Assembly (NCBI RefSeq): GCF_019688735.1
Contig: NZ_JAIFYA010000003.1
Location: 62,001-126,000 of the forward strand
DNA from: Thermosulfurimonas sp. F29
Lineage (GTDB): Bacteria > Desulfobacterota > Thermodesulfobacteria > Thermodesulfobacteriales > Thermodesulfobacteriaceae
DNA length: 64,000 nt
Direction: 5' to 3'
Position numbers and translations under genes: made by a program. This document shows, one piece after another, positions 1-64,000 of this stretch (position 1 is its first letter; every line of letters begins with the position of its first letter). The notes under the pieces were generated by a model. It did no database searches and was not told the origin of the DNA. It saw only the letters and a program-made list of their open reading frames with translations.

Positions 1-195
1 GGGGTTCGAAAAACCGCGAAGACGGGTATGGTAAGTCTCCGCCGCCAGAATCTTTTCCCATCGTGCAAGTTCCTGATCCTTGAGAATGATACCTTTTTTG
101 GAAGTCGTTCTCTTCACGGATAAAGGTCTCTTTTCTTCTCTTTTACAATTTCCAAGAAACAGACACATCACCAAAATCAGAATAACAAATCTCAT
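1..195 (-). CDS. pilP: PilP-like lipoprotein of type IV pilus (3' end cut by window)
   Basis: Partial gene, 65 codons visible. The ATG at 195 overlaps the TGA of pilO (ATGA, 192-195). The N-terminus is a short hydrophobic stretch ending in a lipobox-like LFLGNC followed by KREE, as expected for an outer- or inner-membrane-anchored lipoprotein. PilP is the lipoprotein that follows PilO in pilMNOPQ operons and links the inner-membrane PilNO complex to the PilQ secretin. Naming rests mainly on position and lipobox, because the conserved PilP domain lies outside the window. AT-rich like the other pil genes here. Confidence 0.7.
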   Translation of the reverse strand, partial: MRFVILILVMCLFLGNCKREEKRPLSVKRTTSKKGIILKDQELARWEKILAAETYHTRLRGFSNP

Positions 196-809
196 CTCTT
201 TTTCCTTTTATTTATCACCTTTCCTGTATATCTATAAGTATGAAACACACATCTTGCGGAAAGATAAAATTTTTCTGCCTCACCTTCTCGCATCTGTAGA
301 TCCATAGAGTTCAAAGTAATAATACGGGGCAGGTGTTCAACCTTTTCCCAGAAAAGAACCAATTCTTCAAAAGTTCCTTTTAATTCAATACCGAAAGGAA
401 TAGTATTATAGTAATCATGAGCAATTTCCGGCTGAGGAGTAAAGGAGACAACCTCCAGACCAGAATGTTTAGCCTGCTCGGATACTCGACTCAACAGTTC
501 CGGAATCTCCTTTTCATTGGGAAGCGTATAAACCAATTTCTTAAAAAAGATCTTTCTTCTTGCCAGTTTAGCCTCAAGTAATGGTTTCTGTTTCGATATT
601 TTTTGATATTTAGCAATTTCCTTTCGCAGTTTATCATTTTCTTTCGTCAAATTTTCAATCTTTTTTACCGAAGGAATTACAAACCAATAAACATAAACAA
701 ACACAGGAAGAATTATACTAATAATAGCCAGAATGAATCTCTGTCGGAAATTTAGAGGCTCTATTTGTTTAACAAACCAGGATTTTAATTTATAAAAATA
801 ATCACGCAT
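192..809 (-). CDS. pilO: Type IV pilus inner-membrane protein PilO
   Basis: 205-residue bitopic protein: a short cytoplasmic start, one membrane helix near residues 25-48, a coiled coil (about 50-80) rich in Lys/Glu, then a periplasmic ferredoxin-like domain. The stretch SRVSEQAKHSGLEVVSFTPQPE and the later GTFEELVLFWEKVEHLPRI are typical of PilO ring/core domains. It pairs with PilN to form the alignment subcomplex between the cytoplasmic motor platform (PilM) and the secretin. It lies 8 nt after pilN and overlaps pilP by 4 nt, so it is part of a pilMNOP operon read leftwards. Confidence 0.85.
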   Translation of the reverse strand: MRDYFYKLKSWFVKQIEPLNFRQRFILAIISIILPVFVYVYWFVIPSVKKIENLTKENDKLRKEIAKYQKISKQKPLLEAKLARRKIFFKKLVYTLPNEKEIPELLSRVSEQAKHSGLEVVSFTPQPEIAHDYYNTIPFGIELKGTFEELVLFWEKVEHLPRIITLNSMDLQMREGEAEKFYLSARCVFHTYRYTGKVINKRKKR

Positions 810-817
810 ATTGCACC

Positions 818-1354
818 TTAAAATTCAAGATTAATTTTAAACTCGATCAAATTGTAACCTTTTATCTCTTTTTGTTTGGTATATAATAAGTCAGTGCGCT
901 TGAAAAGTTTCTTACTCTCTAATGCCTTAAGATAAACAGCAACATTTTCATAATCAAGCGCAAATCCAGAAACAATAGCTCTATTATTATGAAGAGAAAA
1001 ATTCACCAAATACATTTTACCTATAGGCACAGAAAGCATAATTTCATCAAAAATCTTTAAAAGTTGACCGCGCTTCCTTTTTAAATCAATGATAGTTTGA
1101 ATACGATTTTTAAGTTCATCGTCTTCCTTTTTAAGTTTTTCGATCTTTTTTATTAAAATTATGTATCGAGCTCTTTCACGCTGAAGCAACTCTTTTTCTC
1201 GATTTTTATCGTTAATTTCCCTTTGAATCGCTAAAAAAGAAAATATAACCAAAAATAAACATAAACATGCAGATAAAAAATAAATCTTAAGCCAATCTAT
1301 TCGAAGAACAAATTTTCTCTTCTCTCGCTCTTTTACAAAATTAATTTTAATCAT
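818..1354 (-). CDS. pilN: Type IV pilus inner-membrane protein PilN
   Basis: 178 residues. The N-terminus MIKINFVKER corresponds to the cytoplasmic INLLP-type motif by which PilN docks into PilM; here the Leu-Pro part is replaced by Phe-Val. One membrane helix follows (about 23-44), then a Lys/Glu-rich coiled coil (about 48-95) and a periplasmic alpha/beta domain ending in KINLEF. The ATG overlaps the pilM stop (ATGA, 1351-1354). The weak sequence motif means the call leans on topology, length and operon position, which together are strong. Confidence 0.85.
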   Translation of the reverse strand: MIKINFVKEREKRKFVLRIDWLKIYFLSACLCLFLVIFSFLAIQREINDKNREKELLQRERARYIILIKKIEKLKKEDDELKNRIQTIIDLKRKRGQLLKIFDEIMLSVPIGKMYLVNFSLHNNRAIVSGFALDYENVAVYLKALESKKLFKRTDLLYTKQKEIKGYNLIEFKINLEF

Positions 1355-2394
1355 GCTATAAACTCTCGGATGGCCTGAGCGACAGCAAAGGCGCCAATTC
1401 TATTAATATAAGAAATATAATTTTCATCAAAATTACCAGAAAAAGAAAGTTTAGAATTCAATGTTATACCCTTTACTTCTATTTTAAATTGATCTCTTAT
1501 AAAATCAGAAAATCCCGGTATATTACTGCCACCTCCGATAATGAATATCTCTTTAGGAACCATGTAATATTTACCTTTAAAAATATTAAAACTATTTTCA
1601 ATTTCCTCCACAAGATTACGCAAGAATTCCGTATATATTTCTTTTATCGCATAACCTCTTTCATCGTCGGGAAAGGAAAACTGAAGCTTTTCCGCCTCAT
1701 CAAGAGGAACATCCAATTCTTGAGAAATATTTTTTAAAATATAAGACAAACCATAGGCAATCTCTCTGGAAAATAGTGGTCCAAGCTTATCAATAAATAC
1801 CGTCAAAGTTTTAGAAAATCCTATATCGATGACTAATCTAATATTAGGCCCATATAAAAATTCAAGTAAATTAGAAATCGCAAAAACATCTACATCTATA
1901 GCGTTAACCGTGAGGTTTAGTTCAGAAAAAATTTCTAACAAGGTATCAACATTCTCCTTCTTAGCTGTAGCAAAAATTATCTCATATTTGTCTTTTTCTT
2001 TAATAAAAGGAACATAATCTATATAAATATCACTTAAATCGAAGGGAACAAAACTCTCTATCTCCGAGAGAACCGCCTGATGAAAATCTTCCTCCTCCAC
2101 AAAGCTAAGAGGGATGCGCTCATAGAAAGTGGTATATGCGTAAAGACCAGTATTGAGTAAATGCGTCCGAGGTTTTAAATTATCCAGCAGCTCCTTTAAA
2201 GCCTTAAGAAACGCCTCCTTGTTCTTGATCATCCCATCGGTTACGGTGTCCGGAGGAAGACGAATCTGTGAAAAACTGTTTATAACAATAGAAGAACCTT
2301 TTTGATAAGCTTCGGCAAGCTTGAGAGAGTAACTACCTATATCTAACCCCAAAAAACCCCTCTTTTTCCCAAATGGCCCAAAAGATATAAACAT
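1351..2394 (-). CDS. pilM: Type IV pilus assembly ATPase-like protein PilM
   Basis: FtsA/actin-fold cytoplasmic protein of 347 residues. Phosphate-1 motif GLDIGSYSLKLAE, phosphate-2 motif VIDIGFSKTLTVF and adenosine motif IIGGGSNIPGF are all visible. It binds the N-terminus of PilN and couples the pilus motor to the envelope complex. I chose the ATG at 2394, with GGAGAGGGAGG just upstream, over an in-frame upstream start at 2442 that would lie inside the promoter. First gene of the pilMNOP operon. Base composition is far lower in G+C than lepA next door. Confidence 0.9.
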   Translation of the reverse strand: MFISFGPFGKKRGFLGLDIGSYSLKLAEAYQKGSSIVINSFSQIRLPPDTVTDGMIKNKEAFLKALKELLDNLKPRTHLLNTGLYAYTTFYERIPLSFVEEEDFHQAVLSEIESFVPFDLSDIYIDYVPFIKEKDKYEIIFATAKKENVDTLLEIFSELNLTVNAIDVDVFAISNLLEFLYGPNIRLVIDIGFSKTLTVFIDKLGPLFSREIAYGLSYILKNISQELDVPLDEAEKLQFSFPDDERGYAIKEIYTEFLRNLVEEIENSFNIFKGKYYMVPKEIFIIGGGSNIPGFSDFIRDQFKIEVKGITLNSKLSFSGNFDENYISYINRIGAFAVAQAIREFIA

Positions 2395-2412
2395 CGGCCC
2401 TCCCTCTCCTCT

Positions 2413-2463
2413 TTCATAGCTTAAACTCACAGTCCTTGTCAAGCAGCAAAATTACCTTAGAGT
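2413..2463. promoter_or_regulatory. Overlapping divergent promoters of pilM and lepA
   Basis: Minus strand: perfect TTGACA (2437-2442), 18-bp spacer, TATGAA (2413-2418), giving a short leader to pilM at 2394. Plus strand: TTGTCA (2436-2441), 16-bp spacer, TAGAGT (2458-2463), facing lepA at 2498. The two -35 boxes occupy almost the same bases, so the two promoters probably exclude one another. Motifs are read directly; use as promoters is inference. Confidence 0.55.
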
Positions 2464-2497
2464 TATAGTTGCAAAAAGTCTGGACATACGGGCACCC

Positions 2498-4297
2498 ATG
2501 AAGGCCTTCCCTCAGGAAAGGATAAGAAACTTTTCCATCATCGCCCATGTGGACCACGGGAAGTCCACGCTGGCCGATCGTCTGCTCGAGGCCACCGGGG
2601 CGGTCTCGGAAAGGGAAATGCGTGAACAGTTCCTGGACAAGCTCGATCTCGAACGGGAAAGGGGCATCACCATCAAGGCCCAGGCGGTGCGTCTTTACTA
2701 CCAGGCCGAGGACGGTGAGGTGTATCAGCTCAACCTCATCGACACGCCCGGCCATGTGGACTTCTCCTACGAGGTTTCCCGGGCCCTTTCCGCCTGTGAG
2801 GGGGCCCTTCTGGTGGTGGACGCCTCCCAGGGGGTGGAGGCCCAGACCCTGGCCAATGTCTATCTGGCCCTAGAAAACGACCTGGAGATCATTCCGGTGC
2901 TCAACAAGATCGACCTTCCCCAGGCCGACCCGGATCGGGTCCGAAGGGAGATAGAGGAGATCATCGGGCTAGACGCCTCCGAGGCCATAGAGGCCAGTGC
3001 CAAACTGGGCATAGGCACCAGGGAGATCCTGGAGGCCATCGTGAAAAGGATCCCACCGCCCCGGGGAGAAAGGAAAAAACCCCTGCGGGCCCTCATCTTC
3101 GATTCCTGGTACGACCCCTATCTGGGAGTGGTGGTCCTCATCCGGGTGGTGGAGGGAAAGATCCATCCGGGCCAGAGGATCAGGCTCCTTTCCACCGGCC
3201 GGGTCTACGAGGTGACCCGGGTGGGGGTCTTCGCCCCGCATCCCACCTCGGTGGACGCCCTCTACGCCGGAGAGGTGGGCTTTTTCGCCGCCGGCATCAA
3301 GGAGGTCCGCGAAACCCGCATCGGCGACACGGTTACCGAAGCCGACGCGGAGGTGGAACCGCTTCCCGGTTTCCGGGAGATCAAACCCATGGTCTTTGCC
3401 GGAATCTTTCCCGTGATAAGTGACGACTACGAGGACCTGCGCGAGGCCATCGAAAAGCTCTGGCTGAACGACCCCGCCTTCTCCTACGAGCCCGAAACCT
3501 CGGCGGCCCTGGGCTTCGGATTCCGCTGCGGGTTCCAGGGATTACTCCACATGGAAATCGTCCAGGAGCGACTGGAACGGGAGTTCGGGCTCAACCTGAT
3601 CACCACCGCTCCCTCGGTGCGCTACCGGGTGGAGCTCACCAGCGGCGAGGAGATGGAGATAGAGAATCCCGCCCAGTGGCCCGACCCCGGAAGGATAAAG
3701 GAAGTCAAGGAGCCCTACATACGGGCCGAGATCTACACCCCCAAAGATTACATCGGTCCCATCCTCACCCTCTGCGAGGAAAAACGGGGGATTCAAAAGG
3801 AGATACGCTACCTCACCCCGGAACGGGTCCTCATCATCTACGATCTTCCCTTTGCCGAGGTGGTGCTCGACTTCTTCGACCGACTCAAGTCCGTGTCCCG
3901 GGGCTACGCCTCCATGGATTATCAGTTCCTGGAATATCGCCCCGGCGATCTGGTAAAGATGGACATCCTCATCAACAAGCAACCCGTGGACGCCCTCTCG
4001 GTGATCGTCCACCGGGAGAAGGCCTATTACCGCGGGCGGGAGCTGGTGTCCAGACTCAAGGAGGTCATTCCCCGCCAGCTCTTTGAGGTGGTCATCCAGG
4101 CGGCCATAGGTTCCAAGGTCATTGCCCGGGAAAGGATCCCTCCGCTCAGAAAGGATGTGCTGGCCAAGTGCTACGGAGGGGATGTGACCCGAAAGAAAAA
4201 ATTGCTGGAAAAACAAAAAGAGGGTAAAAAGCGCATGAAGGCCCTGGGGCAGGTAGAGATCCCTCAGGAGGCCTTCCTGGCGGTGTTGCGCATCTAA
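2498..4297 (+). CDS. lepA: Elongation factor 4 (LepA), ribosome back-translocase GTPase
   Basis: 599 residues, the normal length for EF4. It opens with the G1 motif AHVDHGKST, then [11 protein letters not shown] (switch I), DTPGHVD (G3), NKIDLP (G4) and SAKLG (G5). Domains II, III and V follow, and the LepA-specific C-terminal domain includes [23 protein letters not shown] and [16 protein letters not shown]. It binds the 70S ribosome and acts on stalled or mis-translocated complexes and late 30S assembly. lepB follows after 22 nt, the common lepA-lepB pairing. Confidence 0.98.
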
Positions 4298-4319
4298 AAC
4301 CGGCAAAGGAGCCCGTAAG

Positions 4320-4970
4320 ATGGAGGATTTCTGGGAAAAAGTTTGGGATTGGGTGAAAAGCATAGCGCTGGCCCTGGTTCTGGCCCTCTTCATTCGCACC
4401 TTTTTCGTGCAGGCCTACAAGATCCCCTCCGGATCCATGATCCCCACCCTTCTCATCGGGGACCACATCCTGGTAAACAAGATGGTCTACGGGATCAGGG
4501 ATCCCTTCACCCGCAGACCCATCCTTTACCACGGACGCCTTCCCAGGCGTCAGGAGGTGGTGGTGTTTATTTATCCCCTGAATCGAAAGCTCGACTTCAT
4601 CAAACGGGTCATAGGGCTCCCCGGAGATGTCATTATGATCCGGAACAAGCGGGTTTATGTAAACGGCAAACTCCTCAGGGAACCCTATGTACAGCACACC
4701 GATCCTCGGGTTTACCCCCTCCGCGAGGTGTGCGTAAGGGATCCCTTTTCCGTATCAGGGAGTCTCTGCCGGGACAACTTCGGGCCGGTGCGGGTTCCCC
4801 CGGGCTACATCTTCGTCATGGGGGACAATCGGGACGAGAGTTACGACAGCCGTTTCTGGGGGTTCGTGCCCCTTCGGGACCTCAAGGGCAAGGCCTTTCT
4901 CATATATTTCTCCTGGGATCCGCGCACCTTTCACATTCGCTGGCGCAGAATAGGAAAGCTCATTCACTGA
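4320..4970 (+). CDS. lepB: Signal peptidase I
   Basis: 216-residue membrane protease that cleaves Sec/Tat signal peptides. One membrane helix (residues 14-33) precedes box B SGSM with catalytic Ser39; general-base Lys95 sits in FIKRVIGLPGD, and the GDNRDES box D is near residue 168. Short and single-anchored, unlike the two-helix E. coli enzyme. Preceded by lepA. Its last 7 nt overlap the end of convergent tolB. Confidence 0.96.
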   Translation: MEDFWEKVWDWVKSIALALVLALFIRTFFVQAYKIPSGSMIPTLLIGDHILVNKMVYGIRDPFTRRPILYHGRLPRRQEVVVFIYPLNRKLDFIKRVIGLPGDVIMIRNKRVYVNGKLLREPYVQHTDPRVYPLREVCVRDPFSVSGSLCRDNFGPVRVPPGYIFVMGDNRDESYDSRFWGFVPLRDLKGKAFLIYFSWDPRTFHIRWRRIGKLIH

Positions 4971-6208
4971 GGGAGCCTTCCCCAGTCCAGCCCCACGATG
5001 CGTCCCGAAAGATAGAGCTCGCGCACGGCCCCGTTTACCAGAAAGAGATACAGTCCCTCGCCCCGGGGACCGCGTCCGCGGGCCAGCACATACATTCCGT
5101 CTGGGGCCACCCGTGGCTCCTCAAAGGAACCCTCCCCGCTTATGGCCAGGGGATTCCCTCCCCCGGGATCCACGGAAAAAAGGATGAATCGTCCCCGGCG
5201 CAGACCGGAAAAGATTATTCGATCCCCCCGGGGGGACCAGACCGGAGAGACATTGTATCGTCCGGAAAAGGTGAGCCGTCGAGTGCCCCCGGTAAGAAAG
5301 TCGTAAACATAGATCTGGGGGCTACCGCTCCGATCCGAAACGAAGGCCAGGTAGTGCCCGTCCGGGGAAAAGCTTCCCCCGGTGTTCAGGCCCTCGCCCT
5401 GGGTGAGCCTCCGCAGGATCCTTCCCGAAAGGTCTACCAGATAAAGGTCCGGAGAACCGTCCTTGCTCAGAGTGACCACCAGCCGTTTCCCGTCCGGATG
5501 CCACACCGGGGAGGCGTTAAGCCCCGGGTAGGCGGAGAGCGTGCGCACGCTTCCGGAGACCAGATCCATCGTCCGGACGACCGGACGGCCGCCTTCGTAG
5601 CTGACGAAGACCAGACGCCGCCCATCCGGCGAAAACCGCGGGCTGAGAATGATGGGGGCCCGATAGAGCACCCGGAGGTTGTAGTGATCAAAGTGCATGA
5701 GACAGAGCTCGTCCCCCCCGGGGGTGCGCCGCACGAAGGCCACCTGGGAATAGCTCACTCCGGGGAAACCGGCCATGGCTCTCACAGCCTGGTCCACGAA
5801 TCGGTGAATCATGAAGCGCCCGGCGGCGGGTGGACCGGTGAAGAGCCTGCGCAGGAGAGGACGATCTTCAAAGAGATCCCTCAACTCGAGATAGAGACGA
5901 AGCCGTGGACGCAGGGCCTCCACCCTTCCGGAGATGAGATATTCCTGGACCGAGGTCCTTCCCAGAGGGGGTTCCGTGAGCACCCGGAAAATGAGGTGCA
6001 GACGCAGATCGTTTCGCAAAACCGCGGAAAGCTCCCTCGAAACCTCGGCCGGACCGGAAAGGGGAGGTACCCGCACCACGATGGGGGTGAAGCTGGGTTG
6101 ATCCACCACGACGGTAAGTTCCCGAGCGACGGTTCCCGCAACCGTGAGAAGGGAAAGGACCACCGCGAGAAGGAGGACTTTGACAGCCCGAACACACGGG
6201 GATAACAT
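4964..6208 (-). CDS. tolB: TolB-type periplasmic beta-propeller protein
   Basis: 414 residues. A signal peptide (VKVLLLAVVLSLLTVAGTVA) leads to the TolB N-terminal domain (VVRVPPLSGP, AVLRNDLRLHLIFRVL), then a six-bladed propeller with repeated blades of the type FSPDGRRLVFVS, WHPDGKRLVV, FSPDGHYLAFVSDR, WSPRGDRIIFSG. TolB works with Pal and TolAQR in outer-membrane constriction, but none of those genes is adjacent, so a lone TolB-like role is possible. Start placed at the ATG at 6208 (GGAG just upstream); a TTG at 6244 would remove the proper signal peptide start. Confidence 0.85.
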   Translation of the reverse strand: MLSPCVRAVKVLLLAVVLSLLTVAGTVARELTVVVDQPSFTPIVVRVPPLSGPAEVSRELSAVLRNDLRLHLIFRVLTEPPLGRTSVQEYLISGRVEALRPRLRLYLELRDLFEDRPLLRRLFTGPPAAGRFMIHRFVDQAVRAMAGFPGVSYSQVAFVRRTPGGDELCLMHFDHYNLRVLYRAPIILSPRFSPDGRRLVFVSYEGGRPVVRTMDLVSGSVRTLSAYPGLNASPVWHPDGKRLVVTLSKDGSPDLYLVDLSGRILRRLTQGEGLNTGGSFSPDGHYLAFVSDRSGSPQIYVYDFLTGGTRRLTFSGRYNVSPVWSPRGDRIIFSGLRRGRFILFSVDPGGGNPLAISGEGSFEEPRVAPDGMYVLARGRGPRGEGLYLFLVNGAVRELYLSGRIVGLDWGRLPQ

Positions 6209-6249
6209 GTCTCCAAATATAGTTCCCGGGAAAGGAGGCGCCAAGGCCG

Positions 6250-7425
6250 ATGATTATTATTCTCAGACCCGAAGTCGATCCCGCCGGGCCGGAGGTCAAA
6301 CAGATCCTGAACACCCTCCATTACTATCAGGGCGTTCAGACCCGCATCTCCGGAGTCACGGGCAAGGAGAGGAAGGTGATCGAGATATATGTGATAGGGG
6401 ATACCTCCCGCATCCCCGAGGAGGAGATAGAGCGTCTCCCCGGGGTGGAGAGGGTGGTTCGGGTCTCCAAGAAGTATCGCCTGATCGGTCGTCACCGGGA
6501 GGACCTCGAGGCCCTGGGCTTCGAGTACAACGGTCTCTACTTCGACCAGGACTCCTTTCACATCTTCGCCGGGCTCTGCGCGGTGGACACCCCGGAGAAT
6601 GTGGAGGCCATGTTCCGGGCCCTGCGGGAGGTGGGCGTCACCACCTCGCGAATGGGGGCCTACAAGCCCCGCACCAATCCCTATTCCTTTCAGGGACACG
6701 GGCGTCGGTGTCTGCCCTGGCTTTTTGAACTGGCCGGGAAGTACGGCATCAGGTGTATTGCCATGGAGGTCACCAAGGAAGTCCACATAGAGGAGATTTA
6801 CGAGGAGCTCGAGCGGGCCGGGCGCCCCACCGGGGTCATGCTCCAGATCGGCACCCGAAACGCCCAGAACTTCGAACTGCTCAAGGCGGTGGGAAGCCAG
6901 AACGAGTTTCCCGTTCTTTACAAGCGAGGAATGGGAATCACCCTCGAGGAATCCCTCAACGCCTGTGAGTACATCGCCAGTGAGGGCAATCGCAGGATCG
7001 TCTTCTGTCTGCGCGGGGTGAAGACCAATCTCGGGGATCCCCATCGCAACCTGGTGGACTTTGCCCATGTTCCGGTGGTGAAGGGGCTCACGCGGCTTCC
7101 GGTTTGCGTGGACCCCACCCATTCCGTCGGACGGAGGCAGACCGCGCCGGACGGAATCCAGGAGATCTTTCACATCGCCGCCCAGGGGGTCATCGCCGGG
7201 GCCAACATGATCCTGGTGGAGTTCCACCCCCGGCCCGAGGAGGCGCTCTGCGACGGTCCCCAGGCCCTGACCCTGGAGGAACTTCCCCACTTCGTGGAGG
7301 ACATGCGGGTGGTGCGCGAGGCCTACCTCACCCGCAAGGCCCTGGCCCATAGATATCAAACCGCACCGTCCCGAAAGGAGGTCTCCATCGATGAAGGGAC
7401 TCTACCTTCAGCATGTGCCCTTTGA
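6250..7425 (+). CDS. aroF: DAHP synthase, class I-beta type, divergent (shikimate pathway entry)
   Basis: 391 residues: an N-terminal ferredoxin-like/ACT-type regulatory domain (about 1-85), then the TIM barrel of 3-deoxy-7-phosphoheptulonate synthase, which condenses PEP with erythrose 4-phosphate. Family motifs: KPRTNPYSFQG, QIGTRNAQNFELLK, LYKRGM, FCLRGVKT, VCVDPTHSVGRR, EFHPRPEEALCDG. Two usually invariant spots differ: the metal-binding AGPC loop reads AGLCAVD, keeping the Cys, and the RGGAFKPR motif reads RMGAYKPR. It overlaps the following amidotransferase gene by 35 nt. Function as DAHP synthase is likely but the substitutions leave some doubt. Confidence 0.85.
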   Translation: MIIILRPEVDPAGPEVKQILNTLHYYQGVQTRISGVTGKERKVIEIYVIGDTSRIPEEEIERLPGVERVVRVSKKYRLIGRHREDLEALGFEYNGLYFDQDSFHIFAGLCAVDTPENVEAMFRALREVGVTTSRMGAYKPRTNPYSFQGHGRRCLPWLFELAGKYGIRCIAMEVTKEVHIEEIYEELERAGRPTGVMLQIGTRNAQNFELLKAVGSQNEFPVLYKRGMGITLEESLNACEYIASEGNRRIVFCLRGVKTNLGDPHRNLVDFAHVPVVKGLTRLPVCVDPTHSVGRRQTAPDGIQEIFHIAAQGVIAGANMILVEFHPRPEEALCDGPQALTLEELPHFVEDMRVVREAYLTRKALAHRYQTAPSRKEVSIDEGTLPSACAL

Positions 7426-8080
7426 GACCCCGCGGGCCATCCTGGACTGGGCCGACGAAAGGGGTCACGAACTGCGGGGGATACACCTTTTCGCGGGCGA
7501 TCCTCTCCCCCGGGAGTTTCCCGAGCTGGTGGTGGTTATGGGAGGGCCCATGAGCGTTCACGACGAGGACCGTTATCCCTGGCTTCCGGAGGAAAAGGGT
7601 TACCTGAGGGAGGCCCTGGCGGCCGGAAGCCGCATTCTGGGAATCTGTCTGGGGGCCCAGCTTCTGGCGGAAATCCTGGGAGCGGAAGTGGTCAAGAACC
7701 GGCACAAAGAGATAGGCTGGTTTCCGGTGCACCTTACCGACGAAGCCCTAAAACATTCACTGTTCGAGGGCCTTCCCCGGGAATTTCCGGCCTTTCACTG
7801 GCACGGGGAGACCTTCGGCCTTCCGGAAGGAGCCATGCATGTGGCCTACTCCGAGGCCTGCCGAAACCAGGCCTTCCTTTACCGGGATCAGGCCCTGGCC
7901 CTGCAATTCCACCTGGAAATGACCCCGGAGGGGGCGGAGGACCTCCTGAGACATTCGGCCGAGGATCTGGTTCCCGGGCCTTATGTGCAATCCCCGGAGG
8001 AAATCCGGGGCCGGGATTCTCTATATCGAACCACCCGGGAGATCCTTTTTACCCTTCTGGACCGGTTCGTGGACCTCTAG
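7391..8080 (+). CDS. Class I glutamine amidotransferase-like protein
   Basis: 229 residues with the GATase-1 fold: GGPMSVHDED oxyanion region, nucleophile Cys86 in GICLGAQLLAE, and the His-x-Glu pair in LQFHLEM. This is the GMP-synthase-glutaminase-like family of stand-alone amidotransferases, whose acceptor substrate cannot be read from sequence. Start supported by the strong AAAGGAGG at 7374-7381, inside the end of the DAHP synthase gene. Translational coupling to aroF hints at an aromatic or amine substrate, but that is inference. The 3' end overlaps convergent rsmA by 60 nt. Confidence 0.85.
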   Translation: MKGLYLQHVPFETPRAILDWADERGHELRGIHLFAGDPLPREFPELVVVMGGPMSVHDEDRYPWLPEEKGYLREALAAGSRILGICLGAQLLAEILGAEVVKNRHKEIGWFPVHLTDEALKHSLFEGLPREFPAFHWHGETFGLPEGAMHVAYSEACRNQAFLYRDQALALQFHLEMTPEGAEDLLRHSAEDLVPGPYVQSPEEIRGRDSLYRTTREILFTLLDRFVDL

Positions 8081-8914
8081 GCGACGGGCCAGCTCCAGAT
8101 ACACCTCCGGTCCCACCGCCTCGGCCCTAATATTCTCGGCGAGGCCGAGATCCCGAAAGGCCTCCCGGATCGCCTCTTCCGGCCAGACGGTGGCGAGATT
8201 GCGCAGGAGCTTCTTGCGGCGCCGGGAAAAAGCCACCTTCAGGAGCCGGAAAATCCCCTCGGGAAGAAACTCCCGCCGGAAGACCAGTTTTACCACCGCG
8301 GAAGCCACCTCCGGAGGGGGATAGAATTCCCCGGGGGAAAGGAGCATCAGCCGACGGGCTTCGGTAAGAAGGGAGGTAAGAACGGAAAGCAGACCGTAGT
8401 TTTTCCCTCCCGGGGAAGCGAGCAGCCTTTCGGCCACCTCACGCTGGAACATGAAGACCGCCGCCTCGAAGAGTTCGTGTAATTCGTAGAGTCGATATAG
8501 AAGCCGGCTTGAGAGGTAATAGGGCAGATTCCCGAAGAGGATCAGGGGGCGCCCCACCTCCCGCCTTAACGCGGCATAGTCCAGACGCAGGATATCGCCC
8601 CGGCGGATCTCCACCCGGGAGGGCAGGAAGTTTTCCTTACGGAGTACGGAGAGCAACTTTTCGTCGAGCTCGTAGGCGATGACCCGCCTGAATCGCAGGG
8701 AAAGGGCCCAGGTCAGGATTCCCAGCCCGGCTCCGAGTTCCACCACCGTCTCGTGCGGGGGCAGAGCCGCGGCCTCCACAATCCGCAGGGCCGCTTCCGG
8801 ACGCCGAAGGAAGTGCTGCCCCAGGGACTTGCGCGGCCTGAGACCGTGGCGTCTCAGCAGTTCCGCCGGGCCGGGGGGCTTAGAAGGAATATCGGGGAAA
8901 ACGGGCCCGGGCAT
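8021..8914 (-). CDS. rsmA: 16S rRNA dimethyladenosine transferase RsmA/KsgA
   Basis: About 297 residues. Motifs: RKSLGQHFL at the N-terminus, SAM-binding VELGAGLGILTWAL, and catalytic NLPYYLSS. It dimethylates the two adjacent adenines in helix 45 of 16S rRNA. Start is uncertain: ATGs at 8920 and 8914 both lie inside the end of tsaD (35-41 nt overlap), while longer upstream reading would invade tsaD deeply. The C-terminal 20 residues are encoded across the overlap with the convergent amidotransferase gene. Confidence 0.92.
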   Translation of the reverse strand: MPGPVFPDIPSKPPGPAELLRRHGLRPRKSLGQHFLRRPEAALRIVEAAALPPHETVVELGAGLGILTWALSLRFRRVIAYELDEKLLSVLRKENFLPSRVEIRRGDILRLDYAALRREVGRPLILFGNLPYYLSSRLLYRLYELHELFEAAVFMFQREVAERLLASPGGKNYGLLSVLTSLLTEARRLMLLSPGEFYPPPEVASAVVKLVFRREFLPEGIFRLLKVAFSRRRKKLLRNLATVWPEEAIREAFRDLGLAENIRAEAVGPEVYLELARRLEVHEPVQKGKKDLPGGSI

Positions 8915-9893
8915 AGACATCCAGATCCCAGCCGGCCTTGTGGCCGGCCGTGAATTCAAAATAGCCGGAAACCGCCACCATGGCCGCGTTATCGGTACAG
9001 TATTGCGGGGAAGGAAAGAAGACCTCAAACCCCTCCTCGCAAGCTCTCTCCTCAAAAAGTCCTCTCAGGCGACGATTGGCCGCCACCCCTCCCGAAACCA
9101 CGACCCTTCCTATGCCCGCGGCCTTCACCGCCCGCACGGTCTTTTCCACCAGAACCTCCGCCACCGCGGCCTCGAAGGCCGCGCAGAGATCGTGCACCAG
9201 AAATTCCTCCCCCGAACGCACCACATTCAACACCGCGGTCTTGAGCCCGGCGAAACTGAAGTCAAAATCCGGGCTATCCAGCATGGGTCTGGGAAGGCAG
9301 ATACGGTCGGGGTCTCCCTTCTCCGCCAGGCGACTTATCACCGGTCCCCCGGGATAGCCCAGATGGAGGAGCTTGGCCACCTTGTCAAAGGCCTCACCGG
9401 CGGCGTCGTCCCGGGTGTGCCCCAGAAGATAATGCTCCGTGGGGGAGCGTACCAGAAAAAGGGCCGTGTGTCCCCCGGAGACCACCAGACTTATCCAGGG
9501 AAACTCCGGGGCGTTTTCCAGAAATATAGCGAGACTGTGAGCCCTTACATGATCCACGGGCACCAGCGGTTTCCCGAGGGAAAAGGCCAGGGACTTGGCA
9601 AAGGAAACCCCCACCACCAGGGCCCCTACCAGCCCCGGTCCGGTGGTTACCGCCACGAGATCCACCTCCCCGGGGGAGATCCCGGCCCTCCCTAGGGTTT
9701 CCCTTACCAGGGGGTAAATGACCTCCAAGTGCTTCCGGGAGGCGATCTCCGGGACGATCCCCCCGAAGGGTCGATGAAGCTCCACCTGGGAGGCCACGAG
9801 GGAGGCCTTCAGCCGGAAATCCCTCTCTTTGCCGACCTCAAGCACCGCGGCGGCGGTCTCGTCGCAGGAACTCTCTATGGCCAGGACACGCAT
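8880..9893 (-). CDS. tsaD: tRNA threonylcarbamoyltransferase TsaD
   Basis: 337 residues, full length. It begins MRVLAIESSCDET; metal ligands are His115 and His119 in DHVRAHS; nucleotide motifs are VVSGGHTAL and VVVSGGVAANRRLR, and a Cys-containing SPQYCTDNAAM precedes the end. It transfers the threonylcarbamoyl group from TC-AMP to A37 of ANN-decoding tRNAs. rsmA follows with overlap, so the two RNA-modification genes are probably cotranscribed. Only 7 bases separate a TATTAT box from the ATG (see regulatory entry). Confidence 0.97.
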   Translation of the reverse strand: MRVLAIESSCDETAAAVLEVGKERDFRLKASLVASQVELHRPFGGIVPEIASRKHLEVIYPLVRETLGRAGISPGEVDLVAVTTGPGLVGALVVGVSFAKSLAFSLGKPLVPVDHVRAHSLAIFLENAPEFPWISLVVSGGHTALFLVRSPTEHYLLGHTRDDAAGEAFDKVAKLLHLGYPGGPVISRLAEKGDPDRICLPRPMLDSPDFDFSFAGLKTAVLNVVRSGEEFLVHDLCAAFEAAVAEVLVEKTVRAVKAAGIGRVVVSGGVAANRRLRGLFEERACEEGFEVFFPSPQYCTDNAAMVAVSGYFEFTAGHKAGWDLDVYARARFPRYSF

Positions 9894-9912
9894 GCCGTAT
9901 ATAATAGCAGAG
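9894..9912. promoter_or_regulatory. Bidirectional -10 element between tsaD and radC start codons
   Basis: Only 19 bp separate the two divergent ATGs (9893 minus, 9913 plus). The centre reads TATAATA. On the plus strand TATAAT occupies 9900-9905, 7 nt before the radC ATG; on the minus strand TATTAT occupies 9906-9901, 7 nt before the tsaD ATG. Transcripts would start at or next to each start codon, and neither gene has a clear Shine-Dalgarno. No good -35 box is seen on either side. Confidence 0.55.
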
Positions 9913-10626
9913 ATGCGCTCCCTTGAGGAATTCCACAAACGAATCTCCGGCCATAGGGAACGCTTGAGGCGGCGTTTTCTGGAGTACGGTCTTTCCGCTT
10001 TCACGGACGAGGACATCCTGGAGATGTTGCTGGCCTTCGGCACCCCCCGGCGAGACACGCGGGCTACGGCCCGGGAGCTTCTCAAACGGTTTGGCGGGCT
10101 GGCCGCAGTCCTGGAGGCCCCTCTGGAAAAACTTACGGAGGTACCGGGGGTGGGACCCAGGAATGCTTTGCCCCTCAAGTTCGTGCACGAGGTGGCCCGG
10201 CGGTATCTTCGCCGTCGCCTGGAGAAAAAGGAATACATTCGCAGTGCCCGTGAAGCCTACGAATACCTGGCCCACGAACTGAAGCATCGCCCCCAGGAGA
10301 TCTTCAAGGTAATCTTCCTGGATGCCCGGGGAAGAATTATCGAGGTGGAGGAACTTTTTCGGGGCACGCTTACCGAAACCGCCGTCTATCCCCGGGAGGT
10401 CTTCGCCCGGGCCTTTCAACACCGGGCGGCCTCCCTGGTGCTGGCCCACAACCACCCCAGCGGAGATCCCCGTCCCTCCGGGGCGGACCTCGAGCTCACC
10501 CGCAAATTATTGCTGGCCGGGCACCTCCTTTCGATCCGCATCCTGGATCACCTGATCATCGCCCGGGAGGGCTATTTCAGTCTGGCCGAGGAGGGAATTC
10601 TCGAAAAACTGGAAAGGGAGTTGTGA
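9913..10626 (+). CDS. radC: RadC family JAB/MPN-domain protein
   Basis: 237 residues: a helix-hairpin-helix region (LTEVPGVGPRNA, about 70-85), then the JAMM/MPN+ metalloprotease-like domain with AHNHPSGDPRPSGAD. The physiological activity of RadC proteins is unresolved; a nuclease or DNA-repair role was proposed historically and not confirmed. I chose ATG 9913 because upstream in-frame ATGs would lie in tsaD and the -10 box. Followed by ispH with a few bases between stop and ATG. Confidence 0.92.
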   Translation: MRSLEEFHKRISGHRERLRRRFLEYGLSAFTDEDILEMLLAFGTPRRDTRATARELLKRFGGLAAVLEAPLEKLTEVPGVGPRNALPLKFVHEVARRYLRRRLEKKEYIRSAREAYEYLAHELKHRPQEIFKVIFLDARGRIIEVEELFRGTLTETAVYPREVFARAFQHRAASLVLAHNHPSGDPRPSGADLELTRKLLLAGHLLSIRILDHLIIAREGYFSLAEEGILEKLEREL

Positions 10627-10631
10627 GGAAT

Positions 10632-12290
10632 ATGAAGGTAAGGCTCGCCCGAAAAGCCGGCTTTTGCATGGGGGTGCGACGGGCCATGCGTCTGGCCCTG
10701 AAGGCCGCCGAAACCTCCTCCAGACCGGTCTATACCTATGGCCCCCTGATTCATAATCCCCAGGCCCTCGAACTCCTGGAACGGCTCGGGGTGCGCGACC
10801 TCAAAAAGACGAAAACCGCACCGGAGGGGGTGGTCATCATCCGGGCCCACGGAGTGCCTCCGGAGGAAAAGGAGGCCCTGGCGGCCTCGGGGCTTGAGGT
10901 GATTGACGGAACCTGTCCCCGGGTGGCCAGGGTCCAGGCCCTGGCGCGAAAGTATTCCCGGGAAGGCTATCAGGTAATCGTCATAGGGGATCGGGATCAC
11001 GCCGAGGTAAGGGGAATCCTGGGTTATACCGGGGGGCGGGGAGTGGTGGTGGAAAGCTTCGGCGATCTCGAGAGTCTGCCCCCGCTAAAGAGGTATGTAA
11101 TCCTCTCCCAGACCACTCAGGACGAAGAAATCTTTGAACTCCTTTCCCGGGAGATCCTTTCCCGTTATCCCGGAGGAAAGGTCATCAACACCATCTGCCA
11201 CGCCACCCATGTGCGCCAGGAGAGTGTACGGGAGCTGGCGCGGGAATGCCCGGCCATAGTGGTGGTGGGAGGAAGGGGAAGTGCCAACACTAACCGGCTC
11301 GTCCAGATCGCCGGGGAGGAGGGGGCACGGGCCTTCCTGGTGGAAACCCCGGAGGAGTTGCCGCTTGCGGAACTGGCCCGATACCCCCGTGTGGGGGTGA
11401 GTGCCGGTGCCTCCACCCCCAACTGGCTCATAAACGGCGTGGTGGAACGACTGGCCGCCCACGGGAATCCCCTGCGGCACCTGCTGCGTGTGCTCCTCTA
11501 TCTGCATGTACCGCTGGCCCTTTCCGCGGTCTTGCTTCTGGCCGGAGGCTTCCTTATACTCGGAAAAACTCCGCCTCTTTCCGCAGCGGTTCTTGTATTC
11601 CTCATGGTCTTTTTTGCCCACACCTGGAACTCCCTGGTAGCCCGCGAGGTTCTGGCCCTGTGTCATCCCTACAAGGCCGCTTTCTACCGAAAACGGGAAA
11701 AGTTTCTGGTATCGTTATCCCTGGGGGCCTTTTCCGGGGCTCTCCTGATGGGCTATCGCCTGGGACCTCAGATTCTCATGCTTGTGGCTATTCTGGGAGG
11801 GATTTCGGCCCTCTACAGCCTCACCTCCCTGAGGGGACTCTTTCCGGGGAATCGCCCCCTATTCATTACTCTTTACTGGATCGTCCTGATGGGCTCTTTT
11901 CTGGTCCCTTCCTCGCCGCCGGGTCTGCCGGGCTTTGTGCTCCTCGGACTTATTGTTCTAGCCGTCTTCTTTCAAATTCTCTACCTGGATCTCCTGGATC
12001 TTTTCGAGGACGGCTTTCTCGGTCGCGAATCCATGGCGGCCTGGCTCGGAGAAAATCGAACCCTGAAACTCCTTATGGGATTACCCATTCCTGAAGTCCT
12101 CCTGATCCTGGGGATGGTCTTTTCGGCGGGCTGGAAGTTCCTGATCCTTCTTGGGGTCCCGTTCCTTCAGACAGGAATCACCTTTTTCCTGCGCCGCAAA
12201 CCCTTAGGCCGAAGGGTGTCTCTTGAATACCTCGGTCTTTCTCCTTCCCTGCTCTTCATGACCCTGAGTCTTCTGGTGGTGAAAATTTAG
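10632..12290 (+). CDS. ispH: IspH (HMBPP reductase) fused to a UbiA-like polytopic membrane domain
   Basis: 552 residues, about twice the usual IspH. Residues 1-275 are a complete 4-hydroxy-3-methylbut-2-enyl diphosphate reductase: [4Fe-4S] ligands Cys12, Cys95, Cys189; substrate residues His41, His73, His123 and Glu125; closing SAGASTPNWLI. These numbers match E. coli IspH almost exactly when translation starts at ATG 10632, which decides the start over a GTG at 10623. Residues about 283-552 hold 7-9 membrane helices. Loops there resemble the two Asp-rich loops of UbiA prenyltransferases: the first is degenerate (Asn333 in HTWNSL), the second is better kept (DLLDLFEDG near 453). Fusion is uninterrupted in frame. 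Confidence 0.93.
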   Translation: MKVRLARKAGFCMGVRRAMRLALKAAETSSRPVYTYGPLIHNPQALELLERLGVRDLKKTKTAPEGVVIIRAHGVPPEEKEALAASGLEVIDGTCPRVARVQALARKYSREGYQVIVIGDRDHAEVRGILGYTGGRGVVVESFGDLESLPPLKRYVILSQTTQDEEIFELLSREILSRYPGGKVINTICHATHVRQESVRELARECPAIVVVGGRGSANTNRLVQIAGEEGARAFLVETPEELPLAELARYPRVGVSAGASTPNWLINGVVERLAAHGNPLRHLLRVLLYLHVPLALSAVLLLAGGFLILGKTPPLSAAVLVFLMVFFAHTWNSLVAREVLALCHPYKAAFYRKREKFLVSLSLGAFSGALLMGYRLGPQILMLVAILGGISALYSLTSLRGLFPGNRPLFITLYWIVLMGSFLVPSSPPGLPGFVLLGLIVLAVFFQILYLDLLDLFEDGFLGRESMAAWLGENRTLKLLMGLPIPEVLLILGMVFSAGWKFLILLGVPFLQTGITFFLRRKPLGRRVSLEYLGLSPSLLFMTLSLLVVKI

Positions 12291-12293
12291 ATC

Positions 12294-12752
12294 ATGTCCG
12301 GGGACAAAGATCGCTTTTTTATGCTAGAGGCGCTGCGGGAGGCCGAAAAGGCCTTTCGGGAAGGGGAGGTTCCGGTGGGAGCGGTACTGGTATCTCCGGA
12401 GGGGGAAATCCTGGCCCGGGCGCACAATCGTCCCCTGGGGCTGTGTGATCCCACGGCGCACGCCGAAATCCTGGTCTTAAGGGAAGGGGCTCGCCGGGTG
12501 GGAAATTACCGTCTCCTCGGGACCACGCTTTATGTAACCCTGGAACCCTGTCCCATGTGCGCCGGAGCGCTGGTCCATGCCCGGGTAAAACGCCTGGTCT
12601 TCGGAGCCAGGGACGAACGGACGGGAGCCTGCGGAAGTCTTTACGATCTGGTGAGGGACCCGCGCCTGAACCACCGTCTCGAGGTGGAGGAAGGGATCCT
12701 GGCCGAGGAGGCCGCCCTACTCCTTCGGGAATTCTTCCGGCTACGCCGTTGA
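12294..12752 (+). CDS. tadA: tRNA-specific adenosine deaminase (A34 to inosine)
   Basis: 152 residues with the cytidine-deaminase-fold zinc motifs HAEILVLRE (His ligand and catalytic Glu) and PCPMCAGAL (two Cys ligands). The segment DERTGACGSLYDLV is characteristic of TadA rather than free-base deaminases. It deaminates the wobble A of tRNA-Arg(ACG). It lies 3 nt after the IspH fusion gene and has no obvious ribosome binding site, so translational coupling is likely. Confidence 0.95.
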   Translation: MSGDKDRFFMLEALREAEKAFREGEVPVGAVLVSPEGEILARAHNRPLGLCDPTAHAEILVLREGARRVGNYRLLGTTLYVTLEPCPMCAGALVHARVKRLVFGARDERTGACGSLYDLVRDPRLNHRLEVEEGILAEEAALLLREFFRLRR

Positions 12753-12813
12753 GAGTTTTCACGGGGATGCAATTTTTGAATCCGGTGTTATATTATTCGC
12801 TGCCGGGGCGAAA

Positions 12814-12907
12814 GGAGGGGTGCCCGAGTGGTCGAAGGGGGCCGACTCGAAATCGGCTAGGGGAGTGAAAGCTCCCCTCGGGGGTTCGAATCCCTCCCCC
12901 TCCGCCA
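12814..12907 (+). tRNA. tRNA-Ser (anticodon CGA)
   Basis: 94 nt including encoded CCA. Acceptor stem GGAGGGG (12814-12820) pairs with CCCCTCC (12897-12903), discriminator G, CCA at 12905-12907. Anticodon stem GCCGA/TCGGC closes the loop CTCGAAA with anticodon CGA (codon UCG). A long variable arm (GGGAG..CTCCC) marks it as class II serine tRNA; T arm GGGGGTTCGAATCCCTC is present. Confidence 0.97.
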
Positions 12908-13184
12908 ATTATTGTAAATATTATAAATCTCGTACCCCCCAATCTTCGGTCTCTAAACATCCCAAAAGTCTCAATGAGTCAATCCGAAGTATTGACATTT
13001 TTTATAATACTTCCATTATCCCTCCTGCGGAGGGGCTCCGGGCCTAATTCTCAATTCTTTAGCCCTTCCCCATTGGAGAGGCTTCCTCTTTTCTCTTAAT
13101 AGACACAAAAATTTAGGCAACACCGAGCTTTGAGGGGAGGGCGTATGAAGCATTCTTAAGGTTTTTCATCCGAGAACTCGAAGG
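12908..13184. other. AT-rich intergenic region between tRNA-Ser and hisHF ends
   Basis: Largest non-coding gap on this side of the window. I see no convincing gene. It holds a 6-bp hairpin CCCTCC-TGC-GGAGGG (13020-13034) and a weaker AGAGG-CTT-CCTCT followed by TTTC (13077-13092) that could end tRNA-Ser transcription. Composition is lower in G+C than the flanks. Confidence 0.5.
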
Positions 13185-14762
13185 TCAAGCAAGGCGGACC
13201 TCAAGGCCTTTTTCCCGGAGGTAACGCTTGATCTCGGGGATTTCCACCTCCCGGCGATGGAAGATGCCCGCAGCCAGGGCCGCTTCGGCCTGGGTGTGGG
13301 CGAAGACCTGGTAAAAGTGCTCCACCGAGCCGGCACCGCTTGAGGCGATCACCGGAATAGAGACCGCCTCCGCCACGGCCTGGATCAATTCCAGATCGTA
13401 TCCGCGATTGGTACCGTCGCGGTCGATGCTGTTCAAGAGTATCTCCCCGGCTCCGAGTTCCTCGCAGACCCGGGCCAGGGTGATGGCGTCCACATCCCGA
13501 GCCTCTCGTCCTCCCTTGACCGTGCACTGGAACCAGCAATAGCGTTCCCCGTTCGGACCGGGTTCGGCGGTCTCTATAACCGGATGTTCCGTTTCGGAAG
13601 GGCTTTTCACATAATGTCTCCGGGGATCGATGGATATCACCACCGCCTGTCGGCCGTAAACCCGGGAGATGGTTTCGATGGAGGATCGGCCCGAGGGACC
13701 CTTTCGGAGGACTTCCTCCACGATGTATACCGCATCGGAACCGATGGAGACCTTGTCCGCCCCGGCCCGAAAGTAGGCGGAGGCCACCTCCAGGGCGGTG
13801 TAGGAGCGTCCGTCGTGATCGGTGAAGTCCCGAATGCCCCCTCCGATGGTGAGCGGCACGAAGACCCGTTCGGAGGTGCGCCGAAGGACCTCCAGCATGG
13901 GTTGATCCTTCAGGGGGAAGTGGCGGAAACCGGTTATGTTCAGGAAGGTGATCTCGTCCGCCCCCTCCCGGTAATAGCGGTGGGCGAGGTCCACGGGGTC
14001 TCCCAGGTCCCGTACCCGGCCGCCCTCCCGCACATCGTACTGGAGCCCCTTGGTAACCACCAGACGCCCCTCGTCGTCCGAACGGACATCCAGGCAGGCG
14101 ATGATGCGTTTGGCCAGTTGAGTCCGCTCGGGAGGTCGAGAAGGCAGAACCACCGGCCCCTCCCCGCGGAGAAAATTTTCGAGGATCCGGAGTCCCGCCG
14201 GGCCACTTTTTTCCGGATGAAACTGAAGGGCCACCACATTCCCGTCCTCCACGGCACTCACGAACTCGATTCCGTAATCCGTGACCGTAAGGGCCAGGTC
14301 CGGATCCCAGGGATCCACATAGTAGGAATGGACGAAGTAGAATTTTTCCTCACCGGTCAGCCCCTGAAAGAGACGGGAGGGTTTGCGAGGTTTGATCCCG
14401 TTCCAGCCGATGTGGGGTACCGAAAGATCTATTCGAAAACGACGAACGAAACCGCGGAAGACGGAAAGCCCTGCCACGCCCGGGGCCTCCTCGCTTCCCT
14501 CGAAAAGCACCTGAAGCCCCAGGCAGATTCCCAGAAAGGGACGATTGGCCCGCAGGTATTCCCGCAGCGGTTCCACGAAGCCCTTTTCGTGAAGGGCTCG
14601 CATGATGCTTCCGAAATGGCCCACCCCCGGAAAGACCAGCCGCTCGGCGGAAAGGATGTCTTCCGGGCGTTCCACGAACCTAACCTCGGCCCCCAGGACC
14701 CGCAGGGCGTTTACCACGCTTCGCACATTTCCCGCTCCGTAATCAAGCAGCGCCACCCGCAT
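13185..14762 (-). CDS. hisHF: Bifunctional imidazole glycerol phosphate synthase HisHF fusion
   Basis: 525 residues combining the glutaminase HisH (about 1-205; nucleophile Cys80 in GICLGLQ; LQFHPEKSG His-x-Glu) and the cyclase HisF (about 218-525; ACLDVR Asp, IGGGIRD phosphate loop, LNSIDRDGT Asp, ASSGAG). It converts PRFAR and glutamine to IGP and AICAR in histidine synthesis. The HisF half carries the insertion and phrasing seen in fungal/plant HIS7 (GERYCWFQCTVKGGRE, SSGAGSVEHF). Bacteria usually encode two separate subunits. Start at ATG 14762 (MRVALLDYGAGN, AGGGG upstream). No other his gene is near. Confidence 0.95.
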   Translation of the reverse strand: MRVALLDYGAGNVRSVVNALRVLGAEVRFVERPEDILSAERLVFPGVGHFGSIMRALHEKGFVEPLREYLRANRPFLGICLGLQVLFEGSEEAPGVAGLSVFRGFVRRFRIDLSVPHIGWNGIKPRKPSRLFQGLTGEEKFYFVHSYYVDPWDPDLALTVTDYGIEFVSAVEDGNVVALQFHPEKSGPAGLRILENFLRGEGPVVLPSRPPERTQLAKRIIACLDVRSDDEGRLVVTKGLQYDVREGGRVRDLGDPVDLAHRYYREGADEITFLNITGFRHFPLKDQPMLEVLRRTSERVFVPLTIGGGIRDFTDHDGRSYTALEVASAYFRAGADKVSIGSDAVYIVEEVLRKGPSGRSSIETISRVYGRQAVVISIDPRRHYVKSPSETEHPVIETAEPGPNGERYCWFQCTVKGGREARDVDAITLARVCEELGAGEILLNSIDRDGTNRGYDLELIQAVAEAVSIPVIASSGAGSVEHFYQVFAHTQAEAALAAGIFHRREVEIPEIKRYLREKGLEVRLA

Positions 14763-14803
14763 TTCCGGCCCCTCACGGTCTTTTGGCGACCATTTTAACA
14801 CGG

Positions 14804-14809
14804 TAGAAT
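14804..14809 (+). promoter_or_regulatory. Candidate -10 box of moxR operon
   Basis: TAGAAT lies 9 nt before the moxR ATG at 14819, so the transcript would start within a few bases of the start codon. No consensus -35 at proper spacing. Inference only. Confidence 0.35.
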
Positions 14810-14818
14810 GAAAGGGAC

Positions 14819-15748
14819 ATGCCCTCTCCCCGGGACAGACTGCCGAGCCTCCTCGAAGTCCTCAATCAGGTCCTCCGCGGAAAGAGCGAGGTGGTGGAAC
14901 TGGCGGTGAGCTGTTTCCTGGCCGGGGGACATCTACTGCTCGAGGATCTTCCGGGCACGGGCAAGACCACCCTGGCCGTGGCCCTGGCCCGGACCACGGG
15001 GGGAGCGTTCCGTCGGGTCCAGTTCACCAACGATCTTCTGCCGGCGGATCTCCTGGGAACGGAGGTGTGGCAGGCCTCGGAAGGTCGCTTCGTTTTTCAT
15101 CCCGGCCCCATCTTTACCAATGTCCTTCTTGCCGACGAAATCAATCGGGCCAGTCCCCGTACGCAGAGTGCCCTTCTGGAGGCCATGGCCGAAGGGCGGG
15201 TCTCCCTCTCGGGAAAGACCTATTCCCTGCCGGAACCATTCATGGTCATCGCCACACAGAATCCCTTGGATCTCTACGGAACCTATCCTCTCCCCGAGTC
15301 CCAGCTGGACCGTTTTTTGATGCGACTTTCGTTGGGTTATCCTCCCCGCGAGGAGGAACGAAAGGTACTCGCCGAGAACGGACTTTACGAAAAGGCCCGT
15401 GAGCTACAGCCGATTTTTTCCCGTGAGGAATGGCTGATCCTGCAAAAGGAGACCCGGAGGGTAAAGGTTTCGGACCGGCTCAGGGATTACCTTCTCGATC
15501 TCGCCGAGGCCAGCCGTAGAAGTTCGGAGTTTCGCTACGGGTTTTCCACCCGGGGGCTTCTGGCCCTCCAGGCCGCGGCGAGAGCGCTCGCCTATCTGCG
15601 CAATCGGGATTTCGTGACCCCTGATGAGGTGAAAGCGGTTTTCGTGCCGGTGGCCTATCATCGTCTCCTTCCCCGGGCGGAGCTTGAGCCCGGGGCGCGA
15701 GAGGAGCTCCTGCAGGAAATCCTCTCCCGGGTACCGGTGCCCCTGTGA
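14819..15748 (+). CDS. MoxR family AAA+ ATPase
   Basis: 309 residues. Walker A LEDLPGTGKTTLA (about 42-54), Walker B LLADEINRA, sensor I ATQNPLDLYGTYPLPESQLDRF, all typical of MoxR chaperone-like AAA ATPases. MoxR proteins assist maturation of metalloenzymes or envelope protein complexes. It is followed, with a 4-nt overlap, by a DUF58 protein and then a transglutaminase protein, the classic MoxR-DUF58-TgpA trio of unknown exact substrate. Confidence 0.94.
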   Translation: MPSPRDRLPSLLEVLNQVLRGKSEVVELAVSCFLAGGHLLLEDLPGTGKTTLAVALARTTGGAFRRVQFTNDLLPADLLGTEVWQASEGRFVFHPGPIFTNVLLADEINRASPRTQSALLEAMAEGRVSLSGKTYSLPEPFMVIATQNPLDLYGTYPLPESQLDRFLMRLSLGYPPREEERKVLAENGLYEKARELQPIFSREEWLILQKETRRVKVSDRLRDYLLDLAEASRRSSEFRYGFSTRGLLALQAAARALAYLRNRDFVTPDEVKAVFVPVAYHRLLPRAELEPGAREELLQEILSRVPVPL

Positions 15749-16602
15749 AAAAGAGATACCGGGTAAGGATCACCCTCTCCGGATACCTACTGATCGGCCT
15801 CACGCTGGTGGTGGCCCTTGCAGGGGTGAACACCGGAAACAACCTGCTGTACCTCTCCGCCTCGGCGCTTCTCGCCCTTATGACCCTTTCCGGCCTGGCC
15901 TCCTGGCTCAACCTCTCCCGGGTAAAGGTGGAACTTGAACCTCCCCCGGAGATATTTGCCGGTCTTCCGGCCCTCTTCAGGGTGCACCTCCGGGGCCCCT
16001 TCTGGCCCTGTTTTTTTCTGCGGGTGCGCACCCCTTACGGGGAGACCCTGGTGCCCTGGTTTCGCGGAAAGCGGACCGTTTCCCTGTGGCTTCGTTTTCC
16101 CCGTCGCGGCACAGGGCGCCTCTCCTTCCTGGAGCTGGTCTCCGGATATCCCCTGGGATTTTTCCGGCGAACGCGTTTTCTGGAGTCGAACCTCGCCCTT
16201 ACCGTCTATCCCCGCCCTCAATCGGGGCCGTTGAGGATCGTTGCCCTTGAGGTAGGAGAGACCGGGGCCTCCCTTTCCGGAAGTGCGGAGACCGAGCCCG
16301 AGGATCTCGTGGGCCTCGAGCCTTTCAGGGAGGGAACCCCGGCGAGCCGCATAGCCTGGAAGGCTTCCGCGGCCCGGGGGGAACTCCTGGTGAAACTCTT
16401 TCGCGGCTCCTCCGGATCCCGGATCGTGCTCGACCTGCGCCCTCCGATCTCCGAGGAACTCGTCTCCCGGGCTACCGAGGTGGTCCTGAGGAGTCTGCGG
16501 GAGGGTAAGTCCGTGGGACTAAAACTTCCGGAGCGAGAGATCCCTCCCGGAATGGGCAACGACCACCGCCGAATTCTTCTCGAGGCCCTGGCCTATGTCT
16601 GA
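15745..16602 (+). CDS. DUF58 family membrane protein
   Basis: 285 residues. Two membrane helices (about 10-32 and 34-52) precede a soluble region with the DUF58 signature near residues 190-225 (LEPFREGTPASRIAWKASA, then ELLVKLF). This family nearly always sits beside MoxR ATPases and is thought to be the client or adaptor of MoxR, often with a vWA-like fold. It overlaps moxR by 4 nt and the transglutaminase gene by 8 nt, so translation of the trio is coupled. Confidence 0.88.
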   Translation: MKKRYRVRITLSGYLLIGLTLVVALAGVNTGNNLLYLSASALLALMTLSGLASWLNLSRVKVELEPPPEIFAGLPALFRVHLRGPFWPCFFLRVRTPYGETLVPWFRGKRTVSLWLRFPRRGTGRLSFLELVSGYPLGFFRRTRFLESNLALTVYPRPQSGPLRIVALEVGETGASLSGSAETEPEDLVGLEPFREGTPASRIAWKASAARGELLVKLFRGSSGSRIVLDLRPPISEELVSRATEVVLRSLREGKSVGLKLPEREIPPGMGNDHRRILLEALAYV

Positions 16603-18532
16603 GCTCTATCCGTTACGATGGGCCTGGTGGCTAGGAGTGCTGGCCCTCGGGGCACCGGTGCTGTTTCTCGCCCGGGACCTTCCCCTGCCAGGCCTCTCGG
16701 CCTTCGGAGGAGGGCTTCTCCTGGTGTTATTCCTCCGGCGTGATCCGCGCTTTTCCGGACTTTCCGTAAGAAGCCAGCTCCTTTTCATGGCCCCGTTTCT
16801 CCTGTGGGGGCTCTTCGGCCTTCGCCCGGAAACCCTGGTTCAGGACTTCCTGGGATACCTCCTGATCATAGCCGCGGCAAAGATACTCGGACCCCGTACC
16901 CCCCGGGACGCCCTCCAGCTTTTCCTCCTGGCCCAGCTTCTCCTGGTGGGGTCGGCGGTGATAAGGCTTGATCCGGGCTACGCCGTGCTTTTTGTAGTCG
17001 AAACCTGGGTTTCCGTTTCCGGCCTGGTCTTGCTCTACGCGGCCCGGGAATGCGAGCAAATCTCCCGAAAACTGGCCTCGAGACTCCTGATCCTGGGTCT
17101 GCTTTTCACCCTGGGTATCCTGTTTCTGACCGTATTTTACTTTCTGTTCCTCCCCCGCCCCCGGTTCACCCTATTTTCCGCTTACCTGGGAGGGACCCGC
17201 ACCGGTCTCTCCGAAGAGGTGGACCCGGGGGCCGTGGTTGCCCTAAAGGAGGATCCATCCGTGGTCTTCAGGATTCGCTGGAGAAAAGGACCGCGTCCGA
17301 AGAGACCTTACTTTCGGGTATATGTGTACGGACGCTACCGGAAAGGAGTGTGGGAGGCCCTTCGCGGTCGAGGCCGGAGGAGAACCCCGCCTTCCGGGCC
17401 CCGGGCCACCTTTGAGGTCCTTCCGGTGGCGGAGACCTCGGGGCTTCCGGTTCCGGGTTATCCCCTTTCGGTGCGGACCGTAAGAGGACCCCGGGCCTTT
17501 ACCGGGCCGGAGGGAACCGTGCTCCTCAGGGAACCCGTGGTGGAGCCGTCCCTGTGGCGAATAGAGGCCGTCTTGTCCGGGACCTTTCCGGTGGAGAGCC
17601 CTCCGGAAAGGTTTCTCGCCGTGCCGGAGAATGTAAAGTCCTTCCTTGCACCCCTCGCGAAAAGGCTCAAACGGTCCACCCCTCTGGCCACGGTCCGGGC
17701 CGTGATGCACTTCCTCAGGGAAAATTACACCTATACCGTGTCTCCGGGGAGGCCCCGGGGCGACCCCCTGCGCTGGTTTCTCTTCGAGAGTCATCGGGGA
17801 CACTGTGAATACTTCGCCACCGCCATGGTCTTTCTCCTGCGCACACTGGGGCTTCCGGCCCGCGTGGTGGGAGGCTATGCCGGAGGAGAGTGGAATCCCC
17901 TGGGGAAGTATTATCTTCTGCGGGCAAAGGACGCCCACACCTGGGTGGAGGTGCTCATCCCCGGACGGGGCTGGGTATCCTTCGATCCCACCCCTCCCGC
18001 GCCCGGAAGTCTCCACCGTCCCTCCACCTTCCATCGCCTGAGACTTCTCTGGGATTATCTGGAATTTCGCTGGTACTACTGGGTGGTGGAGTACGATTTT
18101 CTGAAACAGGTCCGGCTCCTCCGGGGGCTTTCTCGCGAGGCGGCACGATTTTCCCTGCCGAAGCCTTCCGCGTTTTCCCTGAACGGTCGAGCGAAGGATC
18201 TTATTCCGGCAACGGGGCTCGTCCTCCTGGGCCTTCTGCTGTTTTTCGTCTTTCTCAGGAGATACCGGAGGCGGCCCCCGGTGGAAAGGCTCCTTCGGGA
18301 CCTCGAAAAACGGGTCGGTCCGCGGGCATCCTCGGAAACCCTGCGGGAATACTTCAGCCGGATCTCGGGACAGAGGCCGGAAATCTCCAGCTTTCTAGAA
18401 CGATTCCTCGAACTTTACGAACGCGAGGCCTTCGGCGAAGAGGATACCCGCCGGGCTCAGGAGAAACTCCTGGCCCGGATTCGTGCGGCGCTGGACAACC
18501 CCCCTTCTTTGGGGTTTAAAATATTTAAATAA
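16595..18532 (+). CDS. TgpA-type membrane transglutaminase-like protein (DUF3488)
   Basis: 645 residues. An N-terminal block of 6-7 membrane helices (DUF3488-like, residues 1-195), a periplasmic region and a transglutaminase-like papain-fold domain (about 350-475) with Cys in SHRGHCEYFATAM, His in DAHTWVEV and Asp in FDPTPP. Another membrane helix near 540-560 is followed by a cytoplasmic helical tail (DUF4129-like). Likely acts on envelope peptides or proteins; the substrate is unknown. Third gene of the MoxR-DUF58-TgpA operon. Confidence 0.92.
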   Translation: MSELYPLRWAWWLGVLALGAPVLFLARDLPLPGLSAFGGGLLLVLFLRRDPRFSGLSVRSQLLFMAPFLLWGLFGLRPETLVQDFLGYLLIIAAAKILGPRTPRDALQLFLLAQLLLVGSAVIRLDPGYAVLFVVETWVSVSGLVLLYAARECEQISRKLASRLLILGLLFTLGILFLTVFYFLFLPRPRFTLFSAYLGGTRTGLSEEVDPGAVVALKEDPSVVFRIRWRKGPRPKRPYFRVYVYGRYRKGVWEALRGRGRRRTPPSGPRATFEVLPVAETSGLPVPGYPLSVRTVRGPRAFTGPEGTVLLREPVVEPSLWRIEAVLSGTFPVESPPERFLAVPENVKSFLAPLAKRLKRSTPLATVRAVMHFLRENYTYTVSPGRPRGDPLRWFLFESHRGHCEYFATAMVFLLRTLGLPARVVGGYAGGEWNPLGKYYLLRAKDAHTWVEVLIPGRGWVSFDPTPPAPGSLHRPSTFHRLRLLWDYLEFRWYYWVVEYDFLKQVRLLRGLSREAARFSLPKPSAFSLNGRAKDLIPATGLVLLGLLLFFVFLRRYRRRPPVERLLRDLEKRVGPRASSETLREYFSRISGQRPEISSFLERFLELYEREAFGEEDTRRAQEKLLARIRAALDNPPSLGFKIFK

Positions 18533-18551
18533 TCCGGGGTCGGGGGGGCGG

Positions 18552-19937
18552 ATGAGGGTCGTCTGTATTGAACCGCGCAACCCGCGCACCCATGTGTTTT
18601 CGGCCTTCAGGCTTCCTCGTCTGGCCATGCCCCTCCTGGGCACCATCCTCCGGAATCGGGGCCACGAGGTCAGGGTCTTCCTCGAGGAATGGGGTGAGGT
18701 GGACTGGAGGGCGGTGCGCGAAGCGGACCTGGTGCTCATCTCCACCATCACCCCCACCGCCGAGAGGGCTTACGCGCTGGCCGACCGGATACGCCGGGAA
18801 TGGCACAAACCCGTCGTCCTGGGAGGCCCTCACGCCACCTTTCTTCCGGACGAGGCCCTGGAGCACGCGGACTTCGTGATCCGGGGCGAGGGAGAGAAAA
18901 CCGTGGTGGAGCTGGTGGAGGTTCTCTCCGACGGCGGAGGGTTCGAGACCGTCCCCGGCCTCTCCTTCCGGCGGGGGGAGGAGCGGGTGCACAACCCGCC
19001 CCGGCAGGGGTTCGTGGACCTGGACGAGCTTCCCGTCCCGGACTTTCGCCTGGTGCCCGGGGTGAGTCCGGAAAGGATGCGCATCTATCCCACCATGACC
19101 TCCCGGGGGTGCCCCTACGGCTGCGTTTTCTGCTCGGTGATCGCCATGTTCGGCCGCAAGTATCGCTATCGCTCCACGGAACTCGTCCTGGAAGAGATCT
19201 CCGGCATCCAACCGGGACAGCATGTCTTCTTCTACGACGACAACTTCGCCGCCCACCCCGAGCGCACCAAGGAATTGCTTGAAGGTATGATCAGACAGAA
19301 CTTTCGGGGCGTATGGTCCTCTCAGGTTCGCATCGATGTCTATCGGGACCGGGAGATGCTAGATCTCATGAAAAGGAGTCGCTGTTTCGTGGTTTACATC
19401 GGTCTTGAGTCCGTGAATCCGGAAACGCTTAAGGCCTTCCGCAAGGGTATCACCTTTCAGGAGATCGAGGAGGGTGTGCGCGCCTTTCATCGTTACGGGA
19501 TTCGGGTGCACGGGATGTTCGTGATCGGGGCCGATACCGACACCGAAGAGACCATCCGGGCCACTCTGGATTTCGCCAGGAAGGTCCATCTGGATTCCGC
19601 CCAGTTCCTGGTCCTCACCCCGATTCCGGGCTCGAAGCTGTTTCGCCAGTTCGAGGAGGCCGGGCGCATCTTCGACCGCCGCTGGGACCTCTACGACGGC
19701 CATCATGTGGTCTTCCATCCCCGGAACCTCTCCCCGCTGCGCCTCATGGAGCTTTCCTATGAGCTTCACCGGCGATTTTATTCCCTTTCCGAGGCCCTGC
19801 GTCGTCTGCTGCGCGGGGACCGGTTCGGGGCCTATATCGCCTTCATGGGCCGGAAATTCGTGCGCCGCTGGCGGAAGGAAAACGAAGAGGAATTCGCCTA
19901 CCTGAGCTCCCTCACCGCGGCCAGCGCCGCCTCGTAA
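18552..19937 (+). CDS. B12-binding-domain radical SAM protein
   Basis: 461 residues: a Rossmann-like cobalamin-binding domain (1-130, no DxHxxG motif, so base-off type), then a radical SAM barrel with Cys187, Cys191, Cys194 in RGCPYGCVFC, glycine motif YDDNFAAH, and a C-terminal helical tail. Related to the large family that includes hopanoid/lipid and bacteriochlorophyll modifying enzymes and MiaB-like methyltransferases; I cannot assign a substrate. ATG at 18552 preceded by a G-rich ribosome site. Its 3' end overlaps the convergent peroxidase gene by 40 nt. Confidence 0.87.
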   Translation: MRVVCIEPRNPRTHVFSAFRLPRLAMPLLGTILRNRGHEVRVFLEEWGEVDWRAVREADLVLISTITPTAERAYALADRIRREWHKPVVLGGPHATFLPDEALEHADFVIRGEGEKTVVELVEVLSDGGGFETVPGLSFRRGEERVHNPPRQGFVDLDELPVPDFRLVPGVSPERMRIYPTMTSRGCPYGCVFCSVIAMFGRKYRYRSTELVLEEISGIQPGQHVFFYDDNFAAHPERTKELLEGMIRQNFRGVWSSQVRIDVYRDREMLDLMKRSRCFVVYIGLESVNPETLKAFRKGITFQEIEEGVRAFHRYGIRVHGMFVIGADTDTEETIRATLDFARKVHLDSAQFLVLTPIPGSKLFRQFEEAGRIFDRRWDLYDGHHVVFHPRNLSPLRLMELSYELHRRFYSLSEALRRLLRGDRFGAYIAFMGRKFVRRWRKENEEEFAYLSSLTAASAAS

Positions 19938-20914
19938 TCGGGTTCCCGGGTGACTTCGGAAACCACTTCCACATAACGCACGGTGTCGTCGCGATCCAGC
20001 ACCAGAACCGCCCGGGCTAGCAACCCCAGCTCCTTGATGAGGAGCCCGTAGGCCCGGCCGAAGGCCCTCTCCCGGTAGTCCGAAAGCACCGTCACCCTAT
20101 CGATGCCCGCGGCTCCGCAGTAGCGGGCCAGGGCAAAGGGAATATCCACGCTCACATTGAGCACCACCACCTCATCGGAAAACGCCGCGGCCTCGGCATT
20201 GAACCTTCGGGCCTGGAGGTCGCACACCGGGGTGTCCAGAGAGGGGGTCACGCTTATCACCTTTATCCGTCCGGAAAAGTCCGCCAGCGCCACCGGATTG
20301 AGGTCCCTGTCCACCAGGGTGAAGGCCGGGGCCTTCTGGCCCACCCGAATCTCCGGTCCTATCAGGGTGAGGGGCTGCCCCTTAAAGGTCACGGCCCCGG
20401 GACGCTCCTCGAGCCCCTTTAGCTTGCGCAGAAAGGCCCTCATGAAGGCCGGAAGATCCCCGGGATGGCGCGAGGTGACGATCTGACCGTCCACCACCAC
20501 CTCCCGGTCGAGGTATTCCGCCCCGCAGGCCAGCACTTCATCCTTCACCTTCCAGTAGCAGGTGGCTTTGTGGCCCGAAAGGAGTCCGGCGGAGACGAGA
20601 ATCTGCGGACCGTGACATATGGCCGCAATGGGTTTGCCGCTACGGTAAAAATTCCGAACCAGGGCGAGCACCCGTTCGTCCTCCCGCAGGGCGGCCGGGG
20701 CCTTTCCACCGGGAAGCACGAGCCCCGCGTAGTCCTCCACCCGCACCTCCTCCAGGGTGAGGTCCACCGGTACCTCGTAGCCCCGCTTTCCCCGGATCTT
20801 CTCCTTCTTAAACGAGGCCACCTCGGGCGTGAAACCCTCCTCCCGAAGGCGCCAGTAAGGATAGAGAAGTTCACTGTCCTCGAACTGGTCGGCACTGAGA
20901 ATAAGGACTCTCAT
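19898..20914 (-). CDS. PfpI/DJ-1 domain fused to thiol peroxidase (Tpx)
   Basis: 338 residues made of two intact enzymes. Residues 1-167: DJ-1/PfpI fold with Glu12, nucleophile Cys100-His101 in AAICHGPQ and closing TSRHPGDLPAF (protein/glyoxal repair or protease-like family). Residues 173-338: atypical 2-Cys peroxiredoxin Tpx, starting VTFKGQPLTLIG as free Tpx proteins do, peroxidatic Cys231 in SLDTPVCDLQ, resolving Cys266 in ARYCGAAGID. No stop, frameshift or linker separates them. It probably combines peroxide removal with repair of oxidatively damaged or glycated molecules. Divergent from a universal stress protein. Confidence 0.92.
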   Translation of the reverse strand: MRVLILSADQFEDSELLYPYWRLREEGFTPEVASFKKEKIRGKRGYEVPVDLTLEEVRVEDYAGLVLPGGKAPAALREDERVLALVRNFYRSGKPIAAICHGPQILVSAGLLSGHKATCYWKVKDEVLACGAEYLDREVVVDGQIVTSRHPGDLPAFMRAFLRKLKGLEERPGAVTFKGQPLTLIGPEIRVGQKAPAFTLVDRDLNPVALADFSGRIKVISVTPSLDTPVCDLQARRFNAEAAAFSDEVVVLNVSVDIPFALARYCGAAGIDRVTVLSDYRERAFGRAYGLLIKELGLLARAVLVLDRDDTVRYVEVVSEVTREPDYEAALAAVRELR

Positions 20915-20940
20915 TTCGGCCTCCCTCAAAGTCTTTGATC

Positions 20941-20947
20941 TATGATA
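20941..20947. promoter_or_regulatory. Symmetric -10 element between pfpI-tpx and usp
   Basis: TATGATA reads as TATGAT on the plus strand and TATCAT on the minus strand, midway between the two divergent starts (20914 minus, 20981 plus). It could fire both ways, which would co-express two stress genes. No consensus -35 found; inference. Confidence 0.4.
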
Positions 20948-20980
20948 AAGTAAAAGAACAGATTTTTCGAGGAGTCCAGC

Positions 20981-21913
20981 ATGGTTCCGGCGCGAAAGGT
21001 GCTCCTGGCTTACGACGGCACCACTCCTTCCCGGAAGGCCGTGGCCTACCTCAACGAGGTCTTCGGCCATCGGCGGGACTTTACGATCACCCTGTGCGTG
21101 GTGGCCCGGCGTCCGCCTTCCTATTTGCTCCGTGGTGGTGGAGGAAAGCCCCTCTTTGAAAGGGAGGATCTGCTGGAGAAGGCCATTGCCGAGAACATGG
21201 CCCGGGCCCGGGCCGTGGCCGAAAGGGGACGGCAACTGCTCTCCGCCTTCCCCGAAGACGCGGTGGACCTCAAGGTTTCCCTTCAGACCGGGGATCTGGC
21301 TTACGAAATCATCCGGGAGGCGGAGGGGGGCTACTACGACGCCGTGGTGGTGGGGCGGCGGGGGCTTTCCCGGGCCACGCAGGGGTTCATGGGGAGCGTA
21401 TCCTACAAACTGGCCGAACACGCCCGGATTCCGGTTTGGATGGTGGCCGGGGAGGGCTGGAATCACCGGGTGCTCGTGGCCGTGGATCTGGGAGAGCCCG
21501 GTTTTCGGGTGGTGGACCATGTGGCTTATGTCTTTGCCGGGGATCCCGGGGTGGAAATCACGCTGTTTCATGTGGTCTATCCCTGGACGGGGACCGGGCC
21601 CCGCACCGAGACCCTCAAGAGGATCGAGGCGGGGCTCGTGGCCGCCGAGGAGGAGGAAACCCGGACCTTTTTCGAGAAGGCCCGCCGACGCTTCGAGGAG
21701 GAGGGGTTCCCCACCGAGAGGGTCCGGGTGCGAATCGTGCGGTCCATTTTCGGGCCGGCCTCGGCCATCCTCAAGGAGGCCCGAAAGGGCGGCTACGGTA
21801 CGGTAGTGGTAGGGCGTCGGGGCCGCGGAGGCTTCAAGGGACTTCTTCTCGGTTCCGTCTCCACCAAAATTATTTCCACGCTCAAGGACCGAACCGTATG
21901 GCTGGTCGGGTAA
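20981..21913 (+). CDS. Tandem universal stress protein (two UspA domains)
   Basis: 310 residues with two Usp folds (about 1-157 and 160-310). Each ends in the ATP-binding loop: VVVGRRGLSRATQGFMGSVS and VVVGRRGRGGFKGLLLGSVS, the G-x2-G-x9-G(S) pattern, so both halves probably bind ATP. GAGGAG precedes the ATG. Usp proteins protect under starvation, redox and heat stress by mechanisms poorly known. Divergent from the PfpI-Tpx fusion. The last 16 nt overlap yacG. Confidence 0.94.
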   Translation: MVPARKVLLAYDGTTPSRKAVAYLNEVFGHRRDFTITLCVVARRPPSYLLRGGGGKPLFEREDLLEKAIAENMARARAVAERGRQLLSAFPEDAVDLKVSLQTGDLAYEIIREAEGGYYDAVVVGRRGLSRATQGFMGSVSYKLAEHARIPVWMVAGEGWNHRVLVAVDLGEPGFRVVDHVAYVFAGDPGVEITLFHVVYPWTGTGPRTETLKRIEAGLVAAEEEETRTFFEKARRRFEEEGFPTERVRVRIVRSIFGPASAILKEARKGGYGTVVVGRRGRGGFKGLLLGSVSTKIISTLKDRTVWLVG

Positions 21914-22083
21914 GACGGTGCCCAATCTGCGGCAGGCCGACCTCCTGGAGGAAAAACCCTTATCGCCCATTCTGTTCGGAAAGATGCAAACTGGTGGATC
22001 TGGACCGGTGGTTCTCCGAAGAATATCGCATTTCCGTATCCCGAGACACTATGGAAGCCGAGGAAGAGGAGGTGAAGGGATGA
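21898..22083 (+). CDS. yacG: YacG-type zinc protein (DNA gyrase inhibitor family)
   Basis: 61 residues, the usual size. Four zinc ligands: Cys8, Cys11, Cys26, Cys30 in RCPICGRP...FCSERC, followed by the family signature KLVDLDRWFSEEYRI. In E. coli YacG binds GyrB and blocks DNA binding. It starts inside the end of the usp gene and its TGA overlaps the cysC ATG (22080-22083), so usp, yacG and cysC are translationally coupled. Confidence 0.92.
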   Translation: MAGRVRRCPICGRPTSWRKNPYRPFCSERCKLVDLDRWFSEEYRISVSRDTMEAEEEEVKG

Positions 22084-22685
22084 AAAGTCCGAATGTCATC
22101 TGGCATCCACGCCTGGTTACCCGAGAAGACCGGGAACGCCTGAACAAACACCGCAGCGGAGTAATCTGGTTTACCGGACTCCCGGCGTCGGGAAAATCTA
22201 CCATCGCTCACTTTCTTGAAAAAGAACTTCACGATCGTGGTATCCGGGCCTATGTACTGGATGGAGATAACATCCGCTACGGGCTCTGCGGAGATCTGGG
22301 ATTCTCTCGGGAGGATCGACGGGAAAACCTGCGACGCATAGCCGAGGTCTGCCGTCTCATGATGGATGCAGGTCTGCTGGTGCTCGCAGCCTTCGTTTCC
22401 CCTTACAGAGAAGACAGACGATATGTACGCGAAAGGGTGGGAGACGGGGCCTTCTTTGAGGTGTATGTGAAATGCAGTCCCGAAACATGTGAAAAGCGTG
22501 ATCCCAAAGGTCTCTATCGAAAGGCCCGCGAAGGAAAAATACACGAATTTACCGGGGTAAATGCGCCTTACGAGGAACCGGAAAATCCGGATCTCGTTCT
22601 TAATACCGAAGAAGAGGATCTTGAGACCTGCATTCGCAAAGTTTTACAGATGCTTTCGGAAAAAAATTTCATTTTATTGCTTTAA
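22080..22685 (+). CDS. cysC: Adenylylsulfate (APS) kinase
   Basis: 201 residues. P-loop GLPASGKST (33-41), DGDNIRYGLCGDLGFSREDR substrate region, AFVSPYREDR with the phosphorylatable Ser, and GLYRKAREGKIHEFTGVNAPYE. It phosphorylates APS to PAPS in the cytosol. In a sulfur-metabolizing organism this would supply PAPS for sulfotransferases or assimilation; no sulfurylase or PAPS reductase is nearby. G+C is lower than in the flanking genes, a mild sign of separate origin. Coupled to yacG by ATGA. Confidence 0.95.
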   Translation: MKSPNVIWHPRLVTREDRERLNKHRSGVIWFTGLPASGKSTIAHFLEKELHDRGIRAYVLDGDNIRYGLCGDLGFSREDRRENLRRIAEVCRLMMDAGLLVLAAFVSPYREDRRYVRERVGDGAFFEVYVKCSPETCEKRDPKGLYRKAREGKIHEFTGVNAPYEEPENPDLVLNTEEEDLETCIRKVLQMLSEKNFILLL

Positions 22686-22699
22686 TTTCTGAATCCGCG

Positions 22700-23329
22700 A
22701 TGAAGAAAAAGGCCCGTTTCTACCGGTGCAGGGCCTGCGGATTGCGCTTTCCGGATCTGGCCCCGCGGGAGGGGTGTCCCTCCTGCGGAGGGAGTCTGGA
22801 ACTCGTGGCCGAGCGGCACCTTCGGGAGGACGCCCTCGGGCCTTCGCGGGGAGTGGTGGAGCCCCCCTGCGTGGCGATCCTGGAAAACATCCGCAGTGCC
22901 TGGAATGTGGGATCCATGTTCCGCACCGCCGAGGCCGCGGGTTTTGCCCGTCTTTATCTCTGCGGTATCACCCCTGCCGGGGACCATCCGGGGGTGGCCA
23001 AGACCGCTCTCGGGGCCGAGAGCGTGGTCCCCTGGACGCATCATCCCGACGCCCTGGCGGTGGTGAAGAACCTGAAACTGGAGGGCTTCAGGGTGCTCAT
23101 CCTGGAGACCGAGGAAGCCGTGGACTGGCACCCGGAGCTCCCCCCGCCGGAAGGCCCCCTGGCCGTGGTGGTGGGAAACGAACTGACCGGGGTGGATCCT
23201 GGGGTGCTTGAGGCCTGTGACCTCACGCTGCGGCTTCCCATGAGGGGAGGTAAACGCTCGCTCAATGTCGCCGTGGCCTTCGGGGTGGTGGCCCTGTGGC
23301 TGTCGGCCCGGAGAGCTACTCCACGGTGA
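22700..23329 (+). CDS. SpoU/TrmH family RNA 2'-O-methyltransferase with N-terminal zinc ribbon
   Basis: 209 residues. An N-terminal zinc ribbon (CRACG at about 11-14, CPSCG at about 28-31) is followed by a SPOUT methyltransferase fold: motif 1 ENIRSAWNVGSMFRTAEAAG, motif 2 VVVGNELTGVDPGVL, motif 3 RLPMRGGKRSLNVAVAFGVV. Such proteins methylate a ribose in tRNA or rRNA; the target is not evident. The added ribbon probably gives RNA or protein docking. It ends 14 nt inside the convergent glmS. Confidence 0.9.
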   Translation: MKKKARFYRCRACGLRFPDLAPREGCPSCGGSLELVAERHLREDALGPSRGVVEPPCVAILENIRSAWNVGSMFRTAEAAGFARLYLCGITPAGDHPGVAKTALGAESVVPWTHHPDALAVVKNLKLEGFRVLILETEEAVDWHPELPPPEGPLAVVVGNELTGVDPGVLEACDLTLRLPMRGGKRSLNVAVAFGVVALWLSARRATPR

Positions 23330-25163
23330 CGCTTTTGGCGAGATTTCGTGGCTGATCCACATCACAACCCCGTCGCACGGCCATCTCGTAGGCGAAGAGC
23401 TGAAGGGGCACCGTGTAGACCAGGGGGGAAAACTCCCAGGAGACCGGGGGGAGCCCTACGAAGTCCGAGACCTTTTCCGCCAGCGCCTGATCTCCCCGGG
23501 TGCCGAAGGCCAGCACCGGGCCCCTCCGGGAACGCACCTCCTCGATGTTGGAAAGCATTTTCTCGTAAACGAGGCCGGCCTCCCGCGGGGCCAGCGCCAC
23601 GGTGGGCACCGTTTCCTCAATGAGAGCGATGGGGCCGTGTTTCATCTCGCCAGCGGCGTAGCCCTCCGCGTGGATGTAAGAGATCTCTTTAAGCTTGAGG
23701 GCCCCCTCCAGAGCCACCGGAAAGAGGATGTTCCGGCCCAGGTAGAGGAAGTTTTCCCGGCGAAAGTACTTTTCCGAGAGATCCCGTAACTGCGGATGGA
23801 CTTCCTCGATGAGGTTCTGGATGCGGCCGGGGATCTCGTAAAGCTCTCCCGCAAGGCGCCGGGCCTCCTCCGGGGAGAGCCTTCCCCGCAGGCGTCCCAG
23901 ATAAAGGGTCAGGAGAAGCAACACGGTGAGCTGGGAGGTGAAGGCCTTGGTGGAGGCCACGCCGATTTCCGGGCCGGCGTGGGTGTAGATCACCCGGTCG
24001 GCCTCCCGGGCGATGGTGCTCCCCAGCACATTGACGATGCCGAGCACCCGGGAGGAAAGCTCCCGGGCCAGGCGAAGTCCCGCCAGGGTGTCCGCCGTCT
24101 CCCCGGACTGGGAGATCACGATGGTGAGGGTGCGTTCGTTCACCAGAGGGGACCGATAGCGGAACTCCGAGGCCAGATCCACCTCCACGGGCACCCCCGC
24201 CCACCTCTCCAGAAGATACTTTCCCACCAGACCGGCGTGGTAGGAGGTGCCGCAGGCCACGATGAAGATCTTTTCCGTGTCCTTGAAGAAATCCGGAGAA
24301 AGCTCCGCGTCGTCCAGATGGACCTCTCCGCTTTCGGGATCGAGACGCCCCCTCAGGGTGTCGCGGATGGCCTCGGGTTGCTCGTAGATCTCCTTGAGCA
24401 TGAAGTGGGGAAAGCCTCCTTTTTCGGCCCGGGAGGCGTCCCAGGTGATTTCCTGAACGGAACGCTCCACCGGGGAACCGTCCAGGCGGAACACGCTGAT
24501 CCCGCCGGCAGTGAGCACGGCGAGGTCTCCGTCCTCGAGGAAGACGACCCTTCGGGTCCAGGGCAGGAGCGCCGGCACATCCGAGGCCAGAAAGACCTCC
24601 TCCTCCCCCAGTCCCAGCACCAGGGGGCTCTGGTTGCGGGCGCACACGATTCGCCCCGGATCACGGCGCCAGATGATGCCCACGGCGTAGGCTCCCCGGA
24701 GCCGGAGAAGGGCCCGCCGTACCGCCTCGGGAAGGTTCCCAGTCTCGGAGAGGGCCTCCTCCACCAGATGGGCAATCACCTCGGTGTCGGTCTCGGAAAC
24801 GAACCGATGCCCCCGGGCCAAAAGCTCCCGCTTAAGGGCCTGATGGTTTTCGATGATGCCGTTGTGCACCACCGCCACCTCGCCGGCGCAGTCCAGATGG
24901 GGATGGGCGTTGGTCTCGGAGGGTTCTCCGTGGGTGGCCCACCGGGTGTGTCCCAGTCCGGGGGCCTCACCCCGCACCTCAAGCCGGGCCAGACTCTCGT
25001 CGAGATCCAGGATCTTTCCCTTAACCCGGTGCAGAAAGAGCCTCTCCCCCTCGAAAAAGACCACTCCGGCCGAGTCGTAACCCCGATACTCAAGCCGCCT
25101 GAGCCCCTCGAGCAGCACGCTTTTTACCGGTCTTTTTCCCAGGTAACCGATGATTCCGCACAC
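23316..25163 (-). CDS. glmS: Glutamine-fructose-6-phosphate aminotransferase
   Basis: 615 residues. The start is a GTG at 25163 directly before the catalytic Cys (mature N-terminus CGIIGYLG), with AAAGGAGG at good spacing; this matters because the Cys must be exposed by Met removal. N-terminal glutaminase (1-235), then two SIS domains (VACGTSYHAG, VISQSGETADTLAG, EIGVASTKAFTSQ), ending NLAKSVTVE. It makes glucosamine-6-phosphate for peptidoglycan and LPS. No glmS ribozyme precedes it, since the HNH gene overlaps its start by 40 nt. Confidence 0.97.
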   Translation of the reverse strand: MCGIIGYLGKRPVKSVLLEGLRRLEYRGYDSAGVVFFEGERLFLHRVKGKILDLDESLARLEVRGEAPGLGHTRWATHGEPSETNAHPHLDCAGEVAVVHNGIIENHQALKRELLARGHRFVSETDTEVIAHLVEEALSETGNLPEAVRRALLRLRGAYAVGIIWRRDPGRIVCARNQSPLVLGLGEEEVFLASDVPALLPWTRRVVFLEDGDLAVLTAGGISVFRLDGSPVERSVQEITWDASRAEKGGFPHFMLKEIYEQPEAIRDTLRGRLDPESGEVHLDDAELSPDFFKDTEKIFIVACGTSYHAGLVGKYLLERWAGVPVEVDLASEFRYRSPLVNERTLTIVISQSGETADTLAGLRLARELSSRVLGIVNVLGSTIAREADRVIYTHAGPEIGVASTKAFTSQLTVLLLLTLYLGRLRGRLSPEEARRLAGELYEIPGRIQNLIEEVHPQLRDLSEKYFRRENFLYLGRNILFPVALEGALKLKEISYIHAEGYAAGEMKHGPIALIEETVPTVALAPREAGLVYEKMLSNIEEVRSRRGPVLAFGTRGDQALAEKVSDFVGLPPVSWEFSPLVYTVPLQLFAYEMAVRRGCDVDQPRNLAKSVTVE

Positions 25164-25462
25164 GAGGTTCCTCCTTTCCGGAGTTTTTCCAGGTATTCCT
25201 CCCACTCCCAGGGCAGGAGGTATTTCTTCCGATTATTGCATTCCTTGCAGGCCGGAACCAGGTTGGACTTTTCCGAGCGTCCTCCCTGGGAGAGGGGGAT
25301 GCGGTGATCCATGGTGAGTTCGTGCGGAGGAACCCGCCTTCCGCAGTAATAGCACACCCCCCGCGCACACTTCCTGCGCCACCAGCGGGTCTTTCGCAGA
25401 CGCCGGGCCTTTTCCCGTTCGCGCCGGATCCACTCCTCCGGCAAACATCCCTTCTCCCACAT
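25124..25462 (-). CDS. HNH endonuclease-like protein
   Basis: 112 residues. The basic N-terminus (RREREKARRLRKTRWWRRK) leads to CYYCGRR, then the HNH core DHRIPLSQGGRSEKSNLVPACKECNNRK with the second zinc pair CxxC. This is the McrA-type HNH fold found in restriction and repair enzymes and in intron homing. ATG at 25462 preceded by AAGGG. It lies 6 nt after a coiled-coil nuclease-like gene and overlaps glmS, so all three appear to be one transcript. Confidence 0.85.
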   Translation of the reverse strand: MWEKGCLPEEWIRREREKARRLRKTRWWRRKCARGVCYYCGRRVPPHELTMDHRIPLSQGGRSEKSNLVPACKECNNRKKYLLPWEWEEYLEKLRKGGTSCAESSVTWEKDR

Positions 25463-25468
25463 GGACCC

Positions 25469-26215
25469 TTACCGAAATTGATAAGAGTAATAAAGAGCAA
25501 TACCCTTATCCCTGGCGTACCTTTCCACCGAGGGATGAGAAACCATGTGGGTGACCAGAATTAGAAATCGGTCGGGAAAAATCTGAATCAAGGGTTTGAT
25601 CTTGCGGCGGAGGAATCGGTCTATGTCGTTTTTGGAAAGCTGAGCCTTGGCTTCTCCCAAAATAACCAGCTCCTTCCCGTTCTTTCGGGCCTTACCGAAA
25701 ATGTTGACCTCTAAAGGCCGACCCTTTTCGTCTTCTACAAAGGTCCGGATCAATTCTCCTTCCACTTTCAGACCGTAGTCTTTTTCCAGGAGCCGAGGCA
25801 AATAACGGAAGGCTTCGTTTTCCAGGGTGTAGCCTACGGTAATGGAAAGGCCCCCCACCTGTTGCCGCAGATCCCGGATATCCTCTTTTACCTTCCCCAT
25901 CTCTCCGGTGAGCTTGCGTACATCCTCCGTGAGCTGATCCACCCTTTGAGTGAGTTCGTCCACCCTTTGAGTGAGTTCGTCCACCCTTTGAGTAAGCTGA
26001 TCCACTCGTTGAGTGAGTTGATCCACCCTTTGAGTTAGGGTTCGCAGGTTTTCTCCCTGCTGGCGGACGATTTCTTTGAGCTCGTTAAACTCCTCCCGGG
26101 TAACGGTCTGGGCCAGATTTTCGTAGATCTCGGAGAGGACGCGTAGGAGTTTGAGGGCCGCTTCCTCTCCGAAGGTCTCCCGAAATTCCTCAAAATATCT
26201 AAAGGCGTTAAACAT
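25469..26215 (-). CDS. Coiled-coil protein with PD-(D/E)XK-like tail, family copy A
   Basis: 248 residues, no known name. Head (1-59) starts MFNAFRYFEEFRE, identical to copy B at 58641. From residue 60 come six heptads of the type LTQRVDQ, a parallel coiled coil. The tail (about 115-248) has GYTLENEAFRYLP, then EVNIFGKARKNGKELVILGEAK, which fits the (E/D)-xn-ExK pattern of the restriction-endonuclease-like superfamily (DUF3782-type proteins of thermophiles and cyanobacteria). ATG 26215 has GGAGAGAT upstream. Function unknown; DNA binding or cleavage is plausible from the tail only. Confidence 0.8.
   Translation of the reverse strand: MFNAFRYFEEFRETFGEEAALKLLRVLSEIYENLAQTVTREEFNELKEIVRQQGENLRTLTQRVDQLTQRVDQLTQRVDELTQRVDELTQRVDQLTEDVRKLTGEMGKVKEDIRDLRQQVGGLSITVGYTLENEAFRYLPRLLEKDYGLKVEGELIRTFVEDEKGRPLEVNIFGKARKNGKELVILGEAKAQLSKNDIDRFLRRKIKPLIQIFPDRFLILVTHMVSHPSVERYARDKGIALYYSYQFR
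25913..26038 (-). repeat. Six in-frame 21-bp heptad repeats (copy A)
   Basis: Each unit encodes LTQRVD(Q/E) or the variant LTEDVRK. The 21-bp periodicity is direct; units differ by a few synonymous or Gln/Glu changes. Confidence 0.9.
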
Positions 26216-26266
26216 TTTTATCTCTCCGCCCTCCAATCCGGATCTCCGTCCAACCGGAAACCCGGG

Positions 26267-26294
26267 TTGTCATTTTTTTCAGTTAAACTAGTAT
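26267..26294 (+). promoter_or_regulatory. Candidate promoter of mqnE
   Basis: TTGTCA (26267-26272), 16-bp spacer, TAGTAT (26289-26294). The mqnE ATG at 26303 begins 8 nt after the -10 box and has no Shine-Dalgarno, suggesting a leaderless or nearly leaderless mRNA. Confidence 0.45.
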
Positions 26295-26302
26295 AGCCGT
26301 TG

Positions 26303-27391
26303 ATGCGGGAGAAAACAATCAGAATAGCTGGTCTCTACGACATCTACGAAAAGATCCGGGCCGGGGAGAGACTCTCCCGTGAGGACGGGCTGAAGCTCCT
26401 CTCCTGCCGGGACCTCCTGGCGCTGGGATGGCTGGCCCGGCTGGTGCGGGAACGCCTGCACGGTCGGCGGGTGTATTATGTGATCAATCGTCATCTGAAC
26501 TATACCAATGTCTGTGAAAATCGCTGCCGCTTCTGCGCCTACTGGCGGGCTCCCGGGGATCCGGAGGGGTATGTCGTCTCCCCGGAGGAGGCCGTAAAAC
26601 GGCTTTCGGAGGGACCTCCTCCCCGGGAAATTCACATCGTGGGAGGGGTGAATCCGGAGCTTCCTTACAGTTATTATCTGGAACTCCTTTCGGCCCTGCG
26701 CGAGGCTTTCCCCGGGGCGGCCTTAAAGGCCTTCACCTGCGTTGAGATAGATCACCTGGCGAGGATTTCCGGAAAGTCAGTGGAGGAGGTGTTGCTGGAT
26801 CTTAAAGAGGCGGGTCTTTCCTGTCTTCCGGGAGGCGGGGCGGAGGTCTTCTCGGAAAGGGTGCGCGAGAGGCTCTTTCCCCGCAAGATCCCCGCCGAAC
26901 GCTGGCTGGAGGTCGCCCGCACCGCGCACCGTCTGGGCATCCCCACCAACGCCACCCTGCTTTACGGACACCTCGAGACCCCGGAGGAGAGGGTGGATCA
27001 CCTCCTCCGGCTCCGGGAGCTTCAGGACGAAACCGGGGGTTTTCTCTGCTTCGTGCCCCTGCCCTTTCTTCCGGAAAAGACCCCTCTCCGGGGAGAGGTC
27101 TCCGCTCCCACGGGGTTCGACGATCTGCGGATGGTGGCCGTGGCCCGGCTCCTGCTGGACAACATACCTCACCTCAAGGCCTACTGGGTCTTTCTGGGGG
27201 TAAAGCTGGCCCAGCTGGCCCTTCACTTCGGGGCCGACGATCTCCACGGCACCGTGGTGGAGGAGAAGATAAGCGAGGCCTCCGGAGGGCGGGAGGCCGA
27301 GGCCCTGAGCCGAACCGAGATAGAGCGTCTCATCCGGGAGGCAGGCTTTGAACCCGTGGAAAGGGACGCCTTTTACCATCCCGTGAACTAG
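26303..27391 (+). CDS. mqnE: Aminofutalosine synthase MqnE (futalosine menaquinone pathway)
   Basis: 362 residues. Radical SAM cluster Cys71, Cys75, Cys78 in [13 protein letters not shown]; MqnE-type [38 protein letters not shown] and [15 protein letters not shown]. The enzyme joins 3-enolpyruvoyl-benzoate and SAM to give aminofutalosine. Presence of this gene means menaquinone is made by the futalosine route, common in anaerobic thermophiles. Its stop TAG shares the CTAG palindrome with the stop of convergent gyrA. Confidence 0.95.
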
Positions 27392-29808
27392 ACCTCTCTC
27401 ACCCCGGCCAGCCCCACGATCCTCTCCTCTCCGTTGAGGAAGAAGAGCTTGACCCCGCGGGTGGCCCGTCCCTTGAAGGGAATGTCTTTCACCCGAAGGC
27501 GGATGATCTTCCCGGAATCGGAGAGGAGGAGGATCTCGTCTCCCTCCGAGACCAGAAGCCCCCCGGCCAGATCCCCGGACTTGGCGTCGATCCGGGCGGC
27601 AATGATCCCTTTTCCCCCGCGACTCTGGAGCCGATATTCCGTAAGAGGAGTGCGTTTGCCGTAGCCGAAGGCGGTGACGGTGAGGAGGTCTCTTTTTTCT
27701 CCGGGGGGGAGCACCAGGAGGCTTACCACCTCGTCTCCGCGGGCAAGCTCGATGCCCTTGACCCCGGCGGCGGCCCGTCCCATGGGGCGCACCTGATCCT
27801 CGGGGAACCGGATGGCCTGTCCCCGCCGGGTGAGTAGCAGGATCTCGTGATCCCCCTCCGTGAGGGCGGCGTCCACCAGCTCGTCGCCTTCGTTCAGCTT
27901 CAGGGCCAGGATGCCCGTGGAACGCGGGTTTCCGAATTCGGAAAGTTCCGTCTTTTTGATCAATCCCCGGCGCGTGACGAAGATCACGAAACGCCCTTCG
28001 GAAAACTCGCGCACCGGAACCACCGTGGCCACCCGTTCGTCCTCGGTCAGCCGCAGGAGGTTGGAAAGGGGCGTGCCCCGGGCCGCTCTCCCCGCCTGCG
28101 GAATGTCCAGCACCCGCAACCAGTAGGCCCGTCCCCGGTTGGTGAAACACAGAAAGGTCTCGTGGGTGGTGGCCACGAAGAGGTCCTTCACCGCGTCCCC
28201 GTCTCCCACCGAAAGCCCGCTTACGCCCTTTCCTCCCCGGCGCTGCTGGCGATAGGTGGAAAGGGGTAGTCTCTTTACATAGCCCCTGTAGGTCACGGTG
28301 ACCACCATGGATTCCTCGACCACCAGGTCCTCCCAGGAGACCTCACCGTCGTCGGCAACGATCTCCGTGCGCCGGGGATCGGCGTACTTCTCCTTGAGCT
28401 CCCGCAGTTCGGCCTCTATGACCCCCTTCAGGGTCTCCTCGTCGGAGAGAATCCTTTCGAACCAGGCGATCTGGCGCTGAAGTTCCCGGTATTCGGCGCG
28501 AAGTTTCTCCCGTTCAAGGGCCGTGAGTCTCTGGAGACGCATGTCCAGGATGGCCTGGGCCTGGGCCTCGGAAAAGGCGAAGCGTTTTATTAATTTCTCC
28601 TTGGCCTCGGACGGAGTGCGGGAGCCCCGGATGAGGGCGATGATTTCGTCGAGGTGATCGAGAGCCTTGAGCAAGCCCTCCAGAATGTGGGCCCGTTCGC
28701 GGGCCTTGCGGAGGTCGTACTGGGTACGACGCAGCACCACCTCCCGGCGGTGAGCCAGAAAGTGTCCCAGCACCTCCCGGAGGGAGAGAAGCTCGGGTCG
28801 GCCCCGCACCAGGGCCAGCATGATGACCCCGAAGGTGCTCTCGAGCGGGGTGTGCTTGTAAAGCTGGTTCAGGACGATCCGGGCCTGATCGGCCTTCTCC
28901 CGCTTGAGTTCCACCACCACGCGGAGACCGTCCCGGTCGGATTCGTCCCGCACCTCGGCGATACCTTCCAGTTTCTTCTGCTGGGCGAGTTCCGCGATGC
29001 GCTCCACCAGCTTGGCTTTGTTGACCTGATAGGGAATCTCGGTGATCACGATGGCCGTGCGCCCCCGTTCCCGCTCGATCACCGCCCGGCCCCTCATCCT
29101 GATGAGTCCCTTGCCCGTGGCGTAGGCCTCCCGGATCCCTTCCCGTCCCACGATGAGGGCCCCGGTGGGAAAGTCCGGCCCCTTTATGTAGCGCATGAGC
29201 TCGTCGAGGGTGATTTCCGGGTTGCGGAGCATGGCGATGAGGGCGTCCACCACCTCCCCCAGATTGTGCGGGGGGATGTTGGTGGCCATCCCCACGGCTA
29301 TCCCCGAGGCCCCGTTCACCAGCAGGTTGGGGAGCCTGGAGGGAAGCACCACCGGTTCCTTCAGGGTGTTGTCGTAGTTGGGGGCAAAGTCCACGGTCTC
29401 TTTTTCGATGTCGGCGAGCATCTCGTGGGCAATGCGGGAAAGGCGCACCTCGGTGTAGCGCATGGCCGCCGGGGCGTCGCCGTCCACGGAACCGAAGTTC
29501 CCCTGTCCGTCCACCAGGGGGTAGCGCATGGTGAAGTCCTGGGCCAGCCGCACCAGGGTGTCGTAAACCGCGGCGTCCCCGTGGGGATGATACTTACCGA
29601 TGACCTCTCCCACCACGCGGGCGCTTTTCTTGTGGGGTTTGTTCCAGTCGTTTTTCATCTCGTGCATGGCGTAGAGGATCCTGCGTTGCACGGGCTTGAG
29701 ACCGTCTCTCACATCCGGAAGCGCCCGCCCCACGATCACGCTCATGGCGTAGTCCAGATAGGAACGCTTCAGTTCCTCCTCTAAGGGCACGCTCAGAATC
29801 TCACCCAT
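27388..29808 (-). CDS. gyrA: DNA gyrase subunit A
   Basis: 806 residues. Catalytic Tyr118 in [11 protein letters not shown]; the winged-helix and tower regions follow, then a C-terminal six-bladed beta-pinwheel. The GyrA box reads QRRGGKG near residue 524, which identifies gyrase rather than topoisomerase IV. At the position of E. coli Ser83 in the quinolone pocket the residue is Ala79 (HGDAAVYD). Second-blade motifs such as LQSRGGKG are present. gyrB is not in the window. Confidence 0.96.
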
Positions 29809-30092
29809 TTCCGGATTCCTCCCGTGGTGCTATGATTTGCGATTCAGGAAGGACGGTGCTGGGGCTTGCCCCGGGCCAAAATCAGTAGAACCGTTACCAG
29901 ACCTATCACAAAAAGATAGAAGCAGCCCCCAGCACCTCCATTTTTACTCCTCCCGCTGGTTTCGATCGAGGGCCATGTCCCTACTTTACCACAAAAAAAA
30001 CGGGAGCGGATCCGGTTCCGTATCCCTGAAGATCACCCCTGGCAAATCCGATCTTTGCGTGTTAAGGATAAGGCCCGGAGGGAGGCTTCCCC
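29809..30092. other. Divergent intergenic region gyrA / histidine phosphatase with inverted repeat
   Basis: Contains a perfect 10-bp inverted repeat, GGTGCTGGGG (29855-29864) and CCCCAGCACC (29927-29936). On the minus strand this could fold with an inner CTATC/GATAG hairpin, while GGGGC-AA-GCCCC competes with the outer stem. A strong minus-strand Shine-Dalgarno (GGGAGGAG) precedes an 11-codon ORF (MEVLGAASIFL). A shifted frame over the same bases reads a hydrophobic peptide (CFYLFVIGLVTVLLILARG) to a TGA but has no start codon. Confidence 0.4.
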
Positions 30093-30743
30093 ATGGAGAC
30101 CAGGGTCTATGTCCTGCGGCACGGTCAGACCCACGCCAATGCCGAAGGGAGGTTTGCCGGGCGCACTCCGGAACCCCTCACCGAAAAGGGGCGCGAGCAG
30201 GCTCGTCGGGCCGGGGAGTACCTCCGTTCCGATCCACCGATCCGGATCTATGTGAGCCCCCTGCGCCGCACCCGCGACACCGCCGAGCTTATGCTCGAGG
30301 CCCTGGGACGCCGGGCGGAGGTGGTGGAGGAGCCGGGATTTCTGGAGATCTCCATCCCCCCCTGGGAGGGGCGTTTTAAGCACGAACTGCGGGCCGATCC
30401 GGTCTTTCAGTACGAGGTGTGGTCGAAAAGCCCTCATCGATTCTTTATTCCCGGTTGCGAGACCCTTCCCGAGGTTTACGGGCGGGCCGTGCGGGCCATG
30501 GAAGAAGTCTTCCACCGCGAGTCCAGTCGCACCGTGGCCGTGGTTACCCACATGGTGGTGGTGCGCTGTCTCCTGGTGCATTACCTGGAGCTACCCCTTG
30601 CGGCCTATCGCACGGTCCCCGTGCCCAATGCCCTTCCGGTGCTTCTCCGCCGCCGGGGGCTCGAGGTCTCCGTGGAGGTGCCTTTCGGAGGAGGACGGGA
30701 AGCCGAAGAGATGCGGGCCTTTCTGGAGGGGGTTCGTCCGTGA
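30093..30743 (+). CDS. Histidine phosphatase (phosphoglycerate mutase-like)
   Basis: 216 residues. Phosphohistidine motif LRHGQTHANAEGRFAG at residues 8-23, SPLRRTRDTAELM, and the second catalytic His in VVTHMVVVRCLL. The family includes cofactor-dependent phosphoglycerate mutases and alpha-ribazole phosphatase (CobC); size and the motifs fit the small-molecule phosphatase branch. A CobC role is possible because the organism makes cobalamin, but the cbi genes are more than 20 kb away. Its TGA overlaps the GTG of the AsmA-like gene. Confidence 0.85.
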   Translation: METRVYVLRHGQTHANAEGRFAGRTPEPLTEKGREQARRAGEYLRSDPPIRIYVSPLRRTRDTAELMLEALGRRAEVVEEPGFLEISIPPWEGRFKHELRADPVFQYEVWSKSPHRFFIPGCETLPEVYGRAVRAMEEVFHRESSRTVAVVTHMVVVRCLLVHYLELPLAAYRTVPVPNALPVLLRRRGLEVSVEVPFGGGREAEEMRAFLEGVRP

Positions 30744-33700
30744 AAAGGGCCCTTAAGATCTCCGCCCTGGTTCTGGCGGGTTTTCTGCTCCTTGCGGTGG
30801 CCCTGGGGTTTCTGCTCCCCTACATAGTGAACCTTTCCGCGGTAAAGGACCGGGTGGCGCAAAGGCTTTCCCGCACCCTAAAGGCCGAGGTCTCGGTAGG
30901 GACCCTTCGGTTCCGGGTCTTCCTTCGCCCCGGACTTTCCGCGGAGGAAGTACGCATCAGGGCACCCAGTTATCTTCTCTCCGTCAGAAGCTTGCGCCTT
31001 TACCCGGAGGTAATCCCGCTTCTTCACCGGAAGATCGTCATAAGGAGTTTCGCCCTGGAGTCCCCGCATCTCACCGTAATCCTTCCGGAGAGCCGGGGGA
31101 AAAGGCCCCTTTCCGTGAGGGAGATCGTCCGGCGCCTTCCGGTCCTACCGGCCATGGAGGTGCGGGTGTCCGGGGGGCGGCTGCGCCTTCTACGGGGGGA
31201 GGTCTTCCTCCTGGAACTCACCGACCTTTCGGCGGAGGTGGCCACCCGTCCCGAACAGATCCTGGTGGAACTCAAGGGGACCCCCTCCTTCGCCCGCAGT
31301 CTTCGTCTCAAAGGGCGGCTGAACCTGAAAGAGGCCTCGGCGGAAGGACTCCTGGAGCTCTCCCGGGTGGATCTAGCCGCCTTACGGCTCCTTAAGGATT
31401 ATCTTCCGCTTCCCGTGCGGAAGACCGACTTTTCCCTTTCCCTGGCCTATACCTACGAGGACGGCTCCCTGGTGGCGGGTTTCAAGGGTTCGGCTCCCTG
31501 CGTTCTCTTCGAGAAGGAACCGGATCTCCTCTTTTCCTGCGCCGCCTTCGAGGGACAATTTTCGGTCTCAAAGGCCGGTTTCGAGGTCCTTTTCAGGAAT
31601 CTCGACTTTAAGGAGCCGGAGCTGCGGGGGGAACTCACCCTGCGCAAACAGTCCGGGGCCTACGAGCTGGCCGCCCGACTGAGTAGCCTCGACTTTACCG
31701 CGGTCCGGGAGCGCCTCCTGCGCATTTTCCCGAAAAACAAAGGGCTTGCCCACCTTTTCTCCACGGTGCGCGGGGGCGTCTTCTCGGACCTGGAATTTCG
31801 GTCCCGGGCTCCCGAACTTTCCGGTCTTTTCCGTCCGGAAAACTTCATCCTTTCGGCCCGGGTGCGGGAAGGGGCGGTTCGTCTCTCCCGCCCGGCCCTG
31901 GATCTTTCCGGGGTCTCGGGGACTCTCTCCCTGATCATGGGGGACCTGACCTTCAAGGGCTCGGCCCGGCTCCCGGAGCTTACCGTTAATAAAGCTTCGG
32001 TTCGGGTGCACCTTCGCGACCGGAAGGCCCCCCTGAGGGTCGCGGCCGGGTTTTCCGGCGAGTCCGCGAGGCTCCTTTCGGTGGCGCGCTCGGTCTCGCC
32101 CCGGGTGGAAAGGGCCCTTTCCTTCCTGGCGGTGCGCGGCCCGGTTTCGGGAAGCCTCGAGGTGTCCGGGTCGCGCGAAAAGCCCCGGGTAAGGGTGCGT
32201 CTCAGACCCGAACGGATCTCCCTCAGGATGAACGCCCTGCCCTGGCCCCTCACCGTCTCCGGAGGGACCTTCTCCCTCCGGGGGAAAAAACTGAGTCTTT
32301 CCGGCTCCCGGATCTCCGGTCCTCCCGGCTCCCTGCGGATCTCGCTGGACCTTGACTTTTCCCGCAGGCCCTATCGAATCCGTCTCAGCGAGGCCCGGGG
32401 AAGGGTGATCCTGAAGCCCCTTCTTCCGCTCCTCTTTCGTTCCGCGGAGATTAAAAGGCTCTGGGAATCCCTCCGGCTCTCGGTAAAGGAGGTGGAAATC
32501 GCCTCCCTGACCTATCAGGGACCGCTTACCGGAAAGGCCCTCCGCGCCGGAGTCCGCTTCCAGGGAAAAGTCCTTGCGGGAAGCCTCTTCGTTAAAGCCC
32601 TCGGTATTCCCCTTCAATTCCGCGGCCTGCCCCTCACCTATCGACCCGGACATCTGGGCTTCGGTCCGGGGGAATTTGAGGTACTGGGGGCCGGCCTCGT
32701 CCTTTCCGGCACGAAGGACCTCCGCACCGGGACTCTCTCCCTGCGCGGCTCCGGGGAGGTCTCGCGAAACCTTCTCGTGCACCTTTACGAAAGACTCCAC
32801 CTCCCTCAAAGATTCCTGCTGACCTCTCCCCTCCGTCTGAAAAACCTCGACCTTTCCCTTCCGGGAAAGGGACGGCTCCGGTTGACCCTTTCCCTGGAAA
32901 CATCCCGGGGAGCCGCCCTTGAGGCCACCCTGGAACGGGATGAAAACGGTTTCGTCGTGAGAGACGGCCGTCTCCTTTTCCGGGAAGAGACCCTGACCTT
33001 TTCCTTTGAGAAGGTCCCGATGGAGTACAGGGTGAACCTGAAGGGGGAACTTTCTCCACGGGTTCTCACCGCCCTTTTTGAGGAAAATCCCGGGCTCAGG
33101 GGCTACTTCCGGGCCGACTTTGAGACGGACTTCAATCTCTCCCATCCCCTCCTTTCCCGCTTCCGGGGCCGTCTGGAGGGAGAGGGCCTGATCCTTCCCG
33201 TGCGAGGCTCTCCGCGGGTGGAGCGTTTTCGTCTCCGCGGAGCCGGACGCGTGTTCCACTTCGAGGAACTGGTGGCCCGCGTGGGCCGTTCGGACTTCAC
33301 CGCCACCGGGAGGCTCGAGGTGGCCCCGGGCAATTTTCTGATCGAGGGGAACCTGGTCTCCGACTTCCTGGATCTTCCTTACCTGAAACAAACTCTTTTT
33401 CTCCGAAAAAAGAAAACTTCCCCGCGGCTCCGGGTGGCTGGTCATATGACGCTCAGATGTCACCGGCTTCGGCTATCCGAAAATAAATTCCTGGAAGACT
33501 TTGAGGGGGAAATCTTTCTTTATGCTCCGGGCGGTCGGGTAGTAATTTCCAGAGCTCGTTTCTGCGGTCTCCCTCTCGAAGGAGATTACCGTTTCGGCCG
33601 TCGCAAACAGCTCAACCTCAATATTTATGAACCCCGGGGGAATTTCGAAGTTCTCTGGTCATGCCTTTCCCCGGGCCAAAAAGTGTTTATTACGGGGCCC

Positions 33701-34261
33701 TTTAGTCTCCGGACCGAAATCCATCTCGGTGGAAGCCGAAATCTTTTCGAGGAGGGCCGGGGTACATTTTCACTCTACTCCCCCTCCGGAGAAATCCGCC
33801 GATTCGGACTCCTCGCCAAGATCTTGGGTTTTCTCAGTCCCATCGATCTCTTCAAAGGACAGATTCCCTCCATGGAGAAAAGCGGCTTCCCTTATCAGAA
33901 GCTTTCGGTAAAGGGAAAACTTTCCGGATCACGGTTTCATGTAGAAAGCGCCCACCTTGACGGGCCGGGATTGAGACTCTTCGCCTCCGGAGATGTATTT
34001 CTTCCCGAGGGAAGGCTTGACCTTACCGTCCTGGCTTCACCTTTTAAAACGGTAGATACCCTGGTGAGCCGCATTCCGGTGGTGGGTTTCGTTCTCACCG
34101 GGAAGAAGAAAATGCTGGTCTCCTTCCCCATCGGGATCCGGGGTACCTATAAGGATCCTACCATCCTTCCTCTGGATCCCAAGGCTATCGGAGAAGGGGT
34201 CTTCAATATCTTCAGGCGCGTCTTTGAACTCCCGGCTCATGTGGTGATACCGAAGAAGTAG
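30740..34261 (+). CDS. Large AsmA-like envelope protein (probable lipid transporter)
   Basis: 1173 residues. GTG start at 30740 overlapping the previous stop (GTGA). A single N-terminal membrane helix (about 5-27) anchors a very long periplasmic region rich in short beta strands (motifs such as LRLKGRLNLKEASAEG repeated in style), then AsmA/DUF3971-like C-terminal domains including FDLTVLASPFKTVDTLVSRIPVVG-type sequence near 1100. This architecture is that of AsmA-family proteins (TamB, YhdP class), which form hydrophobic grooves bridging inner and outer membrane for phospholipid flow. No partner genes (tamA) adjacent. Confidence 0.82.
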   Translation: MKRALKISALVLAGFLLLAVALGFLLPYIVNLSAVKDRVAQRLSRTLKAEVSVGTLRFRVFLRPGLSAEEVRIRAPSYLLSVRSLRLYPEVIPLLHRKIVIRSFALESPHLTVILPESRGKRPLSVREIVRRLPVLPAMEVRVSGGRLRLLRGEVFLLELTDLSAEVATRPEQILVELKGTPSFARSLRLKGRLNLKEASAEGLLELSRVDLAALRLLKDYLPLPVRKTDFSLSLAYTYEDGSLVAGFKGSAPCVLFEKEPDLLFSCAAFEGQFSVSKAGFEVLFRNLDFKEPELRGELTLRKQSGAYELAARLSSLDFTAVRERLLRIFPKNKGLAHLFSTVRGGVFSDLEFRSRAPELSGLFRPENFILSARVREGAVRLSRPALDLSGVSGTLSLIMGDLTFKGSARLPELTVNKASVRVHLRDRKAPLRVAAGFSGESARLLSVARSVSPRVERALSFLAVRGPVSGSLEVSGSREKPRVRVRLRPERISLRMNALPWPLTVSGGTFSLRGKKLSLSGSRISGPPGSLRISLDLDFSRRPYRIRLSEARGRVILKPLLPLLFRSAEIKRLWESLRLSVKEVEIASLTYQGPLTGKALRAGVRFQGKVLAGSLFVKALGIPLQFRGLPLTYRPGHLGFGPGEFEVLGAGLVLSGTKDLRTGTLSLRGSGEVSRNLLVHLYERLHLPQRFLLTSPLRLKNLDLSLPGKGRLRLTLSLETSRGAALEATLERDENGFVVRDGRLLFREETLTFSFEKVPMEYRVNLKGELSPRVLTALFEENPGLRGYFRADFETDFNLSHPLLSRFRGRLEGEGLILPVRGSPRVERFRLRGAGRVFHFEELVARVGRSDFTATGRLEVAPGNFLIEGNLVSDFLDLPYLKQTLFLRKKKTSPRLRVAGHMTLRCHRLRLSENKFLEDFEGEIFLYAPGGRVVISRARFCGLPLEGDYRFGRRKQLNLNIYEPRGNFEVLWSCLSPGQKVFITGPFSLRTEIHLGGSRNLFEEGRGTFSLYSPSGEIRRFGLLAKILGFLSPIDLFKGQIPSMEKSGFPYQKLSVKGKLSGSRFHVESAHLDGPGLRLFASGDVFLPEGRLDLTVLASPFKTVDTLVSRIPVVGFVLTGKKKMLVSFPIGIRGTYKDPTILPLDPKAIGEGVFNIFRRVFELPAHVVIPKK

Positions 34262-34341
34262 TTTCTGAATGAAAAAACATATAAATGAGGCTTCAACTCC
34301 TCTCATCCCTTTTAATGACATACATCTTTTAAAAACGGCCC

Positions 34342-34370
34342 TTTACATTTATAAGGCTTTGGAGTATTAA
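34342..34370 (+). promoter_or_regulatory. Promoter of the porin gene
   Basis: TTTACA (34342-34347), 17-bp spacer, TATTAA (34365-34370), about 50 nt upstream of the ATG at 34422, whose GAGGAGG ribosome site is strong. A weak imperfect hairpin with CTCTCAT then TTTTA sits between this promoter and the end of the AsmA-like gene. Confidence 0.5.
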
Positions 34371-34421
34371 GGAACGAGTAAAACCGGAGGATAAAAATTT
34401 TAGGGTTGAGGAGGTGTGCTT

Positions 34422-36395
34422 ATGAAGCGATGGTTGGGGTTATTTCTGGCGTTCTTATTAATGGTACCAATGGTACCCGGGGGCCTCAGGGCCTACACCG
34501 GGGTCTCGCAGGAGGAACTGCTTCAGAAGATTGAACAGCTCGAAAAGGAACTCCAGGCCCTGAAGAAGCAACTACAGGAGGTGAAGCAGGCCCAGGAGGA
34601 GACCAGCGACACCGTGGACGAGATGAGCGACCTGGTGGAGAAGTTCAAGGACAATGCCGGAAAATTCAAAATCTGGGGTGACATCCGCACGAGGATTGAT
34701 TCTACCCGGGCTTATGTGCCGGCGAATCATTATATGTTTACCTATGTTCCGACTTTTGCGCAGATGCCAAACGGGATGAGGAATTTATTAAATGGGTATG
34801 GTTTTGTTGCTGTTGGTGGAATGTTGAATCAGACTTTTCAGGCTTTGTTGCCTGCTTTGCAGGCTGACCCTAATGCTGCTGACCTTTTGAGGCAAATGAA
34901 TGACTTGCCTACTTCTGTTAGAAATTCTTTAATGAATATGCGCCTAGTTGATATGGTTGGTCATCCTATTATTGATAATTCGGGTAATATCATCGGTTGG
35001 GATGGTGGCATTCAGATGCCCGTGGATGAAAGAACTGTAAACGCTCTGGCCCGGGCGGCTCGCAAGCAGCACCGTGAAAACGACACCATCTGGACCAACC
35101 GGATGCGTATCAACTTTAAGGTCAATCCCACGGAGAACACCAATGTAAAGGTCCGTCTTTCCTACTACAAGGTCTGGGGAATGAGTAACGATTATATAGC
35201 TCCAGGCCTCTTTCCGCCTCAGAGCAGCAACTTTTCTTTCGGCGTGCGTCCCTCCGACAGCCGACTTTATGTGGATCGGGCCTATTTCAACTGGGTGAAT
35301 GTGGGCGGCTACCCCATCTGGATCTCCTTCGGTCGCCGGCCCACCACCCACGGCTCCCCGCAGCACCTGCGCGAGGGGCTCGACAAGAAGGAGGCTTCTC
35401 CCTCCGGTATCAACATTGACATTCCCTTCGATGGGGCCACCCTCGGGTTCCAGTATCGCTGGCCCTGGCCCGGGCGCATCCGCTTTTGTTACGGTCGCGG
35501 TTTCGAGTCCGGCTTCAAGCTCCCCATTGACCGGGCCAAGGACGATGTGGACTTCTACGGCTTCGTGTGGGATGTGCTGGACGACCCCGACCGCAACATG
35601 ATGCTTATCGTGCAGGCCTTCAAAGCCGAGGGCGTGATGGACTTTCCGGATGGCGAGTGGTACATGTTCAACCCGGTCTTCAACGCCTGGATGCCCTTTG
35701 CGGTTACCACCCAGAACAACCTTGGTGATATTTACGAGCTCGGTGCCACCTGGATTCACAAAGTTGATATTCCTTATCTTGGTCTTGAAGGTGTAGATTA
35801 CTTTGTCTCGGTCGGAGTTTCTATCACCGATCCGGACGACTGGGGTTACATGGGGATCCCCATCGATCATAATGGAAACTATCTTATGATGTACTATAGC
35901 CTTCTTGAGGGTCCGTATCTTACGCTGGCCAATCCGGCCAATGGAATTCAGCCCGGTGATCTCTGGAATCCTAAGGATGCCGGTCTGGATCTCGATACCC
36001 ATACCGGCTGGGCGGTTTATGTGGGTGCGCGGATCCCGCTTCCCTGGGTGCCCGGGGCCAAGCTCGGTCTGGAGTACAACTACGGCTCCAAGTGGTGGCT
36101 GCCCTTCATGGTGGCTACGGACGATATTTACTTCAATAAGCTCGCCACCCGCGGACATGTGGCCGAGGTCTACTGGATCCAGGATCTTCCCGCCGGCGAG
36201 GCCCTTTCCAAGTACGCCCGTGTGTTTCTGCGCCTCGGCTTCCAGTACTACTGGTTTAATTACACCGGAAGTGGCGTGTGGCTCGGCCGTCCCTATGCCA
36301 TTAAGGGCGACCTCGACGATACGGATAGCGTGACCATGTTCCAGCCCATCGACCACATGTACAACTTCTACGCCTCCTTCGAGGTCTACTTCTAG
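34422..36395 (+). CDS. DUF3373-type outer-membrane porin
   Basis: 657 residues. Signal peptide MKRWLGLFLAFLLMVPMVPGG with cleavage after ALRA-like LRA; then a Lys/Glu/Gln coiled coil (about 25-75, EELLQKIEQLEKELQALKKQ), as in S-layer-like or trimeric porins; then a long beta barrel with aromatic-rich strands ending in F (FYASFEVYF). The family is common in Thermodesulfobacteriota and relatives. Residues about 97-200 are encoded by conspicuously AT-rich DNA (25 of 60 bases G+C at 34801-34860, against 42 of 60 at 35341-35400). A strong terminator follows. Confidence 0.85.
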   Translation: MKRWLGLFLAFLLMVPMVPGGLRAYTGVSQEELLQKIEQLEKELQALKKQLQEVKQAQEETSDTVDEMSDLVEKFKDNAGKFKIWGDIRTRIDSTRAYVPANHYMFTYVPTFAQMPNGMRNLLNGYGFVAVGGMLNQTFQALLPALQADPNAADLLRQMNDLPTSVRNSLMNMRLVDMVGHPIIDNSGNIIGWDGGIQMPVDERTVNALARAARKQHRENDTIWTNRMRINFKVNPTENTNVKVRLSYYKVWGMSNDYIAPGLFPPQSSNFSFGVRPSDSRLYVDRAYFNWVNVGGYPIWISFGRRPTTHGSPQHLREGLDKKEASPSGINIDIPFDGATLGFQYRWPWPGRIRFCYGRGFESGFKLPIDRAKDDVDFYGFVWDVLDDPDRNMMLIVQAFKAEGVMDFPDGEWYMFNPVFNAWMPFAVTTQNNLGDIYELGATWIHKVDIPYLGLEGVDYFVSVGVSITDPDDWGYMGIPIDHNGNYLMMYYSLLEGPYLTLANPANGIQPGDLWNPKDAGLDLDTHTGWAVYVGARIPLPWVPGAKLGLEYNYGSKWWLPFMVATDDIYFNKLATRGHVAEVYWIQDLPAGEALSKYARVFLRLGFQYYWFNYTGSGVWLGRPYAIKGDLDDTDSVTMFQPIDHMYNFYASFEVYF

Positions 36396-36425
36396 GGTAA
36401 TCACTCTCAATTTTCTCTCAAAAAA

Positions 36426-36451
36426 GGGGCGGGATTCTCCCGCCCCTTTTT
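36426..36451 (+). terminator. Rho-independent terminator of the porin gene
   Basis: Perfect 9-bp stem GGGGCGGGA (36426-36434) / TCCCGCCCC (36438-36446) with a TTC loop, followed by TTTTT. One of the few classic terminators in the window, fitting a strongly expressed gene. Confidence 0.95.
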
Positions 36452-36509
36452 ATTTAAACTTGAAGATTTTTTACGGAGGGCTAAGCTATAAAAGAAAGGG
36501 AGTTTATAC

Positions 36510-37340
36510 ATGCCCGAAGTCTTTTTCTTCAAACTCGCTATAATCCTTTATACCATATCCGCGGTGGGTTTTTTTATTTACTTTTACACCCTGCGTCCGG
36601 AAGCTCTGAAGGGAGCCCGCCGGGTGTTGCTGTTCGGGTTCGCGGTGCACACCTTAAGTCTCGTCCTCCGGCTCAAGGCCCTCAAGGCTCCCCCGGTGAC
36701 CTCCTTTCACGAGGCCACCTCTTTTCTGGCCTGGTCGGTGGTGGGAGTGTACTTCTTCCTCTCCTACCGGGGGCCCAAGGTTTATACCCTGGGGACCTTT
36801 CTGGCGCCGGTGGTCCTCTTTCTGATGATCGTCTCGGCGGTCTCACCGGCCACCCTTCTGCCCCTCCCTCCGCCTCTGAGGAGTTTCTGGCTTCCCATCC
36901 ACGCGGTAATCTCCCTTCTTTCCTACGCCTTTTTTCTGGTGGCGGCGGTGGCCGGTCTCATGTATCTCCTTCAGGAAAGACAGGTCAAACGGAAGACCCT
37001 CGGGGGGATCTTCCGGCGACTCCCCCCTCTGGAATCCCTGGATCGGCTGAACGAGGTGTGTCTAAAGTACGGTTTTCCTCTCCTCACTCTGGGGATCATC
37101 ACCGGGGCTCTCTGGGCGGAAAAGGCCTGGGGCACCTACTGGAGCTGGGATCCCAAGGAGACCTGGTCCCTTATCCTGTGGCTGATCTACGCGGCTCTTC
37201 TCCACGAACGGCTCATCGTGGGCTGGCGGGGCCGCCGGGCCGCCTTCATGGCTCTTCTGGGCTTTGTGGTATGGATAATCAGCTTTTTTGTGGTAAATCT
37301 CCTTTTCCCGGGACTTCACGGCTATGGAAGGTGGACCTAA
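36510..37340 (+). CDS. ccsB: CcsA/CcsB-type cytochrome c assembly (heme handling) protein
   Basis: 276 residues, about 8 membrane helices. Tryptophan-rich WWD signature GTYWSWDPKETWSLILW near residues 212-228 and conserved His residues (FHEA, LPIHAV, LLHERL) that ligate heme. It belongs to the HemX/CcsA group that moves or handles heme for cytochrome c synthesis. It overlaps hemA by 17 nt, a pairing (hemX-hemA) known in many bacteria in which the membrane protein also modulates HemA level. Confidence 0.88.
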   Translation: MPEVFFFKLAIILYTISAVGFFIYFYTLRPEALKGARRVLLFGFAVHTLSLVLRLKALKAPPVTSFHEATSFLAWSVVGVYFFLSYRGPKVYTLGTFLAPVVLFLMIVSAVSPATLLPLPPPLRSFWLPIHAVISLLSYAFFLVAAVAGLMYLLQERQVKRKTLGGIFRRLPPLESLDRLNEVCLKYGFPLLTLGIITGALWAEKAWGTYWSWDPKETWSLILWLIYAALLHERLIVGWRGRRAAFMALLGFVVWIISFFVVNLLFPGLHGYGRWT

Positions 37341-38667
37341 GGAACAAATCCTCCTCGTAGGTCTCAATCACCGCACCGCCCCGGTGGAGGTGCGGGAACG
37401 GTTCGCCCTGGACAAAAAGGGCGGGTCTCCTCTGGAGATCCTGCGCGAGAATCTTCCCGGAGCAAACGAGGTCTTCTTCCTTTCCACCTGCAACCGGGTG
37501 GAATTCCTGCTGATCTCGGAGGATCCCGAGGGAGTTCTGGAAAACCTCAAGGCCATACTCTCGCGGGAGACGGGGCTTTCCCGGGAGGAGTTCGAGCCCC
37601 ACCTTTATGTAATGCGCAACATGGAAGCGGTGCGACACCTCTTCCGGGTGGCCTCCGGGCTGGACTCACTGGTGCTCGGGGAGCCCCAGATCCTGGGCCA
37701 GGTCAAGGAGGCCTATCGGGAAGCCGCGGCGCGACGCACCACCGGTCCCATCCTGAATCGCCTGCTCCACCGCACCTTTTCCGTGGCCAAGAGGGTGCGC
37801 ACCGAGACCGGCATCGGTTCCTATGCGGTCTCGGTAAGTTACGCCGCCGTGGAACTGGCCAAGAAGATCTTCGGTTCCCTGAAGGGAAAGACCGCCCTTC
37901 TGGTGGGAGCCGGGGAGATGGCCGAGCTCGCCGCCCAGCACCTCCTCGGGGCCGGGGTGGAGAGGATGCTGGTGGCCAACCGGACTCTGGCCCGGGCCGT
38001 GGAGCTCGCCGAACGCTTCCGGGGAGAGGCCTACAGCCTGGAGGAGCTCACCGAGTGCCTACTGGCCACCGACATAGTGATCTCCTCCACCGGGGCTCCG
38101 GGGTATGTCATCACCCGGGACATGGTGAAGCCCCTCCTGCGGAAACGCCGCCTGCGCCCCCTCTTTTTCATAGACATTGCCGTGCCCCGGGATGTGGAAC
38201 CGGCGGTTAACGATCTGGAAAATGTGTATGTCTTCGACATCGACGACCTCAAACAGGTGGTGGAAGAAAACCTGGGGCGGAGAAGGAAAGAGGCCCTGAG
38301 GGCGGAAAGGATCATCGAGGAAGAGGTCCTAAAGTTCGAACGCTGGTGGCGGGAACTGGCCGTATATCCCACCATCAAGGCCCTGAGGGAGAAGGCGGAG
38401 GCCATCCGTCGGCGGGAACTGGCCCGTACCCTTCCGCGACTTCGTGATCTTTCTCCGGAGGAACGGGAGGCCCTTGAGGTCATGACCGAGGCCATCGTCC
38501 AGAAACTCCTCCACGCCCCCATCACCTATCTCAAGGCCGGCTACCACCGCATGGGCCGGGAGGCCATTACCACGGTAAGACGAGTCTTTGACCTGGACGG
38601 TGATCTGGAGACCCTCCTCACGAAAGAGTGGCCCCCCGAGCACGAAAAACTCGGCAAGAAATCCTAG
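37324..38667 (+). CDS. hemA: Glutamyl-tRNA reductase
   Basis: 447 residues. Catalytic Cys56 in LSTCNRVEF, substrate motif [18 protein letters not shown] domain [16 protein letters not shown], and the C-terminal dimerization helix. It reduces Glu-tRNA to glutamate-1-semialdehyde, the first step to tetrapyrroles, and so feeds both heme (cydAB, ccsB) and the cobalamin pathway encoded further right. Shares a CTAG stop palindrome with convergent ssb. Confidence 0.97.
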
Positions 38668-39092
38668 AAGGGCAGGTCGTCGTCCGGCGGGGGCTCGGGA
38701 AGCTCTTCCCTGCCTTCACCGGAAGCAAACCCCGCCGAGCCTGCAGGAGGGGGCTCCGGAGTCTCACGACGCCCGTCCAGCATCCGCATGTCGCTGGCCA
38801 CGATCTCGGTGATCCAGCGTTTCTGACCCTCACGATCCTCAAAGGATCGGGTGCGGAGACGCCCCTCGATGTAAACCTGGCGTCCCTTGGTGAGGTACTC
38901 TCCGCAGATCTCGGCCAGACGACCGAAGGCCACTATCCGATGCCATTCCGTATGTTCCTGGCGTTCCCCGTTTTTGATCCGCACCTCGTTGGTGGCGATC
39001 CGAAAGGTGGCCACCGGCTGGCCCTCCGCGGTGTAGCGAATTTCGGGATCGGCCCCGAGACGCCCGATAAGAATGACCTTGTTTACGCTCAT
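38664..39092 (-). CDS. ssb: Single-stranded DNA-binding protein
   Basis: 142 residues: OB fold starting [51 protein letters not shown], then a Pro/Glu-rich linker and the acidic tip DDDLPF that recruits repair and replication partners. It follows yjbQ by 5 nt and is probably read from the same promoter. Confidence 0.97.
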
Positions 39093-39097
39093 TACCC

Positions 39098-39487
39098 TTA
39101 CCCCTCCATAACCTTTAGGTAAACCTTTCTGGTGCGGGGCCCGTCGTACTCGGCGAAAAAAATGCGCTGCCAGGTACCCAGAACCGGGCGACCGTCCTCC
39201 ACCAGGATGGAAAGGCAGGGTCCGGTAAGGCTGGCCTTCACATGAGCCGGAGAGTTTCCCTCAAGGTGGCGATAAGCGTAATCGTAGGGAGCCAGACGCT
39301 CGTACACATTGAGAATGTCCTCGGCCACCGCGGGATCCGCCCCTTCGTTGATCACCAGACCGGCCGTGGTGTGAGGCACATAGAGAAAACAGACCCCACT
39401 CTTCACCCCCTTCAGCCGGCGGGCCACCTCCTCGGTAATGTCGATAAATTGGGCTCTGGCCGTGCTCTTTACGGTGATGACCTCCAT
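39098..39487 (-). CDS. YjbQ family protein (UPF0047)
   Basis: 129 residues. Signature [24 protein letters not shown] and the closing [23 protein letters not shown]. Three conserved His/Asp/Glu residues form a metal or phosphate site; a weak thiamine-phosphate synthase activity has been reported for members, but the true role is uncertain. ATG 39487 (GGGGGAGG upstream) chosen over a start at 39658 that would cross the promoter. First gene of a yjbQ-ssb unit. Confidence 0.9.
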
Positions 39488-39515
39488 GACCGCCTCCCCC
39501 GGGTGGTTCTTTAAA

Positions 39516-39543
39516 ACTATAGTCCCTCCTCTCCGCTTGTCAA
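39516..39543 (-). promoter_or_regulatory. Promoter of yjbQ-ssb
   Basis: Minus strand: perfect TTGACA (39543-39538), 16-bp spacer, TATAGT (39521-39516), about 29 nt before the ATG at 39487. One of the best consensus matches in the window. On the other strand a TATAAT (39593-39598) may serve the next gene at 39633. Confidence 0.7.
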
Positions 39544-39632
39544 AGCCCTGCGAGAAATCGAGCCTCAGGGAGACTTTTTCCGAAACAGGGTTTATAATTT
39601 TAGATATCCAGACTTCCCCGGGGGATTTACCG

Positions 39633-40424
39633 ATGGAAACAGCGGCCTGCAAAGACATGGAAACCTACCGGGTGGTTAGTTTCGCCGACATCGTAAGGGC
39701 CCTTAAGACGAAGCCCGAGTGGCTCGAAGAGATCCGAAAGATTATCCTCACCTCCGAATTGATGGATCTACCCCGGAAGTTCGACGAACTCCTGAAAAAG
39801 GTGGAAAAACTGGAAGAGGATGTCGTGGTGCTCAAGCAGGATGTAGCGACGCTCAAGCAGGATGTAGCCGTGCTCAAAGAGGATGTGGCCATACTCAAAC
39901 AGGATGTGGACATGCTCAAACAGGATGTGGCCGTGCTCAAACAGGATGTGGACATGCTCAAACAGGATGTGGCCGTGCTCAAGAAAGACATGGCTTATCT
40001 TAAGGGAGAGTTCGGTCGTTTCAAGGGCAAGGACTTTGAACGCACCATTCGGGAGAGGTATCCGGCCTACTTCGGAAGGATTCTCCGAAAGTGCCGAATA
40101 ATCGACTGGGAAACCCTTCTTTCCATGGCTGACGAGGCTGAAGAGAGAGGTCTGATCACTGAACAGGAAAGGGAGGACCTGTTAAGGGTGGATCTGGTGG
40201 TTAAGGGAGAGATAAGGAAGACCCGTAAACCGGTGATCCTGGTGGTGGAAGTGTCCTATGCCTTGCACGAGGGGGACCTCCAGAGGGCCCGGAAACGCGG
40301 TGAAATGTTCAGTCGATTCTGCGAGGAGGAAGTGATTCCGGTGGTAATAGGGACGGAAATAAAAGACGAAATAGAAAGAAAGGCCGAGGAGGAAGGGATT
40401 CTGGTAATCAAAACCTCCTATTAA
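39633..40424 (+). CDS. Coiled-coil protein with PD-(D/E)XK-like tail, family copy C
   Basis: 263 residues. Head (1-59) contains ALKTKPEWLEEIRKIILTSELMDLP, typical of DUF3782-like proteins. At residue 60, the same position as in copies A and B, a coiled coil of nine heptads (LKQDVAV / LKQDVDM) begins. The tail has RVDLVVKGEIRKTRKPVILVVEVSYALHEGDLQRARKR: an Asp, then E-V-S where most nucleases have E-x-K, so it may be catalytically dead or a distinct subtype. Start ATG 39633 (GGGGGA upstream); 39657 is an alternative. Followed by a GC hairpin without T-tract (40428-40446). Confidence 0.75.
   Translation: METAACKDMETYRVVSFADIVRALKTKPEWLEEIRKIILTSELMDLPRKFDELLKKVEKLEEDVVVLKQDVATLKQDVAVLKEDVAILKQDVDMLKQDVAVLKQDVDMLKQDVAVLKKDMAYLKGEFGRFKGKDFERTIRERYPAYFGRILRKCRIIDWETLLSMADEAEERGLITEQEREDLLRVDLVVKGEIRKTRKPVILVVEVSYALHEGDLQRARKRGEMFSRFCEEEVIPVVIGTEIKDEIERKAEEEGILVIKTSY
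39810..39998 (+). repeat. Nine in-frame 21-bp heptad repeats (copy C)
   Basis: The latter part alternates LKQDVDM and LKQDVAV, giving an exact 42-bp super-repeat at about 39895-39978. Directly visible. Confidence 0.9.
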
Positions 40425-40427
40425 TCG

Positions 40428-40446
40428 TTGGGGGCTTCGCCCCCAA
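40428..40446. other. Perfect GC hairpin after copy C
   Basis: TTGGGGGC-TTC-GCCCCCAA (8-bp stem, 3-nt loop) directly after the stop codon. No T-tract follows, so it may stabilize the 3' end or act as a pause rather than a classical terminator. Confidence 0.6.
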
Positions 40447-40493
40447 TGCGGGAGCCGAACTTAACCGGAAATTTTGGCGGAAAGCAGGATAGG

Positions 40494-40522
40494 TTGCCAA
40501 AGATCCGTTTAAGGGGCATAAT
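40494..40522 (+). promoter_or_regulatory. Promoter of the CBS-ACT gene
   Basis: TTGCCA (40494-40499), 17-bp spacer, CATAAT (40517-40522): 5 of 6 matches in each box. The ATG follows at 40554 after GGAGGGG. Confidence 0.65.
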
Positions 40523-40553
40523 GGCCTGAAGATCGGTTTTCGGAGGGGAACCC

Positions 40554-41279
40554 ATGCTGGTAAAGGACTGGATGACCGAAGATGTAATCGTTCTCGACGA
40601 GAATGCCTCCATAATGAAGGCCTCTCAGATCATGAAGGAAAACAACATCCGACGGATTCCGGTGGTGCGGGCCGGGAAACTGGTGGGGATCGTGAGCGAC
40701 CGGGACATAAAGGAGGCCACGCCCTCCAAGGCCACGGCCCTGGATGTGCACGAACTTTATTACCTCCTTTCCGAGGTACGGGTAAAGGACATCATGACCC
40801 CGGATCCCATCACGGTGCGCCCGGAGGACACCGTGGAATACGCCGCGGTGCTCATGCTGGAAAACCGCATCTCCGGACTTCCGGTGGTGGACGAGGAGAA
40901 CCGGGTGGTGGGGATAATAACCCAGACCGATGTCTTCAAGCTCTTCGTGAACATTACCGGGATCTATTACGGGCCCATTCAGATCGGTCTGGAGGTGGAA
41001 GCCCCCATCGCCCTAGACGAGATCACCAGGATCGTGGCGGAGCACGGGGCCCAGATCATAAGCATCCTCACCTACCGGGAGGAGATCGACAGCCCCAGAC
41101 GCCAGGTCTTCGTGCGCATCAAGGATCTTCCCGAGGAAAAGCTTCGGGACCTTCTGCGCACCCTGGAGGAACGCTACCGGGTGCGTTACTGGGCCAGAGA
41201 CGATGTTAGCCGCATCAGGTTGCGGGACATTAGCGCCACCAGAAAAGCCATCTTAGAGGAAAGCCTCGCCGAGGCCTGA
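40554..41279 (+). CDS. CBS-pair plus ACT-domain protein (AcuB-like)
   Basis: 241 residues: two CBS motifs (1-60 and about 78-135; VKDWMTEDVIVLDENASI, IRRIPVVRAGKLVGIVSDRD; VKDIMTPDPITVRPEDTV, GLPVVDEENRVVGIITQTD), then an ACT-like domain (about 145-215). CBS pairs sense adenosine nucleotides. The layout matches the AcuB family found beside acetoin or acetate metabolism genes, but no such genes are here, so the controlled target is unknown. It overlaps the convergent PBP gene by 50 nt. Confidence 0.88.
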   Translation: MLVKDWMTEDVIVLDENASIMKASQIMKENNIRRIPVVRAGKLVGIVSDRDIKEATPSKATALDVHELYYLLSEVRVKDIMTPDPITVRPEDTVEYAAVLMLENRISGLPVVDEENRVVGIITQTDVFKLFVNITGIYYGPIQIGLEVEAPIALDEITRIVAEHGAQIISILTYREEIDSPRRQVFVRIKDLPEEKLRDLLRTLEERYRVRYWARDDVSRIRLRDISATRKAILEESLAEA

Positions 41280-43239
41280 GGGGGGGCACCTCCCTGATCT
41301 CGGGGACCAGTTTATCCGGGTAGGGAAGCCAGATCTCCTCCGTTTTCCCGGAAGGGGTCCGATCCCGAAAGGGCACGAAGGTGATTCCTTCGGGCACGGG
41401 AAAGTCCTTCCCGGAAAGGGGAACCCCTCGCATGACCTCCACCCAGATGGGACAGGCGGCCCGACCGCCGGTCTCAAGCCTTCCCAGGGTCCTGGGAGTG
41501 TCGTACCCCACCCAGACCCCGCAGGTATAGCGAGGGGTAAATCCCACGAACCAGGCGTCCTGATACGAATCGGTGGTCCCCGTTTTCCCGGCGGCCGGAA
41601 CCCCGAGAACCCTGGCGCAGCGTCCGGTGCCCTCCCGGACCACCTCTTTGAGGAAGAAGGTCATCACATAGGCGGTCTCCCGGGAAAGGATCCGCCGGCT
41701 CCGGGGATGGGCGCGGTAAACTTCCCTTCCCTCCCGATCGTATATAACGGCTACCAGGTGGGGCTGAACGAGAGCCCCCTGATTGGGGAACACGGTATAG
41801 GCCCGGGTGAGTTCCCAGGGAGAGACCCCGATGGTGCCCAGGGCCACGGATAGATTGCGGGGGAGGATCGCGGAAATTCCCACCGTTTTAAGGGTCTCCT
41901 CCACCTCGCCCAGACCGAGGGCGCGGGCGATCTTCACCGCCACGGTGTTTCGGGAGTCCACCAGGGCGGTGCGCAGAGAAATTATCCCCAGATACCGATG
42001 GTCGAAGTTGCGAGGACGCCAGAGTTCTTCCGGACTCCCTCCGGGAAGCACCACCGGTTCGTCCATGACCAGGGAGTCCGGACGCAGCAGCCCTTCCTCC
42101 AGGGCCCGGGCCCAGAGAAAGGGTTTCAGGGCCGAACCCGGCTGTCTCCTCGCAAAAACGGCCCTGTTAAACTGCGACTTGCGAAAATCGCGCCCTCCGA
42201 TGACAAGACGCACCTCTCCGCTCTCGTTCTCCAGACATACCGCGGCCACCTGAGGAATCTCCCGGGAGTGATGCCGGCGAGGTATTTCGGAAAGCCTCCT
42301 GAGCACCCCGGGAAGGACCTTCTCCTGCCAGTTAAGATCCAGAGTAGTGTATATTCGGTAGCCCCCGGTGAGCAGACGCTCCCTCCCCAGCATGCGTTCC
42401 AGACGGCGCCGGACTATCTGCAAAAAGTAACCGGCCCGGGGATCCGGCGAGAAGTCCATGGGATGAAGCCGCAGGGGGGTCTTCTCGGCCCGACGGGCGG
42501 TATCCCAGGTGATGTAGCCCTCCTCGGCCATGCGCCTGAGCACATAGGCCCGCCGCTTGAGAGCTGCCCGGGGATTGCGCAGGGGGTTGTAGCGACTGGG
42601 GGCCGGAGTGAGACCGGCGATCAGAGCGGCCTCCGGGAGGGTCAATTCCCAGACATGTTTCCCGAAGTAGGTGAGCGCCGCGGCCTCCACCCCGTAGGCA
42701 CCGGCCCCCAGATAGATGTGGTTGAGGTAGATGTTCAGGATCTCGTCCTTGGAAAGGGCCTTGTCGATCCTCCAGGCCAGAATGGCCTCCCGAATCTTCC
42801 GGGAAAGCGTCCTTTCCGGGGAAAGGAGCAGCGCCCGGGCCACCTGCTGGGTGATGGTGCTGCCCCCCTGCACCACCCTCCGGGCCCGGATGTCCGCAAT
42901 GAGGGCCCGAAGGATGCTCACGAAGTCTATGCCCTTGTGCTCGTAGAACCGGGCGTCCTCGGCGGCCACGAAGGCCTGAATGAGATAGGGGGGCATTTTG
43001 GCCAGCGGCACAGGAAAGCGTCTTTCCGTGTACCAGTAAGCAATGGGGGTTCCGTTCCTATCATAAACGACGGTGGTGGCCGGGGGGCGGTAGTGTTTGA
43101 GGGACGAGATGTCCGGGAGCTCCAGGCGGAGATAGAGGTAAAGGCCCGCGAGAACCATCCCCAGGGCCAGGGCAGCTGCCGAGAGGAAGAGCACCGAGAG
43201 GTGATAGTAAGAAAGTTTCGTCTTGCCCAGAGAACTCAC
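41230..43239 (-). CDS. Class A penicillin-binding protein (PBP1A type)
   Basis: 669 residues. N-terminal membrane anchor (about 14-36); glycosyltransferase GT51 domain with catalytic Glu in AAEDARFYEHKGID and GGSTITQQVARAL; transpeptidase with SxxK in PGSALKP, SxN in DSRNT and KTGTTDSYQDAWFVGF. It polymerizes and crosslinks peptidoglycan in the periplasm. The Arg-rich tail (RPRRGFPLRWLFWWR) is encoded across the overlap with the CBS gene. It lies 21 nt after the COG3044 ATPase gene. Confidence 0.95.
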   Translation of the reverse strand: MSSLGKTKLSYYHLSVLFLSAAALALGMVLAGLYLYLRLELPDISSLKHYRPPATTVVYDRNGTPIAYWYTERRFPVPLAKMPPYLIQAFVAAEDARFYEHKGIDFVSILRALIADIRARRVVQGGSTITQQVARALLLSPERTLSRKIREAILAWRIDKALSKDEILNIYLNHIYLGAGAYGVEAAALTYFGKHVWELTLPEAALIAGLTPAPSRYNPLRNPRAALKRRAYVLRRMAEEGYITWDTARRAEKTPLRLHPMDFSPDPRAGYFLQIVRRRLERMLGRERLLTGGYRIYTTLDLNWQEKVLPGVLRRLSEIPRRHHSREIPQVAAVCLENESGEVRLVIGGRDFRKSQFNRAVFARRQPGSALKPFLWARALEEGLLRPDSLVMDEPVVLPGGSPEELWRPRNFDHRYLGIISLRTALVDSRNTVAVKIARALGLGEVEETLKTVGISAILPRNLSVALGTIGVSPWELTRAYTVFPNQGALVQPHLVAVIYDREGREVYRAHPRSRRILSRETAYVMTFFLKEVVREGTGRCARVLGVPAAGKTGTTDSYQDAWFVGFTPRYTCGVWVGYDTPRTLGRLETGGRAACPIWVEVMRGVPLSGKDFPVPEGITFVPFRDRTPSGKTEEIWLPYPDKLVPEIREVPPLRPRRGFPLRWLFWWR

Positions 43240-43260
43240 CCCCGAGGTTCGGATTTATCC

Positions 43261-44949
43261 TCAGACCCGGGGCCTGGCCTTGAGGGAACGCAGCCGGTTC
43301 AGCGTCGCGGCCATCTCGAACCGGCGCACATACGCCAAATCCCCCCGCAATTCCCTGGCCAGCACTCCCCCTCTTTCCTCCCGCAGCTCCCTTTCCAGTT
43401 CGGAGACCGCCTCCGGAACGGTCTTTCCCTCCCGAAGAAGCTCTCGCAGACGGGGGAAGAGCACTCCCAGGGTGCGCACCTGATCCGGCGAAACGAGTTG
43501 CTCCACCGCGGACAGGTCGATTCTCTCCCGGGCCACCGTGAGCCCCTCCACGCCCAGCACCTTGATCTTGAGTTCTCCCCGGGGAAGCCCGTCGGAGAGG
43601 ACCTCTCGCACGGGAATGCGTTCAAATGGCCGGGGGCGTTCCGTCTTTCGCCCGGAAGGATAGGCGGCCACGATCTCCCGGGCCCTGGCCGTCACCACCC
43701 GCGGACGAAAGTGATCCATGGCGATCACCGTATCGGCCACCTCCAGGTAGTCCCCGCTGCCTCCCATAACCAGGACCGTGGAGACCCCGAACCGTTCGTA
43801 GAGTTCCCGCACCCGGTCGATAAACGGGGTGATGGGTTCCTTCTCCTTGGCGATGAGGGCCTGCATGCGGGCGTCGCGGATCATGAAGTTGGTGGCAGAG
43901 GTGTCCTCGTCCAGAAGCAAAACCTTAGCCCCCACCTCCAGGGCCTCCATGATGGCCGCGGCCTGACTGGTGGATCCCGAGGCACAGGGAGTTTCAAAGT
44001 TTTCCGTGCTCTTACCGAAGGGGAGGTTGTTTATGAAGGGCGAGATGTCCACCCCGGCCACGGAGCGACCGTCCTCGGCCCGGATCTTTACCGTTTCGTA
44101 GCGGGAGACCACCAGCTCTCGCCCGTCTCCCGGACGATGATTGTAAACGCCGAGCTCAAGGGCCCGGAGCAGGGTGGACTTTCCGTGGAAACCGCCCCCC
44201 ACGATAAGGGTCACTCCCTCGGGGATCCCCATCCCCCGCACCCGCCCCCGGTTGGGAAGCTCCACCTCCACGGCGAGTTCGGGGGGCACCTCAAAGGGCA
44301 CCGCGTCCCGGGCCGGACGGGGATCCACCCCCGAGGCCCGGGGAAGTACCGCCCCCTCCCCCACGAAGGCCACCAGACGAAGCTCCCCGAGCCTGGCCCG
44401 GAGGTGTTCAGCGTCCTCGTAGGTCTCCACGAAGGAAAAGAGTTCCCGGGTATCCAGGTTCCGATAGAAAAGGCCTCCGGCCACCAGGCGGGGGAGGATC
44501 TCCCCCAGCAGCTCCCAGGCCTCCCGGGCCAGGATTCGGCGTCCGGCGGCGGGAAGCCCCACGAAAAACCGGGCCTCCACCGTGCCGTCCTCCTCCACCA
44601 GCACCGCCGAGCGGGGCAAAAGTTCCTGACCGGGACCGTGCACCACGATGAGGCCGCTTTTTCCCGAACCACGGTGTTCGGAAAAGCGCCGGGCCAGACG
44701 CTGCAACCGATCCGCCAGGTAGTTTTCCAGCCCCACCCGCCGGGCCGCGTTGGCGTAGGCCGAGGAGGGTAGCCCGGCCACCTCCGCCGGCACCCGCACC
44801 CTCACCCGACTGGGAGGGGCAAAGGGATCGGCCTGCACCCGGTCTATGTGAAGGATAAAGCCCGGGAAACGGTAGGTGCCCTTCAGCTCTTTGTAAGCCC
44901 CGTAACCCTTACCGTCCAGCCGGAAAAGAAGCCTGCGTAACCTTTCCAT
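43261..44949 (-). CDS. COG3044-type ABC-class ATPase (MRB1590-like)
   Basis: 562 residues, soluble. A ~230-residue N-terminal domain precedes an ABC-type ATPase: Walker A GGGFHGKSTLL, a Q-loop-like region, signature-like ASGSTSQAAAIMEA and Walker B KVLLLDEDTSATNFM; a ~110-residue helical C-terminus follows. This is the 'predicted ATPase of the ABC class', related to MRB1590 of trypanosome RNA-editing complexes and sometimes found near RNA-repair genes. Here it sits directly ahead of PBP1A with 21 nt between, so the two are probably cotranscribed. Role in bacteria is not established. Confidence 0.85.
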   Translation of the reverse strand: MERLRRLLFRLDGKGYGAYKELKGTYRFPGFILHIDRVQADPFAPPSRVRVRVPAEVAGLPSSAYANAARRVGLENYLADRLQRLARRFSEHRGSGKSGLIVVHGPGQELLPRSAVLVEEDGTVEARFFVGLPAAGRRILAREAWELLGEILPRLVAGGLFYRNLDTRELFSFVETYEDAEHLRARLGELRLVAFVGEGAVLPRASGVDPRPARDAVPFEVPPELAVEVELPNRGRVRGMGIPEGVTLIVGGGFHGKSTLLRALELGVYNHRPGDGRELVVSRYETVKIRAEDGRSVAGVDISPFINNLPFGKSTENFETPCASGSTSQAAAIMEALEVGAKVLLLDEDTSATNFMIRDARMQALIAKEKEPITPFIDRVRELYERFGVSTVLVMGGSGDYLEVADTVIAMDHFRPRVVTARAREIVAAYPSGRKTERPRPFERIPVREVLSDGLPRGELKIKVLGVEGLTVARERIDLSAVEQLVSPDQVRTLGVLFPRLRELLREGKTVPEAVSELERELREERGGVLARELRGDLAYVRRFEMAATLNRLRSLKARPRV

Positions 44950-44955
44950 TTGCCC

Positions 44956-44999
44956 ACCGACGAAATTTTTGCTTTAATAACATAAAAGAAAACCGACGA
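44956..44999. repeat. Direct repeat ACCGACGA in a 57-bp divergent promoter gap
   Basis: ACCGACGA at 44956-44963 and 44992-44999, flanking an AT-rich core (TTTAATAACATAAAA) between the ATPase gene and the histidine kinase. Could be an operator pair or chance. Confidence 0.35.
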
Positions 45000-45006
45000 C
45001 CATCCA

Positions 45007-46839
45007 ATGGCTTCCGATCTTGAATTTTACAAAGCGGTCCTGGACCTCTTCCCGGGTATGGTCTCGGTGGTATCTCCGGAGTTTCGAGTCCTCTATGCTA
45101 ACGAGGCCCTAAAAAGACGCTGCGGAGAAAACCCGGAGGGTAAACTCTGCTACGAGGCCTTTCACGACCTCAAAGAACCCTGCCCCTGGTGTAAAAAGGA
45201 CGAAGTCCTCCGAACCAAAAAGATCTTCTTGCGGGAAGTGTTCAGTCCCAAAGACCATCGCTGGTACGAAATCAGAAGTGCGGCTTTTAAAGCAGGGAAA
45301 AGCTGGGGCTATCTTTCGGTTATCCTGGATATTACGGAAAAGAAAGAGCTTGAACAAAAATTAAACAAACAAATCGAATTTTATACCAGGATACTTCACG
45401 AAAATCCTATTCTCATCCTATTTAGCCGCGAAGGGAAAATCTCCTTTGTCAACCGGACATTCGAAAAGATAACCGGTATCAAACCGGAGGAAGTTCAGGG
45501 ACATGGCATATTCGATACGATTGTCCCGGAAGAGGACCTGGAATCCTGGAAAAAACATTGCGAGGAGGTCCAGCGCGGAATATTCAAGGCGGGGGTGGAG
45601 CTTCCAATTAAAACCGCAAAAGGGAACAAAAGGTATCTTCTCTGGAACTGCATGCAGGTGGAGGATCCGGAGGGGGGCCCCATCATCATAGGGATGGCCG
45701 TGGACATCACCCGGCAGAAGGAGCTCTTCGAACAGTACCTTCAGGCCCAGAAGATGGAAAGCCTGGGGCGTTTCACCGGGGTGCTTCTTCACGAGTTGAA
45801 CAACCTCTTCATGGCCCTTCAGGGATACCTGGGAGTGGCCAAGCTGCGCCTTTCCGAGCCGGAGGCCCTGCGGGGGTATCTGGAGAAAATGGAGGGCCTC
45901 ATCGAGCGCTGGCGCAACATGAGCCGGGACCTTCTGGCCTTTGCCCGGCGCTCGCCCGGAGGAACCGAAATACTCGATCTAGCCGAATTTCTTCACCGTC
46001 AGGCCGAAACCCTGAAACATCTTTTGGGTTCTAAGATCCAACTCCACCTGGAGGTTCCGGAAAGGGGACTTCGCGTAAGGATAAACGGAGTTCACCTTCA
46101 GCAGATCCTTCTTAATCTTGCGGCCAACTCCCGGGAGGCCATGCCGGAGGGGGGAGAGATCCGGCTTCGTCTCGAAAAAGTGACCCTCTCCGAGGAAACC
46201 GTGGCCCTTCTCGGAATTCAGGCCGGAGATTACGCCCTTCTCACCTTTGAGGATAACGGGCCGGGAATCGCCCCCGAGATCATACCGCACATCTTTGAAC
46301 CTTACTTCACCACCAAGGAAGAGGGCACCGGTCTGGGGCTGGCCACGGTCTATTCCCTGGTCAAACAATACCAGGGACATGTGGCCGTCTACAGCACCCC
46401 GGGAAAGGGTGCCACCTTCAAGATTTATCTTCCCCTTACCGACGAAGATGATCGAAAAAAACTGGAGGTATCCGGAGTAGAAATTCTGGTAGTGGAGGAA
46501 GACCCGGATCTCCTGGAAATTATAGAAGAAATGATGCGTTCTCTGGGGTACAAGCCTTATGTGGCTCGGAGCTTTTCCGAAGCCCGGGAACTACTGGATT
46601 ACGGACTCCGTCCGGAAGTACTCTTTTCGGACTTCGAGCTCAAAAATGAAAGCACCAGGGATTTTTTCAGAGAAATGAAAGAACGCTTTCCTGAGCTGAG
46701 GTTCATCATCGCTACCTCTTACCAGGAAAATGTGGTGCGCAAAACCCTTTCCGGAATGAAGAATCTTTACTATATTCACAAGCCCTTCACCCTGGAGGAA
46801 TTAAGAAATATCCTGGAAAAGGCTGCTCCAGGTGTGTGA
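45007..46839 (+). CDS. Hybrid sensor histidine kinase (PAS-PAS-HisKA-HATPase-REC)
   Basis: 610 residues, no membrane helix, so a cytosolic sensor. PAS 1 (1-115) has a Cys-rich insert CYEAFHDLKEPCPWC (Cys48, Cys59, Cys62), known in this class and possibly redox- or metal-binding. PAS 2 (125-240). Phosphoacceptor His262 in LHELNNLF; HATPase with NLAANSREAM, DNGPGIAPE, GTGLGLATV. C-terminal receiver domain (about 490-605) with Asp in LFSDFEL and Lys in YIHKPFT. No DNA-binding response regulator is adjacent. Overlaps xerC by 8 nt. Confidence 0.93.
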   Translation: MASDLEFYKAVLDLFPGMVSVVSPEFRVLYANEALKRRCGENPEGKLCYEAFHDLKEPCPWCKKDEVLRTKKIFLREVFSPKDHRWYEIRSAAFKAGKSWGYLSVILDITEKKELEQKLNKQIEFYTRILHENPILILFSREGKISFVNRTFEKITGIKPEEVQGHGIFDTIVPEEDLESWKKHCEEVQRGIFKAGVELPIKTAKGNKRYLLWNCMQVEDPEGGPIIIGMAVDITRQKELFEQYLQAQKMESLGRFTGVLLHELNNLFMALQGYLGVAKLRLSEPEALRGYLEKMEGLIERWRNMSRDLLAFARRSPGGTEILDLAEFLHRQAETLKHLLGSKIQLHLEVPERGLRVRINGVHLQQILLNLAANSREAMPEGGEIRLRLEKVTLSEETVALLGIQAGDYALLTFEDNGPGIAPEIIPHIFEPYFTTKEEGTGLGLATVYSLVKQYQGHVAVYSTPGKGATFKIYLPLTDEDDRKKLEVSGVEILVVEEDPDLLEIIEEMMRSLGYKPYVARSFSEARELLDYGLRPEVLFSDFELKNESTRDFFREMKERFPELRFIIATSYQENVVRKTLSGMKNLYYIHKPFTLEELRNILEKAAPGV

Positions 46840-47737
46840 GGATATTCTGCGGGCCTTCCTATCCTACCTCAAAGACGAGAAGAACTACTCCGGCCACACC
46901 CTTCGGGCCTATCGTCGGGACCTTGAGGAATACCTGGCCTTTCTTTCCGGTCCCCCGGAGGAGGCCGAACTTTCCGACCTCCGGGCCTTTGTGATCCAAC
47001 TGCGTCGTCGGGTCTCCCCCCGCACGGTGGCCCGCAAGCTTTCGGCCATCAAGAGTTTCTATCGTTTTCTTTTGCGAAAGGGGTTTTTGCGGGAGACCAC
47101 CCTCCTGGCCCTTCCGGGACCCAGACTTTCCCGGGATCTTCCCCGGGTGCTCACCGTGGACGAGGCCCTGGCCCTCGTGGAAACGCCCCCCGGGAAAGAC
47201 TTTCTCGGGCTCAGGGATCGGGCCGCGCTGGAGCTCCTTTACGGCGCCGGGCTTCGCGCCGCGGAGGCCTGCGGACTCCGGCTCGGAGACCTTAATCTGG
47301 AGGTTCGCCTCCTGCGCGTCCGCGGAAAGGGCCGAAGGGAACGTCTCGTGCCCCTCGGACGCAAGAGCGTAGCGGTGCTCAGGGAATATCTTTCCGCCCG
47401 AAAGAGCTTCCTGGACTCCCTCCAGCGGGAAAACGACCACCTCCTCCTGAATTGCCGCGGCGAACCTCTTTCCACCAGGAGCCTCCAGCGGATCGTTAAG
47501 AGGTACGCGTCCGTCCTGGGGCTTTCCGGGGTGCATCCGCATGTCCTCCGGCATTCCTTCGCCACGCACCTTCTCGAGTCCGGAGCGGACCTGAGAAGCA
47601 TCCAGGAAATGCTGGGACACAGCCGTCTTACCACCACCGAACGCTACACCCATCTCGACTTCGGGCACCTGGCCCGGGTTTACGACCGGGCTCATCCCCG
47701 CGCCCTTGCCAAAAAGCCCCAGTGTGATAAGGATTAA
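46832..47737 (+). CDS. xerC: Tyrosine recombinase XerC/XerD type
   Basis: 301 residues with N-terminal SAM-like core-binding domain (1-90) and catalytic domain with Arg in [11 protein letters not shown], Lys in [33 protein letters not shown], and nucleophile Tyr in ERYTHLDF. It resolves chromosome dimers at dif. GTG start at 46832 inside the end of the kinase gene. It precedes hslVU, the xerC-hslV-hslU order known from Bacillus codV-clpQ-clpY, which supports XerC identity rather than a phage integrase. Confidence 0.93.
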
Positions 47738-47741
47738 CGAC

Positions 47742-48269
47742 ATGTTAAAGGGAACCACGGTGGTGGCGGTGCGCCGGGGCGGGCGGGTGGTGCTGGCCGC
47801 CGACGGGCAGGTCACCCTGGGCGATACGGTGATCAAACACGGGGCCCGTAAGGTGCGCCGCCTTTACAAGGGACAGGTGCTGGTGGGGTTTGCCGGATCC
47901 ACGGCCGACGCCCTCACCCTTTTCGAACGGCTGGAGAAGAAGCTCGAACTTTACAGCGGGCACCTGGTCCGCGCGGCCGTGGAGCTGGCCAAAGACTGGC
48001 GCACCGACAAGCTCCTCCGGCGGCTCGAGGCCCTTCTCATAGCCTGCGACCGGGACAACATCCTCCTCATCTCCGGGGCCGGGGATGTGATCGAACCCGA
48101 CGAGGAGGTCCTGGCCATAGGTTCCGGAGGGCCCATGGCTCTGGCCGCGGCCAAGGCCCTCCTGCGGCGAACCGAACTTTCGGCCCGGGAGATCGCCGAG
48201 GAGGCCCTGCGGATCGCCGGTGAAATCTGCGTCTACACCAACCAGAACATTACCGTAGAGGAGCTATGA
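47742..48269 (+). CDS. hslV: HslV (ClpQ) peptidase subunit
   Basis: 175 residues. After processing of MLKG, the N-terminal Thr of [19 protein letters not shown] is the catalytic nucleophile. Motifs [27 protein letters not shown] and [13 protein letters not shown] match ClpQ. ATG 47742 chosen (AGGAT upstream) since a longer start would bury the Thr. It forms a two-ring dodecamer capped by HslU for protein degradation under heat stress. Overlaps hslU by 4 nt. Confidence 0.97.
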
Positions 48270-49585
48270 AGGCCTTAACCCCCAGAGAAATCGTTTCCGA
48301 ACTGGACAAGTACATCGTGGGGCAGCAGGAGGCCAAGAAGGCCGTGGCCATTGCGCTGCGGAATCGCTGGCGCCGTCAGCAGGTCCCCCCGCCGCTCCGG
48401 GACGAGATCTATCCCAAAAACATCATCATGATCGGACCCACGGGGGTGGGGAAGACCGAAATCGCCAGGCGTCTGGCCCGGCTCTCGGGTTCCCCCTTTC
48501 TCAAGGTGGAGGCCACCAAGTTTACCGAGGTGGGATATGTGGGACGCGATGTGGAATCCATGATCCGTGATCTCACCCACATCGCGGTACAGATGGTCAA
48601 GGCCGAGGAGGAAGAGCGGGTGCGGGAACGGGCCCGCCGGCTGGCCGAGGAGCGGGTGCTGGACCTTCTGGTACCTCCCACGCCTCAGCGCCCGGAGGGA
48701 GACAGTGAGACCCGCGAAAAGTTTCGCCGCATGCTCCGGGACGGAAAGCTGGACGATCGCTATGTGGAGCTAGAGGTGGAGACCCGGCCCCCGGCTCCCA
48801 TGGTGGAGGTGTTCGCCGCCTCCGGTCTTGAGGAGATCGAGCAGCAACTCCGGGAGATGATGAGCACCCTCTTCCCCCGGAAACAGAAGCGTCGGCGGGT
48901 TAAGGTGCGCGAGGCCCTGGAAATCCTTACCAAGACCGAGGCCGAAAAGCTCATCGACATGGAGAAGGTGACGCGGGAGGCCATCCGGCGCACCGAAACC
49001 AGCGGGATCATCTTCATAGACGAGATCGACAAGATTGCCAGCCGCGGCGAGGGACACGGCCCGGATGTGTCCCGGGAAGGGGTGCAGCGGGATTTGCTCC
49101 CCATCGTGGAGGGCACCACGGTGAACACCCGCTACGGCATGGTCCGCACGGATCACATCCTCTTCATCGCCAGCGGGGCCTTCCATGTGGCCAAACCCTC
49201 GGACCTCATCCCCGAACTCCAGGGCCGTTTCCCCATCCGGGTGGAGCTGAAGCCCCTGACCCGGGAGGACTTCGTGCGCATCCTCACCGAACCGGAAAAC
49301 GCCCTGGTCAAGCAGTACAAGGCCCTCCTTTCTACCGAGGGGGTGGAGCTGGAATTCACCCGGGACGGGCTTGAGGAGATCGCCAGGATTGCCTACGAGG
49401 TGAACGAGCGCACGGAGAACATAGGCGCCCGGCGGCTTTACACGGTAATGGAAAAACTTCTGGAGGAGATCTCCTTTTCCGCTCCGGACATCGCTCCCAC
49501 CCGGGTGGTAATCAACGGCGATTATGTGCGGGAAAAACTCTCGGAGATCGCCACCGACCTGGATCTCTCGAGGTTCATTCTCTAA
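48266..49585 (+). CDS. hslU: HslU (ClpY) AAA+ unfoldase
   Basis: 439 residues. Starts [30 protein letters not shown]; Walker [24 protein letters not shown]; intermediate domain about 110-230; Walker [12 protein letters not shown]; sensor 2 [15 protein letters not shown]-terminal RFIL that docks into HslV. It unfolds substrates for HslV. Last codon overlaps the end of the convergent metallo-beta-lactamase-fold gene. Confidence 0.98.
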
Positions 49586-50343
49586 ATCTCGAGCACCATG
49601 CCGTCGTAGGCCGCACTCACCGGTATTCCGGTCTCCCGGGAGAGCTTCTGGGCCACCTGCTTGGGATTGGCCCGGATCATGGTCATTCCGAAGTGGGTGA
49701 GCACGGCCCGCTCCGGGCGCAGTTCCTGGATCATCTCCTTCACATTGGCCACGCACAGGTGCTGCACCTGGGGTGAGGGGTGAGGCCTGTAGCGCACCAC
49801 ATTGAAGATCAACACATCACAGTCACGATAACTCTCGATCAGCCCCCGGAAGTAAAGGGTGTCCACCACGAAGCCCACGCGTTTGCCGGAAAGCTCCAGG
49901 ACCACGCCGTAGGTCTCGGCCGGGTGGTGATGTCGCACCGAGGTGCGAAAGGCGATCTCTCCCAGCCTATATTCCTGCTGGGGAAGAAGGATCTCCACCC
50001 GTTCCAGGTAGGGACGCAGGTAGGGAAGTAGCACGGCGTTTTCCCCGTAAAGCCCCTCGCGGGGGATAAACACGGTCCCTCTGCGCTTAAGGCCGCCCTC
50101 GGTTAGGGCGTCCACCAGGATGTTGAGGTCCGCGGAATGATCCAGATGCACATGGGTGACGATGAGGCCGGTGAGCTTTTCCACGCGGATCTTCTCCCGG
50201 GCCAGGTAAACCAGGGTCCCCGGTCCGGGATCCAGAACCAGACGGGTCCCGTCGGCCTCGATGTACACGCCTCCCGAGGCCCGCAGTTGCCGGGCCACCA
50301 CATACCGGGCCCCCGCCGTCCCCAGAAACACTATTCGCGCCAT
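49582..50343 (-). CDS. MBL-fold metallohydrolase (RNase Z / phosphodiesterase-like)
   Basis: 253 residues. Metal motifs: [13 protein letters not shown] (HxHxDH with Leu), [14 protein letters not shown], and a late LTHFGMTM. The N-terminal [15 protein letters not shown] is typical of the RNase Z/PhnP branch that acts on phosphodiesters. Substrate unknown. Preceded by GGGGACGGAG at the ATG. Confidence 0.87.
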
Positions 50344-50390
50344 CTCCGTCCCCTAAAAATAACCACTCCCCTCCCTTCCCGCAAAATCCG

Positions 50391-50415
50391 AAAAATAGGA
50401 TCCGATCCTATTTTT
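50391..50415. terminator. Symmetric terminator overlapping the btuF-like stop codon
   Basis: Perfect 12-1-12 palindrome AAAAATAGGATC-C-GATCCTATTTTT. As RNA on the minus strand it forms a 9-bp stem with a small loop and a following U-run. The TAG of the binding-protein gene (50408-50410) lies within the palindrome. It could stop transcription in both directions. Confidence 0.7.
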
Positions 50416-51193
50416 GGAGAGTGAGAAAGAATCGGTTGAGCTTGATGGTCGCGGAAAAGGCGTTCAATCCCGGGCGGGCGAATTCCAGTTCCCTTACCCG
50501 AAGGACCCGGCTCTTCAGGGCGCGAAAATAGGGGCGTCTTTTGGGGGGAAGGGGATTCCTATTCATGGGTCCCACCTGATAAATGTAGACCTCCGGGGCC
50601 AGGGCCAGAATCCTTTCCGGAGAGATGAGCACATGTTTGCGGGGCACGGCCACGAGGTTGCGCCCTCCGGCCACGCGAATGATGTCGTTCACGATGCTCC
50701 GGCTTCCGGCCACCTTTAGAGGCGTGGCGCTAACCTCGTAAACCACGGTGACCGGACGGGGAAGGGGTTTCACTTCCGCGAGTTTTTTCCTGAGGGAGGC
50801 CACCAGGTCTTCGGCCTCGCGCCGGCGTCCCAGGACCTCTCCCAGAGCTTCTATGCGGGCGAGAATCTCCTCCAGCGTCCGGGGATCGTAGCGAAAGATC
50901 CGGGCCTTAAACCGACGGGCCGCCTCCTCGGGAAAGGCCCGGCGGGAGCCCACGACGAGGAGATCCGGACGAAGGGCCCGGATCAGTTCCAGGTTGGGAC
51001 GCAGGTGGGACCCCACCCGCACCGCCCGGGGGTAGGTCCGATCGTGTCGGGTAACCCCCACCACTTCCCCGTCGGGGACTCCCAGAGCCCGCAGGACCGG
51101 ACTGGCCGCGGGGTAAAGCACCACGATGCGCAAACCGAAGGCCACCGAAACGCCCGTGCAGAAGAGTACCAGGCCTAGAATCAGAGTCCTCAT
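50408..51193 (-). CDS. Periplasmic substrate-binding protein, BtuF/FepB type
   Basis: 261 residues. Signal sequence (about 1-19), then the helical-backbone class III binding fold: VVLYPAASPVLRALG, DLLVVGSRRAFPEEAARRF, NDIIRVAGGRNLVAV, SPERILALAPEVYIYQVG. The family binds cobalamin, heme or ferric siderophores. Being divergent from the cbi operon suggests a corrinoid, with heme or iron the alternatives. Last gene of a C-D-F operon read leftwards. Confidence 0.83.
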   Translation of the reverse strand: MRTLILGLVLFCTGVSVAFGLRIVVLYPAASPVLRALGVPDGEVVGVTRHDRTYPRAVRVGSHLRPNLELIRALRPDLLVVGSRRAFPEEAARRFKARIFRYDPRTLEEILARIEALGEVLGRRREAEDLVASLRKKLAEVKPLPRPVTVVYEVSATPLKVAGSRSIVNDIIRVAGGRNLVAVPRKHVLISPERILALAPEVYIYQVGPMNRNPLPPKRRPYFRALKSRVLRVRELEFARPGLNAFSATIKLNRFFLTLQK

Positions 51194-51206
51194 CCTCTCC
51201 CTCCTC

Positions 51207-51965
51207 CTAAACGGTTACGGAAATTAGGGTCTCCTCCCCGTGACGCACGAAGGAAAGGTCCACCCCCAGGACCTCTCCCACGAGTTCCCCGGAGAGAGCC
51301 TCCCGGCGGTAAACCCCCACCAGATCTCCTCCTTGGAGGAGGACGAAACGATCGAAGTACTTCAGCGCCAGGGCGAGATCGTGAAGCACGGCCAGGCAGG
51401 CCCCCTTTTTCCTCCGCACATAATCCCGAACATGACGGATCAGAAGGTGCTGGTGTCTCAGGTCCACGGCGTTCAGGGGTTCGTCCAGAAGAAGGATCGG
51501 GGAGGCACGGTTGAGGGTTCTGGCCAGGAGCACCCTCTGGCGCTCTCCACCGGAAAGTTCCCCGAAAAGACGCCGACGCAGGGGCTCGAGATCGAAGAGA
51601 CGGAGGATCTCCTCCGTGGCCAGATAATCCTCGGGGGTGTAGTCCCGTCCGGAAAGAAGGGGGTAGCGTCCGGTGAGCACCACATAGAAGACCTCAAAGG
51701 GCAGGCCCAGGCGTCCTCCCTGCGGGAGGTAGGCCAGAAGCCGCGAGCGCTCTCCTTCGGGGTACAGGGAAAACGGACGCCGGGCCAGAAGATAGGTGCC
51801 CCGGAAGGGTCGCAGACCGGCCAGCGCGGAAAGTAGGGTGGACTTCCCGCTTCCGTTCGGCCCCACCACCGCCACCATCTCTCCCTCCGGGATCGAAAGT
51901 TCCGGGACATGGAGGCGAAAGGTTCCCCGCGACACCTCGAAGTTGCGCAGCTCAATCCATCTCAT
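51207..51965 (-). CDS. ABC transporter ATP-binding protein, BtuD/FepC type
   Basis: 252 residues. Walker A GPNGSGKSTLLSAL, Q-loop YLPQGG, signature LSGGERQRVLLARTL, Walker B ILLLDEPLNAVDL, H-loop VLHDLALALKYFDR. It energizes import through the adjacent permease. Overlaps the permease end by 14 nt. Confidence 0.93.
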   Translation of the reverse strand: MRWIELRNFEVSRGTFRLHVPELSIPEGEMVAVVGPNGSGKSTLLSALAGLRPFRGTYLLARRPFSLYPEGERSRLLAYLPQGGRLGLPFEVFYVVLTGRYPLLSGRDYTPEDYLATEEILRLFDLEPLRRRLFGELSGGERQRVLLARTLNRASPILLLDEPLNAVDLRHQHLLIRHVRDYVRRKKGACLAVLHDLALALKYFDRFVLLQGGDLVGVYRREALSGELVGEVLGVDLSFVRHGEETLISVTV

Positions 51966-52956
51966 AGAGGTCCCTCTTGCGCCGGGCCAGGAGATAGAGA
52001 AAGAAGAGGCCCCCCAGGGCGGAGGTCAGCACTCCCACCGGAAGCTCCTGCCCCTGAGGAAGAAGGGTGCGTGCCAGGAGATCGGCCGTCATCATGAATG
52101 AGGCCCCGAAGAGGAAGGTCAGGGGCACCAGGGCCGAGGCCCGCAGGAATCCCGCCAGTCGGAGAAGGTGAGGCACGATCAGCCCCACGAACCCGATAAT
52201 TCCCGAAAAGGCCACGCTTGCGGCGGTAAGAAGGGCTCCCAGGAAGAGGAGTTCCCTGCGCAGGCGGTAGAGCGGGACCCCGCTAGAAAGAGCGGTCTCC
52301 TCGTCGAAGGCGGTGAGGTCCAGGGCCGGGGCCCGAGCCATCCCGTAAGCAAGGGCCAGCCCCCCGGTCAGGGCGAGCAGCCCGGCGCGAAAGTAATCGG
52401 CGTTCTGAAAACCTCCCATGAGCCAGAAAACCACCGAGGCCACGGATTCGTCGGCCAGGAACTTGAGCAGACTTATAGCCGCGGAGGCGAAGGTGTTCAC
52501 CACTATCCCGGCCAGCAGCATGGTTACCGGAAGAAGCCGGCCCCTGAGGGAGGCGATGCGGAGGACGGCAAGGAGTCCCAGGAGGGCTCCGGCCACGGAA
52601 GCCGGAAGAAGGGCCTTCTCCCCCGCGGCCAGAAGGGCCAGGACCGCCCCCAGGGCCGCCGAGGCGGAGGCCCCGGTGGTAAAGGAATCGGCCAGGGGAT
52701 TCTGCATGACATACTGGAAGTAGAGCCCGGAGAGGGCGAGCGCCCCTCCGGAAAAAGAAGCCAGTAACACCCTGGGCAACCGCACCTCCAGAAGAATCCT
52801 TCGGCCCAGCTCGTCCGGATGAAAAAGGTCCACGGAAACCGCCCCTCGGCTAAGCGAAAGAACAAACACCCCCACCCACAGCAACCCCAGAACCCCTGTG
52901 GCTGAGAAGAACCGGCGGTTGTCCAGATCGCGGCCCGGAGATAAACTGGAGCCCAT
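51952..52956 (-). CDS. ABC transporter permease, BtuC/FecCD type
   Basis: 334 residues, about 9-10 membrane helices: RLPRVLLASFSGGALALSGLYFQYVMQNPLADSFTTGASASAALG (the L-loop family signature), LLAGIVVNTF, WLMGGFQNADY, GFVGLIVPHLLRL. Start taken as ATG 52956, which shares the CATG palindrome with the cbiC ATG; a later start is possible because the first ~18 residues are not conserved. Any promoter for this operon must lie inside cbiC. Confidence 0.93.
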   Translation of the reverse strand: MGSSLSPGRDLDNRRFFSATGVLGLLWVGVFVLSLSRGAVSVDLFHPDELGRRILLEVRLPRVLLASFSGGALALSGLYFQYVMQNPLADSFTTGASASAALGAVLALLAAGEKALLPASVAGALLGLLAVLRIASLRGRLLPVTMLLAGIVVNTFASAAISLLKFLADESVASVVFWLMGGFQNADYFRAGLLALTGGLALAYGMARAPALDLTAFDEETALSSGVPLYRLRRELLFLGALLTAASVAFSGIIGFVGLIVPHLLRLAGFLRASALVPLTFLFGASFMMTADLLARTLLPQGQELPVGVLTSALGGLFFLYLLARRKRDLYEMD

Positions 52957-53839
52957 GAAAGTATCCGTCCTGTGGGTGGTGGAATCCAGTATAAAGAGAT
53001 TTTTTCCTCCCTCAAAGGGTAGCTTTCGGGTGCTTGAAGAGGAGGAATTTCGACAACGCCTTGCGGCTCTCGATCCCGCGGGGGATGGCCTCCTTCTCGT
53101 GGGCACGGCCGGATCGGAGTCCTTCCGGCGCAGGATCAGGGAAGGGGTGAGGCCCCACGGCAGGACCGTAATCCTGTGGGAGGAGGCCTCCCCGGATCTC
53201 CGGCGGGAGGCCCTGACTCTCCTGGAAAAGGACCCCGCCCCCGGGGAAATAGAGTCCCTGAGCATGGCCACGATCTCCTCTCTGATCCGGCTCTCCTCTT
53301 TTCCCGAGGAAGCCCATCCCCTGATTCTCCGCCTGATTCACGCCTCCGGGGATCCGGATCTGGCGGAGACCCTGGTGCTCCATCCCCGAGCCGTGGGGGT
53401 AGCCACCTCCCTTCTGCGGGAGGGGAAATCCGTAGTGGTGGATGTGGAGATGGTGGCCTCGGGGGTGAATAGGCGAAGACTTGAGGAACTGGGAGGGAGA
53501 CTCTTCTGTGCCGTGGCGGAGGGAGACCATCCACCGCCTGGGCACACCCGCACCGCTTACGGAATGGAAAAGCTCCTGCGCGAGCATCCCGAAATAGGAG
53601 TGGTGGCGGTGGGGAACGCCCCCACCGCCCTTCTTGCGGCCCTGCGGGTTCTCGAGGAAAATCCCCGTCCGGTGATGGTGATCGGGTTCCCGGTGGGGTT
53701 CGTGCGGGCGGCGGAGGCCAAGCTAGTCCTGACCCGATCTTCCCTTCCGCACCTCACCAATTACGGCTCCCGCGGGGGCTCGGCCCTTGCCGCCGCGGCC
53801 GTGAACGCTCTCCTGCGCATGGCCCATGGGGCGGCGTAA
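52955..53839 (+). CDS. cbiC: Cobalt-precorrin-8 methylmutase CbiC with an N-terminal extension
   Basis: 294 residues, versus about 200 in most CbiC/CobH. Residues about 100-294 hold the methylmutase: catalytic His in LIHASGDPDLAETL, HPRAVGVATSLL, DVEMVASGVNRRRL, VGNAPTALLAAL, GFPVGFVRAAEAK and LTNYGSRGGSALAAAAVNAL. It migrates the C11 methyl to C12 of the corrin ring. Residues 1-95 (LLLVGTAGSESFRRRIREG in its middle) match nothing I recognise. GGAG lies just before the ATG at 52955, which shares CATG with the divergent permease start. Confidence 0.9.
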   Translation: MKVSVLWVVESSIKRFFPPSKGSFRVLEEEEFRQRLAALDPAGDGLLLVGTAGSESFRRRIREGVRPHGRTVILWEEASPDLRREALTLLEKDPAPGEIESLSMATISSLIRLSSFPEEAHPLILRLIHASGDPDLAETLVLHPRAVGVATSLLREGKSVVVDVEMVASGVNRRRLEELGGRLFCAVAEGDHPPPGHTRTAYGMEKLLREHPEIGVVAVGNAPTALLAALRVLEENPRPVMVIGFPVGFVRAAEAKLVLTRSSLPHLTNYGSRGGSALAAAAVNALLRMAHGAA

Positions 53840-54929
53840 ACTCCGCACCGGATACACCACCGGGGCCTGCGCCGCCGCGGCAGCCAAGGCCGCGGTACTG
53901 GCCCTCGCGGGAACTTTCCCCGAAAAAGTGGAAATCCCCTTTCCGGACGGCAAACGACGGACCCTTCCGGTGCATCGGATATGGCGGAGGGACGAGACCG
54001 CCGGCGCCTCGGTCATCAAGGACGCCGGAGACGACCCCGATGTAACCAACGGGGTGGAGGTGGTGGTCACGGTGGAAAGGCAATCCCGAAAGCACGGGCG
54101 CATATTGCTCCGGGGAGGCGAAGGAGTGGGCCGGGTGACCAAACCAGGGCTCCCGGTGCCGGTGGGAGAGCCGGCCATAAACCCCGTACCCCGGCGGATG
54201 ATCCGGGAAGCTATTCAGGAGGCCCTTTCGGGAAAACCCTGGTCCCTCATCGTGACCGTATCCATTCCGGGAGGGGAGAGGATCGCGGAAAAGACCCTCA
54301 ATCCCAGGCTGGGCATCGTGGGGGGGCTTTCCATCCTGGGCACCACCGGAATCGTGAAACCCCTTTCCTCCGAGGCCTGGCTGGCCACCATCGAATCCTC
54401 CCTTTCGGTGGCCCGGGCCGCGGGTCACCGCCGGGTGGTACTCTCCTTCGGAAGGGCCTCCGAGGTGGCCCACATGAAGCATTACGGTCTTCCGGAAGAA
54501 CTCTACATTCTGATGGGAGACTTCGTAGAGTTCGCCCTGCGCCGGGTGCGGGACTTCGGTTTCCGGGAGGTGTGGCTCTGCGGACAGTGGGCCAAGCTCC
54601 TCAAGTGCGCCAGCGTGGCGGACTCCCCGCCGCGGGTGCGTGAGCCCTACGGATTCACCACCCATGTACGCCACGGAGTACTGCGCGGACCGGAAACGGT
54701 GGCCCTGCTGAAGCAATGGGGATTTCGGGGGCTTTTTCCCCGGAGGGAAAGGTTCAACACCGCCCGGGAGGTATTTCTGAGCCTGGAGACACGCCCCATC
54801 CGGGCAAGAGAAGCCGTGTTCCGGGAGGTCCTTCGCCGGGTGCGCCGTCTGGCTCTCCACTTCGCGGGGAACCTGAAGGTGCGGGTAACCCTGGTAAATT
54901 ACCGGCGGGAGGTGATCTTTGAGCTTTAA
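53826..54929 (+). CDS. cbiD: Cobalt-precorrin-5B C1-methyltransferase
   Basis: 367 residues. Starts LRTGYTTGACAAAAAKAA, the CbiD signature; then KDAGDDPDVTNG, NPVPRRMI, LNPRLGIVGGLSILGTTGIVKPLS and GQWAKLLKCA. It methylates C1 during anaerobic ring contraction. Overlaps cbiC by 14 nt and cbiET by 11 nt. Confidence 0.96.
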   Translation: MGRRKLRTGYTTGACAAAAAKAAVLALAGTFPEKVEIPFPDGKRRTLPVHRIWRRDETAGASVIKDAGDDPDVTNGVEVVVTVERQSRKHGRILLRGGEGVGRVTKPGLPVPVGEPAINPVPRRMIREAIQEALSGKPWSLIVTVSIPGGERIAEKTLNPRLGIVGGLSILGTTGIVKPLSSEAWLATIESSLSVARAAGHRRVVLSFGRASEVAHMKHYGLPEELYILMGDFVEFALRRVRDFGFREVWLCGQWAKLLKCASVADSPPRVREPYGFTTHVRHGVLRGPETVALLKQWGFRGLFPRRERFNTAREVFLSLETRPIRAREAVFREVLRRVRRLALHFAGNLKVRVTLVNYRREVIFEL

Positions 54930-56136
54930 AGTGCACCTGATCGGAGTTTCCGGAGGGCGCCCCGGACCGGAGGCCGAAGACATCCTGGCCAGGGTGCAGA
55001 TCGTGGTGATCTCGCGTTCCCTTATCGAGGAGGGAACGCGGATTCCGGCCTCCGGGGCCCGGGTGCATACCTACGGCCGCCTGGAGGAGGCCCTTGCGAT
55101 ACTCGACGAGGCCCGCCGGAGAGGGGAGGAGGTGGCCTTCGTCGCCACCGGGGACCCTCTGCTTTTCGGGATCGGGGGCCTCCTCAGGCGCAGATTCGGT
55201 CCGGAGGTGCTGGAGATCCACCCGGCTCCGAGCACCGCCCAGCTGGCCTTCGCCCGACTCAGGCTCCCCTGGGAGGAGTTCTTCTTCGTGAGTCTTCACG
55301 GTGGCCCCAGAAACTTTGCCCTGGAGGACCTTCCCGGACTTCTGCGCCTCTACGGGCGAGTCTGCGTATTCACCGACCCCGGATGCGGTCCCCGGGAAAT
55401 CGGCGCCTACCTGGCCCCCCGCGTCCCCGAGGAGGACCTGCGTCTCGTGGTGGCCGAAAGAATGGGGCTTACGGGAGAGAGGATCTGGGAGGGTCCGGCC
55501 TCCCGGGCCCTCGGAGAACGGTTCGCCACCCCCAACCTGGTCCTCCTTTTCTACGACGGTCCGGGGCGGCGGCACGGCTTCGGGCTCGAAAACGAGGAAA
55601 TAGCCCATCCCCGGGGACTCATCACCAAGAACGAGGTTCGAGCGGTGGTGCTCCACCGGTTGAATCTTCCGGAAAGGGGAATCTTCTGGGATGTGGGGGC
55701 CGGGGCCGGAGGGGTGAGCGTGGAGGCGGCCCGCCTGAGACCGCTCCTTCGGGTCTTCGCCGTGGAACGATCGCCGGAACGCCTGAGTTTTCTTGAAGAG
55801 AACCGTCGCCGCTTCGGACTCCTGAACCTCGAGGTGGTGGCCGGAGAGGCTCCGGAGGCCCTGGAGGGACTACCGTCTCCGGATCGGGTCTTCGTGGGAG
55901 GGTCGGGGGGAAGACTCCGGGAAATACTGATCCACCTGGCCGAAAGGGGCTGCCGGGAGGTGGTGTTAACCCTGGTTTCCATGCAACATCTCGCCGAGGC
56001 CCTGTCCCTCCTTCGAAAGGAGGGCTTTGCGGTGGAGGTAACTCAGGTGGCCATTTTTCGGGGACGGGATCTTTCCGGTCACACCCTTCTTTCTCCTGAG
56101 AATCCGGTCTTTGTGTTACGGGCGCAAAGGGGGTAA
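54919..56136 (+). CDS. cbiET: CbiE-CbiT fusion (precorrin-6Y methylase / C15 decarboxylase)
   Basis: 405 residues. CbiE half (1-205): SAM-tetrapyrrole methylase fold with VAFVATGDPLLFGIGGLL and APSTAQLAFARL. CbiT half (about 215-405): LITKNEVRAVVLHRL, then Rossmann FWDVGAGAGGVSVEAARL. Together they methylate C5 and C15 and remove the acetate carboxyl at C12, like CobL. The start is a TTG at 54919, decided by the near-perfect GGGAGGTGAT at 54907-54916 (a GTG at 54931 is the alternative). Confidence 0.94.
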   Translation: MSFKVHLIGVSGGRPGPEAEDILARVQIVVISRSLIEEGTRIPASGARVHTYGRLEEALAILDEARRRGEEVAFVATGDPLLFGIGGLLRRRFGPEVLEIHPAPSTAQLAFARLRLPWEEFFFVSLHGGPRNFALEDLPGLLRLYGRVCVFTDPGCGPREIGAYLAPRVPEEDLRLVVAERMGLTGERIWEGPASRALGERFATPNLVLLFYDGPGRRHGFGLENEEIAHPRGLITKNEVRAVVLHRLNLPERGIFWDVGAGAGGVSVEAARLRPLLRVFAVERSPERLSFLEENRRRFGLLNLEVVAGEAPEALEGLPSPDRVFVGGSGGRLREILIHLAERGCREVVLTLVSMQHLAEALSLLRKEGFAVEVTQVAIFRGRDLSGHTLLSPENPVFVLRAQRG

Positions 56137-56137
56137 A

Positions 56138-56884
56138 ATGCCCGGCATGATCTACCTTATCGGAGCCGGGCCGGGGGATCCGGAGCTCATCACCGTTAGG
56201 GGCTTAAGGATCCTGCGCCGGGCCGATCTGGTGGTCTACGCCGGGAGTCTCATTCATCCGGCCCTTCTCAGGGAGACCCGTCCCGGGGCCCGGATCTACA
56301 ATTCCCACGGAAAGACCCTGGAGGAAATCGTGGAGGTTATGGCCGGGACGGCGGAAAAGGGAGGAGTGGTGGCCCGACTGCACAGCGGGGACACCGCCTT
56401 TTACAGCGCCATAAACGAAGAGATTGCCGCCCTGCGGCGTCGCGGACTCTCCTGCGAGGTGATCCCCGGGGTGAGCTCCGCCTCCCTGGGTGCGGCGCGC
56501 ATGAGGCTGGAGCTGACCCGCCCCGAACGGGTTCAAACGGTGGTCTTCACCCGGCTGGGAGGCCGCACCCCCGGTCCCTCCCCCGAGGATCTGCTCCGGT
56601 TTGCCGGCCGGGATGTGACCCTGGTCCTTTTCCTGAGCGTTCATCGGGCCGAGACCATCCAGAAGACCCTTCTCGAACGCCTTCCCCCGGAAACACCGGT
56701 GGCGGTGGCGGAAAAACTGGGTTTCCCGGAAGAGCGGATTCTTCACGGCCGTCTCGACGAGCTTGCCCGTATGGTAAGGGAAGCGGGGATCCGGCGCACC
56801 GCCCTCATCTATGTGGGAGAGGCGCTGGAGGTAACCCGGAATCCACAGAAAGAGCGCTCCCGACTCTATGCCCGAACTCGGTAA
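56138..56884 (+). CDS. cbiF: Cobalt-precorrin-4 C11-methyltransferase
   Basis: 248 residues. MIYLIGAGPGDPELITVRGLRIL, VVYAGSLIHPALL, ARLHSGDTAFYSAINEEI, IPGVSSASLGAARMRLELT and the closing SRLYARTR fit CbiF/CobM. ATG at 56138, one base after the cbiET stop, with AAAGGGGG upstream. A SAM-dependent enzyme of the anaerobic cobalamin route. Confidence 0.95.
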   Translation: MPGMIYLIGAGPGDPELITVRGLRILRRADLVVYAGSLIHPALLRETRPGARIYNSHGKTLEEIVEVMAGTAEKGGVVARLHSGDTAFYSAINEEIAALRRRGLSCEVIPGVSSASLGAARMRLELTRPERVQTVVFTRLGGRTPGPSPEDLLRFAGRDVTLVLFLSVHRAETIQKTLLERLPPETPVAVAEKLGFPEERILHGRLDELARMVREAGIRRTALIYVGEALEVTRNPQKERSRLYARTR

Positions 56885-58598
56885 GGTCGTCTTCCTTCCG
56901 GTGACGGCAAGGGCCGGGGAGGTGGCCCGCCGGCTCTCCGACCACTTTCCCGGTTCGGTGATCAGGCCTCTTTCCCGGGAGAACCTCTCCGCGGAGTGGC
57001 AGCGGGGAACGGGGCTGGTGATCGTGGGGGCCTGCGGGGTGGCGGTGCGCATGATCGCTCCCCTGATACGGGACAAAAAGGAAGACCCGGCGGTGGTAGT
57101 GGTGGACGAGACCGGCCGCCGGGTGATCAGTCTCCTTTCCGGACACCTGGGTGGAGCCAACGCCCTGGCCCGGGAGCTGGCGGCCCTTCTCGGAACCGAA
57201 CCGGTGATCACCACCGCCACGGATCTGGCCGGTCTCGTCGCCCCGGATCTCTGGGCCGAGGAGGTGGGAGCCCTTCTCCTTCCGGAGGAAAGGATCCCTT
57301 CCTTCACCTCCGGTTACCTGCGTCGGGGCACTCTCCGGGTCCTGCGCGAATACCCCCTGCCCCTTCCTCCCGGGTGGCGGGAGGTGTCCGGGGAGGACGA
57401 GGCGGATTTGGTGATCTCCTATCGCCGGCGGGATCTCCCGGAGGGAAAACTTCAGGCCGTGCCCCGGGTCCTCTTCGTGGGTCTGGGTTTTCACCGCAAC
57501 ACCTCCGAGAACCGCCTGGAGGAGGCCCTCTTAAGGGTCCTCGCCTGCCACGGTCTCCGGGAAGAGGCCCTGGCGGGCCTGGCCACCCTGGAAACCAGGG
57601 CCGGGGAGCCGGGACTCCGGAGCTGGGCTGCCCGAAAGGGCCTGCGCGTTTTTTCCTTTCCGCCGGAGGTCCTGTCCCGGTGTACCAGGGAAAGAGGGCT
57701 TTCCGTTTCCGAGGCGGCCCGTCGGGCCACCGGGGCCCTGGCCGTGGCTGAACCGGCGGCGCTTCTGGCCGCCGGCCCGGGCTCGCGACTTATCGTGCCC
57801 AAAGAGAGGGTCTCCGGGATAACCGTTGCGGTGGCCGAGGCCCGGAGGCCAAAAGGACGGCTTTACCTGGTGGGGATCGGCACCGGAGCTCCGGAGGAGA
57901 TGACCCCTGCCGCCCGGCGGGCCCTGCGCGAGGCCACCCATGTGGTGGGATACACCAGGTACCTGGATCTCGTCCGTCCCCTGCTCGGGGGAAAGGAGGT
58001 TTTCGCCACCGGGATGACCCGCGAGGTGGAAAGGGCGGAAAAGGCCCTGGAGCTGGCCCGGGCCGGTCACCGGGTGGCCCTGGTGAGCGGGGGAGACCCG
58101 GGCATTTACGGCCTGGCCGGACTGGTGTTTGAACTCATGCAGACCAGAGGGCTCGGGGCGGAACTGGAGGTTGAGGTGATTCCGGGGCTTACGGCCCTCA
58201 ACGCCTGCGCGGCGCGCCTGGGGGCACCGCTCATGCACGATTTTGCCGTAATAAGTCTTTCCGATCGCCTTACCCCCTGGGAGGTCATCGAACGGCGACT
58301 CCGGGCCGCCGCCCGGGCCGACTTCGTAATCGTGATCTACAACCCCCGAAGCCGGGGACGCCCGGACCACCTGGAAAGGGCCCGAAAAATTCTTCTGGAA
58401 TACCGTTCTCCGGAAACCCCGGTGGGGATCGTACGGGCCGCTGGACGAACCGGAGAGAGGGTCCTCCTTTCCACCCTGGGGGAGTTTCCGGTGGAGGAAG
58501 TGGACATGCAAAGCACGGTCTTCGTCGGCAACTCCGAGAGTTTTCGGTTCGGCCCCTGGCTGGTTACTCCCCGGGGCTACCGGGGCCGACGATTCTGA
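56868..58598 (+). CDS. cbiGH: CbiG-CbiH fusion (cobalt-precorrin-5A hydrolase / precorrin-3B C17-methyltransferase)
   Basis: 576 residues. CbiG (1-330): GACGVAVRMIAPLI, ISLLSGHLGGANALARELA, FVGLGFHRNTSENRLEEAL. CbiH (about 343-576): RLYLVGIGTGAPEEMTPAARRAL, SGGDPGIYGLAGLVFEL, IPGLTALNACAARLGAPLMHDFAVISLSD, VIYNPRSRGRPDHL. They catalyse adjacent ring-contraction steps, so the fusion channels an unstable intermediate. Overlaps cbiF by 17 nt. Last gene of the operon; cbiK/X, cbiL, cbiJ, cbiA and cbiP are not in the window. Confidence 0.94.
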   Translation: MPELGKVVFLPVTARAGEVARRLSDHFPGSVIRPLSRENLSAEWQRGTGLVIVGACGVAVRMIAPLIRDKKEDPAVVVVDETGRRVISLLSGHLGGANALARELAALLGTEPVITTATDLAGLVAPDLWAEEVGALLLPEERIPSFTSGYLRRGTLRVLREYPLPLPPGWREVSGEDEADLVISYRRRDLPEGKLQAVPRVLFVGLGFHRNTSENRLEEALLRVLACHGLREEALAGLATLETRAGEPGLRSWAARKGLRVFSFPPEVLSRCTRERGLSVSEAARRATGALAVAEPAALLAAGPGSRLIVPKERVSGITVAVAEARRPKGRLYLVGIGTGAPEEMTPAARRALREATHVVGYTRYLDLVRPLLGGKEVFATGMTREVERAEKALELARAGHRVALVSGGDPGIYGLAGLVFELMQTRGLGAELEVEVIPGLTALNACAARLGAPLMHDFAVISLSDRLTPWEVIERRLRAAARADFVIVIYNPRSRGRPDHLERARKILLEYRSPETPVGIVRAAGRTGERVLLSTLGEFPVEEVDMQSTVFVGNSESFRFGPWLVTPRGYRGRRF

Positions 58599-58640
58599 AA
58601 CGCCTTTACCCGGAATCGAATTCGGGGTAACTTTTGAAAC

Positions 58641-59492
58641 ATGTTCAACGCCTTTCGCTATTTTGAGGAGTTCAGGGAAAGCCTGGGGGAGGAGGTCGCC
58701 CTCAAGCTGGCCCGGGCCCTGGCCGAAATCTACGAAAACCTCTCCCGGAGCGTCACCAAGGAGGAGTTCAACGAACTCAGGGAGATCGTCCGGGAACAGG
58801 GAGAAAACCTGAAGGTTCTCACCCAGAGGGTGGATCAACTCACCGAGGATGTACGCCAGCTCACCCAGAGGGTAGACCAGCTCACCCAGCGCGTGGATCA
58901 GCTCACCCAGAGGGTGGATCAACTCACCGAGGATGTACGCCAGCTCACCCAGAGGGTAGACCAGCTCACCCAGCGCGTGGATCAGCTCACCCAGAGGGTA
59001 GACCAGCTCACTCAGAGGGTAGACCAGCTCACCGAGGATGTCCGGAGGCTCACCGGGGAGATGGGGAAGATGAAGACCGATCTCTCCGACCTCCGCAAAC
59101 AGGTGGGAGGGCTTTCCCACACCGTAGGCTACACCCTGGAGAACGAGGCCTATCGGTATCTCCCCGGCCTTCTCGAGAGGGATTACGGAGTCCGGGTGGA
59201 GGGGGATTTACTTCGCACCTTCGTGGAGGACGAGAGGGGGCGTCCGGTGGAGGTCAACATCTTCGGACGGGCCCGAAGAGATGGCCACACCCTGATCATT
59301 CTGGGGGAGGCCAAGGCGCAGCTTTCGCGAAACGATGTGGATCGTTTCCTGCGCCGGAAGGTGAAGCCCCTGGAGGGGATCTTTCCGGAGAAGTTTCTGG
59401 TGCTGGTCACGCACATGATCACGCACCCCTCGGTGGAGGAATACGCCCGGTCGCGAGGCATCGCCCTCTACTACTCCTACCAGTTCCGGTAA
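58641..59492 (+). CDS. Coiled-coil protein with PD-(D/E)XK-like tail, family copy B
   Basis: 283 residues, closely similar to copy A (25469) over head and tail: MFNAFRYFEEFRE, GYTLENEAYRYLPGLLERDYGV, EVNIFGRARRDGHTLIILGEAK, ending GIALYYSYQFR in both. Eleven heptads versus six in A account for nearly all the size difference. Tail keeps the (E)-xn-ExK nuclease-like pattern. It stands alone 42 nt after cbiGH, followed by a terminator shared with cydB. Function unknown. Confidence 0.8.
   Translation: MFNAFRYFEEFRESLGEEVALKLARALAEIYENLSRSVTKEEFNELREIVREQGENLKVLTQRVDQLTEDVRQLTQRVDQLTQRVDQLTQRVDQLTEDVRQLTQRVDQLTQRVDQLTQRVDQLTQRVDQLTEDVRRLTGEMGKMKTDLSDLRKQVGGLSHTVGYTLENEAYRYLPGLLERDYGVRVEGDLLRTFVEDERGRPVEVNIFGRARRDGHTLIILGEAKAQLSRNDVDRFLRRKVKPLEGIFPEKFLVLVTHMITHPSVEEYARSRGIALYYSYQFR
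58818..59048 (+). repeat. Eleven in-frame 21-bp heptad repeats with an 84-bp tandem duplication (copy B)
   Basis: Heptads are LTQRVDQ and LTEDVR(Q/R). Bases 58819-58915 are identical to 58903-58999 by eye, an 84-bp (4-heptad) offset, meaning a recent duplication. Confidence 0.9.
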
Positions 59493-59496
59493 AGAA

Positions 59497-59523
59497 GGGG
59501 GCGGCGTTTTGGCCGCCCCCCCC
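59497..59523. terminator. Bidirectional terminator between copy B and cydB
   Basis: Stem GGGGGCGGC (59497-59505) / GCCGCCCCC (59512-59520), loop GTTTTG, followed by CCCTTT on the plus strand. It sits between two convergent genes and can serve both. Confidence 0.75.
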
Positions 59524-59529
59524 TTTATC

Positions 59530-60567
59530 CTAATATCCCTCGCCGTAAGCCAGCTCCTCCCGGGTAATGCGGAAGGAGAAGGTCCGATAGGTCCAGAGGG
59601 TGTAGACCAACACGATGGGGACAAAAACGAGGGCCACCACGGTCATGATCTTAAGCGTAAGGGGGCTTGACGAGCTGTTGTATATGGTGAGGGACCACTC
59701 CGGATTGAGACGCGAGGGGAAGAGGTTGGGGAAGAGCCCGGCCATCCCCCAGGCCGTAACTCCCAGAATGGCGGCCCCGGAGGAAAGAAAGGCCGCCAGA
59801 GTGCGTCCCGCGTTCAGGAAGTAGGGCACGAGTAGCAACCCAATCACCGCCACCAGGGGAAAGACGAACAGAAGCGGGGCCTTGAGATAGTTCCCCCACA
59901 GGGGGGTAAGCTTGAGGGAGAAAAGGAGCACCGCCACCGCGGTCACGGCCTCGAACACCCACAGGACCTTGGCATCCCGGATGAGCCTCTGGCGAAGCTC
60001 GCCGTTCACCCGGAAGGCCAGCCAGGTGGCTCCGTGCACGGCAAAGGCCAGGACGAAGAGAAGCCCCACCAGAAGGGCGTAGGGGTGAAGCAACGAGAAG
60101 AAGCTTCCCCGGAAGATCCCCTGAGCGTCAATGGGAAGTCCCAGGAAGATGTTTCCGAAGGCCACGCCCAGGATGAGGGTGGCCACCAGGGAGGAGATCC
60201 AGAAGAGGAAGTCCCAGAAACGACGCCAGCCCGCACCTTCCACCTTGCCCCGGAACTCGATGGCCACCCCCCTTACGATGAGGGCGAAAAGCAGCAGGAA
60301 AAGGGCGGTGTAAAGGCCGCTGAACATCACGGCGTAGGTCTTGGGGAAGGCCGCAAAGGTGGCCCCTCCGGCGGTGATCAACCACACCTCGTTTCCGTCC
60401 CAGAAGGGACCGATGGCCTGATATACGGCCCGCCTCTCCTCTTCGCTTTTAGCTACACAGGGCAACAGAATCCCGGCTCCCAGGTCAAAACCGTCCAGCA
60501 CAAAGTAACCGGCCCAGAGCACGCCCCACAGGACGAACCATATAATCTGAAAGACATTGTGTTCCAT
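59530..60567 (-). CDS. cydB: Cytochrome bd oxidase subunit II
   Basis: 345 residues, about 8-9 membrane helices. GYFVLDGFDLGAGIL near the N-terminus, GPFWDGNEVWLITAGGATFAAFP and YALLVGLLFVLAFAVHGATWL are family hallmarks. With CydA it reduces O2 to water using quinol at very low oxygen tension, here likely for oxygen detoxification. It follows cydA by 27 nt. Confidence 0.97.
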   Translation of the reverse strand: MEHNVFQIIWFVLWGVLWAGYFVLDGFDLGAGILLPCVAKSEEERRAVYQAIGPFWDGNEVWLITAGGATFAAFPKTYAVMFSGLYTALFLLLFALIVRGVAIEFRGKVEGAGWRRFWDFLFWISSLVATLILGVAFGNIFLGLPIDAQGIFRGSFFSLLHPYALLVGLLFVLAFAVHGATWLAFRVNGELRQRLIRDAKVLWVFEAVTAVAVLLFSLKLTPLWGNYLKAPLLFVFPLVAVIGLLLVPYFLNAGRTLAAFLSSGAAILGVTAWGMAGLFPNLFPSRLNPEWSLTIYNSSSSPLTLKIMTVVALVFVPIVLVYTLWTYRTFSFRITREELAYGEGY

Positions 60568-60594
60568 GACCTATCCCTCCTTTCCTTAAAATTT

Positions 60595-61902
60595 TTAGGC
60601 ACTTGCGGGCTCAGGCCCCTTGCGGGCGTAGTGAGCCAGCAACCAGAAGTCGATCACCCCCAGGACCGTGTAAAAGACCACGAAGGCCAGGAGGGTCACG
60701 GTGACCTGAGCCGGGGAAATGGGAGAGACCGCGTCGGCGGTCTTCATGAGTCCGTAAACGATCCAGGGCTGGCGACCCACCTCGGCCACCATCCATCCGG
60801 CCTCGATGGCAATGTAGGGGAGCGGAATGGTCCACACCAGGGCCCTCAGCAGCCCGGGGGAAGCCTCGGGACGCTCGCGGTTCTTAAAGGCCCACAGGGA
60901 CATAAGCACGAACCAGATTCCCAGGAGGACCATGATCCGGAAGCTCCAGAAGGTAAAACTCACCGGAGGCCTCTCCTCCGGGGGAAAATCCTTCAGCCCC
61001 TTGACTTCGGCGGAGGGGGAATGAAAGGCCAGCAGGCTCAGAAGTTTGGGGATCTTTATCTCCACCACATTGCGTTCGCCCGCGGGATCGGGGATGGCAA
61101 AAAGGGTCCAGGGCGCACCGCTCTGGGTCTCCCAGAGGGCCTCCATGGCCGCAAGCTTGGTGGGCTGGGTGTGAGCCACCTCGGTGCCGTGGAGATGCCC
61201 TTCAACGAAGACGAAGAGACTGAAAATGAGGGTCCAGACCGCGGCCACCCGAAAGCTCTTTCTGAAAAAGACCGCCTCCTTTCCCCTCCGAAGGTGCCAG
61301 GCGGAAACACCCAGCACGAAAAATCCGGAAAGGATGTAGGCCGCGGGAACGGTGTGCAGAAACTCCAGCCAGGCGAACTTGTTGAAGACCACCTCGGCGA
61401 AGCTCTTGAGCTCGGCCCGACCGTTGCGCAGCACATAACCCACGGGGTGCTGCATCCAGCCGTTGGCAATCAGGATCCACAGGGCCGAGATGTTCGAGGC
61501 GATGGCCGTAAGCCAGATGGCCAGACAGTGCACCTTGGGGGAGAGGCGATTCCACCCGAAGGCCCAGACGGCGATAAAGGTGGACTCCAGAAAGAAGGCC
61601 AGGGTGGCCTCGATGGCCAGAAGCGAACCGAAAATGTCTCCCACATACTCGGAATAGTAACGCCAGTTGGTCCCAAACTGAAACTCCAGGGTGATTCCCG
61701 TTACCACCCCCAGGGCAAAGTTGATGAGAAAGAGCCTCCCCCAGAACTTGGCCGCCCGCTTGTAGTCCTCGTCCCCGGTCTTTACATAAATAGTCTCGTA
61801 GATGGCCGTAAGGAGAGAAAGCCCCAAGGTCAAAGGTACGAAGAGAAAGTGGAAGAAAGCCGCCACGGCAAACTGTAATCTTGAAGCCCACACAACATCC
61901 AT
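60595..61902 (-). CDS. cydA: Cytochrome bd oxidase subunit I
   Basis: 435 residues, about 9 helices. RLQFAVAAFFHFLFVPLTLGLSLL carries the proximal heme b595 His; GLTLEFQFGTNW-like region is kept (GITLEFQFGTNWRYYSEYVGDIFG); the Q-loop between helices 6 and 7 is short. ATG 61902 (GGAGGGG upstream) chosen over an upstream in-frame start at 61920. Probably under control of the Rrf2 protein encoded immediately upstream. Confidence 0.96.
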   Translation of the reverse strand: MDVVWASRLQFAVAAFFHFLFVPLTLGLSLLTAIYETIYVKTGDEDYKRAAKFWGRLFLINFALGVVTGITLEFQFGTNWRYYSEYVGDIFGSLLAIEATLAFFLESTFIAVWAFGWNRLSPKVHCLAIWLTAIASNISALWILIANGWMQHPVGYVLRNGRAELKSFAEVVFNKFAWLEFLHTVPAAYILSGFFVLGVSAWHLRRGKEAVFFRKSFRVAAVWTLIFSLFVFVEGHLHGTEVAHTQPTKLAAMEALWETQSGAPWTLFAIPDPAGERNVVEIKIPKLLSLLAFHSPSAEVKGLKDFPPEERPPVSFTFWSFRIMVLLGIWFVLMSLWAFKNRERPEASPGLLRALVWTIPLPYIAIEAGWMVAEVGRQPWIVYGLMKTADAVSPISPAQVTVTLLAFVVFYTVLGVIDFWLLAHYARKGPEPASA

Positions 61903-61942
61903 CGCTACCCCTCCTTTCAATTAATTTAAAATTAGACCCTGC

Positions 61943-61953
61943 TTTAGATTAAA
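61943..61953. promoter_or_regulatory. Candidate Rrf2 operator upstream of cydA
   Basis: TTTAGATTAAA in the 102-bp gap between the Rrf2 gene and cydA; shares the near-palindrome TTAGAyTAA with the site in the rrf2 promoter. Confidence 0.45.
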
Positions 61954-62004
61954 ATGAGAAAGGAAAACCACCCATTTTTCTCACCGCATAGGTATCACCC
62001 CCCT

Positions 62005-62451
62005 TTAATCCGCTTTATACGACTTGCGGGAACGCCTGTCAAGTAGACAGGCCTCTTTCCGCACCAGATCGGCAAAGGTGGTGTTTCCGAGTTTGTCGCG
62101 AATGAGATCCAGGAGTTCCTTCCAGGTGTGATGGACTGGGCACAGAGGCTGACGCCGGCAATTTTCGGGATCCAGGATGCAGGGGCTCAAAAATAGCTCC
62201 CCGCTCATGGCTTCCATAACCTGCAGAAGGGTCAATTCCTCCGGGGGGATGCGCAGGCGGTACCCTCCCTTTCTTCCCCGGATGATCTCGATGATGCCGG
62301 CCCGGGCCAGGTCCTGGGCGATCTTGGCCAGAAAGGGTTCGGGTATGTTCATGGATCGGGCGATCCGCCAGCGCGGGATCACCTTTTTGGGCTGGCGGGC
62401 CAGGTAAAGCACACACCGAATACCGTAGTCCTCCGCCTGCGTGATCTTCAT
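62005..62451 (-). CDS. Rrf2 family regulator with IscR-like Fe-S ligands
   Basis: 148 residues. Winged-helix N-terminus (MKITQAEDYGIRCVLYLA, IPEPFLAKIAQDLARAGIIEIIRGRKGGYRL), then Cys91, Cys98, Cys104 and His107, almost the same set as the [2Fe-2S] ligands Cys92/Cys98/Cys104/His107 of IscR, with CX6CX5C spacing. It likely senses oxygen, NO or redox state. ATG 62451. No isc genes are present; cydAB directly downstream is the obvious target. A TTAG-A-CTAA palindrome lies in its own promoter. Confidence 0.9.
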   Translation of the reverse strand: MKITQAEDYGIRCVLYLARQPKKVIPRWRIARSMNIPEPFLAKIAQDLARAGIIEIIRGRKGGYRLRIPPEELTLLQVMEAMSGELFLSPCILDPENCRRQPLCPVHHTWKELLDLIRDKLGNTTFADLVRKEACLLDRRSRKSYKAD

Positions 62452-62477
62452 GACCGTCCCCGAAACTTTTTTGGACA

Positions 62478-62506
62478 ATGTTAGTCTAAAAAAATATTTT
62501 TGTCAA
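62478..62506 (-). promoter_or_regulatory. Rrf2 gene promoter with internal palindrome
   Basis: Minus strand: TTGACA (62506-62501), 17-bp spacer, TAACAT (62483-62478). The palindrome TTAGTCTAA (62481-62489) overlaps the -10 box, so binding there would block transcription (autoregulation). Confidence 0.7.
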
Positions 62507-62510
62507 GGAT

Positions 62511-63902
62511 TCACAGGGCGTGTTCGGATATAAAACGGCGAACGGCCTCCACCTCGGCCGGAAGGATCACCACCCGTCGGGGTCTTGATTCCAGGTCCCG
62601 CAGGGGCTCGGGGACCGGCGGGGGGAATCCCAGCGCCCGGGATACCGCCTCGGGGAACTTGGCCGGATGCGCCGTGGCCAGACATATCGTCGGGAGGTCG
62701 CTCGGGAATTCCCGGGCCGCCCGCACCCCCACCGCGGTGTGAGGATCCAGAATGTACCCGGTCTCCTGATAAAACTCCCGGATGGTCCGGAGGGTCTCCT
62801 CCTGGGAGACGGAGGCCGACAAAAAGTCCCGCCTCACCCGGGCCAGATCCTCTTCGGAGAAGGAGAGACGCTTCTCCTCGGCGAAACGCTCCATGGCCTC
62901 CCTCACCCGCCCCGCATCCTCACCCCAGAGATAGTAGAGGTAACGCTCGAAATTGGAGGCCACCTGAATGTCCATGGAGGGACTGATGGTGGGGACCACC
63001 TGCCGCACCGAGTAGTCTCCCCGGGTGACGAAGCGGGTCAGGATGTCGTTTTCGTTGGTGGCCAGGATCAGACGCTCAACCCGGTCTCCCAGCATCCGCC
63101 GGGCCAGATAACCGGCAAAGATGTCTCCGAAGTTCCCGGTGGGCACCGAGAAACGGACCCTCTCCGCTCCCTCGGCTTCCGAAACTCGGAAGTAGGCCCA
63201 GAGGTAATAGACGATCTGGGCAAGCACCCGGGCCCAGTTAATGGAGTTCACCGCCCCCAAACGATAGCGGCGTTTGAACTCCAGGTCCGCAAAGAGTCGT
63301 TTCACTATGGCCTGACAATCGTCGAAGGTGCCCTCTATGGCCAGATTGAAGACATTGGGGTCGGTGACGGTGGTCATCTGGAGGGCCTGCACCGGAGAGA
63401 CGCGCCCGTGAGGATGGAGAATAAAAATGGTCAGGTTCCTGCGCCCGCGCACGCCGTAAATGGCCGCCGAACCGGTATCCCCGGAAGTGGCTCCCAGAAT
63501 GTTCATCCTCTCTCCGCGCTCGGAAAGGAGGTACTCGAAAAGATTCCCTAGGAACTGGAGGGCTATATCCTTAAAGGCCAGGGTGGGCCCGTGAAAGAGC
63601 TCCAGGATCCAGAAGGCCCCCTTCCTGACCACCGGCGTAATGTCCGGATGGGTGAAGGTTCCGTAGGACCTGGCCACGAGGATCTTAAGATCCTCCTCCG
63701 GGATGTCGTCCACGAAAAGACGGAAGACCCTAAAGGCCAGATCCTGATAGGGCAAATGGCGCAGGGACTCTACCTCGGAGTCGGAAAGACGGGGCACCCT
63801 TTCGGGAACGATAAGCCCCCCGTCTTCGGCAAGCCCCGAAAGAACCGCCTCTTTAAAGGAAAGGGGAGGGATTCCTCCCCGCGTGCTTAAATATTTCATC
63901 AT
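62511..63902 (-). CDS. thrC: Threonine synthase
   Basis: 463 residues. PLP-binding Lys111 in GPTLAFKDIALQF; LGATSGDTGSAAIYG phosphate loop; SINWARVLAQIVYYLWAYF; SVPTGNFGDIFAGYLARRM; ATAHPAKFPEAV. It converts O-phosphohomoserine to threonine. This is the longer, class II-like ThrC of proteobacteria. Two adjacent ATGs (63902, 63899) and no ribosome site; GATAAT ends 4-7 nt before them. Confidence 0.96.
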   Translation of the reverse strand: MMKYLSTRGGIPPLSFKEAVLSGLAEDGGLIVPERVPRLSDSEVESLRHLPYQDLAFRVFRLFVDDIPEEDLKILVARSYGTFTHPDITPVVRKGAFWILELFHGPTLAFKDIALQFLGNLFEYLLSERGERMNILGATSGDTGSAAIYGVRGRRNLTIFILHPHGRVSPVQALQMTTVTDPNVFNLAIEGTFDDCQAIVKRLFADLEFKRRYRLGAVNSINWARVLAQIVYYLWAYFRVSEAEGAERVRFSVPTGNFGDIFAGYLARRMLGDRVERLILATNENDILTRFVTRGDYSVRQVVPTISPSMDIQVASNFERYLYYLWGEDAGRVREAMERFAEEKRLSFSEEDLARVRRDFLSASVSQEETLRTIREFYQETGYILDPHTAVGVRAAREFPSDLPTICLATAHPAKFPEAVSRALGFPPPVPEPLRDLESRPRRVVILPAEVEAVRRFISEHAL

Positions 63903-63911
63903 ATTTATTAT

Positions 63912-64000
63912 CTACACTTTAAACCGGGAAACCGCCCGGGCAAGTTCCTGAGCTACATGGACGAGTTTTCGTATAGCCTCCAGATTTTCTCTGACTCCGG
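63912..64000 (-). CDS. C-terminal end of a methyl-accepting chemotaxis-type receptor (5' part outside window)
   Basis: 28 codons and a TAG are visible: GVRENLEAIRKLVHVAQELARAVSRFKV. The closing pattern (helical, then ELxxxVxxFKV) is the usual end of MCP signalling domains. Low certainty because of length. Confidence 0.5.
   Translation of the reverse strand, partial: GVRENLEAIRKLVHVAQELARAVSRFKV

Follow-up and report, generated by a model that had tools for sequence, protein, structure and literature searches.

An IspH protein fused to a UbiA-fold membrane domain with an eroded first aspartate motif in Thermosulfurimonas sp. F29

IspH (HMBPP reductase) catalyzes the final step in the synthesis of isoprenoid precursors. 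In Thermosulfurimonas sp. F29 it is encoded in one reading frame with a membrane domain resembling the UbiA prenyltransferases, which raises the question of what such a domain does when it is joined to IspH and part of its own metal-binding site has been replaced. The fusion gene (10632-12290, + strand) lies in the window, the 64,000-nucleotide stretch of DNA analysed here, and translates as a single frame of 552 residues plus stop, with no internal stop codon; full-length homologous fusions are found in relatives. It starts at ATG 10632, with TGAGG at the ribosome-binding position, directly 3' of a radC-like gene that ends at 10626 (9829-10626, +; PF04002, E 2.7e-44), and it is adjoined on its 3' side by a tadA-like deaminase gene (12294-12752, +; PF14437, E 5.8e-32; PF00383, E 4.1e-28). 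A tRNA-Ser gene (anticodon cga; 12813-12907, +) is located shortly 3' of this run of three genes. Comparison of neighbourhoods showed that the genes next to the fusion differ by lineage: radC and tadA are found in the window's family, while other lineages have clusters that resemble parA/parB and ftsY, as judged from sequence starts alone. No isoprenoid or quinone gene common to the fusion neighbourhoods was seen across the lineages compared. In the anammox-type Planctomycetota loci, one membrane-protein gene (cluster 14) is located 3' of the fusion in 8/8 cases (L126, L128, L139, L141, L152, L159, L172 and L174).

The N-terminal half of the protein (residues 1-277; 10632-11462, +) matches the LytB/IspH family PF02401 over residues 3-274 with an E-value of 1.9e-85. 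A preliminary description of this DNA had recognized a complete soluble IspH with Cys12, Cys95 and Cys189, and this assignment is borne out: C12, C95 and C189, as well as H41, H73, H123, E125, T161, S217, N219 and S261, do not vary across an alignment of 48 fusion proteins. The predicted model of this half superimposes on E. coli IspH with a Z-score of 30.4, and structure alignment reveals 44% identity to the Aquifex enzyme (3DNF). The fusion is the sole IspH of the genome. The N-terminal domain, whose catalytic residues are all present, is the predicted sole HMBPP reductase of the cell.

As had been described, the chain runs unbroken into a membrane domain (residues 280-552; 11469-12287, +) with nine predicted transmembrane helices. 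This domain shows a match to the UbiA family PF01040 over residues 298-520, with an E-value of 3.6e-6 when the whole protein is searched; searched alone it gives 3.5e-7 and 30.2 bits, slightly under the Pfam cut-off of 34.2. NCBIfam contains no model for the domain. A PDB sequence search with it, either as a single sequence or as a profile, produced no match; hence, fold comparison was needed. We built an AlphaFold2 model of the whole chain with the 48 fusion sequences, which has a mean pLDDT of 92.7 and a pTM of 0.88. In Foldseek searches with the model, UbiA structures rank straight after the IspH structures (7BPU, 2.6e-5; 4TQ3, 1.9e-3), and VIA-align superimposes the predicted domain onto 4OD5 with a Z-score of 17.7 and an rmsd of 3.3 for 249 residues. 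The best non-UbiA structures in this comparison, at Z-scores of about 11-12, are soluble prenyl synthases, which have a superfamily fold in common with UbiA. Thus, the structure prediction that the preliminary description had proposed indicates a nine-helix UbiA fold. The more eroded domain of the Caldimicrobium-type proteins has no Pfam match but is still predicted to adopt the UbiA fold (pLDDT 95.7), its model giving a Z-score of 16.9 and an rmsd of 4.0 for 249 residues against UBIAD1, and a Z-score of 14.9 against both 4TQ4 and 4OD5.

The fusion itself is not new. The preliminary description implied otherwise, but the class was published in 2015 with the same functional proposals (PMC4746011). 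These proposals, that IPP/DMAPP would be supplied at the membrane or that the domain may be an anchor or sensor, are plausible. Rao et al. reported 47 IspH-UbiA fusions, named the membrane domain PT_UbiA_5, the function of which was unknown in that study, and stated that it harbors two DXXXD repeats (PMC4746011). They also found separate UbiA/MenA proteins in fusion-bearing genomes, proposed either a membrane-targeting role for the domain or a sensor function for IspH, and attempted full-length expression from three species, including Thermodesulfatator atlanticus, without success (PMC4746011). The window protein belongs to this published family: it is like the "Rosetta stone" fusions in architecture, size and domain order, and T. 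atlanticus, the source of one of them, is a thermophile near the window's lineage. However, the published fusions were described as having two DXXXD repeats and as occurring only in sulfate-reducing anaerobes, whereas the window protein has no aspartate in its first motif. The IspH-RPS1 fusions from the same study, which are likewise found in anaerobes and also consist of IspH with a long C-terminal extension, differ in their partner, as the ribosomal protein S1 repeats are soluble and unrelated to the membrane domain of the window protein (PMC4746011).

To what extent is the fusion distributed? Full-length matches are present throughout the genus, family and order of the window. A profile of the membrane domain, run against 395 genomes sampled from the phylum, matched 181 of them at E <= 1e-3; dropping 20 weak matches (E above 1e-25) leaves about 161. 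Nearly all profile matches listed sit in frames of at least 440 residues. We also scanned genome contigs more widely using the full-length alignment, whereby IspH is found first, and the best 80 loci considered here are thus not a census. The closest named record among these 80 is from a Thermosulfurimonas dismutans metagenome-assembled genome (L097, 69% identity). The set also includes Candidatus Scalindua, Kuenenia, Anammoxibacter and Brocadiaceae of the Planctomycetota, as well as Thermodesulfovibrio and other Nitrospirota, the fusion records from these two phyla being from metagenome-assembled genomes. In records from Kuenenia, Scalindua, Anammoxibacter and Thermodesulfovibrio, Pfam searches detect LytB and UbiA within a single protein, with one of the two Scalindua proteins just below the cut-off. 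The presence of the fusion in anammox Planctomycetota and in Nitrospirota, beyond the sulfate reducers, is new here.

A quick tree of IspH sequences places the fusions and four unfused IspH proteins in one group with a support of 99, and recovers two single clades within the data, one for the window's clade (support 98) and one for the Caldimicrobium/Thermodesulfobacterium group (support 100). The four unfused proteins located inside the fused clade (L214, L216, L220 and L221) are possible cases of domain loss. Among the profile matches listed, none is a membrane domain from three of their genomes (G042, G043 and G055), and the fourth genome (G061) is also absent from the matches, which suggests that the domain was lost, with the caveat that long branches make these placements unsure. 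Unfused IspH proteins within the fused clade would mean that the domain is dispensable.

The motifs of the membrane domain can be read against those of AfUbiA, in which two Mg2+ ions are bound by N68, D72, D198 and D202, D76 makes no direct contact to Mg2+, and the first motif conforms to the catalytic pattern NDXXDXXXD (PMC4106721). Six AfUbiA residues, these four ligands together with R22 and K146, were mutated; GPP binding was abolished by four of the six alanine changes, D72A among them, and was weakened 45-fold by D198A and 21-fold by D202A (PMC4106721). In our sequence alignment, AfUbiA N68, D72, D76, D198 and D202 correspond to N333, A337, L341, D456 and D460. The first motif loop of the window protein (residues 333-349; 11628-11678, +) reads N333-SLV-A337-REV-L341, and thus retains the asparagine, has lost both aspartate positions and departs from NDXXDXXXD. 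The second motif loop (residues 453-469, DLLDLFEDGFLGRESMA; 11988-12038, +) opens with DLLDLFEDG (residues 453-461), which had been likened to the second UbiA aspartate motif and does contain a DXXXD, formed by D456 and D460. N333, D456 and D460 are retained in 8/8 proteins of the window's clade and the D72 position is alanine in 8/8, so that the degradation of the first motif, also correctly noted earlier, is clade-wide. The domain therefore has the second motif, as well as the predicted fold, of the UbiA prenyltransferases AfUbiA (4TQ3), ApUbiA (4OD5) and digeranylgeranylglyceryl phosphate synthase (7BPU), but unlike these it has no first aspartate motif, and it shows 13-16% identity to the structures.

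The loss of ligands extends well beyond this protein. The complete set of four Mg2+ ligands occurs in 25/95 other (ordinary) fusions, or 39/95 if glutamate is counted, in 2/8 fusions from Planctomycetota and in 0/5 Nitrospirota-like fusions. None of the 23 proteins of the window's family has the full set (0/8 in the window's clade and 0/15 in the sister Caldimicrobium/Thermodesulfobacterium group, in which three of the four ligands are lost). As a control, 30 separate UbiA proteins of the phylum were picked without a pattern that presupposes aspartate, and 29-30 of them retain these positions. Contrary to the 2015 remark, two DXXXD repeats are thus a feature of few members, and the remark, which most other fusions contradict, cannot serve to define the family. 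The same genome also encodes, at G000:C1:408333, an unfused UbiA homologue in which neither motif is degraded, indicating that quinone prenylation need not depend on the fused domain.

The two halves of the protein have diverged to different degrees. Where IspH identity is 0.7-0.8, the mean pairwise identity of the membrane domain is 0.48 for the window's clade and 0.37 for its sister group, against 0.64 outside these two; the membrane domain diverges faster, relative to IspH, where its motifs are eroded. Ranked by conservation in the window's clade, residues 453-469 come first among the 258 segments of 17 residues in the domain, and the second-motif loop ranks third in both other groups. The suggestion of a "dead prenyltransferase" is therefore too simple: no other part of the domain is as well conserved in this clade as the second-motif loop. 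Within the window's clade, 63/274 positions are at least 95% conserved, most densely in the motif loops, and the first-motif loop there has a strict pattern of its own, FFAHTWN.L.A...L.LC.PYKA. In comparisons with relatives, the frames stay open and third codon positions are the most variable, and the membrane domain appears to be under selection still. The strict loop patterns and the conservation of the loops speak for an altered yet constrained site, or for an interface with IspH.

The reading that we favor, with a probability of about 50%, is that the UbiA-fold domain tethers IspH to the membrane, that classical prenyl transfer has been lost in this lineage and that a constrained site has been kept. 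The long cytoplasmic loops of the domain are predicted to be on the IspH side of the membrane, and the domain would hold IspH at the cytoplasmic membrane face, near the enzymes that use IPP/DMAPP. As the first-motif aspartate that holds the Mg2+-diphosphate in UbiA enzymes appears to be lost in the window's lineage, classical prenyl transfer is most likely gone. The constrained second-motif loop may bind a ligand or touch IspH; its top rank in conservation speaks against a mere anchor, which would not need it. This tethering model is supported by the lone IspH, the separate intact UbiA, the confident UbiA-fold model, the alanine at the D72 position and the absent ligand set, as well as by the sister group's domain, which is below Pfam detection yet UbiA-folded in its model, and by the faster divergence of the UbiA half. 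The unfused IspH proteins inside the fused clade of the quick tree count against it.

It is unlikely that the domain of the window protein is a working prenyltransferase with a modified first motif that uses prenyl diphosphates derived from the IPP/DMAPP that its own IspH half would produce, as proposed by Rao et al. (PMC4746011). The retention of N333, D456 and D460 in 8/8 proteins of the clade and the high conservation of the motif loops would fit such an enzyme and, given that 25/95 other fusions have all four Mg2+ ligands, ordinary members may well be active. However, the clade-wide alanine is at the position where D72A abolishes GPP binding by AfUbiA (PMC4106721), and the sister group is without three of the four ligands. 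Moreover, the genome encodes an intact UbiA homologue outside the fusion, no acceptor-pathway gene was seen next to the fusion in the neighbourhoods compared, and IspH produces C5 units whereas the substrates of UbiA enzymes are mostly long chains made by another enzyme.

Distinctly unlikely, by our estimate, is a regulatory sensor, in which the altered site would bind a prenyl diphosphate or quinone and change the activity or stability of IspH. The model for this is human UBIAD1-HMG-CoA reductase (8DJK), likewise a UbiA-fold protein joined to an isoprenoid-precursor reductase, where UBIAD1 controls the reductase in animals (PMC4374513). An active-site region that is constrained but altered, fused to the supply reductase, would be in keeping with this precedent. 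Yet the basis of the proposal is analogy: UBIAD1 and HMG-CoA reductase are separate proteins, and the pathway and the reductase are different. In addition, loss of the D72 aspartate should weaken diphosphate binding. The specific version, whereby a former prenyltransferase site would sense membrane prenyl diphosphates or quinones and control IspH as a bacterial MEP-pathway counterpart of UBIAD1-HMG-CoA reductase, is more doubtful still.

We consider it very improbable that the domain is a decaying remnant, retained merely through its fusion to an essential enzyme. The stepwise loss of motif residues towards Caldimicrobium/Thermodesulfobacterium, the fast divergence and the apparent domain losses in other lineages are what decay would produce, but all members examined have an open frame and a UbiA fold, variation is greatest at third codon positions, and the 63 highly conserved positions fall mainly in the motif loops. 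Finally, the idea that an error of assembly or sequencing joined two genes can be dismissed, as the same junction is present in dozens of independent assemblies and in the literature; in the relatives, which the preliminary description had named as a check, the fusion is unbroken across genus, family and order.

The window contains other frames that combine domains. At 13185-14801 (-), a glutamine amidotransferase and a HisF-type domain (PF00117 then PF00977) share one 538-residue frame, which resembles the eukaryotic fused HisH-HisF enzyme. At 19898-21970 (-), a DJ-1/PfpI domain is followed in one frame by a peroxiredoxin-type redoxin domain, and the real start of this protein probably lies around residue 350 of the frame as listed.

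While the IspH-UbiA fusion has been known since 2015, the motif survey shifts what needs testing. As a complete Mg2+ ligand set is missing from most members and from the whole of the window's family, roles besides ordinary prenyl transfer have to be considered, and the occurrence of the fusion in anammox bacteria and Nitrospirota indicates that it does not depend on a sulfate-reducing metabolism. In nature the fusions span a range of sites, nearly complete at one end and eroded at the other, that can be compared.
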